This document shows positions 1 through 47,363 of a stretch of 47,363 nucleotides of DNA, piece after piece. This DNA comes from a virus. Each line of letters begins with the position of its first letter. The stretch's first letter is position 1. The notes under the pieces are model-generated. The model was given only the letters and a program-made list of their open reading frames with translations, was not told the DNA's origin and did no database searches. A program made the translations under genes and the position numbers. The stretch is from the IMG/VR virus record IMGVR_UViG_3300009176_000017, positions 1 through 47,363 of that record; one strand, given 5' to 3'.

Positions 1-123
1 ACCAGCTCACCTGGGAGTATTACCGCCTCTCGCTGATGAAGATCGCGCGGTACATCGACCCCAGCGCCAAGTCGCCGCAGGGTGATCTCGGCTGGAACAG
101 CCTGGAGTATCAGGGCAAGTCGG
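1..123. repeat. terminal overlap, left copy
   Basis: These 123 bases are identical to the last 123 bases of the window (47241-47363). Both copies lie within one reading frame, the major capsid gene, which is only complete when the two ends are joined. The simplest reading is the overlap of a circular or circularly permuted assembly, not a biological long terminal repeat. Confidence 0.97.
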
Positions 124-335
124 TCCAGTGGGACCGCATGTGCCCGAGCGGTACGGCCTACTTCCTCAATACCCGCTACCAGCACTTCTACGTCGATCCG
201 TCGATGCTCTTTGAGTGGTCGCCGGTTCTCCAGATGCCCTACCAGCTCGCCGCGTCCAAGATCGTCGCGTGCCGGCTCGCCATGACGTACTGGAGCCGCA
301 TGTACAGCGCAACCATCTCTGGCATCACGGCTTAG
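1..335 (+). CDS. major capsid protein, C-terminal part
   Basis: This is the 3' end of the capsid gene whose 5' part is at 46550-47363. Codons are in phase from base 3, and the frame runs to TAG at 333-335. Joined across the circle the product is 341 aa. The identification rests on gene order (terminase, portal, scaffold, then this gene), on length, and on a sequence of mixed beta/alpha character rich in aromatic residues, which suits a capsid subunit. I do not recognise a diagnostic HK97 motif by eye. The ATG at base 36 is an internal methionine, not the start. Confidence 0.85.
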   Translation, partial: QLTWEYYRLSLMKIARYIDPSAKSPQGDLGWNSLEYQGKSVQWDRMCPSGTAYFLNTRYQHFYVDPSMLFEWSPVLQMPYQLAASKIVACRLAMTYWSRMYSATISGITA

Positions 336-347
336 AGGCACACGACC

Positions 348-1139
348 ATGATGCAGATCCCCGAAATCCTCAACTACCTTGGCACTGGGGTAAAGAACCA
401 GGGGCCGCTCTTCCCGCTCTACGACTCGACCTACATCAACTCCTCGACGCCGCTCGCCGAAGTCGGGACGATCTGGTGGACGAAGGGCGCTCCCGGCGAT
501 GCCGGCGGCAACGCCTTCCAGTACGTGAAGGCGACGGCCGCTCTCGCTCGCGGTCAGGTCACGGCGCTTGCCGCGGCCACGACCGGCACCGTCACGTCGG
601 CCGGCTCCACCACCTCCGTCATCAACACCAACGTCACCACGACGGCCGTCAACAGCGAAGTCGGGAACTTTATCTACTTTGCTGACATCGCGGCTACGCG
701 CCTCATCCGGGCGAACACCTCCGGCGCCAATGCCTCCTTTACTGTGGAGACCGCCGACCCGAACCTCGCGACTGGCGCGGCCGGGCCGAACGTCCTCGCC
801 TCCGTGCCGGGCAACGGCTCGGCGCTCACCATCTCGCGTCCGTACAGCCGTCTCGTCTGCACGGCCACCCTCCAGCCGAACGGCGTCGCTCTCGGCACCG
901 TGACCTCTGGCAACTACACGATCGTCCAGATCGCCGGTATCGCGGAGTGCCTCGCGGTCGGCTCCGTCACCGCTACCGTCTTCGGCGTCCCCGCCGTCAC
1001 GGGCGCGGGCGGAACGGTTGTCGGCTCCGCGGCTGCCGCGGCCAACCTCTACCAGAACGGCGGCGCGATTATCCCCCTCCACGCATGGGCCGGGGCTTCT
1101 CAGCTCGTCCCCTGCCTCGTCAACTTCATCGGCGCCTAG
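348..1139 (+). CDS. virion structural protein next to capsid (decoration-type?)
   Basis: A 263-aa protein starting 12 bases after the capsid stop, with AGAGG upstream of tandem ATGs at 348 and 351. After a short N-terminal region (about residues 1-60) the sequence is almost wholly small residues (Ala, Gly, Thr, Ser, Val) in alternating patterns typical of beta-sandwich virion proteins. A segment at about residues 80-135 (TGTVTSAGST onward) resembles the beta module that recurs in the downstream adaptor and tail proteins. Position straight after the capsid suggests a head decoration or second capsid protein, but this is inference from context. Strongly transcribed capsid-region use is also suggested by the stable hairpin just downstream. 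Confidence 0.75.
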   Translation: MMQIPEILNYLGTGVKNQGPLFPLYDSTYINSSTPLAEVGTIWWTKGAPGDAGGNAFQYVKATAALARGQVTALAAATTGTVTSAGSTTSVINTNVTTTAVNSEVGNFIYFADIAATRLIRANTSGANASFTVETADPNLATGAAGPNVLASVPGNGSALTISRPYSRLVCTATLQPNGVALGTVTSGNYTIVQIAGIAECLAVGSVTATVFGVPAVTGAGGTVVGSAAAAANLYQNGGAIIPLHAWAGASQLVPCLVNFIGA

Positions 1140-1147
1140 ATCAACAG

Positions 1148-1171
1148 GCGGGGGGTCGAAAGGCCCCCCGC
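1148..1171 (+). terminator. GNRA-capped hairpin after capsid-region genes
   Basis: A 10-bp stem (1148-1157 with 1162-1171, one U.G pair) closed by a GAAA tetraloop lies between the stop at 1139 and the ribosome site at 1180. The bases that follow (TCCTTCTC) are pyrimidine-rich but not a true T-run. It is a candidate partial terminator or mRNA 3'-end stabiliser separating capsid from tail genes. Confidence 0.6.
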
Positions 1172-1189
1172 TCCTTCTCAGGAGAAACG

Positions 1190-1630
1190 ATGGAAGCTCC
1201 CGCAACCACAGGCCCGCAGATCTACGACGCCTCGCGGGAGATGGACAAGCTTCACAAGACGGTCGTCCCGCCGAAGAGGATCGTGGAGCAGCACGACCCG
1301 CTTCGCTCCTTCGCGGAGGACGACCAGCAGCGGCAGACCGACATCCGCCTCTGGATGACGAATCCCAGCGCCAAGACGCGGGGCCAGAACCTCATCCGCC
1401 TTCTCGGCGAATACGAGAAGGAGCTTGCGATCCGCTCGCGTGAGCAGACGCCCGAAGAGATCGCCGTCCACGCCCACAACGTCGGCAACATGCGCTGGCG
1501 CTTTCTCGCGGCCGTCGTCTGGGCAGAAGGCCGCCCCGGCGGGAAGGGCTCCTTGGAAGTCGCCGAAGCTGCGGCCAGGGCCATGTTCGCGAAGTTCCCC
1601 GCTCCGCCCGAGGCGAAGCCGGCTAGCTGA
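1190..1630 (+). CDS. hypothetical head/packaging-region protein
   Basis: A 146-aa, charged, mostly helical protein. The ATG at 1190 follows AGGAGA with good spacing and sits just after the hairpin at 1148-1171. Its stop overlaps the next start as TGATG. There are Glu/Arg/Lys-rich helices at about residues 40-95 and an Ala-rich helix near residues 120-140. No family was recognised. Its place between the capsid proteins and the adaptor pair suggests a head-completion or connector role, but nothing in the sequence proves that. Confidence 0.75.
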   Translation: MEAPATTGPQIYDASREMDKLHKTVVPPKRIVEQHDPLRSFAEDDQQRQTDIRLWMTNPSAKTRGQNLIRLLGEYEKELAIRSREQTPEEIAVHAHNVGNMRWRFLAAVVWAEGRPGGKGSLEVAEAAARAMFAKFPAPPEAKPAS

Positions 1631-2556
1631 TGGCCTCTCGCACGCTGGGCGACATGGTTTCCGCCGTGGCGCGAGCTGTCGGCGGGGGCGTTCCCAACGG
1701 AGATATCCAGCAAGCCATCTTCGACAAGAACCGCGAGATCCACGCCCGCTGGGAGTGGCCGTGGCTCTACAAGGAAACGACCCTCACGATCAACGGGACC
1801 TACACGACCGGGACGATCTCCTGGGCCTCCGGGACGACCGTCACCGGGACGGGGACCACCTGGGATACCTCGTGGCGGTACAAGAGGATTTCCTTCGGCG
1901 GGGCGAACACCGATTACACCGTGGCGACGGTAACGAGCCCGACGACGCTGACCCTCCTCCAGACGCCCAATATCGACGCCCAGACGGATGTCGGCTACAC
2001 GATCTATCAAGACGTGTACGAGTACCCCTCCGACTACGCCTACGGCCGCGATATCGGCATGTGGAATCAGGAGATCAGGCTCCAAGTCTTCAAGATCCCG
2101 CGCCTCACCCTGAGTCAGCAGAACGTGGCCCAGAAGCAGATGTATTCCAACTACCAGCAGGCGTACTGCGATGCTGGGGATAGCACGGGCACCTGGGGCT
2201 ACACCGGGACGCCGCGTTACTGCTTCCAGCTCGTCCCGCCTCCGGGCGCCGCGGCGGAGTTCAAGTTCGTCTACGGGCGGACGCCGCCTGACCTTACCCA
2301 GATCGCCGGCCTCTCCGTTCTCCCCGAGGACTACGTGGAGATCCTCCAGCTCTTCGCCGCGGCCCGCGTGAGGGTTCAGAGGGGCCTACGCGGCGCTCAG
2401 GATGCCGAGGCCGAGGCGATGGTCCAGCTCCGAGCGATGAGGCGTCGCGTGGCTACCCAGTACGTCGTGAACCGGGCTTCCGATCATGGGGCACCGTGGG
2501 GAGTCCCCGACTCCTCCTTTACGGACGGGATCTTTGCCGTCAAGCCGTGGGTGTAA
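1630..2556 (+). CDS. head-tail adaptor-like protein (paralogue 1)
   Basis: A 308-aa protein with short N-terminal helices (about 1-50), a beta module at about 57-112 (motif GTGTTWDTSW followed by ISFGG and YTVATV), and a helical C-terminal part (about 230-290) rich in Arg/Glu. The same plan (helical ends around a beta module) is seen in the next gene, so the two look like paralogues. In podovirus-like genomes proteins of this plan sit at the portal ring as adaptor or tail-completion factors. That role is inferred from context and architecture. It is coupled to the upstream gene through TGATG. Confidence 0.75.
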   Translation: MASRTLGDMVSAVARAVGGGVPNGDIQQAIFDKNREIHARWEWPWLYKETTLTINGTYTTGTISWASGTTVTGTGTTWDTSWRYKRISFGGANTDYTVATVTSPTTLTLLQTPNIDAQTDVGYTIYQDVYEYPSDYAYGRDIGMWNQEIRLQVFKIPRLTLSQQNVAQKQMYSNYQQAYCDAGDSTGTWGYTGTPRYCFQLVPPPGAAAEFKFVYGRTPPDLTQIAGLSVLPEDYVEILQLFAAARVRVQRGLRGAQDAEAEAMVQLRAMRRRVATQYVVNRASDHGAPWGVPDSSFTDGIFAVKPWV

Positions 2557-2560
2557 CTAG

Positions 2561-3469
2561 ATGAGCACGACCCTCAGCACTCTGGATCTCGTCAACAACG
2601 TCATCGAGCGGTGCAAGTTCGGGATCGGCTCGCCGCTCGCGATGGCGCGGCTCAACGAAGCCTATCGCCGCGTCTGCCAGCCGCAGGGGATGGTGTGGCT
2701 CCAGAAGCGGACCACGCTCACCGTCACGACCTCGGCTACGACCGTGGCCCTCCCGGCGGACATCGACATCGGCAAGCCCAAGGTGCTCGGCGGTCCAACG
2801 GGCATGCTCATCACGATTCCCTATCAGCCGTGGGAGGAGTTCCTTCTCCAGACCCAGTTTTACAACACCACGGCCACGTCCACCGGCTCCTATTCCGCTT
2901 GGTCCTACGCGACGAACTACACCGCGGCGGCGAACGGGACGTGCTCCTGCACCGTGAGCAACGCGACGATCGGCTACGTCTCCGGGACGGCCTTCGACGA
3001 CTCGTGGATCGGGCAGACGATCGTTATCAACTCCAACGCCTACACGATCACGGCACATCCGACCTCGACAACGCTCACCATCTCGCCCGTCTTCGCCAGT
3101 TCCTCCGCGACGTATTCGTTCCAGACGAGCGCCTTCTATGCCTACCTCGCGTACCTCGCGCCGGCCGCCGCGGCCAATGCCAGCGGCTCAACGACGCTTC
3201 CGTTCATCTACCACACGAAGCCGACCGTCCTCACGATGTCGGCCTCGCAGTTCTTCCCGAGCCCCGACGACTTCGACGACGTTCTCGTGTGGCTCGCCGC
3301 CGCGTCGATCCAGCAGACGTACGGCATCGTCGGCTGGCAGGCGCTCCGGGAGGATGCCATGCAGGCGATGGCGCCCCTGATCGACGTTTACAAGAGCACG
3401 AACCTCGACGTTGGCCTCATGGATCAGTCGAAGGTGACGGCGGAGGCGAACGCGAAGAGGGCGGAGTAG
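2561..3469 (+). CDS. head-tail adaptor-like protein (paralogue 2)
   Basis: A 302-aa protein starting four bases after the previous stop. The N-terminus (about 1-60) is helical with a QPQGMVWLQKRTTLTV stretch. A beta module at about 123-188 carries FDDSWIGQTIVIN and YTITAHPTSTTLTISPV, very close to a module in the 982-aa protein downstream. The C-terminal 60 residues are helical and end in Lys/Glu. The helix-beta-helix plan matches the preceding gene. The likely role is a connector or adaptor between portal and tail, by position and plan only. Confidence 0.75.
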   Translation: MSTTLSTLDLVNNVIERCKFGIGSPLAMARLNEAYRRVCQPQGMVWLQKRTTLTVTTSATTVALPADIDIGKPKVLGGPTGMLITIPYQPWEEFLLQTQFYNTTATSTGSYSAWSYATNYTAAANGTCSCTVSNATIGYVSGTAFDDSWIGQTIVINSNAYTITAHPTSTTLTISPVFASSSATYSFQTSAFYAYLAYLAPAAAANASGSTTLPFIYHTKPTVLTMSASQFFPSPDDFDDVLVWLAAASIQQTYGIVGWQALREDAMQAMAPLIDVYKSTNLDVGLMDQSKVTAEANAKRAE

Positions 3470-3472
3470 CCC

Positions 3473-3721
3473 TTGGCCGAGATTCGACCGTTTCGCGAGG
3501 CCGAACGGGAGCCGGCGGATAACGTCGTGGAGCTACTGGAAGAGGCGCTCGCGGAAGCGCGGCGCGGGGAGTTTCTCGGAGCGGCGCTGATCCTATGGCA
3601 TCCGGCCGGCGAGTCCTCGAATCGCTGGGCCATCACGCCCGGAATCCACGTCGCGACGATGGTCGGCTCGACTACTCTCCTCGCCATGCGGCTAGCGAAG
3701 CGGTACGCGGAAGATGTTTAA
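3473..3721 (+). CDS. small tail-region protein
   Basis: An 82-aa protein with a TTG start at 3473, directly after the upstream stop; its end overlaps the next gene by 8 bases. Residues 15-35 form an acidic/basic helix, followed by a hydrophobic beta-like stretch (AALILWHP) and a C-terminal helix. Tight packing on both sides supports it being real. No family was recognised. Confidence 0.65.
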   Translation: MAEIRPFREAEREPADNVVELLEEALAEARRGEFLGAALILWHPAGESSNRWAITPGIHVATMVGSTTLLAMRLAKRYAEDV

Positions 3722-6662
3722 GGACGCGAGGCTGATTTGGTTCGTCCCGGACGCCCAGGGGCAGGGCGGGATGAAGACGGCTGTCCATTCGCATCAGGCC
3801 CAGCCGCTCCTCGACATCTACAACTGCTACAACTGGTACGTCGTTAACGGGCGCTGGCGGAAGTCTCTCGACCCCGCGGCAACCGGCACGAATGAGGCCG
3901 CCCAGTCGCTCACGCAAGCCGTCCACGTCTTCTACGAATACAGCCTCACGGACCCCACGGCGGCGCCCACGGCCCAGCTTCTCGCCCACAACTACGCGAG
4001 CGGGAGCGGGACGAATACCATCTGGAACGCCTCTACCGGGGCGGTCATTCACCAGAAGGTCGCGCCGTCGCTGCCGGCCAACTTCGCGAACGTGAAGGGC
4101 CGGTGCTTCTTCGCGTGGGGCTCGGAAGAGGGACAGATCACGGACGGGGAGATCTCCTACAAGATCGGGCTCGACCAACCGGGCTCGGCCGCCCTCTATT
4201 CCCTCTCGGGCGGGAGCACGTACGCGGTTTGGGCGGATTCCGCCTCCCCGTACGTCTCGGCGGTCTCCCCGTCCCCGGCATGGGTTAACGCGGCACCGCC
4301 GATCGGGGATCTCGGTAGATCGATCGTCGTCAACGGATCGCGATTCGTGATCGATGCCGTGACCATCTTCACCGCTGCGGCTGGCCCCGGCCTCCTGACG
4401 AATGTCGCAGGGACCTACACGGCCACGATCAACGCCGCGTGGCCCGCTAATCTCGGTTACGGCGGCCTCTCCCTCACGGTGGGCGGAGACACGGCGCTCA
4501 TCTCCAGCTATACCGTCTCGGGCTCGACGACGGCCGTCACGTTTCAAACGACGTTACCCAACGTCCATTCTGGCGTCGCCTACACACTCACCGGCTCACG
4601 AATCACGCTTTCAGCTAACTCCATCGCCTCCGGCTGGGCCGTCTCGGCGATCGTCTACCGCGGCTCCCTCTCGTGGACGGGCGCCGGGCCGAAGTACGCC
4701 TACGCCTGGGTCGATCCGGTCACGGGCCACTACTCCAACCTCTCGCCCATTACGACCGTCACGGAGGACTCGCAGGCTAACGTCACGGTCACGCTGACAG
4801 GAATTGACGCTTCCGCCGAGCCACGGGCCTATGCGACTCGGATCTTTCGGACGCTCCTCTCGGGCGGGAATACCCCGTACCAGCTGACGGGCGGTCCCGA
4901 CCAGCCGGCGGACCTCGGCTACATCTACTACGCCTACTTCACGAACGGCTCGGCCAACATCCAAGACCACGGGCCGGCGACCGGGACGCTGACCACGATC
5001 AACGGGAACGCGACGGTCACGTATGCAACGGGAAATGCTTTCGAGGACACATGGATCGGCGACACGATCGTTATCGATCTCGTGAGCTACACCATTTCGG
5101 GTCACCCCACGTCGAACACTCTCACGATCTCTCCCGTCTACGCCGCGACGACGGGGACGCACGCTTTTAGCGTCAACTCCAAGAGCCCCTATCGATACCT
5201 CCTTACGGACCCGCCCTCCGGCGGGACGAAGGGGATCGACTATTCGACCTACGGCGGCCTCGCCGTCCACGTCCAGGGGAGCACGGCCACGGTGACGGCG
5301 TTCACGATCGCCTCGGGAAACACGCTCGGAATCACCCTCTCGGGCACATGGGGCGGGACCTCCGGCTATTACTACTTCACGATCGCGACGGTGCCGGGGT
5401 CGCTCACGTTCGTTGACACGTACGCCGACAGCTACCTCAACACCCTCATCCCCGGCCCGATCGACACGAACGGGGACCCGGAGATCGACGGCGACAACGC
5501 CTACCCGGCGCATCTCGCCTACTGGGACGCTCGTATCTGGATCAACCCCACGCAGGCCCCGAGCTTCCTGATCTATTCCGCGGATGCCCAGCAGGCCCCG
5601 ATCGGCGTCCCGGAGGAGAGCTTCCCCTCGAACAACGTTCTCACGATCCCCGCGGCGGACGGCCGCGTCGTGGGCATGAAGGTGATCGGGCCGTTCCTCA
5701 TCATCACGACGGAACGGTTCGCGTACTACGTGGCCGGCAACAACGAGACGAACTACCGCCTCGTCCGCTTCGCAACCACGATGTACGGCGTGGGCGATTA
5801 CCAGATGGACGAGCTTACCGCCGACACGGGCGAGAGTGCGAATGTCGTCTATCTCGGTAGGGATAAGAAGCTCTACGTCCTCTCACCGGGCTCGGGAGCC
5901 ATCTCCCTCACGGAGCCGGTGGCGGATCAGCTTACGAACAATATCTCGACGATGGCGAACTATCAGGCGTGCCGGGTCCACGTCGCCCACGTCGAGCAGC
6001 GCCGGCTCGTCATCCTTCGCATGCCCTCCCAGTGCCTCGTTTACGACATCGAACGGAAGGTCTGGACCCAGCTCACGCCGGGCGGGATCATCCCCGATGC
6101 CTTCGCGACCCTCTACGGGGGCTCGCGTCCGGTGACGGAGCTGTACGGCTACGCCGGCTCCCTCTTCTCCTGGCTCCGCGAGGACGTGTCCACGGCGAAC
6201 AGCATCGCCACCCTCTCCACCTTCTCGACGGGATTTACGGACACGAAGGGGAAGAAACGGCTCCACGAGATCCGGCTCATCGTCTCGGCCGACACGAACG
6301 ACGTATCGAAGCCTTGGTACGTCGAGATCGCCGTGGACGACAAGACCGGGGCGAGCGACATCTTTACCCTCCCGATCCTCCCGTACACGGCCACGGTCAA
6401 CAGCTACGTCAACGCCGGGGACATCTACACCATCTACCCGACCGGCGCCGTTCCCGTGGACGGGGCCAACTGCAAGGAGCTGATCGGCTACACCTCCAAC
6501 GCGACGAGCACGACGTATCCGAGCCCCGGACTCGCCGCGCCGATGGAGGGCTTCCGCTTCTACATCACCGTCCACGGCCCGGAAACGACGGCGCCTCGGG
6601 ATCTCCTCGCCTTCGGGGTCATCGTGCAGGAGATTCAGGACCCGAAAGATGTCCAGCCGTAG
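3714..6662 (+). CDS. large tail protein, beta-propeller type hub/nozzle
   Basis: A 982-aa, almost entirely beta protein. Residues about 580-850 contain repeated WD/kelch-like strands (LAYWDARIWIN, VVYLGRDKKLYVLSPG, VYDIERKVWTQLTPGG, TELYGYAGSLFSW) of the kind found in phage tail-hub and nozzle propellers such as the P22 gp10 class. A copy of the shared beta module (EDTWIGDTIVI, YTISGHPTSNTLTISPV) lies at about 424-486. The ATG at 3714 overlaps the previous gene. The propeller assignment is by pattern only. The likely role is a multimeric tail component below the adaptors. Confidence 0.7.
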   Translation: MFKDARLIWFVPDAQGQGGMKTAVHSHQAQPLLDIYNCYNWYVVNGRWRKSLDPAATGTNEAAQSLTQAVHVFYEYSLTDPTAAPTAQLLAHNYASGSGTNTIWNASTGAVIHQKVAPSLPANFANVKGRCFFAWGSEEGQITDGEISYKIGLDQPGSAALYSLSGGSTYAVWADSASPYVSAVSPSPAWVNAAPPIGDLGRSIVVNGSRFVIDAVTIFTAAAGPGLLTNVAGTYTATINAAWPANLGYGGLSLTVGGDTALISSYTVSGSTTAVTFQTTLPNVHSGVAYTLTGSRITLSANSIASGWAVSAIVYRGSLSWTGAGPKYAYAWVDPVTGHYSNLSPITTVTEDSQANVTVTLTGIDASAEPRAYATRIFRTLLSGGNTPYQLTGGPDQPADLGYIYYAYFTNGSANIQDHGPATGTLTTINGNATVTYATGNAFEDTWIGDTIVIDLVSYTISGHPTSNTLTISPVYAATTGTHAFSVNSKSPYRYLLTDPPSGGTKGIDYSTYGGLAVHVQGSTATVTAFTIASGNTLGITLSGTWGGTSGYYYFTIATVPGSLTFVDTYADSYLNTLIPGPIDTNGDPEIDGDNAYPAHLAYWDARIWINPTQAPSFLIYSADAQQAPIGVPEESFPSNNVLTIPAADGRVVGMKVIGPFLIITTERFAYYVAGNNETNYRLVRFATTMYGVGDYQMDELTADTGESANVVYLGRDKKLYVLSPGSGAISLTEPVADQLTNNISTMANYQACRVHVAHVEQRRLVILRMPSQCLVYDIERKVWTQLTPGGIIPDAFATLYGGSRPVTELYGYAGSLFSWLREDVSTANSIATLSTFSTGFTDTKGKKRLHEIRLIVSADTNDVSKPWYVEIAVDDKTGASDIFTLPILPYTATVNSYVNAGDIYTIYPTGAVPVDGANCKELIGYTSNATSTTYPSPGLAAPMEGFRFYITVHGPETTAPRDLLAFGVIVQEIQDPKDVQP

Positions 6663-6667
6663 GGCTA

Positions 6668-6783
6668 GCCCCGGCAGGAACGGTCTCGCGACCTATCGTG
6701 CGGGGTTTGGAGGGGCGTGGTTGGCCGTGTCACAACCCTTTGGACTCGCTTATCCTCGTCCGCCTGCCGCACCCTGCCGGGGC
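6668..6783 (+). ncRNA. candidate branched RNA/DNA structure between tail genes
   Basis: An 11-bp perfect inverted repeat (GCCCCGGCAGG at 6668-6678, complement at 6773-6783) closes a 116-nt element. Nested in it are a 6-bp helix (6698-6703 with 6767-6772, abutting the outer helix on the 3' side), a 4-bp hairpin (6682-6693) and a 5-bp hairpin (6719-6737). It fills most of the longest plus-strand gap (6663-6819), which otherwise holds no gene. It could be a leader element of the following tail gene or a cis DNA site. Confidence 0.45.
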
Positions 6784-6819
6784 CAGGTATCCAATATAGT
6801 CCGATAATTCGGAAAATCA

Positions 6820-9800
6820 ATGCCGTACAACCCGGATAACAAGACCGACCAGATCACCGGGACGACCGATAACTGGCAGACGCCCGCCGACTACGCGGAC
6901 ACCTACAGGACCCTAAACCACGCGCTCCTCCCCCCGAAGGACTTCCGGGTAACGCTCGCGGCGGACAAGCAGCACCTCCTTTTCACGATCAACGACGTGC
7001 AGACCTCGCCCACGCGTCAGGTGATCGACGAATACAAGATTTGGTTCGCCCCCGTAACCCTCCTCGCGGACTCGGCCACGATCCAGATCCCGGCCGTGGC
7101 GGCGCGAGTCTTCGCTGGAGCGGAGCTGGCGGCCACGATGTCCGCCTCGGGGAAGGCCGGGGACATCTCCCAGGAGTCGGATCGCCGCTTCGTCGGCGTC
7201 GCCGGTTGGTTCTTCGCTACCGCCGCGAACGAGGCCGGGACGCAGAGCCGGCCCACGCTCCCGGTCGTCAACCCAACGGCCAGCACCGCGGGAGACTCGG
7301 CCGTTCCGCCCGACGTTACCGGCGCCCAGGTGACGCTCCTAGGGGAGCAGTTCGAGGGGAAGGCGTACGTTCGGGTCGCCGTTACGGCGCTCGTCCCGTC
7401 GCCGATTGGCTCTTTCGCCGGCTATCAGATCTACATCAAGGGTTATCGCTATAACCCTCTGATCGAAGAGGGACCGTTCATCGGACTCACGAGCCAAGAG
7501 GGCGGCGATAGCCTCTCGGGCTCTTTCCTCTTGAGCCCCGACGTTCCTTCCGGCTACTCCGATGGGCTCGCCACGTTCACGAGCGGGACCTTCGACATCG
7601 ACGGCGTAGGGACCAACTGGAATACCGCTTGGGCCGGGGAGCGGTTCGTCGAGGCGTGGCTCCTCGATCTCTCCGGCGACGAGTTCCTGAGTCGCTGGCA
7701 CATCAGCACCACGACGAGCCCGACCCACATCACCGCGGCGTCGCCGGCTCCCGGCGGCTTCATCGATACGACGTGCCCCTACGTCATCTACGACCCGGCC
7801 CAGCAGACGAACAACACCATTGAAGGAGCGAGCGGGCAGGACTTCGTTCGGATCTCCCACAACGTCACCTTCTACTTCGTGGCCGTGTCGAAGGCCGGGA
7901 CGCGGCGGACGGACGTGGAGAATTCCCCCCGTGTCGTCTTCAAGTTCGGCCTCAACGCGAGCCTCACAAAGCCCTTCAACCCGGTCAACCTCGTGGCCCT
8001 GACCAACCTCGGCTCCACGTCTCGGAACGGCGCCTCGGTCAACCTGACGTGGAATCTGGTCCAGATCGCGGGGACCCCCACCGACCAGATCGACTCCACG
8101 GTAGCCCACTTCAACATCTACCGGGTCCGGGCCGGAACCGTCGGCACTCCCGACTGGACCGTGAAGCGGCCAAATCAGCCCTTCGCGACGATTCGCTACA
8201 ACGACGCGATGCAGAACCTCGGGGCCTTCGCGTGGACGGATCGCTCGTTCAATACCGACCCCCTCATCGACTCCGCCCAACAGACGGACGGCTGGGACTT
8301 CGACCAGACGGATCCGGCCCAGTACGTCTATTGGGTGACGAGCGTCAACGTCCAAGCGAGAGAGAACCTTACCGCCTATTGGAGCCACGTCTCCGCGACG
8401 AACGCGACGACCACCCTCACCGTGACCGGCGGAGATCCGGCGACGGCCGACTGGATCGGAGAGACGATCACGATCAACGGGGAAGACTACACCGTCGAGG
8501 ACGTGGACACCGGGACCCAGGTCGTCACCTTCGATCCGGCCTTCCTCGATCCGACGAGTAGCTACCAGAGCTTCATTGGGCCGACCACGGGCCGCGTGAC
8601 GCTCGTCGGAAACTCCGGCTCAGAGAACGACCCCACGATCTACCGGGACAACTTCTACAACCGCGTCTTCAACTCCCAGTTCATCGGGACGGACGGGTCG
8701 AGTCTCCAGGCCCACGACACCGCTTACGGCCCGGCCAACAACGCGGCGGACGGCCAGCCGACGTTCAAGTATTTCTTTACGGGCTCGGAATACATCGTCG
8801 GCGGAACGGGCGTTGCGGGCGTCCCGGGCGAATGGTCTCTCGGGGCGGCGACGGCGCCTCCCGCTGCCATGCCGACCGCGAATGACCGCTGGTCCATCTG
8901 GGAGTCGTACCTCTCGACGGGCGGGACCGCGGGAACCTTCACGGCGGCGGGAGAGATCGAAATCGACCCCACGGCCCACACCGCGGACGACTTCTCGGCC
9001 ATCTCTCAGTTCGTCGAGAAGGGAGCGTTCCTCCGCGGGGAGAACCTCGTTCTCGCGATCCTCGCGAAGACGGCCTCCGCGGGAGCCTCCACGTCCGGCT
9101 ACCTCTTGATCCAGATCGTCCGCTACGACGCGAGGGACTTCTCCAACGCCGCCTACACCCCCTCGCAGCCGGAGGGCGTCGAGAGGGACGTGGGACTCGG
9201 CGGGGCGTTTAACCTCACGACGCTCACGACCGACTACACCCAGTTCAAGGTGCTCGCGAAGCTCTCGACGGCGGACCCGGCCGTCTCCGTCACGGCGAAC
9301 GGAACGACCACGCTCACGGCGCCCAACTCGGACTTCTCGATTCTCTGGATGGGCGCCTACATCTCCGTCAACGGAGAGGCATTCGCCCATGAGATCCAGA
9401 AGGTCACGGGCGGGACGGGGATCGACGACAACACCACGATCACTCTCGGCTCGGCCGTCTCGCAGACGGGGACCTTCGATGCCGTCGTGTGCATCCAGGG
9501 CGTGCCTCCCGGTACCGTCCCCGGCGGCTACCCGACAACCATCGCCGGGCCACTCCCAATTCCTTCGGCATTTACGCATTACCAGTGCAAATTTGGGATA
9601 AATGGTGAGTGGTCCGAGATAATTACCCTCAAGCAGCCGATGGTTAACGGCGGTCTCCTCGGCGCCCCGTGGACCGCGCAAATGAACAGCCTCGACTGGC
9701 CGGGCGGCGCGAGCCAGACGGGCGGCTCGGACACGGACCCGAATGATCCCGTCGTGGGCTGCGTCCCGGTCGGAACGCCGGTCGAGACGGTGGACGGCCC

Positions 9801-10206
9801 GCGGCCGGTGGAATTGTGCGTGGCGGGGACCGAAATCTGGAGCTACGGGAACGGAAAACTCGTGCGAAATCGCGTTGCAAGCCTTAACCTCGTGCGCGTC
9901 GGCACGATGTACCGCTTCACCACGGCCGCCCATCACGAGTTTCGGTGCAGCTCGACGCACCCTATCGCCATCTGGAAGCAGGGGGCGAAGTCGATCTACT
10001 ACCGGGACGCCTCGGACATGCAGATCGGCGACGTGATCTACCGTCTCGTGGGCGGCCAAGTCGTGAAGGATTCCATCGTCGGAATCGATTTCGAGACGGG
10101 AACGCCGGTTCACGTCTACTCCATCACGGCAGAGCGGAGCCCGCGAAATCTCTTTTTCGACGGGGTTTGCGCTCACAACAAATCGGCCGCAGAGAGGCAG
10201 TCGTAA
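6820..10206 (+). CDS. tail protein with C-terminal Hint autoprocessing domain
   Basis: A 1128-aa protein. Residues 1-160 are fibronectin-III-like beta structure. The middle holds further beta domains, including three copies of the shared beta module (near residues 247-320, 522-585 and 823-890). Residues 981-1120 form a Hint domain: Cys981 starts the block-A-like CVPVGTPVETVDG, block B is CSSTHPI, and the end is VCAHN, followed by Lys1121 and seven further residues. Because the residue after Asn is Lys, ordinary protein splicing is not expected; self-cleavage or ester/amide transfer is more likely. The ATG at 6820 follows a weak GGA, and the structured gap 6663-6819 lies upstream. A host-facing tail or fibre-associated protein is likely from its size and position. 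Confidence 0.8.
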   Translation: MPYNPDNKTDQITGTTDNWQTPADYADTYRTLNHALLPPKDFRVTLAADKQHLLFTINDVQTSPTRQVIDEYKIWFAPVTLLADSATIQIPAVAARVFAGAELAATMSASGKAGDISQESDRRFVGVAGWFFATAANEAGTQSRPTLPVVNPTASTAGDSAVPPDVTGAQVTLLGEQFEGKAYVRVAVTALVPSPIGSFAGYQIYIKGYRYNPLIEEGPFIGLTSQEGGDSLSGSFLLSPDVPSGYSDGLATFTSGTFDIDGVGTNWNTAWAGERFVEAWLLDLSGDEFLSRWHISTTTSPTHITAASPAPGGFIDTTCPYVIYDPAQQTNNTIEGASGQDFVRISHNVTFYFVAVSKAGTRRTDVENSPRVVFKFGLNASLTKPFNPVNLVALTNLGSTSRNGASVNLTWNLVQIAGTPTDQIDSTVAHFNIYRVRAGTVGTPDWTVKRPNQPFATIRYNDAMQNLGAFAWTDRSFNTDPLIDSAQQTDGWDFDQTDPAQYVYWVTSVNVQARENLTAYWSHVSATNATTTLTVTGGDPATADWIGETITINGEDYTVEDVDTGTQVVTFDPAFLDPTSSYQSFIGPTTGRVTLVGNSGSENDPTIYRDNFYNRVFNSQFIGTDGSSLQAHDTAYGPANNAADGQPTFKYFFTGSEYIVGGTGVAGVPGEWSLGAATAPPAAMPTANDRWSIWESYLSTGGTAGTFTAAGEIEIDPTAHTADDFSAISQFVEKGAFLRGENLVLAILAKTASAGASTSGYLLIQIVRYDARDFSNAAYTPSQPEGVERDVGLGGAFNLTTLTTDYTQFKVLAKLSTADPAVSVTANGTTTLTAPNSDFSILWMGAYISVNGEAFAHEIQKVTGGTGIDDNTTITLGSAVSQTGTFDAVVCIQGVPPGTVPGGYPTTIAGPLPIPSAFTHYQCKFGINGEWSEIITLKQPMVNGGLLGAPWTAQMNSLDWPGGASQTGGSDTDPNDPVVGCVPVGTPVETVDGPRPVELCVAGTEIWSYGNGKLVRNRVASLNLVRVGTMYRFTTAAHHEFRCSSTHPIAIWKQGAKSIYYRDASDMQIGDVIYRLVGGQVVKDSIVGIDFETGTPVHVYSITAERSPRNLFFDGVCAHNKSAAERQS
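9760..10179 (+). other. Hint domain (BIL/intein-like) in tail protein
   Basis: This covers 140 codons from the nucleophile-type Cys (TGC at 9760) to the terminal His-Asn (CAC AAC at 10174-10179). Blocks A, B (Thr-His pair) and F/G are recognisable; no endonuclease insertion is present. Only eight codons follow the Asn, beginning with Lys, so there is almost no C-extein. Confidence 0.8.
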
Positions 10207-10404
10207 ATGGGGCTCTACGACGTGCGCGGCGTGACGACCGACATCGACGGGAACGAGTTGTTCGTGTCGTGCGACAAATGCAGGACGACGCGCGGGCTCG
10301 ATTGGATCTCGGCTTATCACGGGGATTGCGGCGGGACGTTTAGGGCCGACTCCGAGACGTGGGCGAAGGTAGAGGCCCGCAACCGAGGGTTGCGTGAAAG
10401 CTAA
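10207..10404 (+). CDS. small zinc-ribbon-like protein
   Basis: A 65-aa protein whose ATG directly follows the stop of the Hint tail protein and whose end overlaps the next gene. It has a CDKC pair and a third Cys in HGDCGG, which suggests a degenerate zinc ribbon. The function is unknown. Confidence 0.65.
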   Translation: MGLYDVRGVTTDIDGNELFVSCDKCRTTRGLDWISAYHGDCGGTFRADSETWAKVEARNRGLRES

Positions 10405-10954
10405 CGTGACCCGCGTCCACGTCTCCGACCGTCCCGATAAACAGGGGCGGCTCAAGGTGTCGGGGCTCCTCAGTGTCAAGGGCCACGCTTTGCCGTTCCG
10501 CCATTCGGCCCATGTGGATGACGACCCCGCGGAGCTGGAGAAGCGCCTCGACGAACATCACGAAAAGGCGGTCGTCTGGGCCGCTCTCCGAGAGCATCAC
10601 AAGAAATGGACGAACGAGAAAGAGGAGCACGGGGGCGGGAAGATCCACGTCCGGTTCTCGGACATCGGCGCCTTCGGTCCTAACGACTGGCGCCTGACCG
10701 TCATATGGGACGAAGAGATCGGGGGTCAGATGACCCATCACACGAAGGTATACCAAGCGGATCACCCTGCGGGCCTCCCCAAGCCCGAGGCCGTAAAGGA
10801 GCATGTGCGTGGGCAGTTGGCGACGCGGGTAGCGCACCATCAGAGTGCGAAGGCCCATCATCAAATCGTGGGGGCTATGAAACATGAAATCTCGCGAAAA
10901 CGAGCCCAAGCCGAGAAGCAGCACGGAGAAGGCGCCAAGAAAGAGCGAGCGTGA
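10394..10954 (+). CDS. hypothetical His/Lys-rich protein
   Basis: A 186-aa protein with GTG start at 10394, overlapping the previous gene by 11 bases. It is very rich in His (for example HHEK, HHKK, HHQSAKAHHQ) and charged residues. It has beta-like strands at about 35-115 and a basic amphipathic helix at about 135-186. It lies between tail genes and could bind metal or nucleic acid, but no family was recognised. Confidence 0.7.
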   Translation: MKANVTRVHVSDRPDKQGRLKVSGLLSVKGHALPFRHSAHVDDDPAELEKRLDEHHEKAVVWAALREHHKKWTNEKEEHGGGKIHVRFSDIGAFGPNDWRLTVIWDEEIGGQMTHHTKVYQADHPAGLPKPEAVKEHVRGQLATRVAHHQSAKAHHQIVGAMKHEISRKRAQAEKQHGEGAKKERA

Positions 10955-11054
10955 CGTGGAGTGGTTGATAGACGAAATCGCGAAGCGGGCGATAGCGAGG
11001 GGCGAGCTAGAGATGCCACTCGCCGGGCCGTTCGCGATGGACGATGAAGAGTGA
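10884..11054 (+). CDS. small overlapping ORF, 56 aa
   Basis: This ORF starts at ATG 10884 inside the end of the 186-aa gene, eight or so bases after a GGGGG tract, and ends with TGA that overlaps the GTG of the pentapeptide gene (GTGA). The product is Lys/Arg/Glu-rich with a helix at about 25-45. The 4-base coupling with the next gene is the main argument that it is translated. Function unknown. Confidence 0.5.
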   Translation: MKSRENEPKPRSSTEKAPRKSERDVEWLIDEIAKRAIARGELEMPLAGPFAMDDEE

Positions 11055-11731
11055 GCCGCCTCCTCCGCTCGAAACGTCGCGCCCAAGGATGGGAGGAAAA
11101 GGATTCGGTCCACGTCGGGGAGGATCTCCGCTCTCTCTCGGCGTACGGGAGCAAGTTCGCGAACGTCTCATTCGAGCGTTGCGTGATGAATCTCGCGGAC
11201 TTCACCGGGGCGCCAGAAATCAAGGATTGCTCTTTCGATACGTGCCAGATGCCTCTCTCCTCGTTCCGCTCCGCGACGCTGGATAACGTCACCTTCCTAG
11301 ACTGCGATCTGGAGCAGGCGAATTTCGCTGGGGTTGTCCTTCGGAACGTGCAGTTCGTGGGGTGCCGCCTCGCCTACTCCATCTTCGCCGGAGCCACGCT
11401 TCGCGCCGTGATGTTTCAGAACTGCAACCTCCACGGCGCGGATCTCGACTTTATCGAAGCCCACGAGGCGATCTTCCGCGGGTCCGTACTTTGGGGCGTG
11501 AAAGTGGGGCTCTCGTGCCCCTTCTTTAACGCCTCCTTCGACGAACGCTCGGCGGACTACTTCGCCGCTATCCTCGCGAGGGTCCACCCAAACAAGGAGA
11601 AGCGGCGTAAGATGGAGGAGGTTGCTGGCACGACGGCGGTCGGCGCCGTCAATCGACTTATGAGGAGTCGCGATGAAGACGAAGCCCAAGCCGAAACCGA
11701 CGAAGCCCCGCAAGCCCTACGTGCGGTCTGA
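11051..11731 (+). CDS. pentapeptide-repeat protein
   Basis: A 226-aa protein. Residues about 35-150 show runs of the A(D/N)LXX / XXFXX pentapeptide pattern (ANVSFERC, LADFTG, CSFDTC, VTFLDCDLEQANFAG, VQFVGC, VMFQNCNLHGADLDF, AIFRGS), predicting a right-handed square beta-helix; the C-terminal 60 residues are helical and acidic. Such folds can mimic DNA (the Qnr/MfpA class inhibits or protects gyrase), but others are structural. The GTG at 11051 overlaps the upstream stop by four bases. Its presence in a tail/ejection operon makes a virion or injected role conceivable; this is inference. Confidence 0.85.
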   Translation: MSRLLRSKRRAQGWEEKDSVHVGEDLRSLSAYGSKFANVSFERCVMNLADFTGAPEIKDCSFDTCQMPLSSFRSATLDNVTFLDCDLEQANFAGVVLRNVQFVGCRLAYSIFAGATLRAVMFQNCNLHGADLDFIEAHEAIFRGSVLWGVKVGLSCPFFNASFDERSADYFAAILARVHPNKEKRRKMEEVAGTTAVGAVNRLMRSRDEDEAQAETDEAPQALRAV

Positions 11732-12053
11732 CCGGCCGCTCCTCCTCGACTTCGACGTGAACGTAGCGCCGCACAAAACAATCCCCGAGCGGATGAAGCT
11801 CTGGGCGGTCTCCGAGGAGAAGCTCCGGGAGATCATCGCGGAGGAGATTGGGAAGGCGGCGCCGCCTCACGTCTGCGCCCCGTGCTACCGACCGCATCGG
11901 GACGAGTGGTATGTGCCGTTCACCATTCCTTACCCTTACATGCCTACGTACACCTACCCGTCCATCACTTGGAGCGGGACCCAGCAGGGCGAGAGCACGT
12001 CGGGGACGTACGCCAATTGGTGGGCGAGCCCACAGGTCTATACGCAGTCTTGA
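11673..12053 (+). CDS. hypothetical proline/tyrosine-rich protein
   Basis: A 126-aa protein. The ATG at 11673 follows GAGGAG and lies inside the end of the pentapeptide gene (59-base overlap). The N-terminus is Lys/Pro rich (TKPRKP). An acidic helix lies near residues 45-65, and the C-terminal 50 residues are rich in Tyr, Pro, Trp and Thr. Its TGA overlaps the TTG of the next gene. Unknown function; a minor virion protein is plausible by position. Confidence 0.65.
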   Translation: MKTKPKPKPTKPRKPYVRSDRPLLLDFDVNVAPHKTIPERMKLWAVSEEKLREIIAEEIGKAAPPHVCAPCYRPHRDEWYVPFTIPYPYMPTYTYPSITWSGTQQGESTSGTYANWWASPQVYTQS

Positions 12054-12670
12054 GCACCGACTCCCCCCAGAGCGCCGCGTCAGCGGACCTCTCGCGTACG
12101 CAGGCCGGGCTGTCTCAGCAGCTCTCAAATGTCGCGTATCCCGAGCTTAAGAACATCATCGACCTCTTGGGCCGCGAGATCGGCCCCGGCGGAGAGCCGG
12201 CCTCGATCCGTAGCGCCTACGGGGCGGCGCGGTCTCAGCTCAATCAGGGCTACGCCGATGCCTCGCAGGACACGCTGGGGCTCCTCCAGCAGCAGGCGAA
12301 GCAGAGCGGGGAGCGGTTTCTTCCGGGTCAGGTAAACGCCGCCTACGGAACCTACGCCCGCGGTCTTGAGGAGGACCGCTCCCAGGCGATGCGGCGCCTC
12401 GACTTCGGGGAGCAGCAGGCTTCCTTGACCCAATACACGCAGCTTCTCCAGATGCTCGGCCAGGGAAGCGGCGCGGCCCTCAACTTGGGGCGCGGATACA
12501 GCGGGAATCAGGCCGCGGCGATCGGCGGCCTCTCAGGGTCGAGTCAGTTCGGAAGCGCGCTCGGAGGCGCGGCGTCGGGAGCGGCCATCGGAGCGCAGAC
12601 GGGGAATCCTTGGGCCATTGCCGGCGGCGCCGTAGTGGGCGGCCTCGGCGGATACTTCTCCGCGGGGTGA
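12050..12670 (+). CDS. internal virion (ejection-type) protein, tandem paralogue A
   Basis: A 206-aa protein with TTG start at 12050 overlapping the upstream stop. Residues 1-150 are Gln/Ala/Leu-rich helical (GGEPA near residue 48, SQLNQGYADAS, LLQQQAK); residues about 155-206 are Gly/Ala rich and hydrophobic (ALGGAASGAAIGAQ, AVVGGLGGY), like a membrane-active glycine-zipper tail. The gene at 13140 has the same length (206 aa), same TTG start with MS(T/S)D beginning, GGEPA at a similar place and a Gly-rich tail, so they are likely ancient tandem duplicates. The T7 gp14 class of ejected proteins is a fair comparison; identity is inferred. Confidence 0.75.
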   Translation: MSTDSPQSAASADLSRTQAGLSQQLSNVAYPELKNIIDLLGREIGPGGEPASIRSAYGAARSQLNQGYADASQDTLGLLQQQAKQSGERFLPGQVNAAYGTYARGLEEDRSQAMRRLDFGEQQASLTQYTQLLQMLGQGSGAALNLGRGYSGNQAAAIGGLSGSSQFGSALGGAASGAAIGAQTGNPWAIAGGAVVGGLGGYFSAG

Positions 12671-12673
12671 TGC

Positions 12674-13150
12674 ATGGGACATCCGCGCTTGCAAAAATGG
12701 TATCGCTTCTGGATGAAAGTTGACATGCGCGAGGGCGAAGACTGCTGGCCGTGGCGCGGTGCCATAGATAGCGGTGGCTATGGTGACTTCCGCGTGGATG
12801 GTAGGACGGAGGAGGCCCATCGGCTGGCCTACGAATACATCAAGGGCGATATCCCAGAGGGGCTCGTCATCGATCATCTTTGCCGTAACAGATCGTGCGT
12901 CAATCCGTTCCATATGGAGGCTGTCACGGACGGCGTTAACATTTTGCGCGGCGTCGGCAAGTCGGCGTTTCATGCGAGACGGACGGAATGCGCCAACGGA
13001 CACCCGTTTGATACCATCAACACGGTCTACATCAAGCGGTACGGTAAAGACGCCGCGAAAGCCCCCTATAGGGGATGTCGAAAATGTCTCGCGGACCGTG
13101 ACGCCGCAAAAGCGAAGAAGAAGTCCACGGGGGCCGAGTTTGTCGTCTGA
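12674..13150 (+). CDS. HNH homing-type endonuclease 1
   Basis: A 158-aa protein. The HNH core is at residues 64-84 (Asp67-His68, Cys70, Cys75, Asn77, His80), preceded by the CWPWRG strand typical of phage free-standing HNH nucleases. A C-terminal zinc ribbon (CANGHP ... CRKC) follows. It is inserted between the two 206-aa paralogues, and its end overlaps the TTG start of the second. Base composition is somewhat less GC-rich than its neighbours. It shares its IDHLCRN core and zinc ribbon with the minus-strand gene at 20259-20744. Likely role: mobile endonuclease spreading itself between phages. Confidence 0.9.
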   Translation: MGHPRLQKWYRFWMKVDMREGEDCWPWRGAIDSGGYGDFRVDGRTEEAHRLAYEYIKGDIPEGLVIDHLCRNRSCVNPFHMEAVTDGVNILRGVGKSAFHARRTECANGHPFDTINTVYIKRYGKDAAKAPYRGCRKCLADRDAAKAKKKSTGAEFVV

Positions 13151-13760
13151 TCAGTCTTCCGCTTCTGCCGCCGCCGTGCGCACCAATTCTGCGTTGGCGC
13201 AGCAGGCATATCGCATCGGCCTCCCGGCCCTCGGCCGTCAATATTCCTTGCTCAACAACTCCATCACGGAGGGCGGAGAACCGGCCGGGCTCGCCGCGGC
13301 CTATCAGGGGCAGCGGACGGGAATCACGGAGGGGCTCGCCCGCTCCGGTTTCACGCAGATGCAGCAACAGCTTGGAGCGCAGGAACAGGCGGCGCGGGGC
13401 GGGAATCTTCGGGCCAACCTCACGCCGCAAGGGGTAGGCGCCCAGATCGCGGACCAGCTCTACTCCTCGACGCTCAACGAAGGGCTCGGCCGCGTGGAGC
13501 AGCTCAACAAGCTCCTCGCTCTCGGCATGGGCCAGAGCGTCCAGGCTGGGAACGCCTCCGTTGGCGCCGGCCAGCTACAGCTACAGGGGATTGCGGGAAT
13601 GCCGCAATACAACTCCACCTACGCGAGCATCCTCGGCGGCGCCGCTGGCCTCGCGTCGGCGTACGGGGGTTATTCCGCCTGGCAAGCGGGCCAACCCGGC
13701 CTCCAGCCGGGGGCGCAGCTTCCCGTATCTCGTAACTACTCGTCGTTCGTGACAGGATAG
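13140..13760 (+). CDS. internal virion (ejection-type) protein, tandem paralogue B
   Basis: A 206-aa protein. I chose TTG 13140 because it gives exactly the same length and an MSSDQ start like paralogue A (MSTDS), with GGGGG about eight bases upstream, though it lies inside the end of the HNH gene. Gln/Ala/Leu-rich helices (GGEPAGLAAAY, MQQQLGAQEQAA) precede a Gly-rich segment (ILGGAAGLASAYGGY). Role inferred as an ejected or internal virion protein. Confidence 0.75.
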   Translation: MSSDQSSASAAAVRTNSALAQQAYRIGLPALGRQYSLLNNSITEGGEPAGLAAAYQGQRTGITEGLARSGFTQMQQQLGAQEQAARGGNLRANLTPQGVGAQIADQLYSSTLNEGLGRVEQLNKLLALGMGQSVQAGNASVGAGQLQLQGIAGMPQYNSTYASILGGAAGLASAYGGYSAWQAGQPGLQPGAQLPVSRNYSSFVTG

Positions 13761-13764
13761 GGCG

Positions 13765-13947
13765 ATGGAAAACGAAACGCTCCCCTCGTGGCGGCATCTC
13801 GGCAGCTCCGTGGTCGTCGATCTTTCCAAGACGCCGGAAGAGCGGCTCGCGGATTTCATCGCCGCGAAGGAGCGTCAGCACACCGAATCGATGGCCTATC
13901 TAAACGCGCTGCTCCTCTCGGCTGGAGATGAGAAGGCCGATGGGTGA
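13765..13947 (+). CDS. small helical protein
   Basis: A 60-aa acidic, helical protein between the second 206-aa paralogue and the 477-aa ejection-type gene, overlapping the latter by eight bases. No motif was recognised. Position and overlap support translation. Confidence 0.6.
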   Translation: MENETLPSWRHLGSSVVVDLSKTPEERLADFIAAKERQHTESMAYLNALLLSAGDEKADG

Positions 13948-15373
13948 TCTTGAAGACACCCTGACCGGGACGCTCGGACTCGCCGGGGCGGCGAGCGGAT
14001 TCGACCCCGTCCAGCAGGGCGATTGGCTCTCTCAAAACATGGGAGGGCTCCAGCAGTTCATCCAGAGTCTCGGCGCCGCCAAACAGGAGGGAGAGGCCGA
14101 GAAGAAAAAAAGGGGTTTCTCTGCGGCCATCGGCGAAGACGGGACCGTCACCCTCAAAGGGCCGGGCGAAGACATCCTTAAGGGACTCCAGGGCGCCCAG
14201 AGCTATCAGAAGCTCCTCCAGGGCTACTCGGAGCAGTTGGCTGCACGGCAGGCCCAGACGCAGGCTCACCCCGTAGGAAGCCTCCTCGCGCAATTGGCGG
14301 GCAATCTAGCGGCCTCGGACCCCAAGCTCCCCGGCTTCGTCCGTGGGCTCGGTCTCACCGCCCAGCAGCTCAACCCCACCGTCCAGCAGCTCCAGGGGCA
14401 GCAGATGGGCATCGCCCAGACGCTCGCCCAACTCCAGAACCAGCAGCTCCAGCAGACGCTCGCGATTCGCCAGGACGCTCGGGAGCAGTCTCATTCCGCC
14501 GTCGAGCTGGCCCGTGAGAGCCGCATCGCGAAAGAGGCGCCCGTCAAGGACTTCCTAAGGGTGCAGGGCGAACACCTGACCGCCGCGGCAAAGGGAGAGC
14601 TTGATCCGCAGACGGCTACAGCGAGCCTCGTCCAGAGCGGACTCCTCTCTCCCGAGAACGCCCCGGCGTATCAGGCCCAGCTACAGGGCGCCGTGGAGCG
14701 TTTCGGCGCGATCAAGGACAAAGCGGCGAAAGAGCAGCTCGGCCGGGACATCTTCAAGGCTACGCTCGCTGCGGATTCTCAGGCGAGAACCTTCGCCCAG
14801 CAGGACGCGATCCTCGCGAAGCGTCTTGCGGCCCAAGCGGCGGACCTCGACAAACGGCTCGCCGCCTCCGAGGCCAAGACCGCGGCGAAGGACGCCAAGC
14901 TCCCGCAGACGGTCCAGGGCCAGCTTAAGGAGCTGACGGCGGCCGACAACGCGCTTAACGAAGTCGAGAAGGTTCTCGCCAACCCGGACCTCACGAAGAA
15001 CATGGGGCCGATCATGGGGAGAATCGCCCAGGCGAATCCGTACCGTCGCCCCGAGGATCAGGGCGTCATCACCCAGCTCAAACTACAGACGGCCAACGCA
15101 ATCAAATCCACTGGGGCCGGCGCAAGGGGTTTTGGTCCGCAGGAGCGGCCGTTTTTTGAGAAGCTGTCCGAGGGAATCCAGAACACGCCGGAGCAGAACC
15201 GCGCGATCTTGGAGAAGTGGCGGGATTATCTCGATCAGGAGCGTAAGGCCATCGTTTCCACCTACAACGTGGACTGGAACACGTACGGAAACGCGCTCGG
15301 CCCGCGGCTCGCGCCCCAGAAGGCTGCGCCTATTGCCGTTCCACAGGGCTGGAAGATCGAAGTCGTGAAGTAG
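13940..15373 (+). CDS. large internal/ejection-type virion protein
   Basis: A 477-aa protein. I favour ATG 13940 (GAGAAGG about five bases upstream) over ATG 13928. It is dominated by Gln/Ala/Lys/Leu helices and coiled-coil-like heptads (about 140-180 LAQLQNQQLQQTLA, 270-330 rich in Lys/Ala), with Gly/Pro segments near both ends. There is no enzymatic motif. Composition and place among ejection-type genes suggest an internal core protein that enters the cell with DNA; this is inference. Confidence 0.7.
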   Translation: MGDLEDTLTGTLGLAGAASGFDPVQQGDWLSQNMGGLQQFIQSLGAAKQEGEAEKKKRGFSAAIGEDGTVTLKGPGEDILKGLQGAQSYQKLLQGYSEQLAARQAQTQAHPVGSLLAQLAGNLAASDPKLPGFVRGLGLTAQQLNPTVQQLQGQQMGIAQTLAQLQNQQLQQTLAIRQDAREQSHSAVELARESRIAKEAPVKDFLRVQGEHLTAAAKGELDPQTATASLVQSGLLSPENAPAYQAQLQGAVERFGAIKDKAAKEQLGRDIFKATLAADSQARTFAQQDAILAKRLAAQAADLDKRLAASEAKTAAKDAKLPQTVQGQLKELTAADNALNEVEKVLANPDLTKNMGPIMGRIAQANPYRRPEDQGVITQLKLQTANAIKSTGAGARGFGPQERPFFEKLSEGIQNTPEQNRAILEKWRDYLDQERKAIVSTYNVDWNTYGNALGPRLAPQKAAPIAVPQGWKIEVVK

Positions 15374-16672
15374 ATGCCGAGCTATCGCATCACGGCGCCC
15401 GATGGAACCACGTACGCGCTCACGCCGCCGGAAGGTGCGTCCGAAGCCGACATTCAGGCCCAGATCGCCCACATCACCGGGGCGCCCGCGGCCCAGTCGG
15501 CGCCCACGAAACCCACAGGCCAGACGGATTTCCAGCGGCGCTCTCGACAGCGGCTCGCCGACCTCCAAACACAGACAGGGGCAGCCAACTACGCCCAGGA
15601 CATGAGCAACGCGAAGGGAGAGTTCGCCGGCCAGGTGGCAGCAGCCGTCCCCCTCGGGATAGCTGCGCCTCTCACGGGCGGCGCGTCTCTCGCTGGCGGC
15701 CTAGCTATGGCCGGCGCGGCTGGCGCTACGGGGGGCCTCCTCCGCGAGACAACGAAGGGCGCTTTCGGGTCGAATGACATCCCGATGACCGGGAAGGAGA
15801 TCGCGAAGACGCTCTCCCTCGATGCCGTGCTCGGTGTGGCCGGCGAAGGGGGCGGCAGGGCGATCAGCGGCTTCTCAAAACAGCTCGTCCCGAAGCTTAT
15901 CCAGAGGGCCGCGGCGAAGACGGAGGCCGGGGCCAACATCCTTGAGCAGCAGTTCGCCCAGACGCGGGAAAAGCTCTACACGCTCGCGAAGGACGCCGGG
16001 GACCCGAAGGTAAACCTCGGCACCGAATTGAGCGACGCCTACGACAAGCTGATGACGATCCCGAAGGGCGTTGGCAAGATCGGCCAGCGGTTTGCCGGTA
16101 TGAGCCCCAAGGCCGCCGAAGTCATGGGCGACATCCAGAACGCCCTTGAGCTTTCTGGCGGGGGCGTAGGGAAAGACCAGCCGCTTTCGGCCCTTATCCG
16201 CATGAAGGGGGACCTCGCCCAATTCGCGTGGAAGGAGCCAACTCTCTCCGCGGAGGAGCGTCAAATCTTCAAAGGGCTCGCGGGCTCCGTCGATCGGAAG
16301 CTCCGCGATGCGCTCGGAGCGGTCGGCGGCGACGCCGCGAAGGGCCTCCTCAGCGACGCGAACGCGCTCCTCAAAACCCAGCGGGAATACAACGTCGGGC
16401 TCGATCTCATGGAGACGGCCCTTCGCAAGACCACGATCCGAGGCGCTATCGCAAACGTGGCGCTCAAGCCCGTGCAAGAGGCCGCGGCGTGGACGTTGGA
16501 GCGCGCCCTTAACCATCCCGTCGCGATGAGGCTCGTCAAGAACGGGATCAAGGCCGTGGTGGACGGGAAGGGCGCCCTCGCCGCCAAGCTCGCCGAGAGG
16601 GCCTTCGCTCTCACCCAAGCCGGCCCCCATGTCCAGTCTTACCTTGAGGCCGCCGATGCCGCTCCACAGTGA
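15374..16672 (+). CDS. ejection-type protein with glycine-rich hydrophobic segment
   Basis: A 432-aa protein starting one base after the previous stop. Residues about 1-40 resemble a small beta domain (YRITAPDGTTYALTPPEGAS) seen at the N-terminus of various phage proteins. Residues about 85-125 are a Gly/Ala/Leu-rich hydrophobic stretch likely to insert in membranes. The remainder is Lys/Ala/Leu helical. Together with the preceding gene it fits a pair of internal proteins ejected to form a conduit. No lysozyme motif was seen. Confidence 0.7.
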   Translation: MPSYRITAPDGTTYALTPPEGASEADIQAQIAHITGAPAAQSAPTKPTGQTDFQRRSRQRLADLQTQTGAANYAQDMSNAKGEFAGQVAAAVPLGIAAPLTGGASLAGGLAMAGAAGATGGLLRETTKGAFGSNDIPMTGKEIAKTLSLDAVLGVAGEGGGRAISGFSKQLVPKLIQRAAAKTEAGANILEQQFAQTREKLYTLAKDAGDPKVNLGTELSDAYDKLMTIPKGVGKIGQRFAGMSPKAAEVMGDIQNALELSGGGVGKDQPLSALIRMKGDLAQFAWKEPTLSAEERQIFKGLAGSVDRKLRDALGAVGGDAAKGLLSDANALLKTQREYNVGLDLMETALRKTTIRGAIANVALKPVQEAAAWTLERALNHPVAMRLVKNGIKAVVDGKGALAAKLAERAFALTQAGPHVQSYLEAADAAPQ

Positions 16673-16799
16673 GTACCCCGAGCAGAAGCGGAGCCTCTTG
16701 CGGGCCGGCATGGGGTGTCTCGCCTTCGCCGTCGTCTCGGTCGTTCTCTGGGCCTTGGCTATCGTCCTCTCGAATGGGCTCAACCGGATCTTGCCGTAA
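16656..16799 (+). CDS. 47-aa single-TM protein
   Basis: A short ORF starting at ATG 16656 within the end of the 432-aa gene and stopping at TAA 16799, just before the AGGAGG of the next gene. Residues about 18-42 are a clear transmembrane helix (CLAFAVVSVVLWALAIVLS) after a basic N-terminus. It begins the run of small membrane proteins that probably includes the holin. Confidence 0.6.
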   Translation: MPLHSEYPEQKRSLLRAGMGCLAFAVVSVVLWALAIVLSNGLNRILP

Positions 16800-16808
16800 G
16801 GAGGCTAT

Positions 16809-16994
16809 GTGGACGTTGTTGTTTTTCTCCTGATCGCGATCCTGATCGTCTGGCTTCTCAAGCTCCTTCTCGATCAGTTCGAGCCGCTGCCGCCCCAGAT
16901 CCGGCTCGTGATCCTCATCATCTGCATCATCATGCTCTTCGGCTGGGGATTCGGTTACGGGGGCTACCACACGTTCCCCTGGAGCCGTAGGTGA
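16809..16994 (+). CDS. two-TM small membrane protein
   Basis: A 61-aa protein. GTG 16809 is preceded by AGGAGG at ideal spacing. There are two hydrophobic helices (about 3-21 and 32-50) joined by an acidic/proline turn (DQFEPLPPQIR). This resembles the small Thivi_2564-like membrane proteins common in phages. Membrane location is seen; holin activity is only a possibility. The stop overlaps the next GTG by four bases. Confidence 0.7.
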   Translation: MDVVVFLLIAILIVWLLKLLLDQFEPLPPQIRLVILIICIIMLFGWGFGYGGYHTFPWSRR

Positions 16995-17398
16995 CGCCGC
17001 CGGGGGCAGACCCTAGCCTCGACGTGGCGATGCAGAAGGCGAAGGACGGATGGGACCTCGCCACCCGGATCATCCATTTCTTCGGGGACAACCCTTGGCT
17101 CGTCTACGCCTCGATCGGCGTTCTCGTCGCGACGTTCATTCGGAATCTTCTCAAGGGGGCCTACCCCGCTGACCGCGGCATCCCGCCCCGTTGGGTGTCC
17201 GGCCTGATCATGGCGCTGGGGCCGTTCTCGATCCTGACGAAAGGCGTCGGCCGTTGGCTCGCCGGGAAGCTCTCTTGGTTTGGCTTCGACTTCCTCGAAG
17301 AGAAGACGCTGACGGACTCGATCCAGGTCGTCGCAAACAAGACCACCGGCACTGGCCCTGGTTCTGCTTCCAATTTGGATGGAACGGGGGGTCAATAG
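16991..17398 (+). CDS. membrane-associated phage protein (holin-module candidate)
   Basis: A 135-aa protein. GTG 16991 overlaps the previous stop (GTGA). A hydrophobic helix lies at about 36-52 (WLVYASIGVLVATFI), with a second weaker one at about 68-84 (SGLIMALGPFSIL). The C-terminus is Gly/Thr-rich and disordered. It lies in the run of small membrane proteins ahead of the convergent endolysin. Confidence 0.65.
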   Translation: MTPPGADPSLDVAMQKAKDGWDLATRIIHFFGDNPWLVYASIGVLVATFIRNLLKGAYPADRGIPPRWVSGLIMALGPFSILTKGVGRWLAGKLSWFGFDFLEEKTLTDSIQVVANKTTGTGPGSASNLDGTGGQ

Positions 17399-17425
17399 GG
17401 TGCGGTTCAACTGTCCTAGGGGTGG

Positions 17426-17809
17426 ATGCGTGTACGAGGGTGGCTCTTGAGGCAGACGAGGCGGCTCCTGTGGCTCGCTTGCGGCTTCTTTCTAGGGGCC
17501 ACGGTCGGAGTGCTGGCGCAAGCGCAAGGGGGCGCCGCGAATGGCTCGTGGCTCGTGGACGGTCGAGCCATCACCGGGGGGCTAATCGCCGGCATCCCCT
17601 TGGCGATAGCCCTCTGGAAGACCTTCGACCTCAAGGTCATCACGGACAACAGCGCCCAGAAGGAGTCCTCCAAGGCGATCGTGGCCGAGGTTGAGGCGAT
17701 CAAAAAGTCTGTAGAGGGCCACGGGGAACGCCTCGCGAGAATCGAGGGGCTGGCCGCGACCCTTACGCAGCTACTCGCGGAGGCCCCGTGGCGGGTATCG
17801 AAGGGGTAG
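17426..17809 (+). CDS. membrane protein with coiled-coil tail
   Basis: A 127-aa protein. The basic N-terminus (MRVRGWLLRQTRR) precedes a hydrophobic helix (LLWLACGFFLGATVGVLA); a second hydrophobic stretch lies at about 50-65, and then a charged coiled coil at about 78-118 (EVEAIKKSVEGHGERLARIE). This plan (TM plus soluble coiled coil) suits a holin-associated or inner-membrane spanin-like protein, but no family was recognised. Confidence 0.65.
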   Translation: MRVRGWLLRQTRRLLWLACGFFLGATVGVLAQAQGGAANGSWLVDGRAITGGLIAGIPLAIALWKTFDLKVITDNSAQKESSKAIVAEVEAIKKSVEGHGERLARIEGLAATLTQLLAEAPWRVSKG

Positions 17810-18126
17810 AGGCATTCTGGCAGTACATCATCCGCCCCGGCTCCATCCTCGCTGTTGCTACCGTCATCGTCCTGTCCGGCGTCTTCTTCGCTCGGATGCG
17901 TCGCCTCGGGTCGAGAAACAGGGCCGGGGCGGCTATCTGCGTGGCTCTCTATGCAGCTCGGGACGTTCCCGACATCTGGGAGAGCTGGATGAAAGCGGCG
18001 CCTCCGGCCCTCAAGGGCCTATTCGTGATCTGCGTCAACGTCGCGATGGGCTACTTCTTCCTCGGCATGATCGCCGACATGAAGAAACTCCAAGCGGAGA
18101 GCGGGTCTAAGCACCGGAGCCCCTAG
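17788..18126 (+). CDS. multi-TM membrane protein (holin candidate)
   Basis: A 112-aa protein with GTG start at 17788 inside the previous gene. Hydrophobic helices lie at about 15-35 (SILAVATVIVLSGVFFA), with a weaker one at about 43-56, and at about 75-95 (LFVICVNVAMGYFFLGMI), followed by a charged tail. It is the last plus-strand gene before the convergent minus-strand arm. Holin function is a reasonable guess from topology and proximity to the endolysin on the opposite strand. Confidence 0.65.
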   Translation: MAGIEGVEAFWQYIIRPGSILAVATVIVLSGVFFARMRRLGSRNRAGAAICVALYAARDVPDIWESWMKAAPPALKGLFVICVNVAMGYFFLGMIADMKKLQAESGSKHRSP

Positions 18127-18235
18127 CCTTCGCGATAGCGGCGGCGGCGCGCTCCGTGCGGTGGCGCGAGAGGACGGAGACGTAATCGCCAGCGCGCCAG
18201 AGCATGACGCACCAGGGGCGGCGGCCGGCGCTCAC
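18107..18235 (-). CDS. 42-aa terminal ORF of minus-strand operon
   Basis: GTG at 18235 overlaps the preceding stop by four bases (GTGA). It reads 42 codons to TAG at 18107, overlapping the end of the plus-strand gene tail to tail. The product is Arg/Ala rich. Only the coupling and the frame support it; function unknown. Confidence 0.45.
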   Translation of the reverse strand: MSAGRRPWCVMLWRAGDYVSVLSRHRTERAAAAIAKARGSGA

Positions 18236-18558
18236 GTCCGCCCCTGAGCCTTCGCGATGGCGGCGCGGATCGAGGCGAAGGGGTCACCCTCGCCTTCGTC
18301 GCGGCCTACGTCGAGCGTGTCGAGAGTTTCGAGCGCACCCTCCAATTCGCGGAGGAGATCGGGCGCAGCGGCGATGAGCGGCTTGTCGGCCGGCCCAACG
18401 AGTATGTACGTGTACTCGACACCCTCGGCGTTGCGCGCGCGAGACCAAGTGAGCACGAGATTTCGCGAGGGCAGCGCCGGCCGGAGGGATTCGCTCTCGC
18501 CTTCGAGTTGATGGTGGCGGTCCCAGATCCACGGTCCCGGCGTGTGCTGCTCGCTCAC
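18232..18558 (-). CDS. HTPGPW-type phage accessory protein 1
   Basis: A 108-aa protein with GTG start overlapping the endolysin stop (GTGA). It opens with MSEQHTPGPW and contains LIAAAPDLL near residue 80, the signature pair of a widespread family of small phage proteins of unknown function. A paralogue lies at 23201-23482 with HTPGPW and LIAAAPELL. The C-terminal helix is acidic. Function unknown. Confidence 0.75.
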   Translation of the reverse strand: MSEQHTPGPWIWDRHHQLEGESESLRPALPSRNLVLTWSRARNAEGVEYTYILVGPADKPLIAAAPDLLRELEGALETLDTLDVGRDEGEGDPFASIRAAIAKAQGRT

Positions 18559-18917
18559 GAGAGCCTCGGGATAAACGTCTCGGCGCCCTTCGGATCAAAC
18601 TCGCAGTGTAGATGCACAGAAGTTGTTGCAGCGGTGGCATTTAGCCCCTCTAGCACGACATCATAGCCGAGGGGCCCTAGGGCGGCGGAGACGGCCGAAG
18701 CGAACTCCTGGCGGTCCATGCCGAGGAGATCGGAAGTCCGAATGTCCACGGCGAGCCCCTTTGGATGGAGGCTCCCTGGATTGTGGATGCCGTCCCTCAG
18801 AGACGTGACGATGCATCCCGCCCTGAAGAGGTTCATGTGAATCTCGTCGATACGCCCCAGGGCGTACCAGATGGCCGGGGCCACGTCCGTTACGACTACC
18901 TCTTTCTTGAGTCTCAT
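18555..18917 (-). CDS. M15-type peptidase endolysin
   Basis: A 120-aa protein. The zinc site of the peptidase M15 / D-Ala-D-Ala carboxypeptidase fold is visible: His51 and Asp58 in SLHPKGLAVDIR and His104 in VHLHCEF. Length fits small single-domain phage endolysins that cut peptidoglycan cross-bridges. ATG 18917 follows a purine-rich AGGAAGAGG. There is no signal peptide or obvious TM segment, so a holin from the converging plus-strand membrane genes would be needed. It is unusual for the endolysin to lie at the end of the early, opposite-strand arm. Confidence 0.8.
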   Translation of the reverse strand: MRLKKEVVVTDVAPAIWYALGRIDEIHMNLFRAGCIVTSLRDGIHNPGSLHPKGLAVDIRTSDLLGMDRQEFASAVSAALGPLGYDVVLEGLNATAATTSVHLHCEFDPKGAETFIPRLS

Positions 18918-18927
18918 CCTCTTCCTT

Positions 18928-19035
18928 TCAAAAAGAGAGAGTGCCGCCCGGTTTGGTGGGAGTCTTGGAGGGTTTCTGAGGCTTGGCTTGGCGGGAGGAG
19001 GTTTTCGGGTTAGGCGTGGGCGGCTTTCTCTTCAT
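18928..19035 (-). CDS. 35-aa Lys/Pro-rich peptide
   Basis: ATG 19035 is two bases after the upstream stop, and the ORF ends at TGA 18928 just before the endolysin ribosome site. The product is almost all Lys, Pro, Ser and Thr (MKRKPPTPNPK start), so disordered and basic. It fills an otherwise empty slot in a tightly packed operon; translation is plausible but unproved. Confidence 0.5.
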   Translation of the reverse strand: MKRKPPTPNPKTSSRQAKPQKPSKTPTKPGGTLSF

Positions 19036-19036
19036 T

Positions 19037-19399
19037 CTACGTCAGCTCTTCGGGCCAGCCGTAATAGTAGAAGTCCATGTACGTGTACTTTTTCTCGCCC
19101 AGCTTCTCGTTGTAAATGGCGGCGAGAAGATCGCCCCAACCTCGGAAGGAGTACGTGGCGACGGTACCGTCAGAGAAGAGCGGCACCCCATCGTCCGCGT
19201 TTTGGTGCTCGTCCCCCGTGAGCCTTCCGCGCTTCGATAGGGCGGCGCGGAGGGCCTCTAGGTATTCAAGCCCTAGCGGTGAGTACGCGTCCGTATACTC
19301 GGCCCAGCTCAACGGCTGGGCGATGCCACCCATGCCGCCGACGCCGCAATCTGGGTATTTCTCGTGGTCCGCGTAGGCGATCCACTCTTTTACTTCCAT
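19037..19399 (-). CDS. hypothetical acidic protein
   Basis: A 120-aa protein starting at ATG 19399 that overlaps the DUF1064 stop by one base (TAATG). It has many aromatic residues (YTYMDFYYYGWP near the end) and a Gly-rich N-terminal part (GVGGMGG). No family was recognised. Its position between two nucleases/lysis genes gives no clear role. Confidence 0.7.
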   Translation of the reverse strand: MEVKEWIAYADHEKYPDCGVGGMGGIAQPLSWAEYTDAYSPLGLEYLEALRAALSKRGRLTGDEHQNADDGVPLFSDGTVATYSFRGWGDLLAAIYNEKLGEKKYTYMDFYYYGWPEELT

Positions 19400-19785
19400 T
19401 ACGTTAGCCTTATCTCGATGCCACGCAGGGCGCGCATCAGCTTTTGTTTTATGCGAAATACCGGGTGCTTGCGGAGGTGGGGAGATTTCGAATCCTCGAC
19501 AACGTAGACCGGCGCTCGGTATTTGTCATCGCCCCGAAGCTCGAAATATGTGAAATCGGCAACGTACATGGCGATGAGGATTTCGTTGACGATCAGCGGA
19601 AACCCAACCTGAGTCTTGAGGGAACGTATACTCTTCGCCTTTTCGAGAAGCTCCAGCTCCTTATACCGCTCGCATTCCCGTCCCGAGGCGAAGCGTATCC
19701 CCTTGTAAACGACCGGCTTAGCACGATGCTTGTTAGGCTTCTTCGCGCCGCCCATCAGCTTGCGGTATTCCGAGGCGGGGATCAC
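19399..19785 (-). CDS. DUF1064-family nuclease
   Basis: A 128-aa protein. The conserved pattern of DUF1064 (PD-(D/E)XK fold, often in the place of a Holliday junction resolvase in phages) is clear: basic N-terminus with VYKGIRFASGRECERYKEL (about 23-41), the YVADF strand (Asp near residue 73), VVEDSK (about 90-95, acidic pair plus Lys) and the C-terminal FRIKQKLMRALRGIEI. GTG 19785 overlaps the previous stop (GTGA). Likely a recombination/branch-processing nuclease working with the annealing protein and exonuclease upstream. Confidence 0.85.
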   Translation of the reverse strand: MIPASEYRKLMGGAKKPNKHRAKPVVYKGIRFASGRECERYKELELLEKAKSIRSLKTQVGFPLIVNEILIAMYVADFTYFELRGDDKYRAPVYVVEDSKSPHLRKHPVFRIKQKLMRALRGIEIRLT

Positions 19786-19991
19786 TTGGGTTTCTCCTCC
19801 TTGATTATCTCCGCCACGAGGGCGGTCAGCCTCTCCCGGAGCTTTTCGGCCGCGGGGCCTTGGATGTTGACGGACGTTCGTTTCGGCGACGCCCATGTGA
19901 TATCGACGAGGCTCGACCGGCCGGCGTAGAAGTGGACGCTTCGTACGGGGCTTCGGACGGCATCCTCTCGGTCAGGGTTACCTCCAGCCAT
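19782..19991 (-). CDS. 69-aa hypothetical protein
   Basis: ATG 19991 follows an excellent GGAGGGTGA ribosome site. The C-terminal half is a Lys/Glu/Leu helix (AAEKLRERLTALVAEIIKEE). It overlaps the 3' 166 bases of the 148-aa gene in a different frame, far more than is usual here, which suggests the other gene's C-terminus is a frame-altered or non-essential extension. Confidence 0.65.
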   Translation of the reverse strand: MAGGNPDREDAVRSPVRSVHFYAGRSSLVDITWASPKRTSVNIQGPAAEKLRERLTALVAEIIKEEKPK

Positions 19992-20272
19992 TTCTCACCC
20001 TCCAAAAGATAGCTCTCTCCGAGCTGGGGTATCGCGCTAAATGCGCAATCCGGGCCGGTCAGCGAATTCCAAATTATGGACCATACGAGCCACGGCGAGA
20101 GGAAGGGATGTGCCGACTTCGTGTGCCACGTATACCCCAGCCAGACGGTCCCCTGGAGTTTCCGCTCGCCAAGGACGTTGTTCGCAGCACTTCTCAGCGC
20201 AAGGTCAAACCTGCGACGTTGAGTCGTGGTGCGGGGTACATCCAGCGCGACCGCGAACCTAGTGACGCGCAC
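19826..20272 (-). CDS. hypothetical protein with over-long overlapping C-terminus
   Basis: A 148-aa protein with GTG start at 20272, AAGGGTA upstream, and a 14-base overlap with the HNH stop. Residues 1-95 look like an ordinary folded protein (VWLGYTWHTK, WLVWSIIWNSL); after the ATG of the next gene the sequence becomes Ser/Arg/Pro-rich and low-complexity, as expected of a shadow frame. Either the overlap is real or a small frameshift removed the original stop. Family not recognised. Confidence 0.55.
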   Translation of the reverse strand: MRVTRFAVALDVPRTTTQRRRFDLALRSAANNVLGERKLQGTVWLGYTWHTKSAHPFLSPWLVWSIIWNSLTGPDCAFSAIPQLGESYLLEGEKWLEVTLTERMPSEAPYEASTSTPAGRASSISHGRRRNERPSTSKAPRPKSSGRG

Positions 20273-20744
20273 GGGCTACCCTTCTAGTGTATGTGGTGTG
20301 ATTCCATTTCTTTGTGCATGGCCGGCATTTCCGCTCGCCGCCACTCTTATGTAGGCCCTCGTAAGGATGCCCAGCCGCACAAGTAGCGCGTCTAGCGGCA
20401 ACCGCGGAGGGCGACATGCTCCGCATATTATTTTCTCTCGGCGTCACCGCTTCCAGGTGAGCGGGATTAACACAGGCCGTGTTGCGACAGAGATGGTCTA
20501 TCTCGTATCCCGGTGGGATTTCGCCCTTATGCCTAATATAAGAGAAGCGCGAGCCGCGTATCAGTTTGCCGTTGGCGCCAGGCAGGCGAAAAACTGCATA
20601 CCCCCTGGTCGTGGCCCCTAGCCACAGCCAGCAGCCCGAGTTGGGCTCTGGGATACAGAACGCATCGAATCTTGTGTTGGGGTCCATGCATTGCCAACGC
20701 GGCAGCCCCGAGCGACAGGCATGGTATAGGTTAATTCCACTCAT
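20259..20744 (-). CDS. HNH homing-type endonuclease 2
   Basis: A 161-aa protein with CWLWLGA strand at about 38-44, HNH core Asp83-His84, Cys86, Cys91, Asn93, His96, and a C-terminal zinc ribbon (CAAGHP ... CRPC). The core IDHLCRN is shared with the plus-strand HNH gene at 12674, so the two are paralogous mobile nucleases. I favour ATG 20744 (GAGGGG seven bases away); GTG 20747 just upstream overlaps the stop of a 22-codon ORF. It is inserted in the recombination gene cluster. Confidence 0.9.
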   Translation of the reverse strand: MSGINLYHACRSGLPRWQCMDPNTRFDAFCIPEPNSGCWLWLGATTRGYAVFRLPGANGKLIRGSRFSYIRHKGEIPPGYEIDHLCRNTACVNPAHLEAVTPRENNMRSMSPSAVAARRATCAAGHPYEGLHKSGGERKCRPCTKKWNHTTYTRRVARARH

Positions 20745-20812
20745 CACTGGCCCCTCGATAGGCGCCAAGGGTAGAAGAGACGGAGCTTGGGCTTGCGGCG
20801 GAAGAGCTTCAT
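20744..20812 (-). CDS. 22-aa ORF, possible remnant before HNH gene
   Basis: ATG 20812 overlaps the upstream stop (ATGA); the ORF reads 22 codons of a basic peptide (MKLFRRKPKLRLFYPWR start) and ends where the HNH gene starts. It may be a true micro-gene or the stub of a gene interrupted when the HNH element arrived. Confidence 0.35.
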   Translation of the reverse strand: MKLFRRKPKLRLFYPWRLSRGQ

Positions 20813-21045
20813 GGCTTCTCCCGCTCGGCCAGCATCGCGTCGGCGAAGGCGTACGCCGACGCTGCGACGGACCTCGGCCCCGCGCTCCCAGGGGACATGT
20901 CGTATACGCATGTGGCGAGGATTCCAGTGAGCGCGTGCGCAGCGAAGTAGTCGCGGAGCGTCATGCCGGGTTGGAAAAATGTCTGCGGCTCGCCATGGTC
21001 ATCAACGATACAGGTAAAAGGAAACGCCGCGGTGTCCATCTTCAC
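20809..21045 (-). CDS. small conserved-type phage protein (LRDYFA motif)
   Basis: A 78-aa protein. GTG 21045 overlaps the annealing-protein stop (GTGA) behind GGAGGTGA; ATG 21039 is an alternative. The pattern GMTLRDYFAAHAL ... AYAFADAMLAER is that of a small family common in the recombination regions of tailed phages, function unknown. Confidence 0.75.
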   Translation of the reverse strand: MKMDTAAFPFTCIVDDHGEPQTFFQPGMTLRDYFAAHALTGILATCVYDMSPGSAGPRSVAASAYAFADAMLAEREKP

Positions 21046-22079
21046 GAGATCACCTCCACGCGCTGGAGCTTCCGCGGGTAGTTGCCGTTGGGCTCCGACT
21101 CGATCCTGACCGCGGCCCCGGAAGAGCAAGCGTCGCCGGCCGCCTTTCCGAGCGAGGGGAGCACCGTCTCGTACTTGACCCCGTTGGAGTCGAGGACGAC
21201 CCAGGAGCGGCCTTCCGAGCCGTCCCTTTTCGTGAACGTCTTCGGGATGACCTCCGCGATGCGTATGCCGCCCCCAGGAGGCGCCGGAGCCTTCTCGGGC
21301 GCCCTTGCCTGCGTCTGAGCCTGCGGGGCCGTCCTGGGCGATCCTGACGCAGATGCGGGGGCATTCACGAAGCCGGTCTCCTTGTAGAACGGCGGGGCGT
21401 CCTTCCGGCGCCACTGGGGCGTCTTCTTCCCCTCGACCCAGACCTGTACGCAGTTCTCGGCCTTCCACTTCTCCGTGTAGTGCCGATCCCACAGCTCGGA
21501 GGCGATGTTGAGATCCTTCGCGCAGCGAGTAAGGGCCGTGCTCTTGGCGCCCTCCAGGGCCGTCGCGTACGTGAGCTGGTTCGTCCCCATGACGAAATCC
21601 TGCTCTCCCCACGCCTGCGAGACGAAGCGGCCCGTGACGAAGAGCGCCCACTCCTGCGAGACGTGGGGCGTCGGTTCCTGCTCACGGGTCGGCGGTCCGA
21701 CCGGACGGAGGCCCCACGCGCCGACCCCGAAGGCATCGGAGAAGATCCGGCGATACCGCGTCTGGCTCATGAACAACTCGCCCGAGGGCTTCACGTCGAT
21801 GTCGGCATCGGGGATTGGTGCCCTCAGGATCTTCTGCTGCTCGTCGGTCAGCACGAGGACGCCCGGCACTTGCTGATAGCCGGTGTCGAAACTCGCCGAC
21901 CGCTCCATCACAGAGGCGATGGGCGCATCCTCGGCCCTCTTCGGGATGACGCTGATTCCGCGCTCCTCGTAAGCCTCCACGGGAGGGTCGTCTCCCATGT
22001 CCGGGGGCTCGGGCATCTCGTTGTCCCCCTCTGGCTCTTCGCCCTCAAGGGGCGGTTCCTCGATTGAAAACCTTGTCAT
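21042..22079 (-). CDS. Rad52/Mgm101-like single-strand annealing protein
   Basis: A 345-aa protein. Residues 1-60 are acidic and disordered. Residues about 100-200 carry a Rad52-superfamily core: RYRRIFSDAFGVGAWGLRPVG, then the helix YATALEGAKSTALTRCAKDL at 171-190 followed by NIASELWD. A Pro-rich linker (about 240-270) leads to a C-terminal beta domain (about 274-345) that could be an OB fold. Such proteins coat ssDNA and anneal complementary strands. The gene follows, with 35-base overlap, the exonuclease, its usual partner. ATG 22079 has GAGGAA at seven bases. A palindrome and weak promoter lie just upstream. Confidence 0.8.
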   Translation of the reverse strand: MTRFSIEEPPLEGEEPEGDNEMPEPPDMGDDPPVEAYEERGISVIPKRAEDAPIASVMERSASFDTGYQQVPGVLVLTDEQQKILRAPIPDADIDVKPSGELFMSQTRYRRIFSDAFGVGAWGLRPVGPPTREQEPTPHVSQEWALFVTGRFVSQAWGEQDFVMGTNQLTYATALEGAKSTALTRCAKDLNIASELWDRHYTEKWKAENCVQVWVEGKKTPQWRRKDAPPFYKETGFVNAPASASGSPRTAPQAQTQARAPEKAPAPPGGGIRIAEVIPKTFTKRDGSEGRSWVVLDSNGVKYETVLPSLGKAAGDACSSGAAVRIESEPNGNYPRKLQRVEVIS

Positions 22080-23049
22080 AATAATGTTCCTCGCTCTTTG
22101 GAGAATTTAGGGCAGTCCCTTGAATTTCAAGGGAGGCTTTGAGGTTTTCGAGTAATTCGTCCTTCGGCTTGAGTAATTCCTTGCCGAAGCGACAGACGGG
22201 GGCAGCGGCGCAGAAGGACAGACAGCGCGTGGGCTCACCGGGCCGCACGTCGATATGTGTTCCGCCGTTCTTCGCCTTCCACGACTCCGCCTCGTCGAGA
22301 GTTGGGAGGAGCCGGAGCGCGCTCTTCCGTCCCGTCTTCATCACGGCGTAGGCGGGCTCAGCCTCCCAGCGTTCCGATGGGGTACAGAGGGGGATCGCGT
22401 CGTCCCTGAGCGCCCGCGCCTCTTGATGGAGCCTGACCCTCGCGTCGAGGTAGGCGTTCGTCTCTTCGCTCGTCCATGTCGGCACGTCTACCATTTGCAC
22501 CTGAGTCGGCGGATGTTCCCCCCGCTGGGCCTTCCGTTTCGACCAGTCCCGGAAGAGATAGACGAGGCGGAGCGAATTGACCGGGCCGTAGCCGTTTCGC
22601 CGCATGAATTCCGCGAGGCAATTTAATTGCGCCGTCTTGTCTGGCTTCGGGCCGTTGAGCGCCTCCCACACGCTCACGACTTTCCAGTCGTCGAGCCGAT
22701 AGCCGGCGTCTTGATGTCTGTAGTACGCGATATCGAGGGCGCCGGAGAGTTTCCAGCCGCGAACGTTGGCGTAGAGGCGTTTCTCGACGAGATAACCCTC
22801 CATCCCGTCTGCCACGCCCCTCAGAATCTCGTGCGCGAGGGAGCCAAAGAGCGCGTAAATCACGTCGCTCGCGTCCTCGGTCAGCTCGTCATCGTGGCGC
22901 CGTTTCAGCTCGGAGATCAGCGGCGGCCCGATGAGCGTGGTCAGGCTGATATCGCTCTTCTCCCCGTGGCTCTCTTCGTATCGGCGCCGCACCGCTGCGA
23001 TCGCGTGGACGAGCGGGGCCTCCAAGCCCAAGACGTTCGTCTGCTTCAT
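22045..23049 (-). CDS. RecB/Cas4-like PD-(D/E)XK exonuclease
   Basis: A 334-aa protein. Nuclease residues are visible: His73 in GSLAHEIL, Asp105 in GALDIAYY, then Asp120/Asp121 and Lys123 in RLDDWK, and Gln141 in the following helix (TAQLNCLAEF). Near the C-terminus three closely spaced Cys (CLSFCAAAPVC) plus an earlier Cys could hold an iron-sulfur cluster as in Cas4/AddB nucleases, which is inference. ATG 23049 overlaps the upstream stop (ATGA). The gene order exonuclease then annealing protein is a classic phage two-component recombination module. Confidence 0.8.
   Translation of the reverse strand: MKQTNVLGLEAPLVHAIAAVRRRYEESHGEKSDISLTTLIGPPLISELKRRHDDELTEDASDVIYALFGSLAHEILRGVADGMEGYLVEKRLYANVRGWKLSGALDIAYYRHQDAGYRLDDWKVVSVWEALNGPKPDKTAQLNCLAEFMRRNGYGPVNSLRLVYLFRDWSKRKAQRGEHPPTQVQMVDVPTWTSEETNAYLDARVRLHQEARALRDDAIPLCTPSERWEAEPAYAVMKTGRKSALRLLPTLDEAESWKAKNGGTHIDVRPGEPTRCLSFCAAAPVCRFGKELLKPKDELLENLKASLEIQGTALNSPKSEEHYYDKVFNRGTAP
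22104..22133 (-). promoter_or_regulatory. operator-like palindrome with weak promoter before annealing gene
   Basis: CCCTTGAATTTCAAGGG (22117-22133) is a perfect 17-bp palindrome with 8-bp arms. On the minus strand it contains TTGAAA (22125-22130), and TAAATT lies at 22104-22109, 15 bases downstream, 25 bases before the annealing-protein ATG. The site lies within the 3' end of the exonuclease coding sequence. Confidence 0.4.
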
Positions 23050-23204
23050 GGCTTCCTCGTCTCCGTTTCCCAAAACTCCCGGATATCCTTCTCGGTCCAG
23101 GGGTCCAGCTCCATGCGTTCCCTGTCCACGTCATCGGGGAACGGCTGATCGAAGCAACGTGAGCAGGGGCAAAACGGGCCATGCGTGAGCTGGTCTTCGC
23201 TCAT
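23046..23204 (-). CDS. 52-aa Cys-containing protein
   Basis: ATG 23204 overlaps the previous stop (ATGA). The N-terminal half has CPCSRC, a possible metal site; the rest is acidic and helical. No family recognised. It is coupled to the exonuclease gene by the next ATGA. Confidence 0.65.
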   Translation of the reverse strand: MSEDQLTHGPFCPCSRCFDQPFPDDVDRERMELDPWTEKDIREFWETETRKP

Positions 23205-23482
23205 TCGCCACCCCTTGCCATCGCGACGACGGCGCGGGCAGCCCTGCCCAGCGGTGAGTCGGTTCCGTCGAAGTGTTCCGCCACGCATTCGGCGAGCGTG
23301 AGCAGCTCGGGCGCGGCGGCGATGAGGCGGGCGTTGGCGGCGTGCTCTGCGTTAAGAATGTCCGGAGGTATCCCGTTCGTCTGATAGCCACCGGCCGAGC
23401 AAATCCCGCGGCCCGCCATCGTCGTGACGTGCGTGTCGGCCCGAGGGTCGATAAGCCACGGCCCCGGCGTGTGTGCGCTCAT
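23201..23482 (-). CDS. HTPGPW-type phage accessory protein 2
   Basis: A 93-aa protein. ATG 23482 overlaps the previous stop (ATGA). It opens MSAHTPGPW and has NARLIAAAPELL at about 51-62, matching the family signature and the paralogue at 18232-18558. Function unknown. Confidence 0.75.
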   Translation of the reverse strand: MSAHTPGPWLIDPRADTHVTTMAGRGICSAGGYQTNGIPPDILNAEHAANARLIAAAPELLTLAECVAEHFDGTDSPLGRAARAVVAMARGGE

Positions 23483-23715
23483 GGCTTCGCTCCGGCCTCG
23501 GCGCGGGCGACCTCTTCGTAACGCGATCCGCCGCCGTCGACAGGAACGGCCCATTCGAGGCATCGCTCCGTCACGTCACGCTTCCGATGTCCTCCGTTCC
23601 GCCAAAACTTCCTAACGTTCGCGTCCGCTTCTTCGATCGTCGCGCCGTACCCTTCGGCGTAGTCGGCCCCGCATCTGCAAATCAGCGTCACGCGTGTCGG
23701 GTCGTCCGTCTTCAT
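23479..23715 (-). CDS. 78-aa protein with CxC strand
   Basis: ATG 23715 overlaps the upstream stop (ATGA) behind AAGAGG. It begins with a beta strand carrying CRCGADYAEG and contains a helix with FWRNGGH. A distant zinc-ribbon or similar small fold is possible; no family recognised. Confidence 0.65.
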   Translation of the reverse strand: MKTDDPTRVTLICRCGADYAEGYGATIEEADANVRKFWRNGGHRKRDVTERCLEWAVPVDGGGSRYEEVARAEAGAKP

Positions 23716-23873
23716 CGGTTCCTCTTTTCCGGCTTCCTCTGAGGCTCGGGGCGCCTCTGGAGGTTGAGCCTGTCTTTGATCTCTCGGATACCCTTCACGT
23801 CTCTCAGGAGATAGCCCCATCGGCGCGTCTGGAGCGTTGCGGAAGCGAGAAGCGCCGTCTCGGCGGGGGTCAC
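23712..23873 (-). CDS. 53-aa basic protein
   Basis: GTG 23873 overlaps the upstream stop (GTGA). It is helical, with a strongly basic C-terminus (RRPEPQRKPEKRNR), suggesting nucleic-acid contact. No motif recognised. Confidence 0.6.
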   Translation of the reverse strand: MTPAETALLASATLQTRRWGYLLRDVKGIREIKDRLNLQRRPEPQRKPEKRNR

Positions 23874-24244
23874 AGCTTCTCGGCCTTTTCGATGGCGGGG
23901 GCGAGGAAATCGAAATACAGCACCTCGTGACCCGAAGCGCGGCCCTCGTTTACGCACCACGGGTTGATCCCAGCGGCGGCGATTGCCGCGTCGCCCTCCC
24001 GCAGCACGTCACCGATCGTAATCTGCGCCAGCGGGAGCAGGACGGCCGCGCGCTTGGCAACGGCCAGCAGTTCCGCGTGGGATTCGCGGAGAGCCGGGAG
24101 GCTCTTGCAGTACGGGCAGGCGTGAAGTTCTTCCTCGTCCACACGCCCGTCTGAATCCAGGTGCGCGCGGCCGTGACCCTCCACGAAAAGACTGTGCCGC
24201 GCGTTGAGCCTCAGCTCGTCCTCGGCCTCTCTTGCCGTGTCCAT
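23870..24244 (-). CDS. 124-aa hypothetical protein with CPYC
   Basis: ATG 24244 has an ideal AAGGAGG seven bases upstream. Residues 1-40 are acidic; CPYC near residue 43 is followed by a leucine/alanine helix (about 50-75). Two distant Cys are the only other candidates for a metal site. Family not recognised. Confidence 0.65.
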   Translation of the reverse strand: MDTAREAEDELRLNARHSLFVEGHGRAHLDSDGRVDEEELHACPYCKSLPALRESHAELLAVAKRAAVLLPLAQITIGDVLREGDAAIAAAGINPWCVNEGRASGHEVLYFDFLAPAIEKAEKL

Positions 24245-24257
24245 CACTTGGCCTCCT

Positions 24258-24467
24258 TTATTGGTTGCGTCTGTGAACGAAGATTTCATATTCTGGCGTG
24301 CTCTCTGCGTCGGGCTGGCACCAGCACGGCCGCCCATCGGTAAAATGCTCACCGCTCATCATGCCGGTCAGACAATCAGCGTGCGCTCCGCCGTCCATTG
24401 GACGGGGCGCGGTCGTGTGACAGAGTCCGCACGGCTCCCCGTGGTCCACGATGCCGTAGGGCTCCAC
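24258..24467 (-). CDS. 69-aa Cys/His-rich protein
   Basis: GTG 24467 directly abuts the upstream TAG. It contains CGLCH, a later Cys in HADCL, and CWC, so a small zinc-binding fold is likely. Function unknown. Confidence 0.6.
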   Translation of the reverse strand: MEPYGIVDHGEPCGLCHTTAPRPMDGGAHADCLTGMMSGEHFTDGRPCWCQPDAESTPEYEIFVHRRNQ

Positions 24468-24695
24468 CTACAGCCATCTCCCCGTGCGGATTGCGAGTAG
24501 AAGCTCAGACTCCGCCTTTTTTAGCTCACTGTACGTGGGCGTGTCGTCCTGCCGCTGCGGCCAGCCACGCGGCGGCTGCCTGTAGTAGATCGAATCGGGA
24601 ATGCGCTGCATGAAGCCCAGCGCGTTCGGGTTGTCTCCCGCCGCGTGGATGGCGCGAGAGAAAAGCTCATCGAGCTTCCGAGCGTTCAAGTCCAT
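24468..24695 (-). CDS. 75-aa hypothetical protein
   Basis: ATG 24695 is preceded by AAGGAGG and by a good promoter (24719-24747), so I treat this as the true start even though the frame is open upstream to GTG 24929. The product is helical, ending in ELKKAESELLLAIRTGRWL. No family recognised. See the duplication at 24756-24793 for why the upstream frame is continuous. Confidence 0.7.
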   Translation of the reverse strand: MDLNARKLDELFSRAIHAAGDNPNALGFMQRIPDSIYYRQPPRGWPQRQDDTPTYSELKKAESELLLAIRTGRWL

Positions 24696-24718
24696 GTGTT
24701 CCTCCTTACCGTGGGGAT

Positions 24719-24747
24719 AATCTAGGGGTTGGGTTTGTGATTTACAA
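24719..24747 (-). promoter_or_regulatory. sigma70-like promoter (TTGTAA-17-TAGATT)
   Basis: On the minus strand TTGTAA (24742-24747) and TAGATT (24719-24724) are separated by 17 bases, about 23 bases upstream of the ATG at 24695. The same -10 hexamer TAGATT is used at 26287-26292. Confidence 0.6.
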
Positions 24748-24929
24748 GGGCGTCGGCGGGACATTTCGCGAGCGGCGGGACATTTCGCGAGCGGTGGCAT
24801 CGGGTGGTCCGTCGCGTCAACCCATAGCAGTTCGCGACCCGCGACCCGCCAGCCGGTGCGGCATCGCACGCACCTAGCGCGGATGGCTACGTTGTCTGGT
24901 CCGTACGTGTAGAGCCATCTATGCCGCAC
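24722..24929 (-). pseudogene. small Cys-rich gene frameshifted by a 19-bp duplication
   Basis: GTG 24929 overlaps the previous gene by 11 bases and starts a protein with CVRC and later Cys. A 19-bp tandem duplication (24756-24793) shifts the frame so that the ORF now runs on, without a stop, through the promoter and into the 75-aa gene (153 aa in total). Deleting one copy restores a frame ending at TAG 24722, inside the -10 box. The original gene was therefore probably about 62 aa with a C-terminal CPAD tail. Confidence 0.6.
24756..24793. repeat. 19-bp perfect tandem duplication
   Basis: GCGGGACATTTCGCGAGCG occurs twice without spacing (24756-24774 and 24775-24793). The unit length is not a multiple of three, so it changes reading frame in the minus-strand gene that contains it. 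Confidence 0.95.
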
Positions 24930-25122
24930 GGGGCGCCGTTGCCTTGATCTCGCGATCCCCGCACCGTTCGCAGAAGTGCGGGCCGGCGTCTTTCAGAATC
25001 ACGACCGTATCGTGATCACCCATGAATTGAATGCCGCATCGAAAGCAGCCGCCGCGATAGCGCGGCCGACCGCCCGGAATGCTGTGCAGCGGAACGCGAA
25101 GAGGATAGCGCGGCTCTCTCAC
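24919..25122 (-). CDS. 67-aa zinc-ribbon protein
   Basis: GTG 25122 overlaps the upstream stop (GTGA). It contains CFRC and CERC about 30 residues apart, the classic two-knuckle zinc ribbon, after an Arg/Pro-rich N-terminus. Likely nucleic-acid or protein binding; specific role unknown. Confidence 0.7.
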   Translation of the reverse strand: MREPRYPLRVPLHSIPGGRPRYRGGCFRCGIQFMGDHDTVVILKDAGPHFCERCGDREIKATAPRAA

Positions 25123-25289
25123 TTCGCCTCTTTTCCTTTCTTCGTCCGATCCCATCGGACGCGGTTAGCGTGGGCGGACTTGGCTCTCCGCTCCTCGGGC
25201 GTTAGGGTTTTGGCTCCCGCTCGGGCCATTTCCCCGGCACGGCAGGAGGGGCATTCCTTCTCTCGGTCGTGGATGGGGCAGCGGCTCAC
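25119..25289 (-). CDS. 56-aa basic Cys-containing protein
   Basis: GTG 25289 overlaps the upstream stop (GTGA). It has CPIH and CPSC (possible zinc site), then a Lys/Arg/Ala helix with VRWDRTKKGK. No family recognised. Confidence 0.65.
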   Translation of the reverse strand: MSRCPIHDREKECPSCRAGEMARAGAKTLTPEERRAKSAHANRVRWDRTKKGKEAK

Positions 25290-25444
25290 TTGCGGCTCCG
25301 CCTTGGGGCGATGCGCTGACCAGTCCCGCCGCAGGCGCGACACGTTTCCAGCTTCCACGCTTCGCCCCTGGCTGTCTGGCGCATACGCCCCTTGTATCCC
25401 ATGCCTAGACATGGCTCGCAACGGACCATTGGTGTTTCTTCCAT
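25286..25444 (-). CDS. 52-aa DnaJ-like zinc-finger protein
   Basis: ATG 25444 lies one base after the upstream stop, with GAGGGAG in place. Two CxxCxGxG knuckles (CEPCLGMGYKG and CRACGGTG) match the cysteine-rich domain of DnaJ reduced to one zinc site, a common free-standing mini-protein in phages. Confidence 0.7.
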   Translation of the reverse strand: MEETPMVRCEPCLGMGYKGRMRQTARGEAWKLETCRACGGTGQRIAPRRSRK

Positions 25445-25445
25445 G

Positions 25446-25655
25446 TCACTCCCTCTCAAACGCCTCAAGCCACGGTCCGCGGCGCTTCGTGCGCTGCATC
25501 GGCGTGGTTTTCCAGCACGTTGAAGATGATCCGTTCGGATCGGAGCACCACGCCTGCGCCTCTTCCAGCGTGAGACGACGGGCGAGCACCTGTTTACGTC
25601 CGCCGTCGCGGTAGAGGCGGACGACGCGATAGGACTCAGCGGTTCCTGTTTTCAT
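25446..25655 (-). CDS. 69-aa hypothetical protein
   Basis: ATG 25655 follows AAGGGGTG. A short beta-beta-alpha pattern (SYRVVRLYRDGG, VLARRLTLEEAQAW) is visible, followed by a basic C-terminus. This resembles small phage proteins with a helix-capped sheet; function unknown. Confidence 0.65.
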   Translation of the reverse strand: MKTGTAESYRVVRLYRDGGRKQVLARRLTLEEAQAWCSDPNGSSSTCWKTTPMQRTKRRGPWLEAFERE

Positions 25656-25665
25656 GTTCACCCCT

Positions 25666-26028
25666 TCAAACGTCCGCGTCCGAGAATCCCGCCGCGGCGA
25701 TTGCATGCCAGAAGATGGCCTCGATCATGCCGTTATCTTTCGAGTCGGTCGTGCGGCCCAGCTCCATCGCTACTGCGCCGTCTCCGTTGCAAAGGCCGCG
25801 GATACCCTTCGCCGCCGCGAGCCATTCGTCACCCAAGACACCATCGTCCGCCAGCGCGGACCCGTCGAAACGTGCGCGGTACGCTTTCGCATAGCGGAGC
25901 ATGCCGTCCATTGCGTAGAGGAGCGGCTCGCCTTGCAAGGCGCCGAGACGCGCCGCCGAGCTCGCTACCGTCCCTGGAGGGACCTTTTCCAGCTCGGCCG
26001 ACGTCTCCGGTTGCAATCTGTAGTGCAT
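25666..26028 (-). CDS. 120-aa phage protein of unknown function
   Basis: ATG 26028 is one base after the upstream stop, with GAGGGG upstream. The acidic, helical C-terminal half contains WLAAAKGIRGLCNGDG and TDSKDNG, a combination I have seen in other small conserved phage proteins without known function. It is co-directional and coupled with its neighbours. Confidence 0.7.
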   Translation of the reverse strand: MHYRLQPETSAELEKVPPGTVASSAARLGALQGEPLLYAMDGMLRYAKAYRARFDGSALADDGVLGDEWLAAAKGIRGLCNGDGAVAMELGRTTDSKDNGMIEAIFWHAIAAAGFSDADV

Positions 26029-26029
26029 T

Positions 26030-26266
26030 TTAGTAGCCCCTCGCGGCGATATCGTTTCGCCTTGTGACGCTCCGCTCTTGACGCTCGTCTCGCAGGACAA
26101 ACGGCGCCTTCGGGGCGCGTCCGATCCAACCGAATTGGAAATGACCCGTAGAGGCGATCCAGCGGCCGTCACCTAGGCTCACCTCATACCCTACGCGCGG
26201 GAGTTTGACGCCTTCGGCCTTGGCGAGCTTGCGCGCCTCCCGGACAGAAAGATCGGTCCACGTCAT
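26030..26266 (-). CDS. 78-aa hypothetical protein
   Basis: ATG 26266 follows AGGAGAG and a sigma70-like promoter (26287-26316), so it likely heads its own transcription unit. The N-terminal helix (LSVREARKLAKAEG) is followed by beta strands (YEVSLGDGRWIAST). No family recognised. Confidence 0.7.
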   Translation of the reverse strand: MTWTDLSVREARKLAKAEGVKLPRVGYEVSLGDGRWIASTGHFQFGWIGRAPKAPFVLRDERQERSVTRRNDIAARGY

Positions 26267-26286
26267 TTTCGTTCTCTCCTTTCCCT

Positions 26287-26316
26287 AATCTAGTTCCTAG
26301 CGGTGGGGAATTGCAA
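26287..26316 (-). promoter_or_regulatory. sigma70-like promoter (TTGCAA-18-TAGATT)
   Basis: On the minus strand TTGCAA (26311-26316) and TAGATT (26287-26292) with 18-base spacing, 21 bases upstream of the ATG at 26266. It sits in the 118-base gap 26267-26384, which holds no other feature I can support. Confidence 0.55.
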
Positions 26317-26384
26317 GTCTAGGCGTCAAGATCAGCCAAGAATTCCGTCGTCACCGTCTCGGGCTTGCGCTCATGAAGCGTGAT

Positions 26385-26648
26385 TCACGCGCCACGCACG
26401 TAGAAACGCTTCGCTTTTGGCCAGCTCGGGCGCGCGCCTTCGTACTCCATGCGCTTCTCGAAATACCATCCCACGCGCTTCGGCTTGCCGTTCGGCGTGT
26501 CCACGTAGACGGCGGACTTGCACGCGCCGAATTCCTTTTGGCAGAAGCGGAAGAGCCGGCCGATATCATCGGTGAAGGCTTCGCACGGGGGCGAATCGCC
26601 GAACCGATAGCCTTCCGTCTCGTTGGTGAATTCCTCTGAGATCAGCAT
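26385..26648 (-). CDS. 87-aa protein behind structured leader
   Basis: ATG 26648 follows GGGAGGAAA. The protein has SPPCEAF, a central FCQKEFGACKSAVYVDTPNG stretch and a basic aromatic C-terminus (WYFEKRMEYEG ... KRFYVRGA). No family is certain. Its ribosome site can be hidden by an upstream hairpin array (26649-26714) that is homologous to the leader of the next gene upstream. Confidence 0.7.
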   Translation of the reverse strand: MLISEEFTNETEGYRFGDSPPCEAFTDDIGRLFRFCQKEFGACKSAVYVDTPNGKPKRVGWYFEKRMEYEGARPSWPKAKRFYVRGA

Positions 26649-26714
26649 GTTTCGTTTCCTCCCGATCGGAGCCGGTTCCCCGGCTCTCATCGCGAGGGGG
26701 AGCTAGGCTCCCCC
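26649..26714 (-). promoter_or_regulatory. RNA switch-like leader, copy 1
   Basis: In the minus-strand RNA, an 8-bp hairpin (26707-26714 with 26696-26703, 3-nt loop) is followed by TCGCGAT, then a 7-bp hairpin with GGAA-type loop (26680-26686 with 26669-26675), then the GGGAG ribosome site (26659-26663). The CTCCC in the 3' arm of the first hairpin (26698-26702) can instead pair with that ribosome site, so the two states exclude each other. The same plan recurs at 26890-26956. Confidence 0.55.
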
Positions 26715-26724
26715 GGAATGCAAG

Positions 26725-26889
26725 TTAATCGACCATAACGCGCGTCCAGCCATGCTCAACCGGGCCGAAATCCATCTTGTCATAATCCCAACGTTGCCGC
26801 GTCGTTCGCACGATGCGATGTTTCGCGCGCATCCACGGCGCAAATTCGAGGAGAGACAGAAGGGCGGCCGCGCGAGTCGTGAAAAACAT
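26725..26889 (-). CDS. 54-aa protein behind structured leader
   Basis: ATG 26889 follows GGGAGGATAAGCAT and ends at TAA 26725, close to the first hairpin of the next leader. The N-terminal half is a hydrophobic helix (ALLSLLEFAPW), the second half basic and aromatic. Too short for a family call; the strong ribosome site and homologous leader support translation. Confidence 0.6.
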   Translation of the reverse strand: MFFTTRAAALLSLLEFAPWMRAKHRIVRTTRQRWDYDKMDFGPVEHGWTRVMVD

Positions 26890-26956
26890 ATGCTTATCCT
26901 CCCGGTAAGAGTCGCCTTGACGGCTCTTATCGCGAGGGAGCGCCTGTCACACGCTC
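26890..26956 (-). promoter_or_regulatory. RNA switch-like leader, copy 2
   Basis: In minus-strand RNA: a 5-bp hairpin (26952-26956 with 26938-26942), TCGCGAT, a 9-bp hairpin (26921-26929 with 26906-26914, one T.G pair, 6-nt loop) and the GGGAGG ribosome site (26898-26903). CTCCC (26936-26940) overlaps the first hairpin and is complementary to the ribosome site. The order of parts and the spacer match copy 1, although stem sequences differ and keep pairing. Confidence 0.55.
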
Positions 26957-27138
26957 ATTCGCTTGCGGTCTTTTGTGACGATTGACGCTAGCTTGCCCGA
27001 CTACGCCGCGTGCTCTGCGCTCTTGCTAGGAGCGGGAGGGATCAGCGACGCATGGAGCCGAACGCCCCGATTGACCGCTAAGTTTTCAAAGAGAGCCGTG
27101 ATCGCGAGGACCAGGGGAAGCCGTTAGGCGTTCCGAGC

Positions 27139-27157
27139 GTCCTCCCGGTGGGAGGAC
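27139..27157 (-). terminator. strong hairpin after 77-aa gene
   Basis: GTCCTCCC and GGGAGGAC form an 8-bp stem with a 3-nt loop, 11 bases after the minus-strand stop at 27169. No T-run follows, so it may be a factor-assisted terminator or RNA 3' end. The remainder of 26957-27168 holds no gene I can support, only a partial CTCGCGAT motif near 27102-27109. Confidence 0.45.
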
Positions 27158-27168
27158 CGATGCAGCGT

Positions 27169-27402
27169 CTAGGAATGCGGACCGAAGGAGAAGACACGCT
27201 CAAGCTGCGCCGCGAGCATTTGCGCCTGAGCGGTCAGAGCGTTGACGTTGAGGCGGAGCGTTCCCGCGTAGTCGCGAAGTTCGGAATGCGCCTCCCATCG
27301 CGCCGTCTCGTAACCGCGAAGCTCTGAATAGAGCACGGCAAGCCGGGATTCGAGACTCGTAACTTCGTCCTCGATTGCCGAGAGAGTTACCGTCGTTAGC
27401 AT
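27169..27402 (-). CDS. 77-aa coiled-coil protein
   Basis: ATG 27402 has AGGGGA eight bases upstream and the best promoter of the window just beyond (27433-27461). The whole protein is a helix with heptad-like Leu/Ala spacing (EDEVTSLESRLAVLYSELRG, LRLNVNALTAQAQML). Likely self-associating; function unknown. As the first gene downstream of the palindrome-rich region it could be a regulator or partner of that region. Confidence 0.7.
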   Translation of the reverse strand: MLTTVTLSAIEDEVTSLESRLAVLYSELRGYETARWEAHSELRDYAGTLRLNVNALTAQAQMLAAQLERVFSFGPHS

Positions 27403-27432
27403 GTTCGTTCCCCTTTCGCTGTTCACGGATAC

Positions 27433-27461
27433 AAGATAGGGTCCTAACGGTGAGGAGTCAA
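27433..27461 (-). promoter_or_regulatory. sigma70 promoter (TTGACT-17-TATCTT)
   Basis: On the minus strand TTGACT (27456-27461) and TATCTT (27433-27438) with ideal 17-base spacing, 31 bases upstream of the ATG at 27402. It is the strongest match to the sigma70 consensus that I found. Confidence 0.7.
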
Positions 27462-27530
27462 GGGTAGGAGAGAAGAAAAGCGTGAAACATGGCTCCGACT
27501 AACATGTGGTAGTAGTGCTACTTGGCTAAG

Positions 27531-27548
27531 ATGTCGGCGCGCCGACAT
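27531..27548. promoter_or_regulatory. perfect 18-bp palindrome
   Basis: ATGTCGGCGCGCCGACAT is a complete palindrome with no central spacer, typical of a dimeric protein binding site. It lies 70 bases upstream of the minus-strand promoter at 27433-27461. Confidence 0.6.
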
Positions 27549-27577
27549 GAGCGTGAGCGCCAGCTCGTGGGCTAGCT

Positions 27578-27637
27578 CGTTGTCGAAAAGACAACGCGAC
27601 GCCAAGCTAGCCTAGGCGTTGTTCTTTTGACAACAAC
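27578..27637. repeat. pair of GTTGT hairpins
   Basis: CGTTGTC-GAAAA-GACAACG (27578-27596) forms a 7-bp hairpin. A second hairpin (GTTGTT at 27618-27623 with AACAAC at 27632-27637) follows 20 bases later and is close to the reverse complement of the first, including its CTTTT loop. GCTAGC also occurs once before the first and once between them. Confidence 0.6.
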
Positions 27638-27706
27638 CCGTAGCGGGGGAGATGATGGGGCCAGGGGGAGGCAGAGAGGACGGTATTAGCCTTAGAGGTG
27701 CAGGAG

Positions 27707-27722
27707 TGTTCCACGTGGAACA
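27707..27722. promoter_or_regulatory. parS-type centromere palindrome, copy 1
   Basis: TGTTCCACGTGGAACA, a perfect 16-bp palindrome, is the GC-rich form of the bacterial chromosomal parS consensus (TGTTTCACGTGAAACA; differs at two symmetrical bases). An identical copy lies at 40578-40593. No ParA or ParB gene was found in the window. Confidence 0.7.
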
Positions 27723-27782
27723 CAGCCCCTAAGCAGGGTTGAAGTCCTCTCGGCTCAGTGACTTAGCTCAGTCCTACTTAGT

Positions 27783-27809
27783 CAGACCCTACCCCGGTAG
27801 CCGGGTCTG
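27783..27809. other. CAGACCC/GGGTCTG hairpin
   Basis: A 7-bp inverted repeat (27783-27789, 27803-27809) with a 13-nt loop, which itself contains TACC/GGTA complementarity. It is part of the noncoding control region. Confidence 0.45.
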
Positions 27810-27914
27810 CCCCCCAAGGGGAGACGGTGCAAGGAGAACGGGGGGAGTACTTACCAGGGTATGACCACCAGGGGAGCCTCTGAGGCTCGACCCGTAGGCT
27901 AGGAGAGCCGAAGA

Positions 27915-27930
27915 GCGGCCTTCTGGCCGC
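27915..27930. other. GCGGCC-TTCT-GGCCGC hairpin
   Basis: A perfect 6-bp stem with tetraloop TTCT lies about 60 bases beyond the stop of the minus-strand gene at 27990; it could act as a transcript 3' end for the upstream early operon. Confidence 0.45.
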
Positions 27931-27989
27931 CTAGGAACCGCAGGCACGCGAGCGATACCGGACAACATGTGGTCCTGCGAAGGCAAAAG

Positions 27990-28199
27990 TCAAGGCTTCG
28001 GCGAAGATTTCGTTGGGAGGAGTCTACCGTCCGCCCCACGAGGAGCCTTCCCGGCGCGGACGTAGGCGTTCCGGCGGCTCTTCACGTCATGAAACATCTT
28101 CGTTATGAAGAGGCTCTTGGCTTCCTTCACGCAGGCGTAGCACCGTCCATCGGTCATCGTCTCCTCGGGCATGTCCCTTGGGCAACTCCGACAAATCAC
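27990..28199 (-). CDS. 69-aa zinc-ribbon protein ending the early operon
   Basis: GTG 28199 overlaps the upstream stop (GTGA). CRSC near the start and CYAC at about 20-23 make a two-knuckle zinc ribbon; the remainder is basic (KSRRNAYVRAGKAPRG). It is the last gene before the noncoding control region. DNA or RNA binding is plausible. Confidence 0.7.
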   Translation of the reverse strand: MICRSCPRDMPEETMTDGRCYACVKEAKSLFITKMFHDVKSRRNAYVRAGKAPRGADGRLLPTKSSPKP

Positions 28200-28426
28200 G
28201 GCTTCTCCCTATCCATCAAGATCCGAAGGGTGGGCCTCTCCTGGAGCCAGACCTTCGCAAGCGGCTCCTGATACGCCGCCATCGTTGCGGTCCAGAGGGA
28301 GTCGAAATCGACCGGGGCGCCGGTCACCAGGGCCGCCATGTCCTCGACGGGGATCAGCCCCTTCGGGACGAGGGGCATCGCCAAGGCGCCGAGAAGCCCC
28401 CGGAAGATACCTCTTCTTGTTATCAC
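28196..28426 (-). CDS. small protein with Tat-like leader
   Basis: A 76-aa protein with GTG start at 28426 overlapping the upstream stop (GTGA). The N-terminus MITRRGIFRGLLGALAMPLV has a twin-arginine pair then a hydrophobic core, like a Tat signal; the body ends QERPTLRILMDREKP. Similar short twin-arginine proteins occur in other phage genomes. Export is predicted, not shown. Confidence 0.65.
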   Translation of the reverse strand: MITRRGIFRGLLGALAMPLVPKGLIPVEDMAALVTGAPVDFDSLWTATMAAYQEPLAKVWLQERPTLRILMDREKP

Positions 28427-28638
28427 GGCTCCTCCTCGTCCTCGGCGGCGATCCTAGCGGCGTGACGGGCAACAACCTCGGCCTCGTCAAAGGTTGGCCC
28501 TCCGGCTAGGGCCTTTAGCCTCTCCGCCCTTAACGCCTTCCGCAGCTCGATTAGCTCGGAGAGGGCGTCATGGGTAGGGCCGAACATCCCAACACCGGCC
28601 ATACGGTCCCGCATCGCTTCCAGGTTTTTAGTCTTCAC
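28423..28638 (-). CDS. 71-aa helical protein
   Basis: GTG 28638 overlaps the upstream stop (GTGA). It consists of two charged helices and an acidic C-terminus (AAEDEEEP). Unknown. Confidence 0.65.
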   Translation of the reverse strand: MKTKNLEAMRDRMAGVGMFGPTHDALSELIELRKALRAERLKALAGGPTFDEAEVVARHAARIAAEDEEEP

Positions 28639-28853
28639 CTCAAGAGCCCCTTCTCGATCCGCTCGGCGCATGATTCCGCCCCGTAGCGCCAGTAGATACG
28701 CACCCGCTCCGCCGCCCACCGCAGCGTCGCGGGGTCGAGCACGGGCTTGGCGGGCTCAGGCGCGGGACGCTTTGGCCTACCGCTCTTGTGACAAGAGCAC
28801 GCGCAATCAGCCGCAATGGTCACGCTACGGAAGGTGCAGTTACATCCCGCCAT
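28635..28853 (-). CDS. 72-aa Cys-rich protein
   Basis: ATG 28853, with GAGGGGAA upstream, overlaps the previous gene by 14 bases. CNC, CACSCH and a third Cys-containing segment suggest a metal-binding N-terminal half; the C-terminal half is a helix (LRWAAERVRIYWRYG). Unknown family. Confidence 0.65.
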   Translation of the reverse strand: MAGCNCTFRSVTIAADCACSCHKSGRPKRPAPEPAKPVLDPATLRWAAERVRIYWRYGAESCAERIEKGLLR

Positions 28854-29172
28854 CAGTCTTCCCCTCCTCGCCCTTCGCTTCGGCAAGGGCGGCGTCGATC
28901 TTGGCTAATCTTTGCTCTCTCGACGGACCGAACGGTCCCCATCGCGCTACATAGGCGTACGCCTCCCGCGTCTCCCTCAGCGCCTCCTCCAGCCGCCGCG
29001 CCCTCTCGCGCTCCTGCTCGATCGTGTCGAGGAGGCGCTTTAGGATTGCGTGGTCGCGACAGGTGTAGCCGTGCGCCGTGCCGGCCTCTTTGGGTGGCAC
29101 GCAATTACAGCCGCGCCCGGTAATCCGTCTCTCTAGTTCCGCGATCTCCTCGGGCGTCACGCTCTCGCTCAT
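28840..29172 (-). CDS. 110-aa coiled-coil protein with Cys cluster
   Basis: ATG 29172 overlaps the MazG stop (ATGA). CNCVPP and CRDH near residues 22-40 could bind zinc; residues about 45-100 are a long charged helix (TIEQERERARRLEEALRE). Common phage architecture of unknown role. Confidence 0.7.
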   Translation of the reverse strand: MSESVTPEEIAELERRITGRGCNCVPPKEAGTAHGYTCRDHAILKRLLDTIEQERERARRLEEALRETREAYAYVARWGPFGPSREQRLAKIDAALAEAKGEEGKTDGGM

Positions 29173-29546
29173 CGGGAAGCCTCATCCGCCTTCGCGAGAC
29201 TATCGGCCGTCGTGAAGCCTTGCGGATACCGGGCGACGAGCTTCGCGATGTTCATGTCGGCCACGTCGCTCATCTCCCAGCCCATCACGTTGCAGGCGTG
29301 CGCGACGTACCAAAGCACGTCGCCAAGCTCCTTCTTTAGCTTCTCCGTGCGCTCCGCGTTCAACTCGTGCCGGTGATGCTGAATCTTCTTGACGAGATCC
29401 GCGAACTCACCCGACTCGCCGCACAGGCCGAGCGCCGCGCAGTTGAGCCCCTTGTCGCGGTTTGCCGGCAACAGATCACTTCCGCCCGTGCGTGCGGCCC
29501 GCTCCTGATACTGCGCAAACGTGCGGTCATAACTCGGATAGCTCAT
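29169..29546 (-). CDS. MazG-like nucleotide pyrophosphohydrolase
   Basis: A 125-aa protein. The all-alpha NTP pyrophosphohydrolase signature is complete: Glu44 and Glu47 in CGESGEFAD, Glu73 and Asp76 in KKELGDVLWYV, with the intervening basic helix. It would hydrolyse NTPs or dNTPs (or signalling nucleotides) to monophosphates plus pyrophosphate. Phage MazG proteins are thought to adjust host nucleotide or alarmone pools. ATG 29546 lies five bases after the upstream stop, in an early operon, consistent with early take-over. Confidence 0.9.
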   Translation of the reverse strand: MSYPSYDRTFAQYQERAARTGGSDLLPANRDKGLNCAALGLCGESGEFADLVKKIQHHRHELNAERTEKLKKELGDVLWYVAHACNVMGWEMSDVADMNIAKLVARYPQGFTTADSLAKADEASR

Positions 29547-29550
29547 CCCC

Positions 29551-29754
29551 CTACGCTCCTCTCTTCGCGCGCCTAGCTGCCGCCAGCCGTTGAATCACGT
29601 CGGCGAGCCGCGCCGCGGTCATCCGCTCGCGATCGTGGTTTCGGAGATCGGTCGCGACGGCCAGGCACGCCTCGTGCGCCTCTCGCGTTGCGATGTCATC
29701 CGCGTCCTGTTCGATCATCGCGTCCCGTCGCTTCCCCCACGGCACGCGGCTCAT
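29551..29754 (-). CDS. 67-aa helical protein
   Basis: ATG 29754 overlaps the upstream stop (ATGA). It is charged and helical, with an Arg/Ala-rich end (RLAAARRAKRGA). No family recognised. Confidence 0.65.
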   Translation of the reverse strand: MSRVPWGKRRDAMIEQDADDIATREAHEACLAVATDLRNHDRERMTAARLADVIQRLAAARRAKRGA

Positions 29755-30350
29755 CGGCTCGCCCCCAGCGCGCGGGTGGCACGGCGGAAATCGTCCACAG
29801 GGAACATAAATGCCACCATCAGCCCGTCGCCGTCTGTCGGTCCGACTATCTGTCCAAACTTTTTCGCGAACGGCTCCAGCGCCGCCCGCATCTCCGCGAC
29901 CCGCGTCACCAGCGGGTCCGCTCCGCCCTCGTAGCCACAGCACGGCGAGGTGTGAGGCGCTTTGCATTCACCGACGCCGTGCCACAAGTTACCGTCGATG
30001 TCGTGGCAATGCCCCGCCTGCCCAAAGTACCGACGCTCGGGCGCGGGGGCGCCGTCGAGGACGGCGGAGAGGTAGGAGCGGTAGATCGCTACCGGCAGGG
30101 CGGCAACACGTTCGCATTCGGCACATGCGCCGTCGTCGCAAAAGGCATCGCACGGCCCGTACCACGGATGAATTCGCCCCCTTAGCGCCTCGTTCTCGGC
30201 GCGGAGGCGCTCAATTTCTTGTTTGTTTCGGTCGCGCTCGTCCGCCCGCCCCAACTCGGCCGCTAGGGCGCGGAGAAGCTCGCGCGAAGGCTCGTCACAC
30301 TCGCTCTTGCACGCATTCCCCAGCGCCTCCGCCTTGAGATCGCGCGTCAA
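29751..30350 (-). CDS. 199-aa coiled-coil and Cys-rich protein
   Basis: I choose TTG 30350 because it overlaps the upstream stop by four bases (TTGA), as the neighbours do; the frame is open further but overlaps a gene. Residues about 25-60 form a coiled coil (KQEIERLRAENEALRG). Residues 65-135 hold many Cys/His (CDAFCDDGACAEC, CHDIDGN, CKAPHTSPCC), suggesting zinc binding. The C-terminal part is globular (FMFPVDDFRRA). Function unknown. Confidence 0.65.
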   Translation of the reverse strand: MTRDLKAEALGNACKSECDEPSRELLRALAAELGRADERDRNKQEIERLRAENEALRGRIHPWYGPCDAFCDDGACAECERVAALPVAIYRSYLSAVLDGAPAPERRYFGQAGHCHDIDGNLWHGVGECKAPHTSPCCGYEGGADPLVTRVAEMRAALEPFAKKFGQIVGPTDGDGLMVAFMFPVDDFRRATRALGASR

Positions 30351-30664
30351 AGTGGCTCGTCTTCCGGCAGCCCCCCTCCCGGCTTCGCCAGAATCGAGTG
30401 TGGGCCGTCCAGCCTCCGTGGCACCCCCTTGGGCCTCGCTTCCTGCTTCTGTGGCTTCTCGCGCCCCTTCAAGGCTTCCGGCGGCGGCTCCATCGGTGGT
30501 AGGCCCGCCCTCTCCAGCTTTCGGTTCCATCGGGTCTTTCTCCTCTCCAGAAGCGAGCGCCGCGGCTTCTTTCGGAAGGCTCTCGCCTCCCGATAGCACC
30601 AGGGGCACCTATGGTCGATAAAGAGCGCCTCGTCTACGTCTCTCGTACAGGTGGCGCATTTCAT
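30347..30664 (-). CDS. 105-aa zinc-finger protein
   Basis: ATG 30664. CATC at the start and CPWC at about 20-23 form a two-knuckle zinc site; the rest is basic and proline-rich (KKPRRSLLERRKTRWNRK). Possibly a nucleic-acid binding factor. The gap 30665-30714 upstream holds no gene. Confidence 0.7.
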   Translation of the reverse strand: MKCATCTRDVDEALFIDHRCPWCYREARAFRKKPRRSLLERRKTRWNRKLERAGLPPMEPPPEALKGREKPQKQEARPKGVPRRLDGPHSILAKPGGGLPEDEPL

Positions 30665-30714
30665 TGGAAAAACGCGAAGGCGCCCATCAATTCACCACGC
30701 CCACGCACAGGAGG

Positions 30715-30978
30715 TTATTCCCGGTGTACGGCGCCTGCGGACGCCGCGATGGGGGAGTCTTCGTCTTCGTAGAGGTAGTACCCAACGATGTCGCCAATAT
30801 ACCGGCCGGCGCCCGGAGAGATCACCCCGTGAGTGCCGTCGTGAAGATGCGTCTCAATGTCGCGGTCTTCCGCCCTAAGCCCCAATTCAAGGTCGGCGGC
30901 GTCGGAGGGACAAGAGATTGGGCCATCGAAAGAGCGGCCACAGTCTCGGCAGTTGTAAACGAACCGCGCTCGCTTCAT
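30715..30978 (-). CDS. 87-aa zinc-ribbon-like protein
   Basis: ATG 30978 follows GAGGAG. CRDC and a later Cys (SCPS) suggest a partial zinc ribbon; the C-terminal half is acidic with YIGDIVGYYLYEDED. No family recognised. Confidence 0.65.
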   Translation of the reverse strand: MKRARFVYNCRDCGRSFDGPISCPSDAADLELGLRAEDRDIETHLHDGTHGVISPGAGRYIGDIVGYYLYEDEDSPIAASAGAVHRE

Positions 30979-31026
30979 TGGCTCCTCACGCTCGAAACAT
31001 AGGGCCGGGACGGGGGAAATTCAAGG

Positions 31027-31215
31027 CTATTTCTCTCGAAATCCGAAATAAAGGAGTGCGAGCACGCCCAACGCCCCGAAAAATTGCCACGGCCACATAG
31101 CCAGGAAGAGCTGTGTCTCCGTTAGCTCGGGATGGTCGAAGCGCAGGACGTAGCCCCAGACGGCTAAGACGCAGGCGAGCATGATGGCGCAAGCGATGAG
31201 TCCCGGCGATCTCAT
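31027..31215 (-). CDS. 62-aa two-TM protein
   Basis: ATG 31215 overlaps the upstream stop (ATGA). Two hydrophobic helices (about 6-24 LIACAIMLACVLAVWGYVL and 42-58 PWQFFGALGVLALLYFGF) are joined by an acidic loop. An early inner-membrane protein; superinfection exclusion or holin-like roles are possible but unproved. Confidence 0.7.
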   Translation of the reverse strand: MRSPGLIACAIMLACVLAVWGYVLRFDHPELTETQLFLAMWPWQFFGALGVLALLYFGFREK

Positions 31216-31418
31216 TTTGTGTCGGCGAGCGCGGAATTAAGGCGACGAACGAGGGTGCGCGCCTTCCGCCTCTTGATTTGGTGGACCGTCATCATGCCGT
31301 CGCCGTTCGGGAAGCAAATATCGATGTATCCGGCGCGCGTGACCCTAACATAGAACGCAGGGTTGTTGAGACTCTCGGCCCAGAGAATACACGGCTGCGT
31401 GCGTCGCCTCGGTATCAT
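31212..31418 (-). CDS. 68-aa basic protein
   Basis: ATG 31418 overlaps the upstream stop (ATGA). It has a beta-rich middle (AFYVRVTRAGYIDICFP) and a basic C-terminal helix (QIKRRKARTLVRRLN). Possibly nucleic-acid binding; unknown. Confidence 0.65.
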   Translation of the reverse strand: MIPRRRTQPCILWAESLNNPAFYVRVTRAGYIDICFPNGDGMMTVHQIKRRKARTLVRRLNSALADTK

Positions 31419-31741
31419 GGCTTCTCCGGGAGATATTCCGAGAAATCCTTGATGGGCTTCTCCTTTTTTTTCGTCCGCCGCTGCCGATCGTTGGGGTGAT
31501 GTGACTCCTCCGCAAAGAGTTCCCCCGTTTTCGGCTTCGGCGGGAGGATTTCTTTCGGGAGGGCCTTCCAAATCTCGTCCCACTTCGTAATATGGCCTCC
31601 GCGGACGAGCGAGCGGTAAATCTCGGCGAATTTCTCGACGGTTACTTTCGCATTCGCGGCATGGAAGGTCACGGAGGGCACCGCAGAGTGCGCGGCGAGC
31701 GTCTTCAGGACGCGGCCGGTGTCGGTCTCAGAGGCACTCAT
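31415..31741 (-). CDS. 108-aa hypothetical protein
   Basis: ATG 31741 is inside the preceding gene (14-base overlap). It opens with a helix-rich domain (VTVEKFAEIYRSLVRGGHITKWDEIWKAL) resembling a small winged or helical fold and ends in a Lys/Arg/Pro tail. Unknown. Confidence 0.65.
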   Translation of the reverse strand: MSASETDTGRVLKTLAAHSAVPSVTFHAANAKVTVEKFAEIYRSLVRGGHITKWDEIWKALPKEILPPKPKTGELFAEESHHPNDRQRRTKKKEKPIKDFSEYLPEKP

Positions 31742-31877
31742 GCTCTTCGTACTCCGCGGCCACCGTGTCAATCCGCCGCATCAGCTCGGCCCATCGTTTC
31801 AGCTCTTGCGGCGTCGGCGCCGTGCCCCTATCCGCGTAGAGATCCATCGTCAGGGCGGCGTCTTCGGCTTCACTCAT
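31728..31877 (-). CDS. 49-aa acidic protein
   Basis: ATG 31877 follows AGGAGGGGAA and ends at TGA 31728. It is acidic with a helix (PQELKRWAELMRRIDTVAAEYEE). It fills the slot directly after the ATPase gene. Confidence 0.65.
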   Translation of the reverse strand: MSEAEDAALTMDLYADRGTAPTPQELKRWAELMRRIDTVAAEYEEHECL

Positions 31878-31885
31878 TTCCCCTC

Positions 31886-32698
31886 CTAATCCCAGGTAAA
31901 GATGGCTCGAACGGTGTCGAGCGAGAGCGGAATTTCATAGCCCATGCGGCCGTACTTGTTACCGTCAACGTGGAGCACCCTCTTGGCGGTGCCGTCCGGG
32001 GCTTCCATACGGAGCCAGAGATCGCAATCTCCGAACATCGCGGCCGTGCCTCGGCCCTTCTGCCAGCCCTTCCGTTCCTGCGATTCCTTCGTTTGGTGAT
32101 GGACGAGAAGGAAGGAGCAGCCGTACTTGGCCGTGAGCTTTCGGAGCGGCACCATCACGTTTTTCTTCCAGTCTGTCGCGGAGTTTTCGTCCCCCGTGTG
32201 AAAGTAGCCTAGGGTGTCGAGAACCACGAGCCCCGCCTTCGACGCCGCGATCAGGCGTTCAAGTCCAGGGCTCCCGATCTGAAAATCCGTCATCCCGTCC
32301 GCTTGGATGAAGCCGTTTGTTGGGATCTCGACGTTCATGGAGCGGGCCGTCGTCGCGAGCCGGGCCGCAAAAGCTCGTCGCGCCCCCTCCGCTTCGACCA
32401 CTAGCACGGGCAGGCATTCCGAGATATTGAAACCGAAAATGCCGTAGCTCCCGCTCGTGATTGCGAGGGCGAGCTGGACGACTAGCGTCGTCTTCCCAAC
32501 CTTCGGGTCGGCGACGAGCATGTTTACGGAGCCCTTCACCATCAACCCGCCGATGAGCCAGTCAACGGCCGTGCCTTCGTTGACGAGCTTTTGGAAGGCG
32601 GTCACGAGGCCGCCGGGCGGATCGTCCAGCGTCTTGAGATCCTGAATCGCGGCGTCGAGCTTGGCCCGCTTGCGGATCAGATCGTCGAGAAGACTCAC
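31886..32698 (-). CDS. RepA/KaiC-like RecA-fold ATPase (replicative helicase half)
   Basis: A 270-aa protein. Walker A is ADPKVGKTT (Lys69, Thr70), Walker B is LVVLDTLG (Asp161), and a LLVHHQTK sensor strand lies near residue 200, as in RepA/AAA_25 helicases. GTG 32698 overlaps the stop of the DnaB-N-like gene (GTGA). The DnaB N-terminal domain that would normally be fused in front is encoded separately just upstream, so the two products together may replace a full DnaB helicase. Otherwise it could be a recombinase-like ATPase. Confidence 0.85.
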   Translation of the reverse strand: MSLLDDLIRKRAKLDAAIQDLKTLDDPPGGLVTAFQKLVNEGTAVDWLIGGLMVKGSVNMLVADPKVGKTTLVVQLALAITSGSYGIFGFNISECLPVLVVEAEGARRAFAARLATTARSMNVEIPTNGFIQADGMTDFQIGSPGLERLIAASKAGLVVLDTLGYFHTGDENSATDWKKNVMVPLRKLTAKYGCSFLLVHHQTKESQERKGWQKGRGTAAMFGDCDLWLRMEAPDGTAKRVLHVDGNKYGRMGYEIPLSLDTVRAIFTWD

Positions 32699-33060
32699 TC
32701 CCCCTCCGTCTCTTTTTGGATGGCGGATTCGCGCAGGACGCGCACGTAGGATTTCACGTCCCCCCGGTCACAGCCGGCGGCGTCGAGGCAATCCGCGATG
32801 TATCCGAAATTGTGAACGCAACCCATGCCTTCCATGCGGAAGGCTATGTTCTCCGGCGTGATGCTGCCGTCGTACTTGGCCGCCGCGAGCATGGCCGTCC
32901 AGGCGTATTTTCCCGCAGACGAGGCCATCTGGCCGGGCTCCACGTCCGCCCATTGAAAAAGCTCCTGCGAGACGAGGACGGTCCCGATCAGGGCCATCTC
33001 CGCCATCTCGGCCGGCGATTTGTGAGCGTGTGCGCGATAGAACTTACCCCCGATCGGCAT
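32695..33060 (-). CDS. stand-alone DnaB N-terminal-domain protein
   Basis: A 121-aa protein with ATG 33060 and a strong GGGGAGG. Its helices fit the DnaB N-terminal collar domain: AEMALIGTVLVSQELF (about 20-35), WTAMLAAAKYDG, ITPENIAFRMEG, YIADCLDAAG, and the closing YVRVLRESAIQKE. The family normally forms the N-tier of the hexameric helicase and binds primase. Here it ends at once and the ATPase follows as a separate gene. It is immediately downstream of the replication initiator, completing a replisome cassette. Confidence 0.75.
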   Translation of the reverse strand: MPIGGKFYRAHAHKSPAEMAEMALIGTVLVSQELFQWADVEPGQMASSAGKYAWTAMLAAAKYDGSITPENIAFRMEGMGCVHNFGYIADCLDAAGCDRGDVKSYVRVLRESAIQKETEGE

Positions 33061-33895
33061 TGCTTGGCCTCCCCATCTGACGAGCCTCCTCGAAAAGTTC
33101 GCGGTTGCGCCGCTCGGTCTCGGCTATCTCGGCGGCCGTTGGGACCTTCGGGCCGCCGCGGTTGTCGTACTTGCCCTCTTCGATCTTCGTAATGGAGTCA
33201 GGCTTCAACAGGAAATCGAAGTCGGCCACCCAATTGCGATCGTTCTCGCCCGACGCGAAGCGAGAGGCGGCCAGCCGGGTGATGGCCTCCGCCCAGCGGG
33301 CGCCGTCCGGGCATTCCGCGAGGCGGGCCTTGGCCCTGGCGGCCCGACTCTTCGTGAGCCTCTTCGCCTCCGGCAGAGGCCCCCTCATCGAATTCCACAT
33401 CGCGAAAAGACGAAGAGGAGCCTGAGGCGGAGCCGAAGAAGACTCCCTCTTTATCTCTGCTTCTGCTTCTGCTATAGGTGATTTTGATGACGGAACGTTT
33501 ACGCCTGTTGACGATTGTTTACGTTTGTTTACAGCTCGACGCTCTTTCTGGTAGTCCTTCATGTATTCGCGACGGTCCTCGCCGCGACCCATCTCTCTGT
33601 ATTTGCCGTAGTTAATTATCTCCCAGCCGCCGTCAACCTCACGAAGACGCCTGCCTTCGTCGGTCTTGGTTCGGGAGTCGAGATCAGGAGCGAGGAACCG
33701 ATTGATCGCGGCCCGACAGCCCTCTTTCGAGACGCGAGCCACATCAGCTAGACCGGGAATCGAGGCCCAGACGTGTCCTTCCTTGTCGGAAAGAGCCAGG
33801 AGCGTGACCCAGACGATGCGGGTCTCGTGGTCCTCGCACCAGATCGTCGAGGTTGTGATGGACGAGAAGAGCTTGGTAAATCCCCTCAACGGCAC
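33044..33895 (-). CDS. replication initiator/organiser (winged-helix N-terminus)
   Basis: A 283-aa protein as called from GTG 33895 (GGAGG lies just upstream); TTG 33889 with longer spacing and TTG 33919 without a site are alternatives. Residues about 5-60 (FTKLFSSITTSTIWCEDHETRIVWVTLLALSDKEG) match the start of many phage replication organiser proteins with a helix-turn-helix/winged domain. A basic linker and an acidic C-terminus (about 255-283) follow. It heads the helicase-half genes and probably binds the origin and loads the helicase. A promoter (33930-33958) lies upstream. Confidence 0.75.
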   Translation of the reverse strand: MPLRGFTKLFSSITTSTIWCEDHETRIVWVTLLALSDKEGHVWASIPGLADVARVSKEGCRAAINRFLAPDLDSRTKTDEGRRLREVDGGWEIINYGKYREMGRGEDRREYMKDYQKERRAVNKRKQSSTGVNVPSSKSPIAEAEAEIKRESSSAPPQAPLRLFAMWNSMRGPLPEAKRLTKSRAARAKARLAECPDGARWAEAITRLAASRFASGENDRNWVADFDFLLKPDSITKIEEGKYDNRGGPKVPTAAEIAETERRNRELFEEARQMGRPSNADRG

Positions 33896-33929
33896 CGACC
33901 TCCGGCTTGTAAACTCCAAGAGCTAACAA

Positions 33930-33958
33930 AGGCTACGTCGGGAAGGCTGCCCCGTCAA
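33930..33958 (-). promoter_or_regulatory. sigma70-like promoter for replication operon (TTGACG-17-TAGCCT)
   Basis: On the minus strand TTGACG (33953-33958) and TAGCCT (33930-33935) with 17-base spacing, 35 bases upstream of the GTG at 33895, within the short gap after the gene at 33962-34327. The -10 box is weak (3 of 6). Confidence 0.45.
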
Positions 33959-33961
33959 GTG

Positions 33962-34327
33962 CTATTCTTCGCTCCCCTCCTCTTCTTGGCCCCCGCTCGC
34001 GGTCTCTTGGGGGCCGATTTTCGCCAACATGGCCCGGAGCTGGCCGCGGGGTGAGCGTCCCCGCCTCTGCCGCCTGACCACCATCGCGCAGAACTCGTGG
34101 AGCCGGTGGGCCGTCTTGTCGAAGATCGGATTCATGTCGAAAACGAAAAGCCCCGCCTCGTCCACCGCGAGAACGGGAACGAACCGTTCAAGCGCCGCGT
34201 GCCAGATGGTCACGGTCGGGACGCCGCACGCTTGGCAACGGCGGAGGCGCATCTCGACGTTGTAGGGTCTCCGGCGCCGGCATTGGCGGGGCGTGACGAC
34301 CCAGTTTTTATCCTTGCGTCCCGCCAT
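33962..34327 (-). CDS. 121-aa basic protein at head of minus-strand arm
   Basis: I call ATG 34327 (frame open to 34408). The N-terminal 45 residues are basic with CQACG (possible metal knuckle); the middle is beta-like (ERFVPVLAVDEAGLFVFD), the C-terminus acidic (GGQEEEGSEE). It is divergent from the plus-strand gene at 34407, so both promoters must lie in 34328-34406, where I see no convincing consensus. It could be an early regulator. Confidence 0.6.
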   Translation of the reverse strand: MAGRKDKNWVVTPRQCRRRRPYNVEMRLRRCQACGVPTVTIWHAALERFVPVLAVDEAGLFVFDMNPIFDKTAHRLHEFCAMVVRRQRRGRSPRGQLRAMLAKIGPQETASGGQEEEGSEE

Positions 34328-34406
34328 TTCGGGGGGTAATCTTACTCCTCGGGACCGTGATCGACACCTCCGTTTCGCCTTCGACCCGTTGAAAGGGGAG
34401 ATAACC

Positions 34407-34919
34407 ATGAGTGACCCGAAACCCGGCCCGCCTCTTCCCGACCCCGCCGTTACCGCGATTCAGGAGCAGGTCATGTCCGAGCTGCGTAAGATAGCGGTGG
34501 ACGACCGCCCCGATGCCCCGATTTACCACTACTCGGCGGCGCTCGCGATCTACACCAAGAAACTCACCGTGAAGGACGGTGGCAAGCGCGATGTCTGGCC
34601 CGCGATCCGAGCCGGCTTCGGCGAGCATGCCAATTCCCTCTACACCTACGCCGCCCACGAGGACCAGCAGAGCGATGTTCTCGCCTTCGCGCGCAAGCTC
34701 GACGGCGACTCCAAGCAGGACGAGACCGACTTCAAGAGCCGCGCGAAGAAGGCCGAGGCTCAGGTCGTCGATCTCACCGCGAAGAACGAGGGGCTGACCG
34801 CCGCCCTGAAGAACGCCGAGGCCCGTGTCGGAGTCCTCGAAGCGCGCGTGAAGGAGCTGGAGGCAGCGGCTAAGGCGGTCCCGGTGACTGGGGACGGCAA
34901 GCCGGGTGGCGGACGCTGA
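34407..34919 (+). CDS. 170-aa protein with C-terminal coiled coil
   Basis: ATG 34407 follows AAAGGGGAG. Residues about 95-150 are a heptad-rich coiled coil (AEAQVVDLTAKNEGLTAALK, LEARVKELEAAAKA). The N-terminal part is proline-rich then mixed. It is the first gene of the right-hand plus-strand arm and is coupled to a lipoprotein (TGATG). Unknown family. Confidence 0.65.
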   Translation: MSDPKPGPPLPDPAVTAIQEQVMSELRKIAVDDRPDAPIYHYSAALAIYTKKLTVKDGGKRDVWPAIRAGFGEHANSLYTYAAHEDQQSDVLAFARKLDGDSKQDETDFKSRAKKAEAQVVDLTAKNEGLTAALKNAEARVGVLEARVKELEAAAKAVPVTGDGKPGGGR

Positions 34920-35317
34920 TGAGTCGCGGGGGCGGCGGCGATCTGTCGAACAGGGCCACGGGAAGGGGCCTGATCTGCTTGACGGGCGTGCTCGCCGTCG
35001 CCCTCGTCCTTCCCATCGTGTCCTGCTCCTCCACCGCCCCGCCCGATCGTGTCGCGTATACCACGATCGATGACGCCGTGACGGGCGTCCAGGCGGCCGT
35101 GAGGGGCTACAAGCTCCATTGCGGTGTCCCGCAGGGCGCTCAGGGGCCGGGTACATGTACCTCGGTCGAGTACGAGAAGGCGATCAAGGCGTACAAGGCT
35201 TTTCAGGACGTGGCCGACAGCGCGGTCGACCTCGCGTCGAAGGGGGGGCCAACCCCCCTCGATATCGTCGCCAAGGCCGCTCAGGCAGCCATCTCCGTCC
35301 TCAGGGATCTCAAGTGA
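34919..35317 (+). CDS. lipoprotein
   Basis: A 132-aa protein with a basic N-terminus, hydrophobic segment (LTGVLAVALVLPIVSC) and lipobox IVSC, so Cys36 would be lipidated after signal peptidase II cleavage. The mature part is helical (YEKAIKAYKAFQDVADSAVD). Phage-encoded lipoproteins often block superinfection or act as outer spanins; here the context (beside a small helical protein and before the secreted Thr-Pro protein) does not decide. Confidence 0.75.
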   Translation: MSRGGGGDLSNRATGRGLICLTGVLAVALVLPIVSCSSTAPPDRVAYTTIDDAVTGVQAAVRGYKLHCGVPQGAQGPGTCTSVEYEKAIKAYKAFQDVADSAVDLASKGGPTPLDIVAKAAQAAISVLRDLK

Positions 35318-35520
35318 ACGCCGACGAGATCGGGAAGACGGCCGCGGCCATCACGAGCCTCATCCCCGGCCCGTGGGGAATCCTCGCGACCCTAGTCGCC
35401 TCAGAGGGAATCCCCTTCGTGGACCACCTGATCCAGAACTCGAAAAACAACACGCCCGTAACGCCCGACGCTTGGCTCGATCTCCGGGCCAAGGCAAAGA
35501 CGCCGTTTCAAGACCTGTGA
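35314..35520 (+). CDS. 68-aa protein with hydrophobic centre
   Basis: GTG 35314 overlaps the lipoprotein stop (GTGA). A moderately hydrophobic stretch (ITSLIPGPWGILATLVASEGIPF) resembles membrane-associated small phage proteins. Unknown. Confidence 0.65.
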   Translation: MNADEIGKTAAAITSLIPGPWGILATLVASEGIPFVDHLIQNSKNNTPVTPDAWLDLRAKAKTPFQDL

Positions 35521-35530
35521 CGGAGCCGAA

Positions 35531-36418
35531 GTGAAAAACGCGATCTACCTCTCGATCGGATGCGTCCTCTTCACGGTCGCGGGGGTGGTCGCGGACAGCA
35601 CATCCGGCGGCCTCGCTTGCACCCTTTTCGCGGACGGCATGTGTACGAACGTGATCTACACCGTCCCCAACGGCCCCGCCGTCGCGAAGGGTGAAGAGCG
35701 TATGCAGTTTCAGGTGGCCGTCCCTCGTACGGGCACCTCGACGCTCTACAAGGGCCTCCCCGGCGCCCCTCCGGCCCCGATCCGCACTTGGGCTCCGGCG
35801 ACGACCCCCCAGCCCGGCGACAACTACGACGAGCCCGTGAGCGGCCCGGCGCAGTATTCGTTCGGCGTCGTGGGCGCTACTCCCTCCGTTCCACCGAAGC
35901 TCTACGTGGGTGTCTCGGGTACGACCCAGGTCGTTTTCGCGTCCGTCACGCCAACGTTCACGCCCACCGGGACCACGACCGATACGCCCACCGTCACGCC
36001 GACGAACACCCCGACCCGGACGAACACAAATACCCCGACGAACACCCCGACCGTCACGCCGACGCCCACCGTCACGAATACGCCGACGAACACGCCGACA
36101 TCGACGCCCACGGCCACGCCGACCGTGACTCCCACGGCCACAGCTACGGTCCATACCCTCTCGGTCATCATGGGCACCGGAACGCCCGGAACGGTGGACG
36201 TGACGATCGGCGGCGTGCCCCAGGTTGGGTGCTCGGCCGGGACCTGTAACTACACGGGCGTCCCGAACAGCGCGGCCGTCGTCCTCTTCGCCCACGGAGC
36301 GGGTGGCCTCGCCACTTGGGGCCAGACGGCGGACCAGGGCTGCGACGGCTCTACGAATGCGACGTGCTCGTTCACGATGCCGGCCGCGGCGGTGTCGAGC
36401 ACGGCGAATTGGAACTGA
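35531..36418 (+). CDS. secreted protein with Thr-Pro repeat stalk
   Basis: A 295-aa protein, GTG start. Residues 1-21 are a signal peptide (MKNAIYLSIGCVLFTVAGVVA). Residues about 22-135 form a Cys-containing beta domain. Residues about 140-210 are PT/TPTNTP repeats, a likely glycosylated or extended stalk. The C-terminal domain (about 210-295) has further Cys pairs (VGCSAGTCNY, CDGST ... CSF). A signal peptide on a protein between lipoprotein and tail-fibre genes implies export from the infected cell rather than virion assembly. It may have been acquired from a bacterial surface-protein gene. Function unknown. Confidence 0.75.
   Translation: MKNAIYLSIGCVLFTVAGVVADSTSGGLACTLFADGMCTNVIYTVPNGPAVAKGEERMQFQVAVPRTGTSTLYKGLPGAPPAPIRTWAPATTPQPGDNYDEPVSGPAQYSFGVVGATPSVPPKLYVGVSGTTQVVFASVTPTFTPTGTTTDTPTVTPTNTPTRTNTNTPTNTPTVTPTPTVTNTPTNTPTSTPTATPTVTPTATATVHTLSVIMGTGTPGTVDVTIGGVPQVGCSAGTCNYTGVPNSAAVVLFAHGAGGLATWGQTADQGCDGSTNATCSFTMPAAAVSSTANWN
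35968..36150 (+). repeat. Thr-Pro codon repeat tract
   Basis: An imperfect short-period DNA repeat built from units such as ACGCCGACG and AACACCCCGACC, encoding the TPT stalk of the secreted protein. Such tracts can expand or contract by slippage. Confidence 0.8.
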
Positions 36419-36900
36419 TGGGTAATACCGCCATCGCACCCGTCTTCTCGCACGGCGGCTCCACGGAAGGCCCGTGGACTGCCGTCTCCGGCTCCGTCAC
36501 TGGGGCGGGGCGTCCGATCGACGTGTCCGGCTCGATCGGCGAGTGCGGGATGTCGGTCTACCTCGCGGGGACCTCGGTCACGGCTACCGTCACGATCGAG
36601 TGCTCATCCGGCCAGCTCGACACGACCGGGAATCCACCCTCCGCCTCGTGGATCGATGTCTCCCCGGAAGGGGCCGGATGGGTGCTCGACACTGACGACC
36701 CGGCGACGACCTTCCTCGGGAAGATCATCCCGGCGACGCTCGCCCCCTATTGGCGGACGAAGATCACGGCGATTGACTCGGGAGCGACGGTAACGAGCCT
36801 CATCCCCCACATCACCGCGGCTTCGAACCTCGGAACGCCGGTAATTAAGCGAGCGCAGTACCCCACCATCACCACGTACCCGAACCAGACCGGAGTCTAG
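36418..36900 (+). CDS. 160-aa beta-rich protein before tail fibre
   Basis: ATG 36418 overlaps the previous stop (TGATG). It is mostly beta (VTGAGRPIDVSGSIGECGMSVYLAG, TVTIECSSG, YWRTKITAIDSG) and could be a minor tail or fibre-associated protein. It abuts the tail fibre gene (stop 36900, next ATG 36901). Confidence 0.65.
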   Translation: MGNTAIAPVFSHGGSTEGPWTAVSGSVTGAGRPIDVSGSIGECGMSVYLAGTSVTATVTIECSSGQLDTTGNPPSASWIDVSPEGAGWVLDTDDPATTFLGKIIPATLAPYWRTKITAIDSGATVTSLIPHITAASNLGTPVIKRAQYPTITTYPNQTGV

Positions 36901-39603
36901 ATGCCGGCCAGCGTGCGGATTCCCCTCCATGACATCAAGGAGAGGGTGCAGGATTATCCGGCGTCGTCTCTCGTCGGCTTGACCGCCCCCATTACCGGGA
37001 CGACGGGCGTCCTCTACCTCTCCGGCGGGGTAATCACGGCCCAATCGTTTACATCCGGCCGAGTTCTTATCGGTGACGGGAGCAACCCGCCGATCGCTTC
37101 CCCCGAGCTTTACAAGAGCGGCGACATCCTTGTCAACCTCGCGGACCTGATCGTCGGCGGCACGTCGTACGGGGCGGACGGCTCCGTGATGATCCAGGCG
37201 GCTAGCGGCGGCCTGAATCCGAAGATCTATGGTACGAAGGGCACGTCTTCGTTTAGCGTGACCTCCTCCTCTGGTCAAACGAGCCTGGATTTGACGGCCG
37301 GTAGCGGTGCCGAGACGTTTTCCGTCCTTGTCGATCCCGCCTCAACGAGCCTGACGCTCTCGGCAACCGGCGACACACTGGCCTATGACGCTGTCGGGCA
37401 CACGTTTACGATCAGGAGCGTCCCGTATACGTGGCCCGCGGCGGATGGGATTGGCGCCCTCACGAGTGACGGGTCGGGTAATCTATCGTGGGGCGGTGGC
37501 GGTGGCGCCGTCACCGGCTCAGGCGCGAGCGGGCAGGTCACCTACTGGAACGGAACCTCCTCGATAACCGGAGACAACGGGCTCGTGTATACGCCGGGCT
37601 CGTTTCAGGTCGTCGGAAGCGTGACCGATTTCGTCAGCTCGCTTTCGGTCGGCGGCGGGTCTTCGCTACAGGTTAAGTCCGGCACGCACGACGCCCTCTT
37701 GGACGTGGCGACGAGTACCGGCTCCCGCGTCATGCTGCGGACGAGTAGCACGCCGGATATCTACCTCTCCTCGGATTCCGGCGACACTTACGCCGTCTAC
37801 AGCTCCAGCTCCAAGCCATCGCGTCTCGCCGGAGCCGTGCTTGGGGTCCGCAACGTTGACTACACGTGGCCCGCGTCGCAGGGCGGCGCGTCCACCGTGC
37901 TCACAAACAACGGTAGTGGCGGCCTGACATGGGCCGCGGCGTCCACGGGAACGGTCACCGGCACCGGCTCGGCTAATCGCGTCGCCTACTGGAGCGGCGC
38001 CTCTGCGCTGACCAGCTCTTCGACGTTCGTGTTTGATGGGACGAGCCTCGGGATCGGAACGGCGTCACCTGCGGATCTCATAACCGTCACGGCCGCCTCT
38101 GGCAACGCGGGTATGCGGCTCACTGGTCCGACCGGCAACTATCAGGCGTGCATCGCCGGTATCACTGGCGGGAACGGCTGGTCGTGGGGGCGCGAAGCGA
38201 CGACGGGCAACTTCTACCTGAATTACAACATCCCAATGGGGACGGGTACGACCAACGTCCTCGCCGTGGATCAGACCTCATACGCGGCGACGTTTTCGCG
38301 CTCCGCCACAAGCTCCGGGGCTGGCCTGATCGTCCAGAACACGTCAACGTCCGGCACGACCGCGCAGGCCGAGGTAGCCTTGGCGGCGTACGACGGCTCG
38401 ACCGTATCCCAGCTTGGCTTCTTCGGGCTCACGGCTAATTCGTGGACTTTCGGCGAGCCGCATTACCCGCAGATGACGTACGTGGAGGGCTTCGGGACGG
38501 GCGGCCTCCTCTTGGAGACGACCAACGCCTCCTCCGGCGACATCATCTTCAACACGGCTGGGTATACCGATACGTCGTTCGAGCGGATGCGTCTTAGCTT
38601 TGCCGGAAGCGCCTACATCTGGACTCCGACCGGCATCACGCCCACTCAGTACCGTACCGGCACGGCCTCGCAGTCCGGTACGACTATCACCGGGATTGGA
38701 ACCACATTCACGTCGGGCATGGTCGGAAGCTACTTCGTGTTCGACGACGGGGGAACGTCCGTCGTTTCGGCCGGGCTCATCACGGCGTTTACGAACACGA
38801 CGACGCTTACGGTTAGCGGCTCGGCGACCCGGAGCGCCCGCAACTACCGCATCGTCTATCCCGGCGTGCAGGTTGACAGCACCGGGAAGGTGGGGATTGG
38901 CGCGGCGACCACCTCGGACGCCCTCAACGTTGGCGGGAATGTCACGGCGACCTCCTACAACAAAATGGCGATCACGGCGCCGGCCACGAGCAGCACGCTT
39001 GCGGTGGCGGATGGGAAGACGCTGACGGCCAACGCCTCAATCACGATGGCCGGGACGGATGGCATCACGACCACCTTCCCGCCATCGGCCGTGACTCTCG
39101 GTGGGTTTTATCAGTCCCAGACGGGCGGCGGGACGGCAACGATCACGTTCTCGTCTATCCCCGGCGGTTTCCGCGTCCTTAAAATTTACTTCATCGGAAG
39201 GGACACGAAATCGGCCACGGCCCAGACCGTCTCCCTCAAGGTCAACGGGGACGCGACATCTGGGAACTATGCGTCGTCGGTTGTTGACACGGGCAACGGG
39301 ACAACGATCGGCTCCTCCACCGCCGCGGCCTCCGCGTCCGGCATGGCGCTTATGTCGATGCCCGGCGCGACGGCGACGGCTAGCTATTTTTCGCAGGCGG
39401 AGATCACCATCGTTAGTTATGCTGGGACGACCGCCTTTAAAACCGTCGTGATGGACGGCGGGGTCATGACCGGAAGCCCCGGAATCCAAAAGCAAGAGAC
39501 GGTGGGCGTCTACAAGGGTACGGGCGCCATCACCCAGATAGACCTAATCACGGACGGTACGGCGTTCGCCAGTGGCACGATCGCCTACCTTATACTTATT
39601 TAG
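36901..39603 (+). CDS. tail fibre protein
   Basis: A 900-aa, low-charge, Gly/Ser/Thr-rich protein. It has repeated units of the kind found in trimeric fibres: TWPA ... LTSDGSGNLSW / TWPA ... LTNNGSGGLTW each followed by VTG(S/T)G and a YW segment, and GIGTASPADLITV / GIGAATTSDALNV units. One shared beta module lies at about 585-660 (TGIGTTFTSGMVGSYF). No intramolecular chaperone (peptidase S74) was seen at the C-terminus. Host recognition is the likely role. Confidence 0.8.
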   Translation: MPASVRIPLHDIKERVQDYPASSLVGLTAPITGTTGVLYLSGGVITAQSFTSGRVLIGDGSNPPIASPELYKSGDILVNLADLIVGGTSYGADGSVMIQAASGGLNPKIYGTKGTSSFSVTSSSGQTSLDLTAGSGAETFSVLVDPASTSLTLSATGDTLAYDAVGHTFTIRSVPYTWPAADGIGALTSDGSGNLSWGGGGGAVTGSGASGQVTYWNGTSSITGDNGLVYTPGSFQVVGSVTDFVSSLSVGGGSSLQVKSGTHDALLDVATSTGSRVMLRTSSTPDIYLSSDSGDTYAVYSSSSKPSRLAGAVLGVRNVDYTWPASQGGASTVLTNNGSGGLTWAAASTGTVTGTGSANRVAYWSGASALTSSSTFVFDGTSLGIGTASPADLITVTAASGNAGMRLTGPTGNYQACIAGITGGNGWSWGREATTGNFYLNYNIPMGTGTTNVLAVDQTSYAATFSRSATSSGAGLIVQNTSTSGTTAQAEVALAAYDGSTVSQLGFFGLTANSWTFGEPHYPQMTYVEGFGTGGLLLETTNASSGDIIFNTAGYTDTSFERMRLSFAGSAYIWTPTGITPTQYRTGTASQSGTTITGIGTTFTSGMVGSYFVFDDGGTSVVSAGLITAFTNTTTLTVSGSATRSARNYRIVYPGVQVDSTGKVGIGAATTSDALNVGGNVTATSYNKMAITAPATSSTLAVADGKTLTANASITMAGTDGITTTFPPSAVTLGGFYQSQTGGGTATITFSSIPGGFRVLKIYFIGRDTKSATAQTVSLKVNGDATSGNYASSVVDTGNGTTIGSSTAAASASGMALMSMPGATATASYFSQAEITIVSYAGTTAFKTVVMDGGVMTGSPGIQKQETVGVYKGTGAITQIDLITDGTAFASGTIAYLILI

Positions 39604-39615
39604 AAGGGAAGGGAT

Positions 39616-39879
39616 ATGAACGTAACCATCGAAATTATGGAAAAGCGGATCGCGAGCCTTGAGGACACGCGCAACAAGGCGCTCGGAGAAATCAACGCCC
39701 TCCAGGGGCGTATCGAGGAGGCAAAGGCCACCCTCGCGCACCTCAAGGCCGAGGAGCCGACCGAGCCGAAGGCCAACGGCAGCGAGCCGACTCCGGCCCC
39801 TGTGAAGCGTGGCCCCGGCCGTCCCAAGGGTACTGGGAAGAAGGCGAAGGCGGCGGCGGAGGCCCAGCCGCAGGCATGA
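39616..39879 (+). CDS. AT-hook coiled-coil protein (packaging-related?)
   Basis: An 87-aa protein. ATG 39616 follows AAGGGA. Residues 1-45 are a coiled coil; residues about 64-76 carry an AT-hook (KRGPGRPKGTGKK). It overlaps the next AT-hook gene by four bases (ATGA). Lying just upstream of the large terminase, one of these two could be the small terminase or a DNA-packaging cofactor; no canonical small-terminase helix-turn-helix was seen. Confidence 0.65.
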   Translation: MNVTIEIMEKRIASLEDTRNKALGEINALQGRIEEAKATLAHLKAEEPTEPKANGSEPTPAPVKRGPGRPKGTGKKAKAAAEAQPQA

Positions 39880-40400
39880 GCGAGGAGACTGCGCCCAAGA
39901 AAAAGATCGGGCGTCCTCGCGGTAGCCGTACCCGGAAGCCCGAGGAGGAGTATTTCGCTCCCCAGGTAAAGGCCGAGGGAATCGACGCGAACGGGAAGCC
40001 GATCAAGATCGAAGCCGACTCCTACGAGCTTCGCGGTGAGACGCACGTCTTCACGCGCTACCGGAACGCCTACACGGAGCGTGAGTACGTCTCGTCTCCG
40101 CGGCGCCTCATCGTGCGGGAGCCGGCCCAGGCCGTGACGCGGACCCCGCCGTTCTCGCCTGAGATGCGCGCATGGCTTAATAACCCAACTCCGTATGCGG
40201 CCGTAAATACGACGCCCGCGCCTAACGATCATCCCCAGTATTGGGACCCCCGCGTCCCCGCGCCTACCGGCCCGAGGATCGAAGGACCGCCGCGGCTAAG
40301 GGCCGTGGAGACGCCTCTCGGCACCCAAACGCAGCTCGCCAACGGTCAGGTGGTCGTTGGCGGCTTCATGCCCGACGCGCCGGCAGGGGGCATGGGCTAG
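39876..40400 (+). CDS. AT-hook protein upstream of terminase
   Basis: A 174-aa protein with an N-terminal AT-hook (KKKIGRPRGSRTRK, about 8-21), a beta-like middle (YELRGETHVFTRYRNAYTEREYV) and a proline-rich disordered C-terminus. It is coupled to the previous gene (ATGA) and ends one base before the terminase start. Candidate DNA-binding partner of the terminase; inferred from position. Confidence 0.65.
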   Translation: MSEETAPKKKIGRPRGSRTRKPEEEYFAPQVKAEGIDANGKPIKIEADSYELRGETHVFTRYRNAYTEREYVSSPRRLIVREPAQAVTRTPPFSPEMRAWLNNPTPYAAVNTTPAPNDHPQYWDPRVPAPTGPRIEGPPRLRAVETPLGTQTQLANGQVVVGGFMPDAPAGGMG

Positions 40401-40401
40401 G

Positions 40402-43092
40402 TTGGGAGTCATCAACGGGCGGCGGCTGAGTCCAGATGCGGAGAAGGGCCTCTCGGATTTCTTCCATTTCTGCACGTTCTACTGGGGTCTCGACCTCCGG
40501 GAGCAGCCGCACCGTTTGATGACGGATTGTTTCGCCGCTAACGAGCTGGAGCCGAACAAGCCCTTCACGATGACGATTGTTCCACGTGGAACATACAAGT
40601 GCCAAAGTCGGGACGAGTACGAGGACATGGAGGGGCGCGTCCCGGTTGAGGTTGAATTGATGAAGGCGCGCGAGGGCGGTAGGCTGGTGGAGCCTAACGG
40701 CGTCGCCCCTGTGTATCGCGTCACGACGGCCTCGGGACGCTCGCTCGACGTGACCGGGAACCACCCATTCCGGACGTGGGATGGTTGGAAGAGCGTCGAT
40801 GAGGGGTTGGCGCCCGGTCAATGGGTCGCGGTGCTTCGTCGCGGCGTCTTTGGTAGCGAACATCAGCCGGAGTTGGCAAGGCTGGTCGGATGGATGCTCG
40901 CGGACGCGCATCTCCCGGCTCAGACGGTTGCTGCGCAGGACCCAGCCGAACAAGACGAGTTGATCGCGCTCGCGGAACGGTGCGGCTACAGCTCCGCCAA
41001 GATGCCGGACGGGACGGGCGTGCGTATCCACGGGATGCAGGACGTTTGGAGAGGCTGGGGTCTCTTCCGGGCCAAGAGCGCGACTAAATTCACGCCCAAT
41101 TTCGTGTTGCAGGGCGACGAGGCGACTGTGCGGGCGTATCTGGAGGGCCTTTTCCGCGATGCGGGGCTCGCGGCCGGGCGAAACGGGGGCGTGGTCTACA
41201 CGTCGATCTCGCGACGACTCGCGCGGGATGTCCAACATCTACTCGTAAAGTTTGGTCTCCACGCGCTCCTCACGGAGCTGGAAAACCTCGACGGGCGCAT
41301 GGCCGGCGTACCGGAAGGGTACGTGTGGTACACGGTCACATACACGGACCACGCCGGGATCTTTACCGAGGCGGCGCTAAACGGGCCGTCGCCGACCGAC
41401 AGGTTTCCGTCCGAATGGCGCAAGCGAATCCCGGAGGGTATGGGGCTTAAGTTGCGCGAGGCCGGGATTAGGGTAGATAACAACTATGCGACCACCCGCG
41501 ACAAGGTTCGACGCGCCGCGGAGTTTCTCGGCGACGAATGGCTCGTCGCGCTTTGCGATTCGGACGTAGGTTTCGAGCCGATCAAGAGCGTGCGTTATCT
41601 TGGCGAGATGGAAACCGTAGCCGCCGAAAGCGAGACGCACACCCTTGGCGACGGTGACATCTTGACCCATAACTCGTCGATCGGCGCCCGTGCGCTCCCC
41701 GTCTGGAAGCAGCTTCGGCGGATCTACCTCGACGACAACCCCTACCACCGCATCATGCTCGTGTCGTCCACGCTGCGCCTCATGGAGCAGCACATGGGCG
41801 TTATCGAGCGGCAGCTTCGGTTCAACGCGAAGCTCAACGAAGCCTACGGACCCCTCTGGGCGAATGCCACGAGGGGCGGCGACGGCTCCAAGGGTGAGTT
41901 CGGCTTCAACCTCTTCCAGCGGATTCAGGCGGGGCCTCTCGCGGCTATCTCCGAACCTAACTTCTGGATCGGCTCGATTCGCGCCGCCTCTACCGGCCTC
42001 CACGCCGATGAGGCGATCTGCGATGACATGAACGATAAGGAAAACTCGCGGACGCCGCTCCAGCGGGAGAAGGTCCACGAGCACTGGAACCTGATCTTTC
42101 CCCTGATCGGGACTGAGACCGGCGCCGACGCGAAGATCACGTTCATCGGGACGCCTTGGCATGACGACGACGTGCGCGGGCGAATCCTTCGAAACGAGGA
42201 CGCGCTCCAGGCGGAGGATGCGGATTACAACTCCCGGTGGACCGTCACCGTCCGCGGCTGCTACAACGACGACGGCTCTTCGTTCTTCCCGGAGAAGCTC
42301 CCGCTCGAAAGGCTGGAGAAGCTCAAGAACGACATGGGGCCTCGTCTCTTCGCTGCGAATTACGAGTGCGATCCGGTCGGCGATACCGGCTTCGTGGACG
42401 AGGACCAGATCCAGTGGAAGAGCCGGGCCAACTTCCCCGCTCTCCGTGACGGTCGGATCACGGTGGACCCGAACCAGCACTCGGACGCGAAGACGAACGG
42501 CTGCTACGCCGCGATCATGGTCACGGCCTACGACAAGTTCGCGAAGATGTACGTTCAAGATGCCCGCGGCGCCCGCGAATGGGACACGCTGGACCTCATC
42601 AACGCTCTTTTCGAGCTTCAAGAAATCTACCCCAACTACCCAATCTTCATCGAAGATGCCCACATGGCTCACTTCGCGCAGGCGGTATCTCTGGAAGAGG
42701 CCCGGCGCAGCGATGAGCAGGGGAAGAGGGTCCACCTCCGCATCAACTACATGCCGGTGGACTACAAGGCGTCGAAGTATGAGAGGGCTGATCGTCTCCG
42801 CCCGCGCTTCCGCAACCGGGCCGTCTTCTTCGCCGACGAGATTTCCCCGAAGATCAAGCTGGAGATCAAGGAAGAGCTGATTCGCGGCCCCGAAGTCGCT
42901 CGGTTCAAGGACTTCCTCGACGCCCTTGCGATGGCCGAGAACGGCGTCCGGCCGCGGCTCAACGGCGACGGGACGTTCAAGGAAGTCGGAGCCATCGCGA
43001 CGAGACAGACCCAGGAGGAGAAGGAATGGCGCCCGACGTGGGGCTCCGCCTTCCCCGGCCACAAGATCGAAGTCGAGGTTGCGGCGAAGTGA
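40402..43092 (+). CDS. terL: large terminase subunit interrupted by an intein
   Basis: The precursor is 896 aa from TTG 40402 (ATG 40357 in the same frame is possible but overlaps the previous gene). After removal of the 358-aa intein (40600-41673) the terminase is 538 aa. The ATPase site is IVPRGTYK joined to SSIGARALP across the intein; the Walker B region is AICDDMND. The C-terminal RNase-H-like nuclease shows TVDPNQH, IEDAHMAH and DFLDALAMAENG. It drives DNA packaging and cuts genome ends. A parS-type palindrome coincides with the Walker A codons. The stop overlaps the portal GTG (GTGA). Confidence 0.9.
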   Translation: MGVINGRRLSPDAEKGLSDFFHFCTFYWGLDLREQPHRLMTDCFAANELEPNKPFTMTIVPRGTYKCQSRDEYEDMEGRVPVEVELMKAREGGRLVEPNGVAPVYRVTTASGRSLDVTGNHPFRTWDGWKSVDEGLAPGQWVAVLRRGVFGSEHQPELARLVGWMLADAHLPAQTVAAQDPAEQDELIALAERCGYSSAKMPDGTGVRIHGMQDVWRGWGLFRAKSATKFTPNFVLQGDEATVRAYLEGLFRDAGLAAGRNGGVVYTSISRRLARDVQHLLVKFGLHALLTELENLDGRMAGVPEGYVWYTVTYTDHAGIFTEAALNGPSPTDRFPSEWRKRIPEGMGLKLREAGIRVDNNYATTRDKVRRAAEFLGDEWLVALCDSDVGFEPIKSVRYLGEMETVAAESETHTLGDGDILTHNSSIGARALPVWKQLRRIYLDDNPYHRIMLVSSTLRLMEQHMGVIERQLRFNAKLNEAYGPLWANATRGGDGSKGEFGFNLFQRIQAGPLAAISEPNFWIGSIRAASTGLHADEAICDDMNDKENSRTPLQREKVHEHWNLIFPLIGTETGADAKITFIGTPWHDDDVRGRILRNEDALQAEDADYNSRWTVTVRGCYNDDGSSFFPEKLPLERLEKLKNDMGPRLFAANYECDPVGDTGFVDEDQIQWKSRANFPALRDGRITVDPNQHSDAKTNGCYAAIMVTAYDKFAKMYVQDARGAREWDTLDLINALFELQEIYPNYPIFIEDAHMAHFAQAVSLEEARRSDEQGKRVHLRINYMPVDYKASKYERADRLRPRFRNRAVFFADEISPKIKLEIKEELIRGPEVARFKDFLDALAMAENGVRPRLNGDGTFKEVGAIATRQTQEEKEWRPTWGSAFPGHKIEVEVAAK
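40578..40593. promoter_or_regulatory. parS-type palindrome, copy 2, in terminase Walker A codons
   Basis: TGTTCCACGTGGAACA, identical to the site at 27707-27722. It is spelled by the codons ATT GTT CCA CGT GGA ACA (Ile-Val-Pro-Arg-Gly-Thr), all ending in A or T in a genome that prefers G or C, seven bases before the intein. Confidence 0.7.
40600..41673 (+). other. intein with degenerate LAGLIDADG endonuclease
   Basis: 358 codons from Cys (TGC 40600) to His-Asn (41668-41673), followed by Ser. Splicing block B is VTGNHPF; the C-terminal block is SETHTLGDGDILTHN. The central region has dodecapeptide-like motifs LARLVGWMLADAHL and YLEGLFRDAGLAAG, and the linking pattern SISRRLARDVQHLLVKFGL. The second motif has lost the usual Asp position (RDAG in place of DADG), so DNA cutting may be weak or lost while splicing residues are kept. 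Insertion in the Walker A loop means splicing is needed for packaging. Confidence 0.9.
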
Positions 43093-45023
43093 CCGAAAAA
43101 GCGGCGGCTCCCGTTCCGAAGAATCCTTGGCCGGATCGGCTCAAGAGGATGAAGGAGCATCAGGGGAATCACTCTAAGAACTGGACGCGGAACGAGAAGC
43201 TCCTTTTCGGAGAGATCGCCGCGGCCAGCGGGGCCACGGAGACTCCTAACGCCGTTGCCTACGGGTACGCCTGCGCCAAGGCGCTCAAGGGGCAGATCTA
43301 CGTCCGCAACCCCGACACGATCGTGGACGCCCGCGCTCCCCAGTGGAGCGAGTCCGCCGCCCTCCTGACCGGCGCCGTCAACTACGACTTCGCCCAGATG
43401 GACGTGAAAACTCTGGGGAATCTGCTGATTGACGACTGCCACGTCTACGGCTACGGCGCGATCATGGAGACGATCGAGACGGAATCGAAGACGGGTACGA
43501 TCCGCTTCCCCGGCGGCGACGAAGGCGAAGCGACGATCCCCACGGAACAGAACTACGTCTGCCGGCGCATCCTCCCGCGGGACATCCTCTTCGACCCGAA
43601 GGGGCTCCTCCTCGACCTTTCGGACCATGCCTACATCGCGAGCGCGTGGTATCCCACCGTCTCTGAGCTTCGCGCCGACCCCTTCTTCTCCCTCCCGAGC
43701 GATATCGACAAATACACCGCCTGCACGGCCCTGAGCCGCCAGAAGAGCGGCGTCCAGTCGCCGGCCACGGGATTTGATGGACTCTCGGGGACGGTGGAAG
43801 AGACGGACCCGGACTACAAGACGATCTGCGTCTGGGAAATCTGGGACAAGACCTCGGGCGAAGTCCTCTACATGACGGACGACCACGAGCGGCTCATCGG
43901 GAAGCGCGAGAAGTGGCCGTTCGAGCTTCAATTCGGGGGCCGAAAGCTCTTCCCCGTCACCCTCATGGCTTTCAACCCGGTGCCGACCGGCTTCTACCCG
44001 AAGCCCTCCATCGATCTCGTGGCGCCCCAGCTCACGGCCATCAATACGCTGGAGCGCCAGCTCATCACGGACCTCACGACCAAGTGGCGGAAGTACGCCG
44101 CTTTCGCGAAGTTCATCTCGCCGGAGCAGGCGGGAGCGTTCACGGACCCGAACACGGCCAATTCCCTCATGCTCATCGACAACGACAGCTTCGACGAACT
44201 TGCGGCGGGCCAGCACGGGCACGAGGTAGACATCCGCCGCCTCCTCACGAAGATGGAGGACGTGTCCCCGCCGGCCGACACGCCGATGGGCCTAGCGCAC
44301 CTCAAGCAAGAGGTAGAGGAGATCCTCGGATACGGCCCCACGGACCGCGTAGGGCACCCGAGCACGAGATCCGCCCGAGAGGCCGTCCTCATCAACGATC
44401 GCCAGTCCAAGGGCCTCTCTAGCCTTGAGGATGCCATCGCGGAGTTCTACCGTCTCCTCGGGACGAAGCACATCCAGATTCTCCAGCAGACGATGGTGCT
44501 GCCCCGGTACGCTCGGATCGATTCCGAGTTCGCGAAGCTCTCCCTCTGGAAGCAGTACGCGCAGGGTGATGTGGCCGGAGATTTCGAGTTCGTGGTCTAT
44601 CCCGGCACGGGCGGCCCGAAGACCTCGGAGGCCAAGCAGGCGTCCGAGATGCAGCTCTTCCAGGCTGTCGCGCCCATCCTCCAGGCGATCGGCGCCGACC
44701 TCCGCCCGGCCTTCTACCGCCTCGCCCGCTACATGTCTTGGGACGACGTGGACTCCCTCTTCCGTGGCACGAAACAGGCGATGGAGAACCTCGCCGTTAC
44801 GCTCGTCAAGGCGCAGCAGGGGGCGGTTACCGGGCCGCAGTTCCTTGAGGCCGCCTCTCAGGCTGTCCTCGCCTACCTCACGCCGGAGCAGTTCGCCATG
44901 CTCCAGCAACAGCTCAAGCAGCAGATGAGCGGCGGGGGTGCGGCCTCGCAGGGAAGCGCGCCGGCTCCGACCGGGATGCGCGGGGACGCCAACCCCTTGG
45001 CAACGAGCGCAGGAGTCTCCTAA
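43089..45023 (+). CDS. portal protein
   Basis: A 644-aa protein with GTG 43089 overlapping the terminase stop. It has the mixed alpha/beta plan and length of podovirus-type portals. A helical N-terminus is followed by a core (DDCHVYGYGAIMETIE, RRILPRDILFDP, VWEIWDKTSGEVLYM), a long helix (LERQLITDLTTKWRKYA), and a Gln-rich C-terminal barrel-like helix (LQQQLKQQMSGGGAAS). Position between terminase and scaffold/capsid supports the call. It forms the ring at the packaging vertex. Confidence 0.85.
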   Translation: MTEKAAAPVPKNPWPDRLKRMKEHQGNHSKNWTRNEKLLFGEIAAASGATETPNAVAYGYACAKALKGQIYVRNPDTIVDARAPQWSESAALLTGAVNYDFAQMDVKTLGNLLIDDCHVYGYGAIMETIETESKTGTIRFPGGDEGEATIPTEQNYVCRRILPRDILFDPKGLLLDLSDHAYIASAWYPTVSELRADPFFSLPSDIDKYTACTALSRQKSGVQSPATGFDGLSGTVEETDPDYKTICVWEIWDKTSGEVLYMTDDHERLIGKREKWPFELQFGGRKLFPVTLMAFNPVPTGFYPKPSIDLVAPQLTAINTLERQLITDLTTKWRKYAAFAKFISPEQAGAFTDPNTANSLMLIDNDSFDELAAGQHGHEVDIRRLLTKMEDVSPPADTPMGLAHLKQEVEEILGYGPTDRVGHPSTRSAREAVLINDRQSKGLSSLEDAIAEFYRLLGTKHIQILQQTMVLPRYARIDSEFAKLSLWKQYAQGDVAGDFEFVVYPGTGGPKTSEAKQASEMQLFQAVAPILQAIGADLRPAFYRLARYMSWDDVDSLFRGTKQAMENLAVTLVKAQQGAVTGPQFLEAASQAVLAYLTPEQFAMLQQQLKQQMSGGGAASQGSAPAPTGMRGDANPLATSAGVS

Positions 45024-45271
45024 TGGCTACGCACGGCTGCATCGGCAATCCCTGTTGGATCTGCCATCCGGAGTACGCGCCGCGCACCGTTGCGGCCCGC
45101 GCCGAGCTAAGGATGTGGGCTAGGGATAGGCTCTCTAAGTTGATGCCGGACGGTGCGATTTATCAGACCGACCCAAAAGACTGGAGTGAAGGCACCTACG
45201 CGATGGTGCTCCCTCCGTGCCCGGAACGGCGAGACGAGATGCCCCGCGACGGGGAATGGGTGGGCGAATGA
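45023..45271 (+). CDS. 82-aa Cys-rich protein
   Basis: ATG 45023 overlaps the portal stop (TAATG). It has C-x4-C-x2-C in GCIGNPCWICHPEY, then a helix and an acidic end. It is coupled to the next gene (ATGA). Likely metal-binding; role in the head operon unknown. Confidence 0.7.
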   Translation: MATHGCIGNPCWICHPEYAPRTVAARAELRMWARDRLSKLMPDGAIYQTDPKDWSEGTYAMVLPPCPERRDEMPRDGEWVGE

Positions 45272-45708
45272 CGGCTCACGACTTCCAGTGCCTCCGGTGC
45301 GGAAAGGTGTTCGAGCTGTTCTTGGACTACGCCCTAAACACCGTGAATTGCCGTTACGAGTGCGGCGGCATCGCTCAGAGGGTGTGGCTCAAGGCGCCCG
45401 GCGTCATCGGAGACATCACGCCCGGCTACGACATCCAGCTCGGGAAGTACGTCAGCTCCCGGCAAGAGCGGGACCGAATCCTAAAAGAGCGCGGTCTCGT
45501 GGCGATCGGCCCCGATGAGTCCCGCCGTTGGGATAACGTCCGGCACGAGGCGCCCGACCCACCGATGGACCGCGCGAGGCTCGTAGACGCCTACGAAAAG
45601 GCCGTCTCCGATCACGTCAACGGAAGAGTCGCGCCGGTAGAAACGCGGCCCGCGCCGGAAATCGACATACTTGCAGATGGCGGTAGCGCTATCACGAGTC
45701 TAGAATAG
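45268..45708 (+). CDS. FmdB-type zinc-ribbon protein
   Basis: A 146-aa protein starting at ATG 45268 (ATGA coupling). Residues 1-35 match the FmdB/regulatory zinc-ribbon pattern (DFQCLRCGKVFELF ... CRYECGGIAQRVW). The middle, with SSRQERDRILKERGL, is typical of phage versions of this protein found near capsid genes. The C-terminal half is helical. Its role in the head operon is unknown. Confidence 0.8.
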   Translation: MTAHDFQCLRCGKVFELFLDYALNTVNCRYECGGIAQRVWLKAPGVIGDITPGYDIQLGKYVSSRQERDRILKERGLVAIGPDESRRWDNVRHEAPDPPMDRARLVDAYEKAVSDHVNGRVAPVETRPAPEIDILADGGSAITSLE

Positions 45709-45716
45709 GAGTGACG

Positions 45717-46553
45717 ATGCCAACCGACGAGACGCTTACTCAGGGAACGCAGACGGGGGAACCGGGAACGGTAGCCGATGCGTCTGGGGGTGTTTCCACC
45801 GAGGCCGCTGCGCCCGCCACCGACCCGCTTGCTGGAGTGGACTGGGACAATTACGACCTCGAAAAGCTGCCGAAGTCCTTCATCGCAAAGGTGGAACGGA
45901 CCAAGGCGGGACACCTCGACGCAGACTACACCCGCAAGACTCAGGCCCTCGCCCAAGAGAGAGAGCGTCTTCTCGACAAGGCACTCCAGTTCGGCGGACG
46001 GGAAGCCCCCGCGCCGGACGAAAAGGCCCAGCTTCTAGACAGGTTGAAGAATGGGGACCTCGACGTGATCGACCAGTATGTCAGCCGCGAGGTTGCCAGC
46101 CGGCTCGGCCCGTTGGAGGCTCAGATGACCCGCGAGCGGGCCATCCAAGAGGCCAAGCAGATGCACCCGTACGTCGGGAGCCGGGAGCCGGAAGTGGCCC
46201 AGCTCATCGCCTCCGACCCTGGCCTTCGCAAGATGGCCCTGTCGGGGGACCCGGATGCGATGAAGCTCGCGTTGGTGGGTGCGGCAATTGCCATCCACGA
46301 CCGCGAGACGACATCCGAGTACGAGAAGCTCAAGACCTCGTTCGATGCCAAGGTGAAAGAAGAAGTCGCCTCTCTCTCCAAGGCCGCCAAGAGCTTGCCT
46401 CCGCAAACCTCTAAGGCCGGATCGACGCCCTCAGCGAGTTCCTCAGCGGCAACGATGGGGGATTTCAAGGCGGCGGCGCTCCGCGCTGCGGACCAGCTAG
46501 GCGTTTCCGTGGACCCGTGGTTCCGGGAACTGGCCGGGAGAAAAAGTAAATGA
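45717..46553 (+). CDS. scaffold protein
   Basis: A 278-aa, acidic, helical protein. ATG 45717 has AGGAG at five bases; GTG 45711 is an alternative. It has a disordered N-terminus (Thr/Gly/Glu rich), DNYDLEKLPKSFIAKVERTK, then long charged helices (YTRKTQALAQERERLLDKAL) and a Ser/Ala/Pro-rich segment before a basic C-terminal helix. This composition is typical of phage scaffolds and it directly precedes the capsid gene (ATGA overlap). Confidence 0.8.
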   Translation: MPTDETLTQGTQTGEPGTVADASGGVSTEAAAPATDPLAGVDWDNYDLEKLPKSFIAKVERTKAGHLDADYTRKTQALAQERERLLDKALQFGGREAPAPDEKAQLLDRLKNGDLDVIDQYVSREVASRLGPLEAQMTRERAIQEAKQMHPYVGSREPEVAQLIASDPGLRKMALSGDPDAMKLALVGAAIAIHDRETTSEYEKLKTSFDAKVKEEVASLSKAAKSLPPQTSKAGSTPSASSSAATMGDFKAAALRAADQLGVSVDPWFRELAGRKSK

Positions 46554-47363
46554 CCGACATCGTTGTCCCCTCAGCAGGGGGGTCAACCACAATCCCGTTT
46601 GACTCGCTCTTCACGAGCACGATGGCGAACTACAACGTCGAACAGCTCGCGAAGAACTACCTTGAGAGCCGGCCGCTCCTCAAGGCGCTCATGGACAATT
46701 TCGAGCGCCGAGACTCGTCCGGCGGCATCTACATGCAGGGCTCGGCGGCCTACGGAACGAACACGGCCGTCCGGTTCTTCACGGGCGCCGACCCCTTCTC
46801 TCAGGAAGTCTCTCAGACCGCTCTCCCGCTCGTCTATCGCTGGCGGTACATCGGCTGCCCGGTTTCGTTCACCCGGACGGAGCTTGCCGAGAACCGCTCC
46901 ACCGCGAAGATCTTTGACCTCATGGAAAGCCGCGTGAAGCAGGCGATGTACACCATGAGGATGATTCTCAATCAGGAAGCGTTCTCGGACGGGACCAACT
47001 ACTCCGGGAACACGATCGTCGGCATCGCGGCCGGCGTCTCCTCCACGCCCTCCTCGGACCCGGCCTCCGGCCCCGTGGGCGGCCTCTCCGCTTCCACGAA
47101 TTCGTGGTGGCGGAACAACGCCGTGACGAGCTTCGGCTCCTTCGCGGCGAACGGCCCGAACGGTACGGCCGGCGATACGTGGACGCACACTTGGAACCTC
47201 GCCACGGACGGCGACGAGACGCCCACGCACATCATCACGGACCAGCTCACCTGGGAGTATTACCGCCTCTCGCTGATGAAGATCGCGCGGTACATCGACC
47301 CCAGCGCCAAGTCGCCGCAGGGTGATCTCGGCTGGAACAGCCTGGAGTATCAGGGCAAGTCGG
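46550..47363 (+). CDS. major capsid protein, N-terminal part
   Basis: The 5' part of the capsid gene, starting at ATG 46550 overlapping the scaffold stop (ATGA) and running off the window end; it continues at base 1 after removing the 123-base overlap. The joined product is 341 aa. The start (MTDIVVPSAGGSTT) is followed by helices (MANYNVEQLAKNYLESRPLL) and beta segments (YRWRYIGCPVSFTRTEL). Confidence 0.85.
   Translation, partial: MTDIVVPSAGGSTTIPFDSLFTSTMANYNVEQLAKNYLESRPLLKALMDNFERRDSSGGIYMQGSAAYGTNTAVRFFTGADPFSQEVSQTALPLVYRWRYIGCPVSFTRTELAENRSTAKIFDLMESRVKQAMYTMRMILNQEAFSDGTNYSGNTIVGIAAGVSSTPSSDPASGPVGGLSASTNSWWRNNAVTSFGSFAANGPNGTAGDTWTHTWNLATDGDETPTHIITDQLTWEYYRLSLMKIARYIDPSAKSPQGDLGWNSLEYQGKS
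47241..47363. repeat. terminal overlap, right copy
   Basis: Identical to bases 1-123; see that entry. Unique genome length after joining is 47,240 bp. Confidence 0.97.

Follow-up and report, generated by a model that had tools for sequence, protein, structure and literature searches.

Two adjacent small genes of a virus record are preceded by leaders that resemble each other in sequence and in fold, which raises the question of whether these leaders are copies of one RNA element and how such an element might act on the genes that follow it. In the initial annotation they had been read as homologous switches, in which an upstream hairpin (hairpin 1) and the pairing of a CTCCC with the GGGAG of the ribosome site (SD) would give two mutually exclusive states, with the SD open or hidden. 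The leader of the 54-aa gene is called A below, and that of the 87-aa gene B.

The phage record and its small-gene cluster

The window, that is, the whole stretch of DNA analysed, is a virus record of 47,363 bases that encodes an MGM101-type protein, a PHROG 2139 exonuclease, an AAA ATPase and a large terminase. From its sequence it is assigned to a tailed phage, close relatives of which are absent from the collections examined. Both ORFs (Table 1) lie within a run of small genes on the minus strand, and their sequences are unrelated to each other. No relatives of the 54-aa ORF were detected in protein searches, and none were found for the MGM101-like protein either. The 87-aa protein had no matches in Pfam or PHROG. 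It belongs to a family of phage proteins that has no name and shares the motif GW[VY]FEK; homologues were found in Salinibacter phages (36% identity, E 3e-8) and, at ten IMG/VR loci, in uncultured phages. These homologues align from M1 of the 87-aa protein, which supports its start codon and, thus, the assignment of the SD in front of it.

A promoter-like site on the minus strand (27461-27433) is directed toward the small-gene cluster, and a search for sigma-70-like sites found no further promoter between it and the two small genes, so that long transcripts, initiated upstream and running through both leaders, are plausible. The region upstream of leader A (26985-27168) is apparently non-coding and carries an 8-bp hairpin, GTCCTCCC-ACC-GGGAGGAC, at 27139-27157, soon after the stop codon of the ORF 27169-27426. 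Elsewhere in the window, at 35943-36146 on the plus strand, a run of degenerate repeats recurring about every 12 nt (for example, CCGTCACGCCGA) overlaps plus-strand ORFs and perhaps encodes a Thr/Pro-rich repeat protein.

Table 1. Positions of the leader elements and genes in the window, and of hammerhead-like leaders in other phage contigs
Feature	Record	Position	Strand	Remarks
54-aa ORF	window	26725..26889	-	after leader A; G+C by codon position 0.60/0.45/0.65
87-aa ORF	window	26385..26648	-	after leader B; unnamed phage protein family
Leader hairpin A, CCTCGCGATAAGAGCCGTCAAGGCGACTCTTACCGGGAGG	window	26898..26937	-	40-nt imperfect inverted repeat; MFE -19.0 kcal/mol, z -3.45
Leader hairpin B, CCTCGCGATGAGAGCCGGGGAACCGGCTCCGATCGGGAGG	window	26658..26697	-	plan and length as in A; MFE -29.3 kcal/mol, z -5.50
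SD of the 54-aa gene, GGGAGG	window	26898..26903	-	paired in hairpin A except for one G (pairing probabilities)
SD of the 87-aa gene, GGGAGG	window	26658..26663	-	mostly paired in hairpin B (pairing probabilities)
Hairpin 1 of B, GGGGGAGC-CTA-GCTCCCCC	window	26696..26714	-	MFE -16.9, z -3.39
'Hairpin 1' of A, GAGCGT-GTGACAG-GCGCTC	window	26938..26956	-	z -0.59; chance level
Hammerhead-like leader, CTCCA-CTGATGA-TTCCGAAAGGAT-GAAAC-GCTGCAAAGC-GTA-TGGAGATGAT-ATG	L091	2935-3010	+ (minus strand of contig)	
Complete hammerhead	L108	7109-7156	-	
Complete hammerhead	L108	7805-7850	-	
Complete hammerhead	L110	2817-2866	-	
Complete hammerhead	L121	7162-7214	+	

Homology and fold of the two leaders

The homology of the two leaders was borne out: 35 of 47 positions are identical in a gapless alignment, and the repeat stands at an equal distance from the SD in both leaders. 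The SD in turn is 8-9 nt upstream of the ATG. The sequence common to them is YCCCTCGCGATRAGAGCCG-N6-CGRCTCNNAYCGGGAGGA. The local alignment score of A against B was 23, that of A or B against the other SD-bearing leaders of the window was at most 11-12, and random leader pairs scored 7.2 on average (sd 1.5). The copies differ at 12 of these 47 positions; for the arms taken separately, the differences number two of 18 positions (left) and five of 18 (right). The similarity drops sharply beyond the hairpin and the SD. Since the downstream ORFs are unrelated, it is the leader segment alone that is shared, having been either kept or copied.

Both copies fold on the plan CCTC-G-CGAT-RAGAGCCG-loop-CGRCTC-NN-AYCG-G-GAGG, and they do so better than shuffled sequences, as only one of 200 shuffles folded as well as hairpin A and none of 200 as well as hairpin B. 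The existence of the hairpin 2 of the initial annotation is thereby confirmed in both leaders, while its extent has to be redrawn, the actual hairpin being longer. The CCTC pairs with the GAGG of the SD, followed by a G.G mismatch, a CG/CG step and the apical stem; the SD is therefore the 3' strand of the hairpin, and the ribosome site is hidden. The computed cost of opening the SD at 37 C is 10.5 kcal/mol in A and 6.9 kcal/mol in B. In both leaders the SD thus lies within a stable helix, as it does in SD-sequestering phage leaders of the T4 gene e/I-TevI type. Occlusion of the SD alone is unexceptional in this GC-rich genome, where, among 72 crudely called leaders, about 10 hide the SD to the same degree or more; what is exceptional is the combination of a duplicated sequence with a better-than-shuffled fold.

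The upstream hairpin and the proposed switch

Hairpin 1 had been drawn in both leaders, but it is strong in B only and hence not a common feature (Table 1). In B it is a perfect 8-bp stem that follows the stop codon of the 54-aa gene and runs 2 nt into hairpin B; such stems are about as common in the window as in shuffles (5 versus 4.65). The counterpart in A, which 50 of 200 shuffles equal in folding, abuts hairpin A with no overlap.

Forced-pair calculations gave no support to a mutual exclusion of states in either leader. Hairpin 1 and the SD helix of A form together at -30.5 kcal/mol versus an MFE of -30.9, and in B both hairpins are possible in spite of the shared 2 nt (-42.2 versus an MFE of -44.1). 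The CTCCC/GGGAG register as drawn was computed at -26.3 in A and -28.6 in B, an excess of 4.6 and 15.5 kcal/mol over the MFE. When the upstream part was removed in silico, the cost of opening the SD changed in opposite directions, falling from 10.5 to 6.8 kcal/mol in A and rising from 6.9 to 11.4 kcal/mol in B; owing to this rise, partial competition is possible in B, where the stable hairpin 1 takes 2 nt of the CCTC strand. That both leaders switch between an open and a closed state through competition of hairpin 1 with the helix that hides the SD is nevertheless very improbable, as the hairpin 1 of A is at chance level, does not overlap the SD helix and coexists with it, the SD of B is still mostly paired once hairpin 1 forms, and the proposed register is costly in both. 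Of the earlier interpretation there remain homologous, structured leaders that likely affect the access of ribosomes to both genes; the switch common to both is not supported.

Covariation and the search for further copies

The stems had also been described as differing between the copies while keeping their pairing, as in a structured RNA. Of the 17 pairs, however, 12 are invariant, four are paired in a single copy and one is compensatory, with both sides changed (G-C to U-G). Re-dealing the 3' letters between the copies gave an equal score in 244 of 500 shuffles, and hybrid hairpins, in which the left half of either copy is joined to the right half of its counterpart, fold at -24.1 and -18.8 versus -19.0 and -29.3 for the native ones. 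Since shuffled and hybrid arms pair as well, the kept pairing is no evidence here; covariation is essentially absent, and two copies teach little.

The covariance search suggested along with the initial annotation added no homologues: the two-copy model, run over the window and the loci of the homologues, recovered A, B and their own opposite strands, all other hits having E>=0.8. A third occurrence of CCTCGCGAT, at 27101-27109, was missed by this model and is treated as chance. Searches of the window, of 2.9 M viral contigs and of 84,980 genomes brought up no further copy; the records nearest to the window may be excluded from these collections, so that a sister phage could exist unseen. Among the viral contigs, the pattern of the left arm had 21 matches, none with the hairpin or the start context, and the two-arm pattern had 63, none of which showed the plan when every fold was inspected; the closest-looking of them (in L026) was rejected, as the hairpin is absent. 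The sole match in the genome collection is on the opposite strand within a long ORF of a Thermoanaerobaculia MAG and was regarded as chance.

Leaders of the homologous genes and hammerhead-like elements

None of the examined homologues of the 87-aa gene carries the A/B element in its leader. One homologue (51% identity), in the 63-kb contig IMGVR_UViG_3300037205_000035 (loci L091 and L101-L104), is preceded by a hammerhead-like leader with a U.U at the first pair of stem II and the SD inside stem I; a hammerhead match for this leader was not among the Rfam matches listed. In the stretch compared, the 87-aa gene is all that this contig and the window share. Hammerhead-like motifs are numerous in the contig: nine were found with a tolerant descriptor and eleven with a simpler pattern, the former finding a single site in 1.0 Mb of other loci. 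Six of the nine carry an SD within the 3' strand of stem I, immediately past the predicted cleavage site, and five have a start codon 10-14 nt beyond this site.

A scan of the viral collection for the hammerhead core with GGAGA after it revealed six complete hammerheads among 19 sites, located on four contigs including IMGVR_UViG_3300037205_000035, while the control scan, with TCTCC instead of GGAGA, gave none among nine sites. In the complete hammerheads on the three other phage contigs (L108, L110 and L121), GGAGA (SD) forms the 3' strand of stem I, and the predicted cleavage site is followed after 10-15 nt by a start codon. At the two L108 sites, Rfam models scored below their cut-offs (RAGATH-1-hammerhead 27.3 and 26.6 bits, Hammerhead_3 25.1, Hammerhead_1 23.7). 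Elements of this kind are already known, since multiple hammerheads were reported to flank prophage genes, one of them 13 nt upstream of a start codon (Perreault et al. 2011, PMC3088659); a description of the SD within stem I was not found in the literature searched.

In Salinibacter phage M8CRM-1 (L089, 4030-5440), a short CCCCCTACA(G) occurs before several start codons at the place expected for the SD, and it is possibly a phage-specific start-associated repeat.

Comparison with known leader elements

The initial annotation knew of no named class with this plan. This holds trivially, as Rfam 15 gave no matches at gathering thresholds in the whole window, with a best E of 1.1 for 26600-27200, but leader hairpins that hide the SD are a known kind in phages, described for the T4 genes e, soc, 49 and I-TevI (PMC3014915). 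The likeness to these is in the burial of the SD within a leader helix and in transcripts initiated upstream (in T4, long early ones) that would carry the whole hairpin. The T4 leaders differ from A and B in that their sequence is unrelated and that the window has one hairpin twice, before unrelated genes; moreover, gene e and I-TevI are relieved by late promoters, while no sigma-70-like promoter was recognised at this place in the window. In T4, these late promoters sit in the DNA encoding the 5' strand of the SD-hiding hairpins (PMC3014915). The search of the A/B element covered sigma-70-like sites, of which none was found.

Cluster K mycobacteriophages have start-associated repeats (SAS/ESAS; PMC3203893), which are likewise phage-specific elements repeated at the translation starts of some genes; imperfect inverted repeats, the arms of which are about 17 bp long, lie just upstream. 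Their copies number 11-19 versus two in the window, and in the clear ESAS examples of Pixie the SD is outside the inverted repeat and mostly open, whereas in the window it is in the right arm. The 13-bp SAS, GGGATAGGAGCCC, had 17 matches in the window at up to 3 mismatches, with 22 expected by chance, and none of them is a start-associated repeat; the sequence similarity of A and B to the Pixie elements is at background level.

Phage hammerhead leaders (Hammerhead_1, RAGATH-1-hammerhead) resemble the two elements in occurring in several copies per phage just before start codons and in a closing stem whose 3' strand includes the SD, and one of them precedes a homologue of the 87-aa gene. A and B themselves were rejected as hammerheads, as neither the CUGANGA/GAAA core nor a third stem is present in them, and the descriptor found no hammerhead in the window. 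The translational operators of T4 gp43, gp32 and RegA also place an RNA structure at or beside the ribosome site, which in their case is the target of a repressor protein. An RNA thermometer was rejected too, as in the model the SD of A stays paired up to 60 C and that of B does so for the most part.

Interpretation of the duplicated hairpin

By analogy with the leaders of T4 gene e, soc and I-TevI, A and B are, on balance, best explained as a duplicated translational brake, with the chances slightly in favour of this reading. The two leaders would be duplicates of one cis-acting hairpin in a phage operon. On a long transcript initiated upstream, the 3' strand of each hairpin would hold the SD GGGAGG of the gene that follows, and translation would start poorly. 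Relief might come from RNAs that, through their start site or through processing, are devoid of the 5' strand, for which T4 gene e and I-TevI are the models, or from a factor acting in trans to open or cut the hairpin. The homology of the copies, their fold and the burial of the SD are computed; the effect on translation, the co-regulation of the two genes and the mode of relief are inferred. The brake is favoured because the repeat is far above other leader pairs, the fold beats shuffles, the SD is costly to free, and hairpin 1 does not alter access to the SD in a shared way. It is weakened by the commonness of SD occlusion, the absence of covariation and the interchangeability of the arms in hybrids, as well as by the lack of relatives with the element and the different leaders of the homologous genes.

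Besides the switch discussed above, the same data may be read in other ways. It is possible, though unlikely, that the 40-bp dyad acts in DNA as an operator or a phage-specific promoter region, the RNA hairpin being incidental. As expected of a dyad, the complementary strand too matches the covariance model, the left arm has fewer differences than the right, as if it were more constrained, and the position of the T4 late promoters provides a precedent. This difference between the arms is not significant with two copies, however, no sigma-70-like site was recognised, and the right arm holds an SD at constant spacing to the start codon, for which an operator would have no use. Rather less probable is an RNA processing site, at which an RNase III-type or phage nuclease would cut the hairpin in a polycistronic RNA and free or destroy the SD, which would also be the job of hammerhead leaders in the phage with the homologous gene. 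The position of the element between genes of an operon would suit such a role, as would the hammerhead-like leader of the homologue in IMGVR_UViG_3300037205_000035 with its SD in stem I, but the elements of the window have no hammerhead core or Rfam ribozyme match, and just one gene, that for the 87-aa protein, is common to the two contigs in the stretch compared.

There is also little reason to expect a neutral by-product, that is, tandem duplication of an ordinary leader with a chance hairpin and no regulatory role. It would be in keeping with there being two copies only, with no covariation and no relatives, in a genome where SD occlusion is common; against it, the similarity ends sharply past the hairpin and SD although the ORFs are unrelated, and both folds beat shuffles despite the 12 differences. 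A bolder proposal, which has a very small chance of being correct, is that the twin hairpins represent an undescribed class of phage leaders that are actively opened or cut in trans in the course of infection, with the same job as the hammerhead-like leader of the homologue; one leader slot would then be occupied by one RNA device or another, and in each of them the 3' strand of a closing stem would retain the SD until its release.

If the duplicated brake is real, it would be another case of phages timing the expression of small genes by means of a hidden ribosome site, in this instance through two copies of a single hairpin in front of genes unrelated to each other. Within the 87-aa family the leader is swapped freely among phages, being plain, hairpin-forming or hammerhead-like, and this family is therefore a convenient place to ask why phages build structured RNA right onto the SD.

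Follow-up and report, generated by a model that had tools for sequence, protein, structure and literature searches.

The virus record analyzed here carries two exact copies of a palindrome that are probably host-type chromosomal parS sites, judging from their sequence, and that would load the ParB protein of the host onto phage DNA; one of the two is written into the codons of the P-loop of the terminase large subunit gene (terL).

Two exact parS-type palindromes in a phage record

The window analyzed is the entire virus record (47,363 bases), which is classed as linear and whose completeness is not established. The features on which the following analysis relies are listed below.

40402..43092, + strand, terminase large subunit gene interrupted in frame by an intein (PHROGs phrog_38, E = 1e-51; alignment to intein-free relatives)
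40600..41673, + strand, intein of 358 aa (Cys...His-Asn / Ser), lying between the P-loop Lys and Ser (LAGLIDADG_3, E = 8.7e-7)
40578..40593, no strand assigned, parS-type palindrome TGTTCCACGTGGAACA in terL, in the I V P R G T codons ahead of the P-loop lysine
27707..27722, no strand assigned, second exact copy of TGTTCCACGTGGAACA, within a long non-coding stretch
26649..28195, no strand assigned, stretch in which no gene is convincing, containing short direct repeats and the second parS copy

An initial sequence-only reading had described the terminase palindrome as one of two copies, and a search of the whole record bears this out, with TGTTCCACGTGGAACA present exactly at 27707-27722 and 40578-40593, at a separation of 12.9 kb. 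No third match was found in the window with up to three mismatches allowed. The number of exact copies expected in the window is 5.9e-6 under a base-composition model and 6.8e-6 under a second-order Markov model; in shuffles of the window, 0.12 matches with up to three mismatches are expected, and two or more such matches were obtained in 2 of 100 shuffles. The copies are identical over exactly 16 bp and the bases flanking them differ on each side, so that the length they share is the length of parS.

Both copies match exactly the 16-bp inverted repeat TGTTNCACGTGNAACA (N = C or T) of chromosomal parS sites. A table in PMC7022226 lists TGTTCCACGTGGAACA as parS for both P. putida and P. aeruginosa, and for M. 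xanthus TGTTCCACGTGGAACG, so that the window shares all 16 bp with the P. putida site and the 14-bp core with the M. xanthus site. The table also records parB as non-essential in P. aeruginosa and P. putida. According to PMC4820964, an annealed oligonucleotide with TGTTCCACGTGGAACA, together with P. aeruginosa parA-parB, stabilized a plasmid in E. coli. What sets the present sites apart from chromosomal parS is that they lie on a phage record in which ParB_N was not found, and that one of them is inside a conserved coding region. Searches with ParB_N and HTH_ParB returned no match in the record, which may be incomplete, whereas the same searches were positive in 10 of 14 and 9 of 14 control genomes, respectively.

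Besides the parS copy, the stretch at 26649-28195 contains direct repeats of 47 bp and 15 bp with a spacing of about 240 bp. An origin of replication at 27707 was considered and rejected, the GC skew showing no clear switch there. No tRNA was found in a search for such genes. Elsewhere in the window, 21042-22016 (- strand) encodes a strong Mgm101 (Rad52-like recombinase) domain and adjoins an exonuclease gene at 22045-23049, with which it likely forms a recombination module.

The terminase copy is spelled by rare codons next to an intein

The start of terL is uncertain, its frame being open from a TTG at 40357. The gene reads ATT GTT CCA CGT GGA ACA TAC AAG, followed by the intein from TGC (40600) to AAC (41673) and then by TCG TCG. 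The Intein_splicing match to this intein scores below its cut-off; the extein alignment to intein-free relatives crosses the intein junction free of gaps. The spliced protein contains PRGTYKSS, the terminase P-loop, which the intein splits between K and S at a known intein insertion point. As originally read, positions 40578-40593 are spelled by the codons ATT GTT CCA CGT GGA ACA for Ile-Val-Pro-Arg-Gly-Thr, and the palindrome thus spans the codons directly before the P-loop and extends into it (PRGTYK|SS). The distance from the palindrome to the first intein codon is six bases, however, and not seven as had been claimed, and the palindrome center lies 14 bp from the insertion.

These six A/T-ending codons had been called out of keeping with their surroundings, and codon usage in the window agrees. 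Third positions in its twelve long ORFs are 76-91% G or C, and in the window's own long genes the shares of the codons concerned are 0.108 (ATT), 0.130 (GTT), 0.047 (CCA), 0.108 (CGT), 0.127 (GGA) and 0.037 (ACA). Given the amino acids, the joint synonymous probability of the six codons is 3.4e-7, and that of the core four (GTT CCA CGT GGA) is, with the same shares, about 8e-5. Among 6874 six-codon windows, the palindrome codons rank second in unusualness. The most unusual one, at 43059, belongs to an ORF extension overlapping the terminase end and is probably not translated in that frame, because it lies upstream of the chosen start of the ORF.

The parS core is kept in one of two related terminase lineages

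Relatives of this terminase are few. A megablast search of the phage collection found no close relative of this phage, a direct TerL search of IMG/VR found no relatives, and the TerL search of named phages gave only matches below 27% identity, with similarly weak results when the terminases of both relatives described below were used as queries. Profile searches of IMG/VR yielded identities above 40% only for contig L134 and the L122/L128 lineage, the remaining seven of ten loci being 25-26% identical. A further search added no terminase relative, and two scans of the genome collection returned none.

A codon-neutral search of IMG/VR for the pattern I-V-P-R-G-T-Y-K identified eight stretches, of which two, L122 and L128, are terminases sharing the same protein sequence. 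Their terminase is intein-free, 44% identical to that of the window, and located on contigs of 60-61% GC. It reads ATC GTT CCA CGT GGA ACC TAC AAG TCG TCC, keeping the 14-bp core; in L128 the outer bases of the palindrome are C...C. Of the 212 residues that are identical in the window and L128 over the entire gene, 94 have the same codon; codon usage predicts 95.9, and synonymous sites are therefore saturated. Identical A/T-ending codons form runs of at most four between the two genes; the run of four falls in the palindrome, and this length was reached in 1 of 20,000 simulations, while a Fisher test on shared A/T-ending codons (4/6 vs 4/30) gives a modest p = 0.014. Rare codons common to the window and L128 occur only upstream of the insertion and none downstream. 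Within L128 itself, the codons at the palindrome are only mildly unusual (rank 285 of 2524). A second parS site was not seen in the L122 or L128 contigs, both of which are fragments.

The closer relative, L134 (54% identity), spells the same residues GTC CCA CGA GGT ACT and does not carry the parS core; its 13.4-kb contig contains no GTTNCACGTGNAAC, even with one mismatch. More distant terminases (26%) read GTT CCG CGC GGT AGC. The wider pattern [FLIMV]-VPRGT-[YF]-K matched 42 stretches, among which terminases were recognized by length and P-loop context in L122/L128, the contig of L134 (as L152), L149 and L158; of these, only L122/L128 has the core. The parS site in terL is thus not universal among relatives, since the closer relative lacks the core, and what may be conservation at the DNA level beyond coding constraint is seen in one of two relative lineages.

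The proposal that the DNA sequence itself is selected, for which third-base conservation outside an intein context had been suggested as a check, is accordingly favored by L122/L128, which keep GTT CCA CGT GGA despite saturation. Free choice of synonymous codons in related terminases, named beforehand as the observation that would speak against a DNA site, is seen in L134 and not in L122/L128. Among the points that weigh against the parS reading, the core is common to only one independent lineage besides the window, and L134 uses A/T-ending codons here in the absence of parS. The L134 codons are also unusual for L134 (rank 66 of 2530). Codon oddity at this place may therefore have another cause, and a weak possibility is left that rare codons as such, acting through translational pausing in the P-loop, are what is maintained.

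The same 16-mer in other phages

The exact 16-mer is present in at least 119 IMG/VR stretches, against 10 for a control palindrome of the same composition with a CACGTG center. Among 109 distinct usable IMG/VR sites, 69 fall in called ORFs where 98.4 would be expected from ORF coverage, a bias away from genes, with genes called crudely as longest ORFs and the control palindrome providing only 8 usable sites. Fifty parS-bearing contigs, many of them fragments, were chosen by hand (49 of the at least 119 stretches with the exact 16-mer, plus L154); ParB_N was found in 0 of the 50 and Terminase_6N in 13.

The idea that terL is a preferred place for parS was rejected as a general rule. By frame and coordinates, the site lies within terL in 2 of the 13 Terminase_6N contigs (L008 and L061), which by rough estimate is about the expectation from gene length.

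Several individual contigs are worth recording. In GC-rich phage contigs, the exact 16-mer is located just ahead of the WSDWSQIEARI motif within a DNA polymerase gene (L014:9548-9563), inside a helicase-primase gene (L044:7101-7116) and inside another terminase gene (L061:1609-1624). In L110 (3098-3113) a terminase large subunit gene seems to begin a short way downstream of it. A portal-like gene in L048 (3-3014, + strand) apparently contains two inteins, as judged by eye and with no Pfam match, and the 16-mer follows the end of the second one by 12 codons (CGN|TEGSTPGVVQVVPRGT); this second case of parS beside an intein may be due to chance.

In 50,697 named phage records, whose counts are inflated by near-identical phages, the exact 16-mer is found in 58. 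Seventeen of these are Pseudomonas records, including some GenBank/RefSeq duplicates, and no Escherichia or Salmonella names occur among the 58. By our own count, 28 sites are outside annotated features and 21 inside, and 9 records are unannotated. The other spelling, TGTTTCACGTGAAACA, is present in 286 records (Listeria 87, Microbacterium 49, Arthrobacter 29, Gordonia 25, and others). Control palindromes TGTCTCACGTGAGACA and TGTTACACGTGTAACA were found in none of the 50,697 records, and TGTTGCACGTGCAACA in 63, all of Synechococcus, the 60 matches listed being all from S-RIM2 and at one place.

Sixteen isolate genomes, hand-chosen from the 58 exact-16-mer records (10) and from the 286 TGTTTCACGTGAAACA records, 60 of which were listed (6), carry one to six GTTNCACGTGNAAC sites each, 45 in total by our count; the reversed-pattern control gave none in all 16. 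ParB_N was detected in one (Stenotrophomonas phage BUCTxx99) and not in the other 15. Where the surroundings of isolate sites were viewed, 15 of 16 sites were outside annotated genes: that of the T5-like Vibrio phage phi 3 (KP280063.1, L207) lies in the terminal repeat, with A1 on one side and A2 on the other, and those of XD2 and Lana lie between convergent genes, while in phiR18 the site falls within an annotated 120-bp ORF. Pseudomonas phages KPP25 and vB_PpuM-Amme-3 are examples of laboratory phages whose parS matches that of the host.

Further observations concern the position of the sites in the genome. Vibrio phage phi 3 has parS in both terminal repeats, which should be the first of its DNA to enter the cell, and Pseudomonas phage SYP has six sites near the genome ends. 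Perfect parS sites are also present, often outside annotated genes, in several very small microvirus genomes of about 5-7 kb (KT264816, MG945198, PP511565 and others).

Alternative explanations for the palindromes

The sequence-only reading had also raised the possibility of a homing-related origin, in which the palindrome is part of the recognition sequence of the intein endonuclease or belongs to a tract that underwent co-conversion during intein invasion of terL. As at LAGLIDADG intein homing sites, the intein in the terminase P-loop adjoins the palindrome, which stops six bases short of the insertion. Beside the insertion, the window flank and the empty site of L128 are closely alike, as one would expect if the intein targeted L128-like alleles, and the L048 portal gene offers a further palindrome close to an apparent intein end. 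A homing target would be expected only together with the intein and centered on the insertion, whereas this palindrome is off-center by 14 bp, recurs at 27707 in intein-free surroundings 12.9 kb away, and has its core in the intein-free L122/L128 relative. The one-sided sharing of rare codons, upstream of the insertion only, and the identity of the 16-mer with a known parS likewise count against this origin, which we now regard as unlikely.

It is very unlikely, in our estimation, that Val-Pro-Arg-Gly-Thr spells parS by coincidence and that the intergenic copy is unrelated or due to chance as well. VPRGT requires only certain synonyms to produce the 14-bp core, the closer relative L134 does without it, and findings picked out by a reader lean toward oddities; set against this are the joint probability of the six codons, the exactness of the second copy, the conservation of the core in L128 at saturated synonymous sites, and the excess of parS over control palindromes in phages.

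That the palindrome is instead an operator of a phage-encoded regulator, resembling parS by chance, would fit the presence of two copies, one within a long non-coding stretch, in a record where DNA-binding proteins may have gone unrecognized (33044-33919 has a weak, below-cut-off match to HTH_36), but is made improbable by the identity to chromosomal parS over all 16 bp, by the oddity of an operator within a late structural gene, by the lack of a ParB-type HTH in the record, and by the fact that unrelated phages share the 16-mer, many being phages of Pseudomonas, whose own parS has this sequence.

Proposed mode of action and comparison with known systems

If the two palindromes are host-type parS sites, what is known of ParABS systems suggests that the ParB of the host would bind both of them, close as a CTP-dependent sliding clamp and then spread across the flanking phage DNA. 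We rank first the possibility that the phage DNA would thereby join the ParA/SMC segregation and positioning machinery of the host, as SGI1 does with the ParABS of its helper plasmid. Extra or alternative benefits could be, in second place, the titration of ParB away from the host chromosome and, in third, the silencing of neighboring phage genes while copy number is still low. Segregation and positioning would most likely be the gain to the phage, ahead of a decoy or silencing effect, although lytic phages with sites near their genome ends fit titration and silencing at least as well. The position within the terminase gene would be tolerated because V-P-R-G-T can spell the parS core.

The nearest parallel is SGI1, in which, as described in PMC10954446, two parS mimics use the ParABS of an IncC plasmid, so that SGI1 is stabilized and the helper destabilized. 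Both cases involve two parS-type sites on a parasitic element and, here as a proposal, the ParB of another replicon. They differ in that SGI1 exploits a plasmid system and its binding was demonstrated, whereas the present case would concern the ParB of a host chromosome and is based on sequence evidence, with parS sites present and ParB_N absent in the record. Phage-borne ParABS systems, which PMC7156551 describes for P1, N15 and cyanophage Mic1, also place a parS-type site on a phage. Those phages carry their own ParA and ParB, whereas neither ParB_N nor HTH_ParB, and no recognizable parB of its own, was found in this possibly incomplete record. A literature search on parS and phages, with most subscription journals and preprints outside its coverage, found phage-borne ParABS and label systems but no description of phages that have host-type parS and lack ParB.

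Implications for phage biology

We consider it about evenly balanced whether phages commonly capture the host centromere sequence, with ParB-less phages, both virulent ones and others, bearing between one and six parS sites matched to the host and thereby having host ParB clamps loaded early in infection, and with the site in this lineage maintained even within the P-loop codons of the packaging motor. If so, the same bases would serve this lineage both as the binding site of a host factor and as a catalytic motif, and the copy in terL would be a clear example of codon bias yielding to a putative DNA-binding site where the motif is essential. Should host ParB load on phage genomes, the bacterial segregation machinery would be a host factor in infection, with a testable role (positioning, decoy, silencing or SMC loading) in many cultivated phages, including those of Pseudomonas, Listeria, Lactobacillus and Gordonia.
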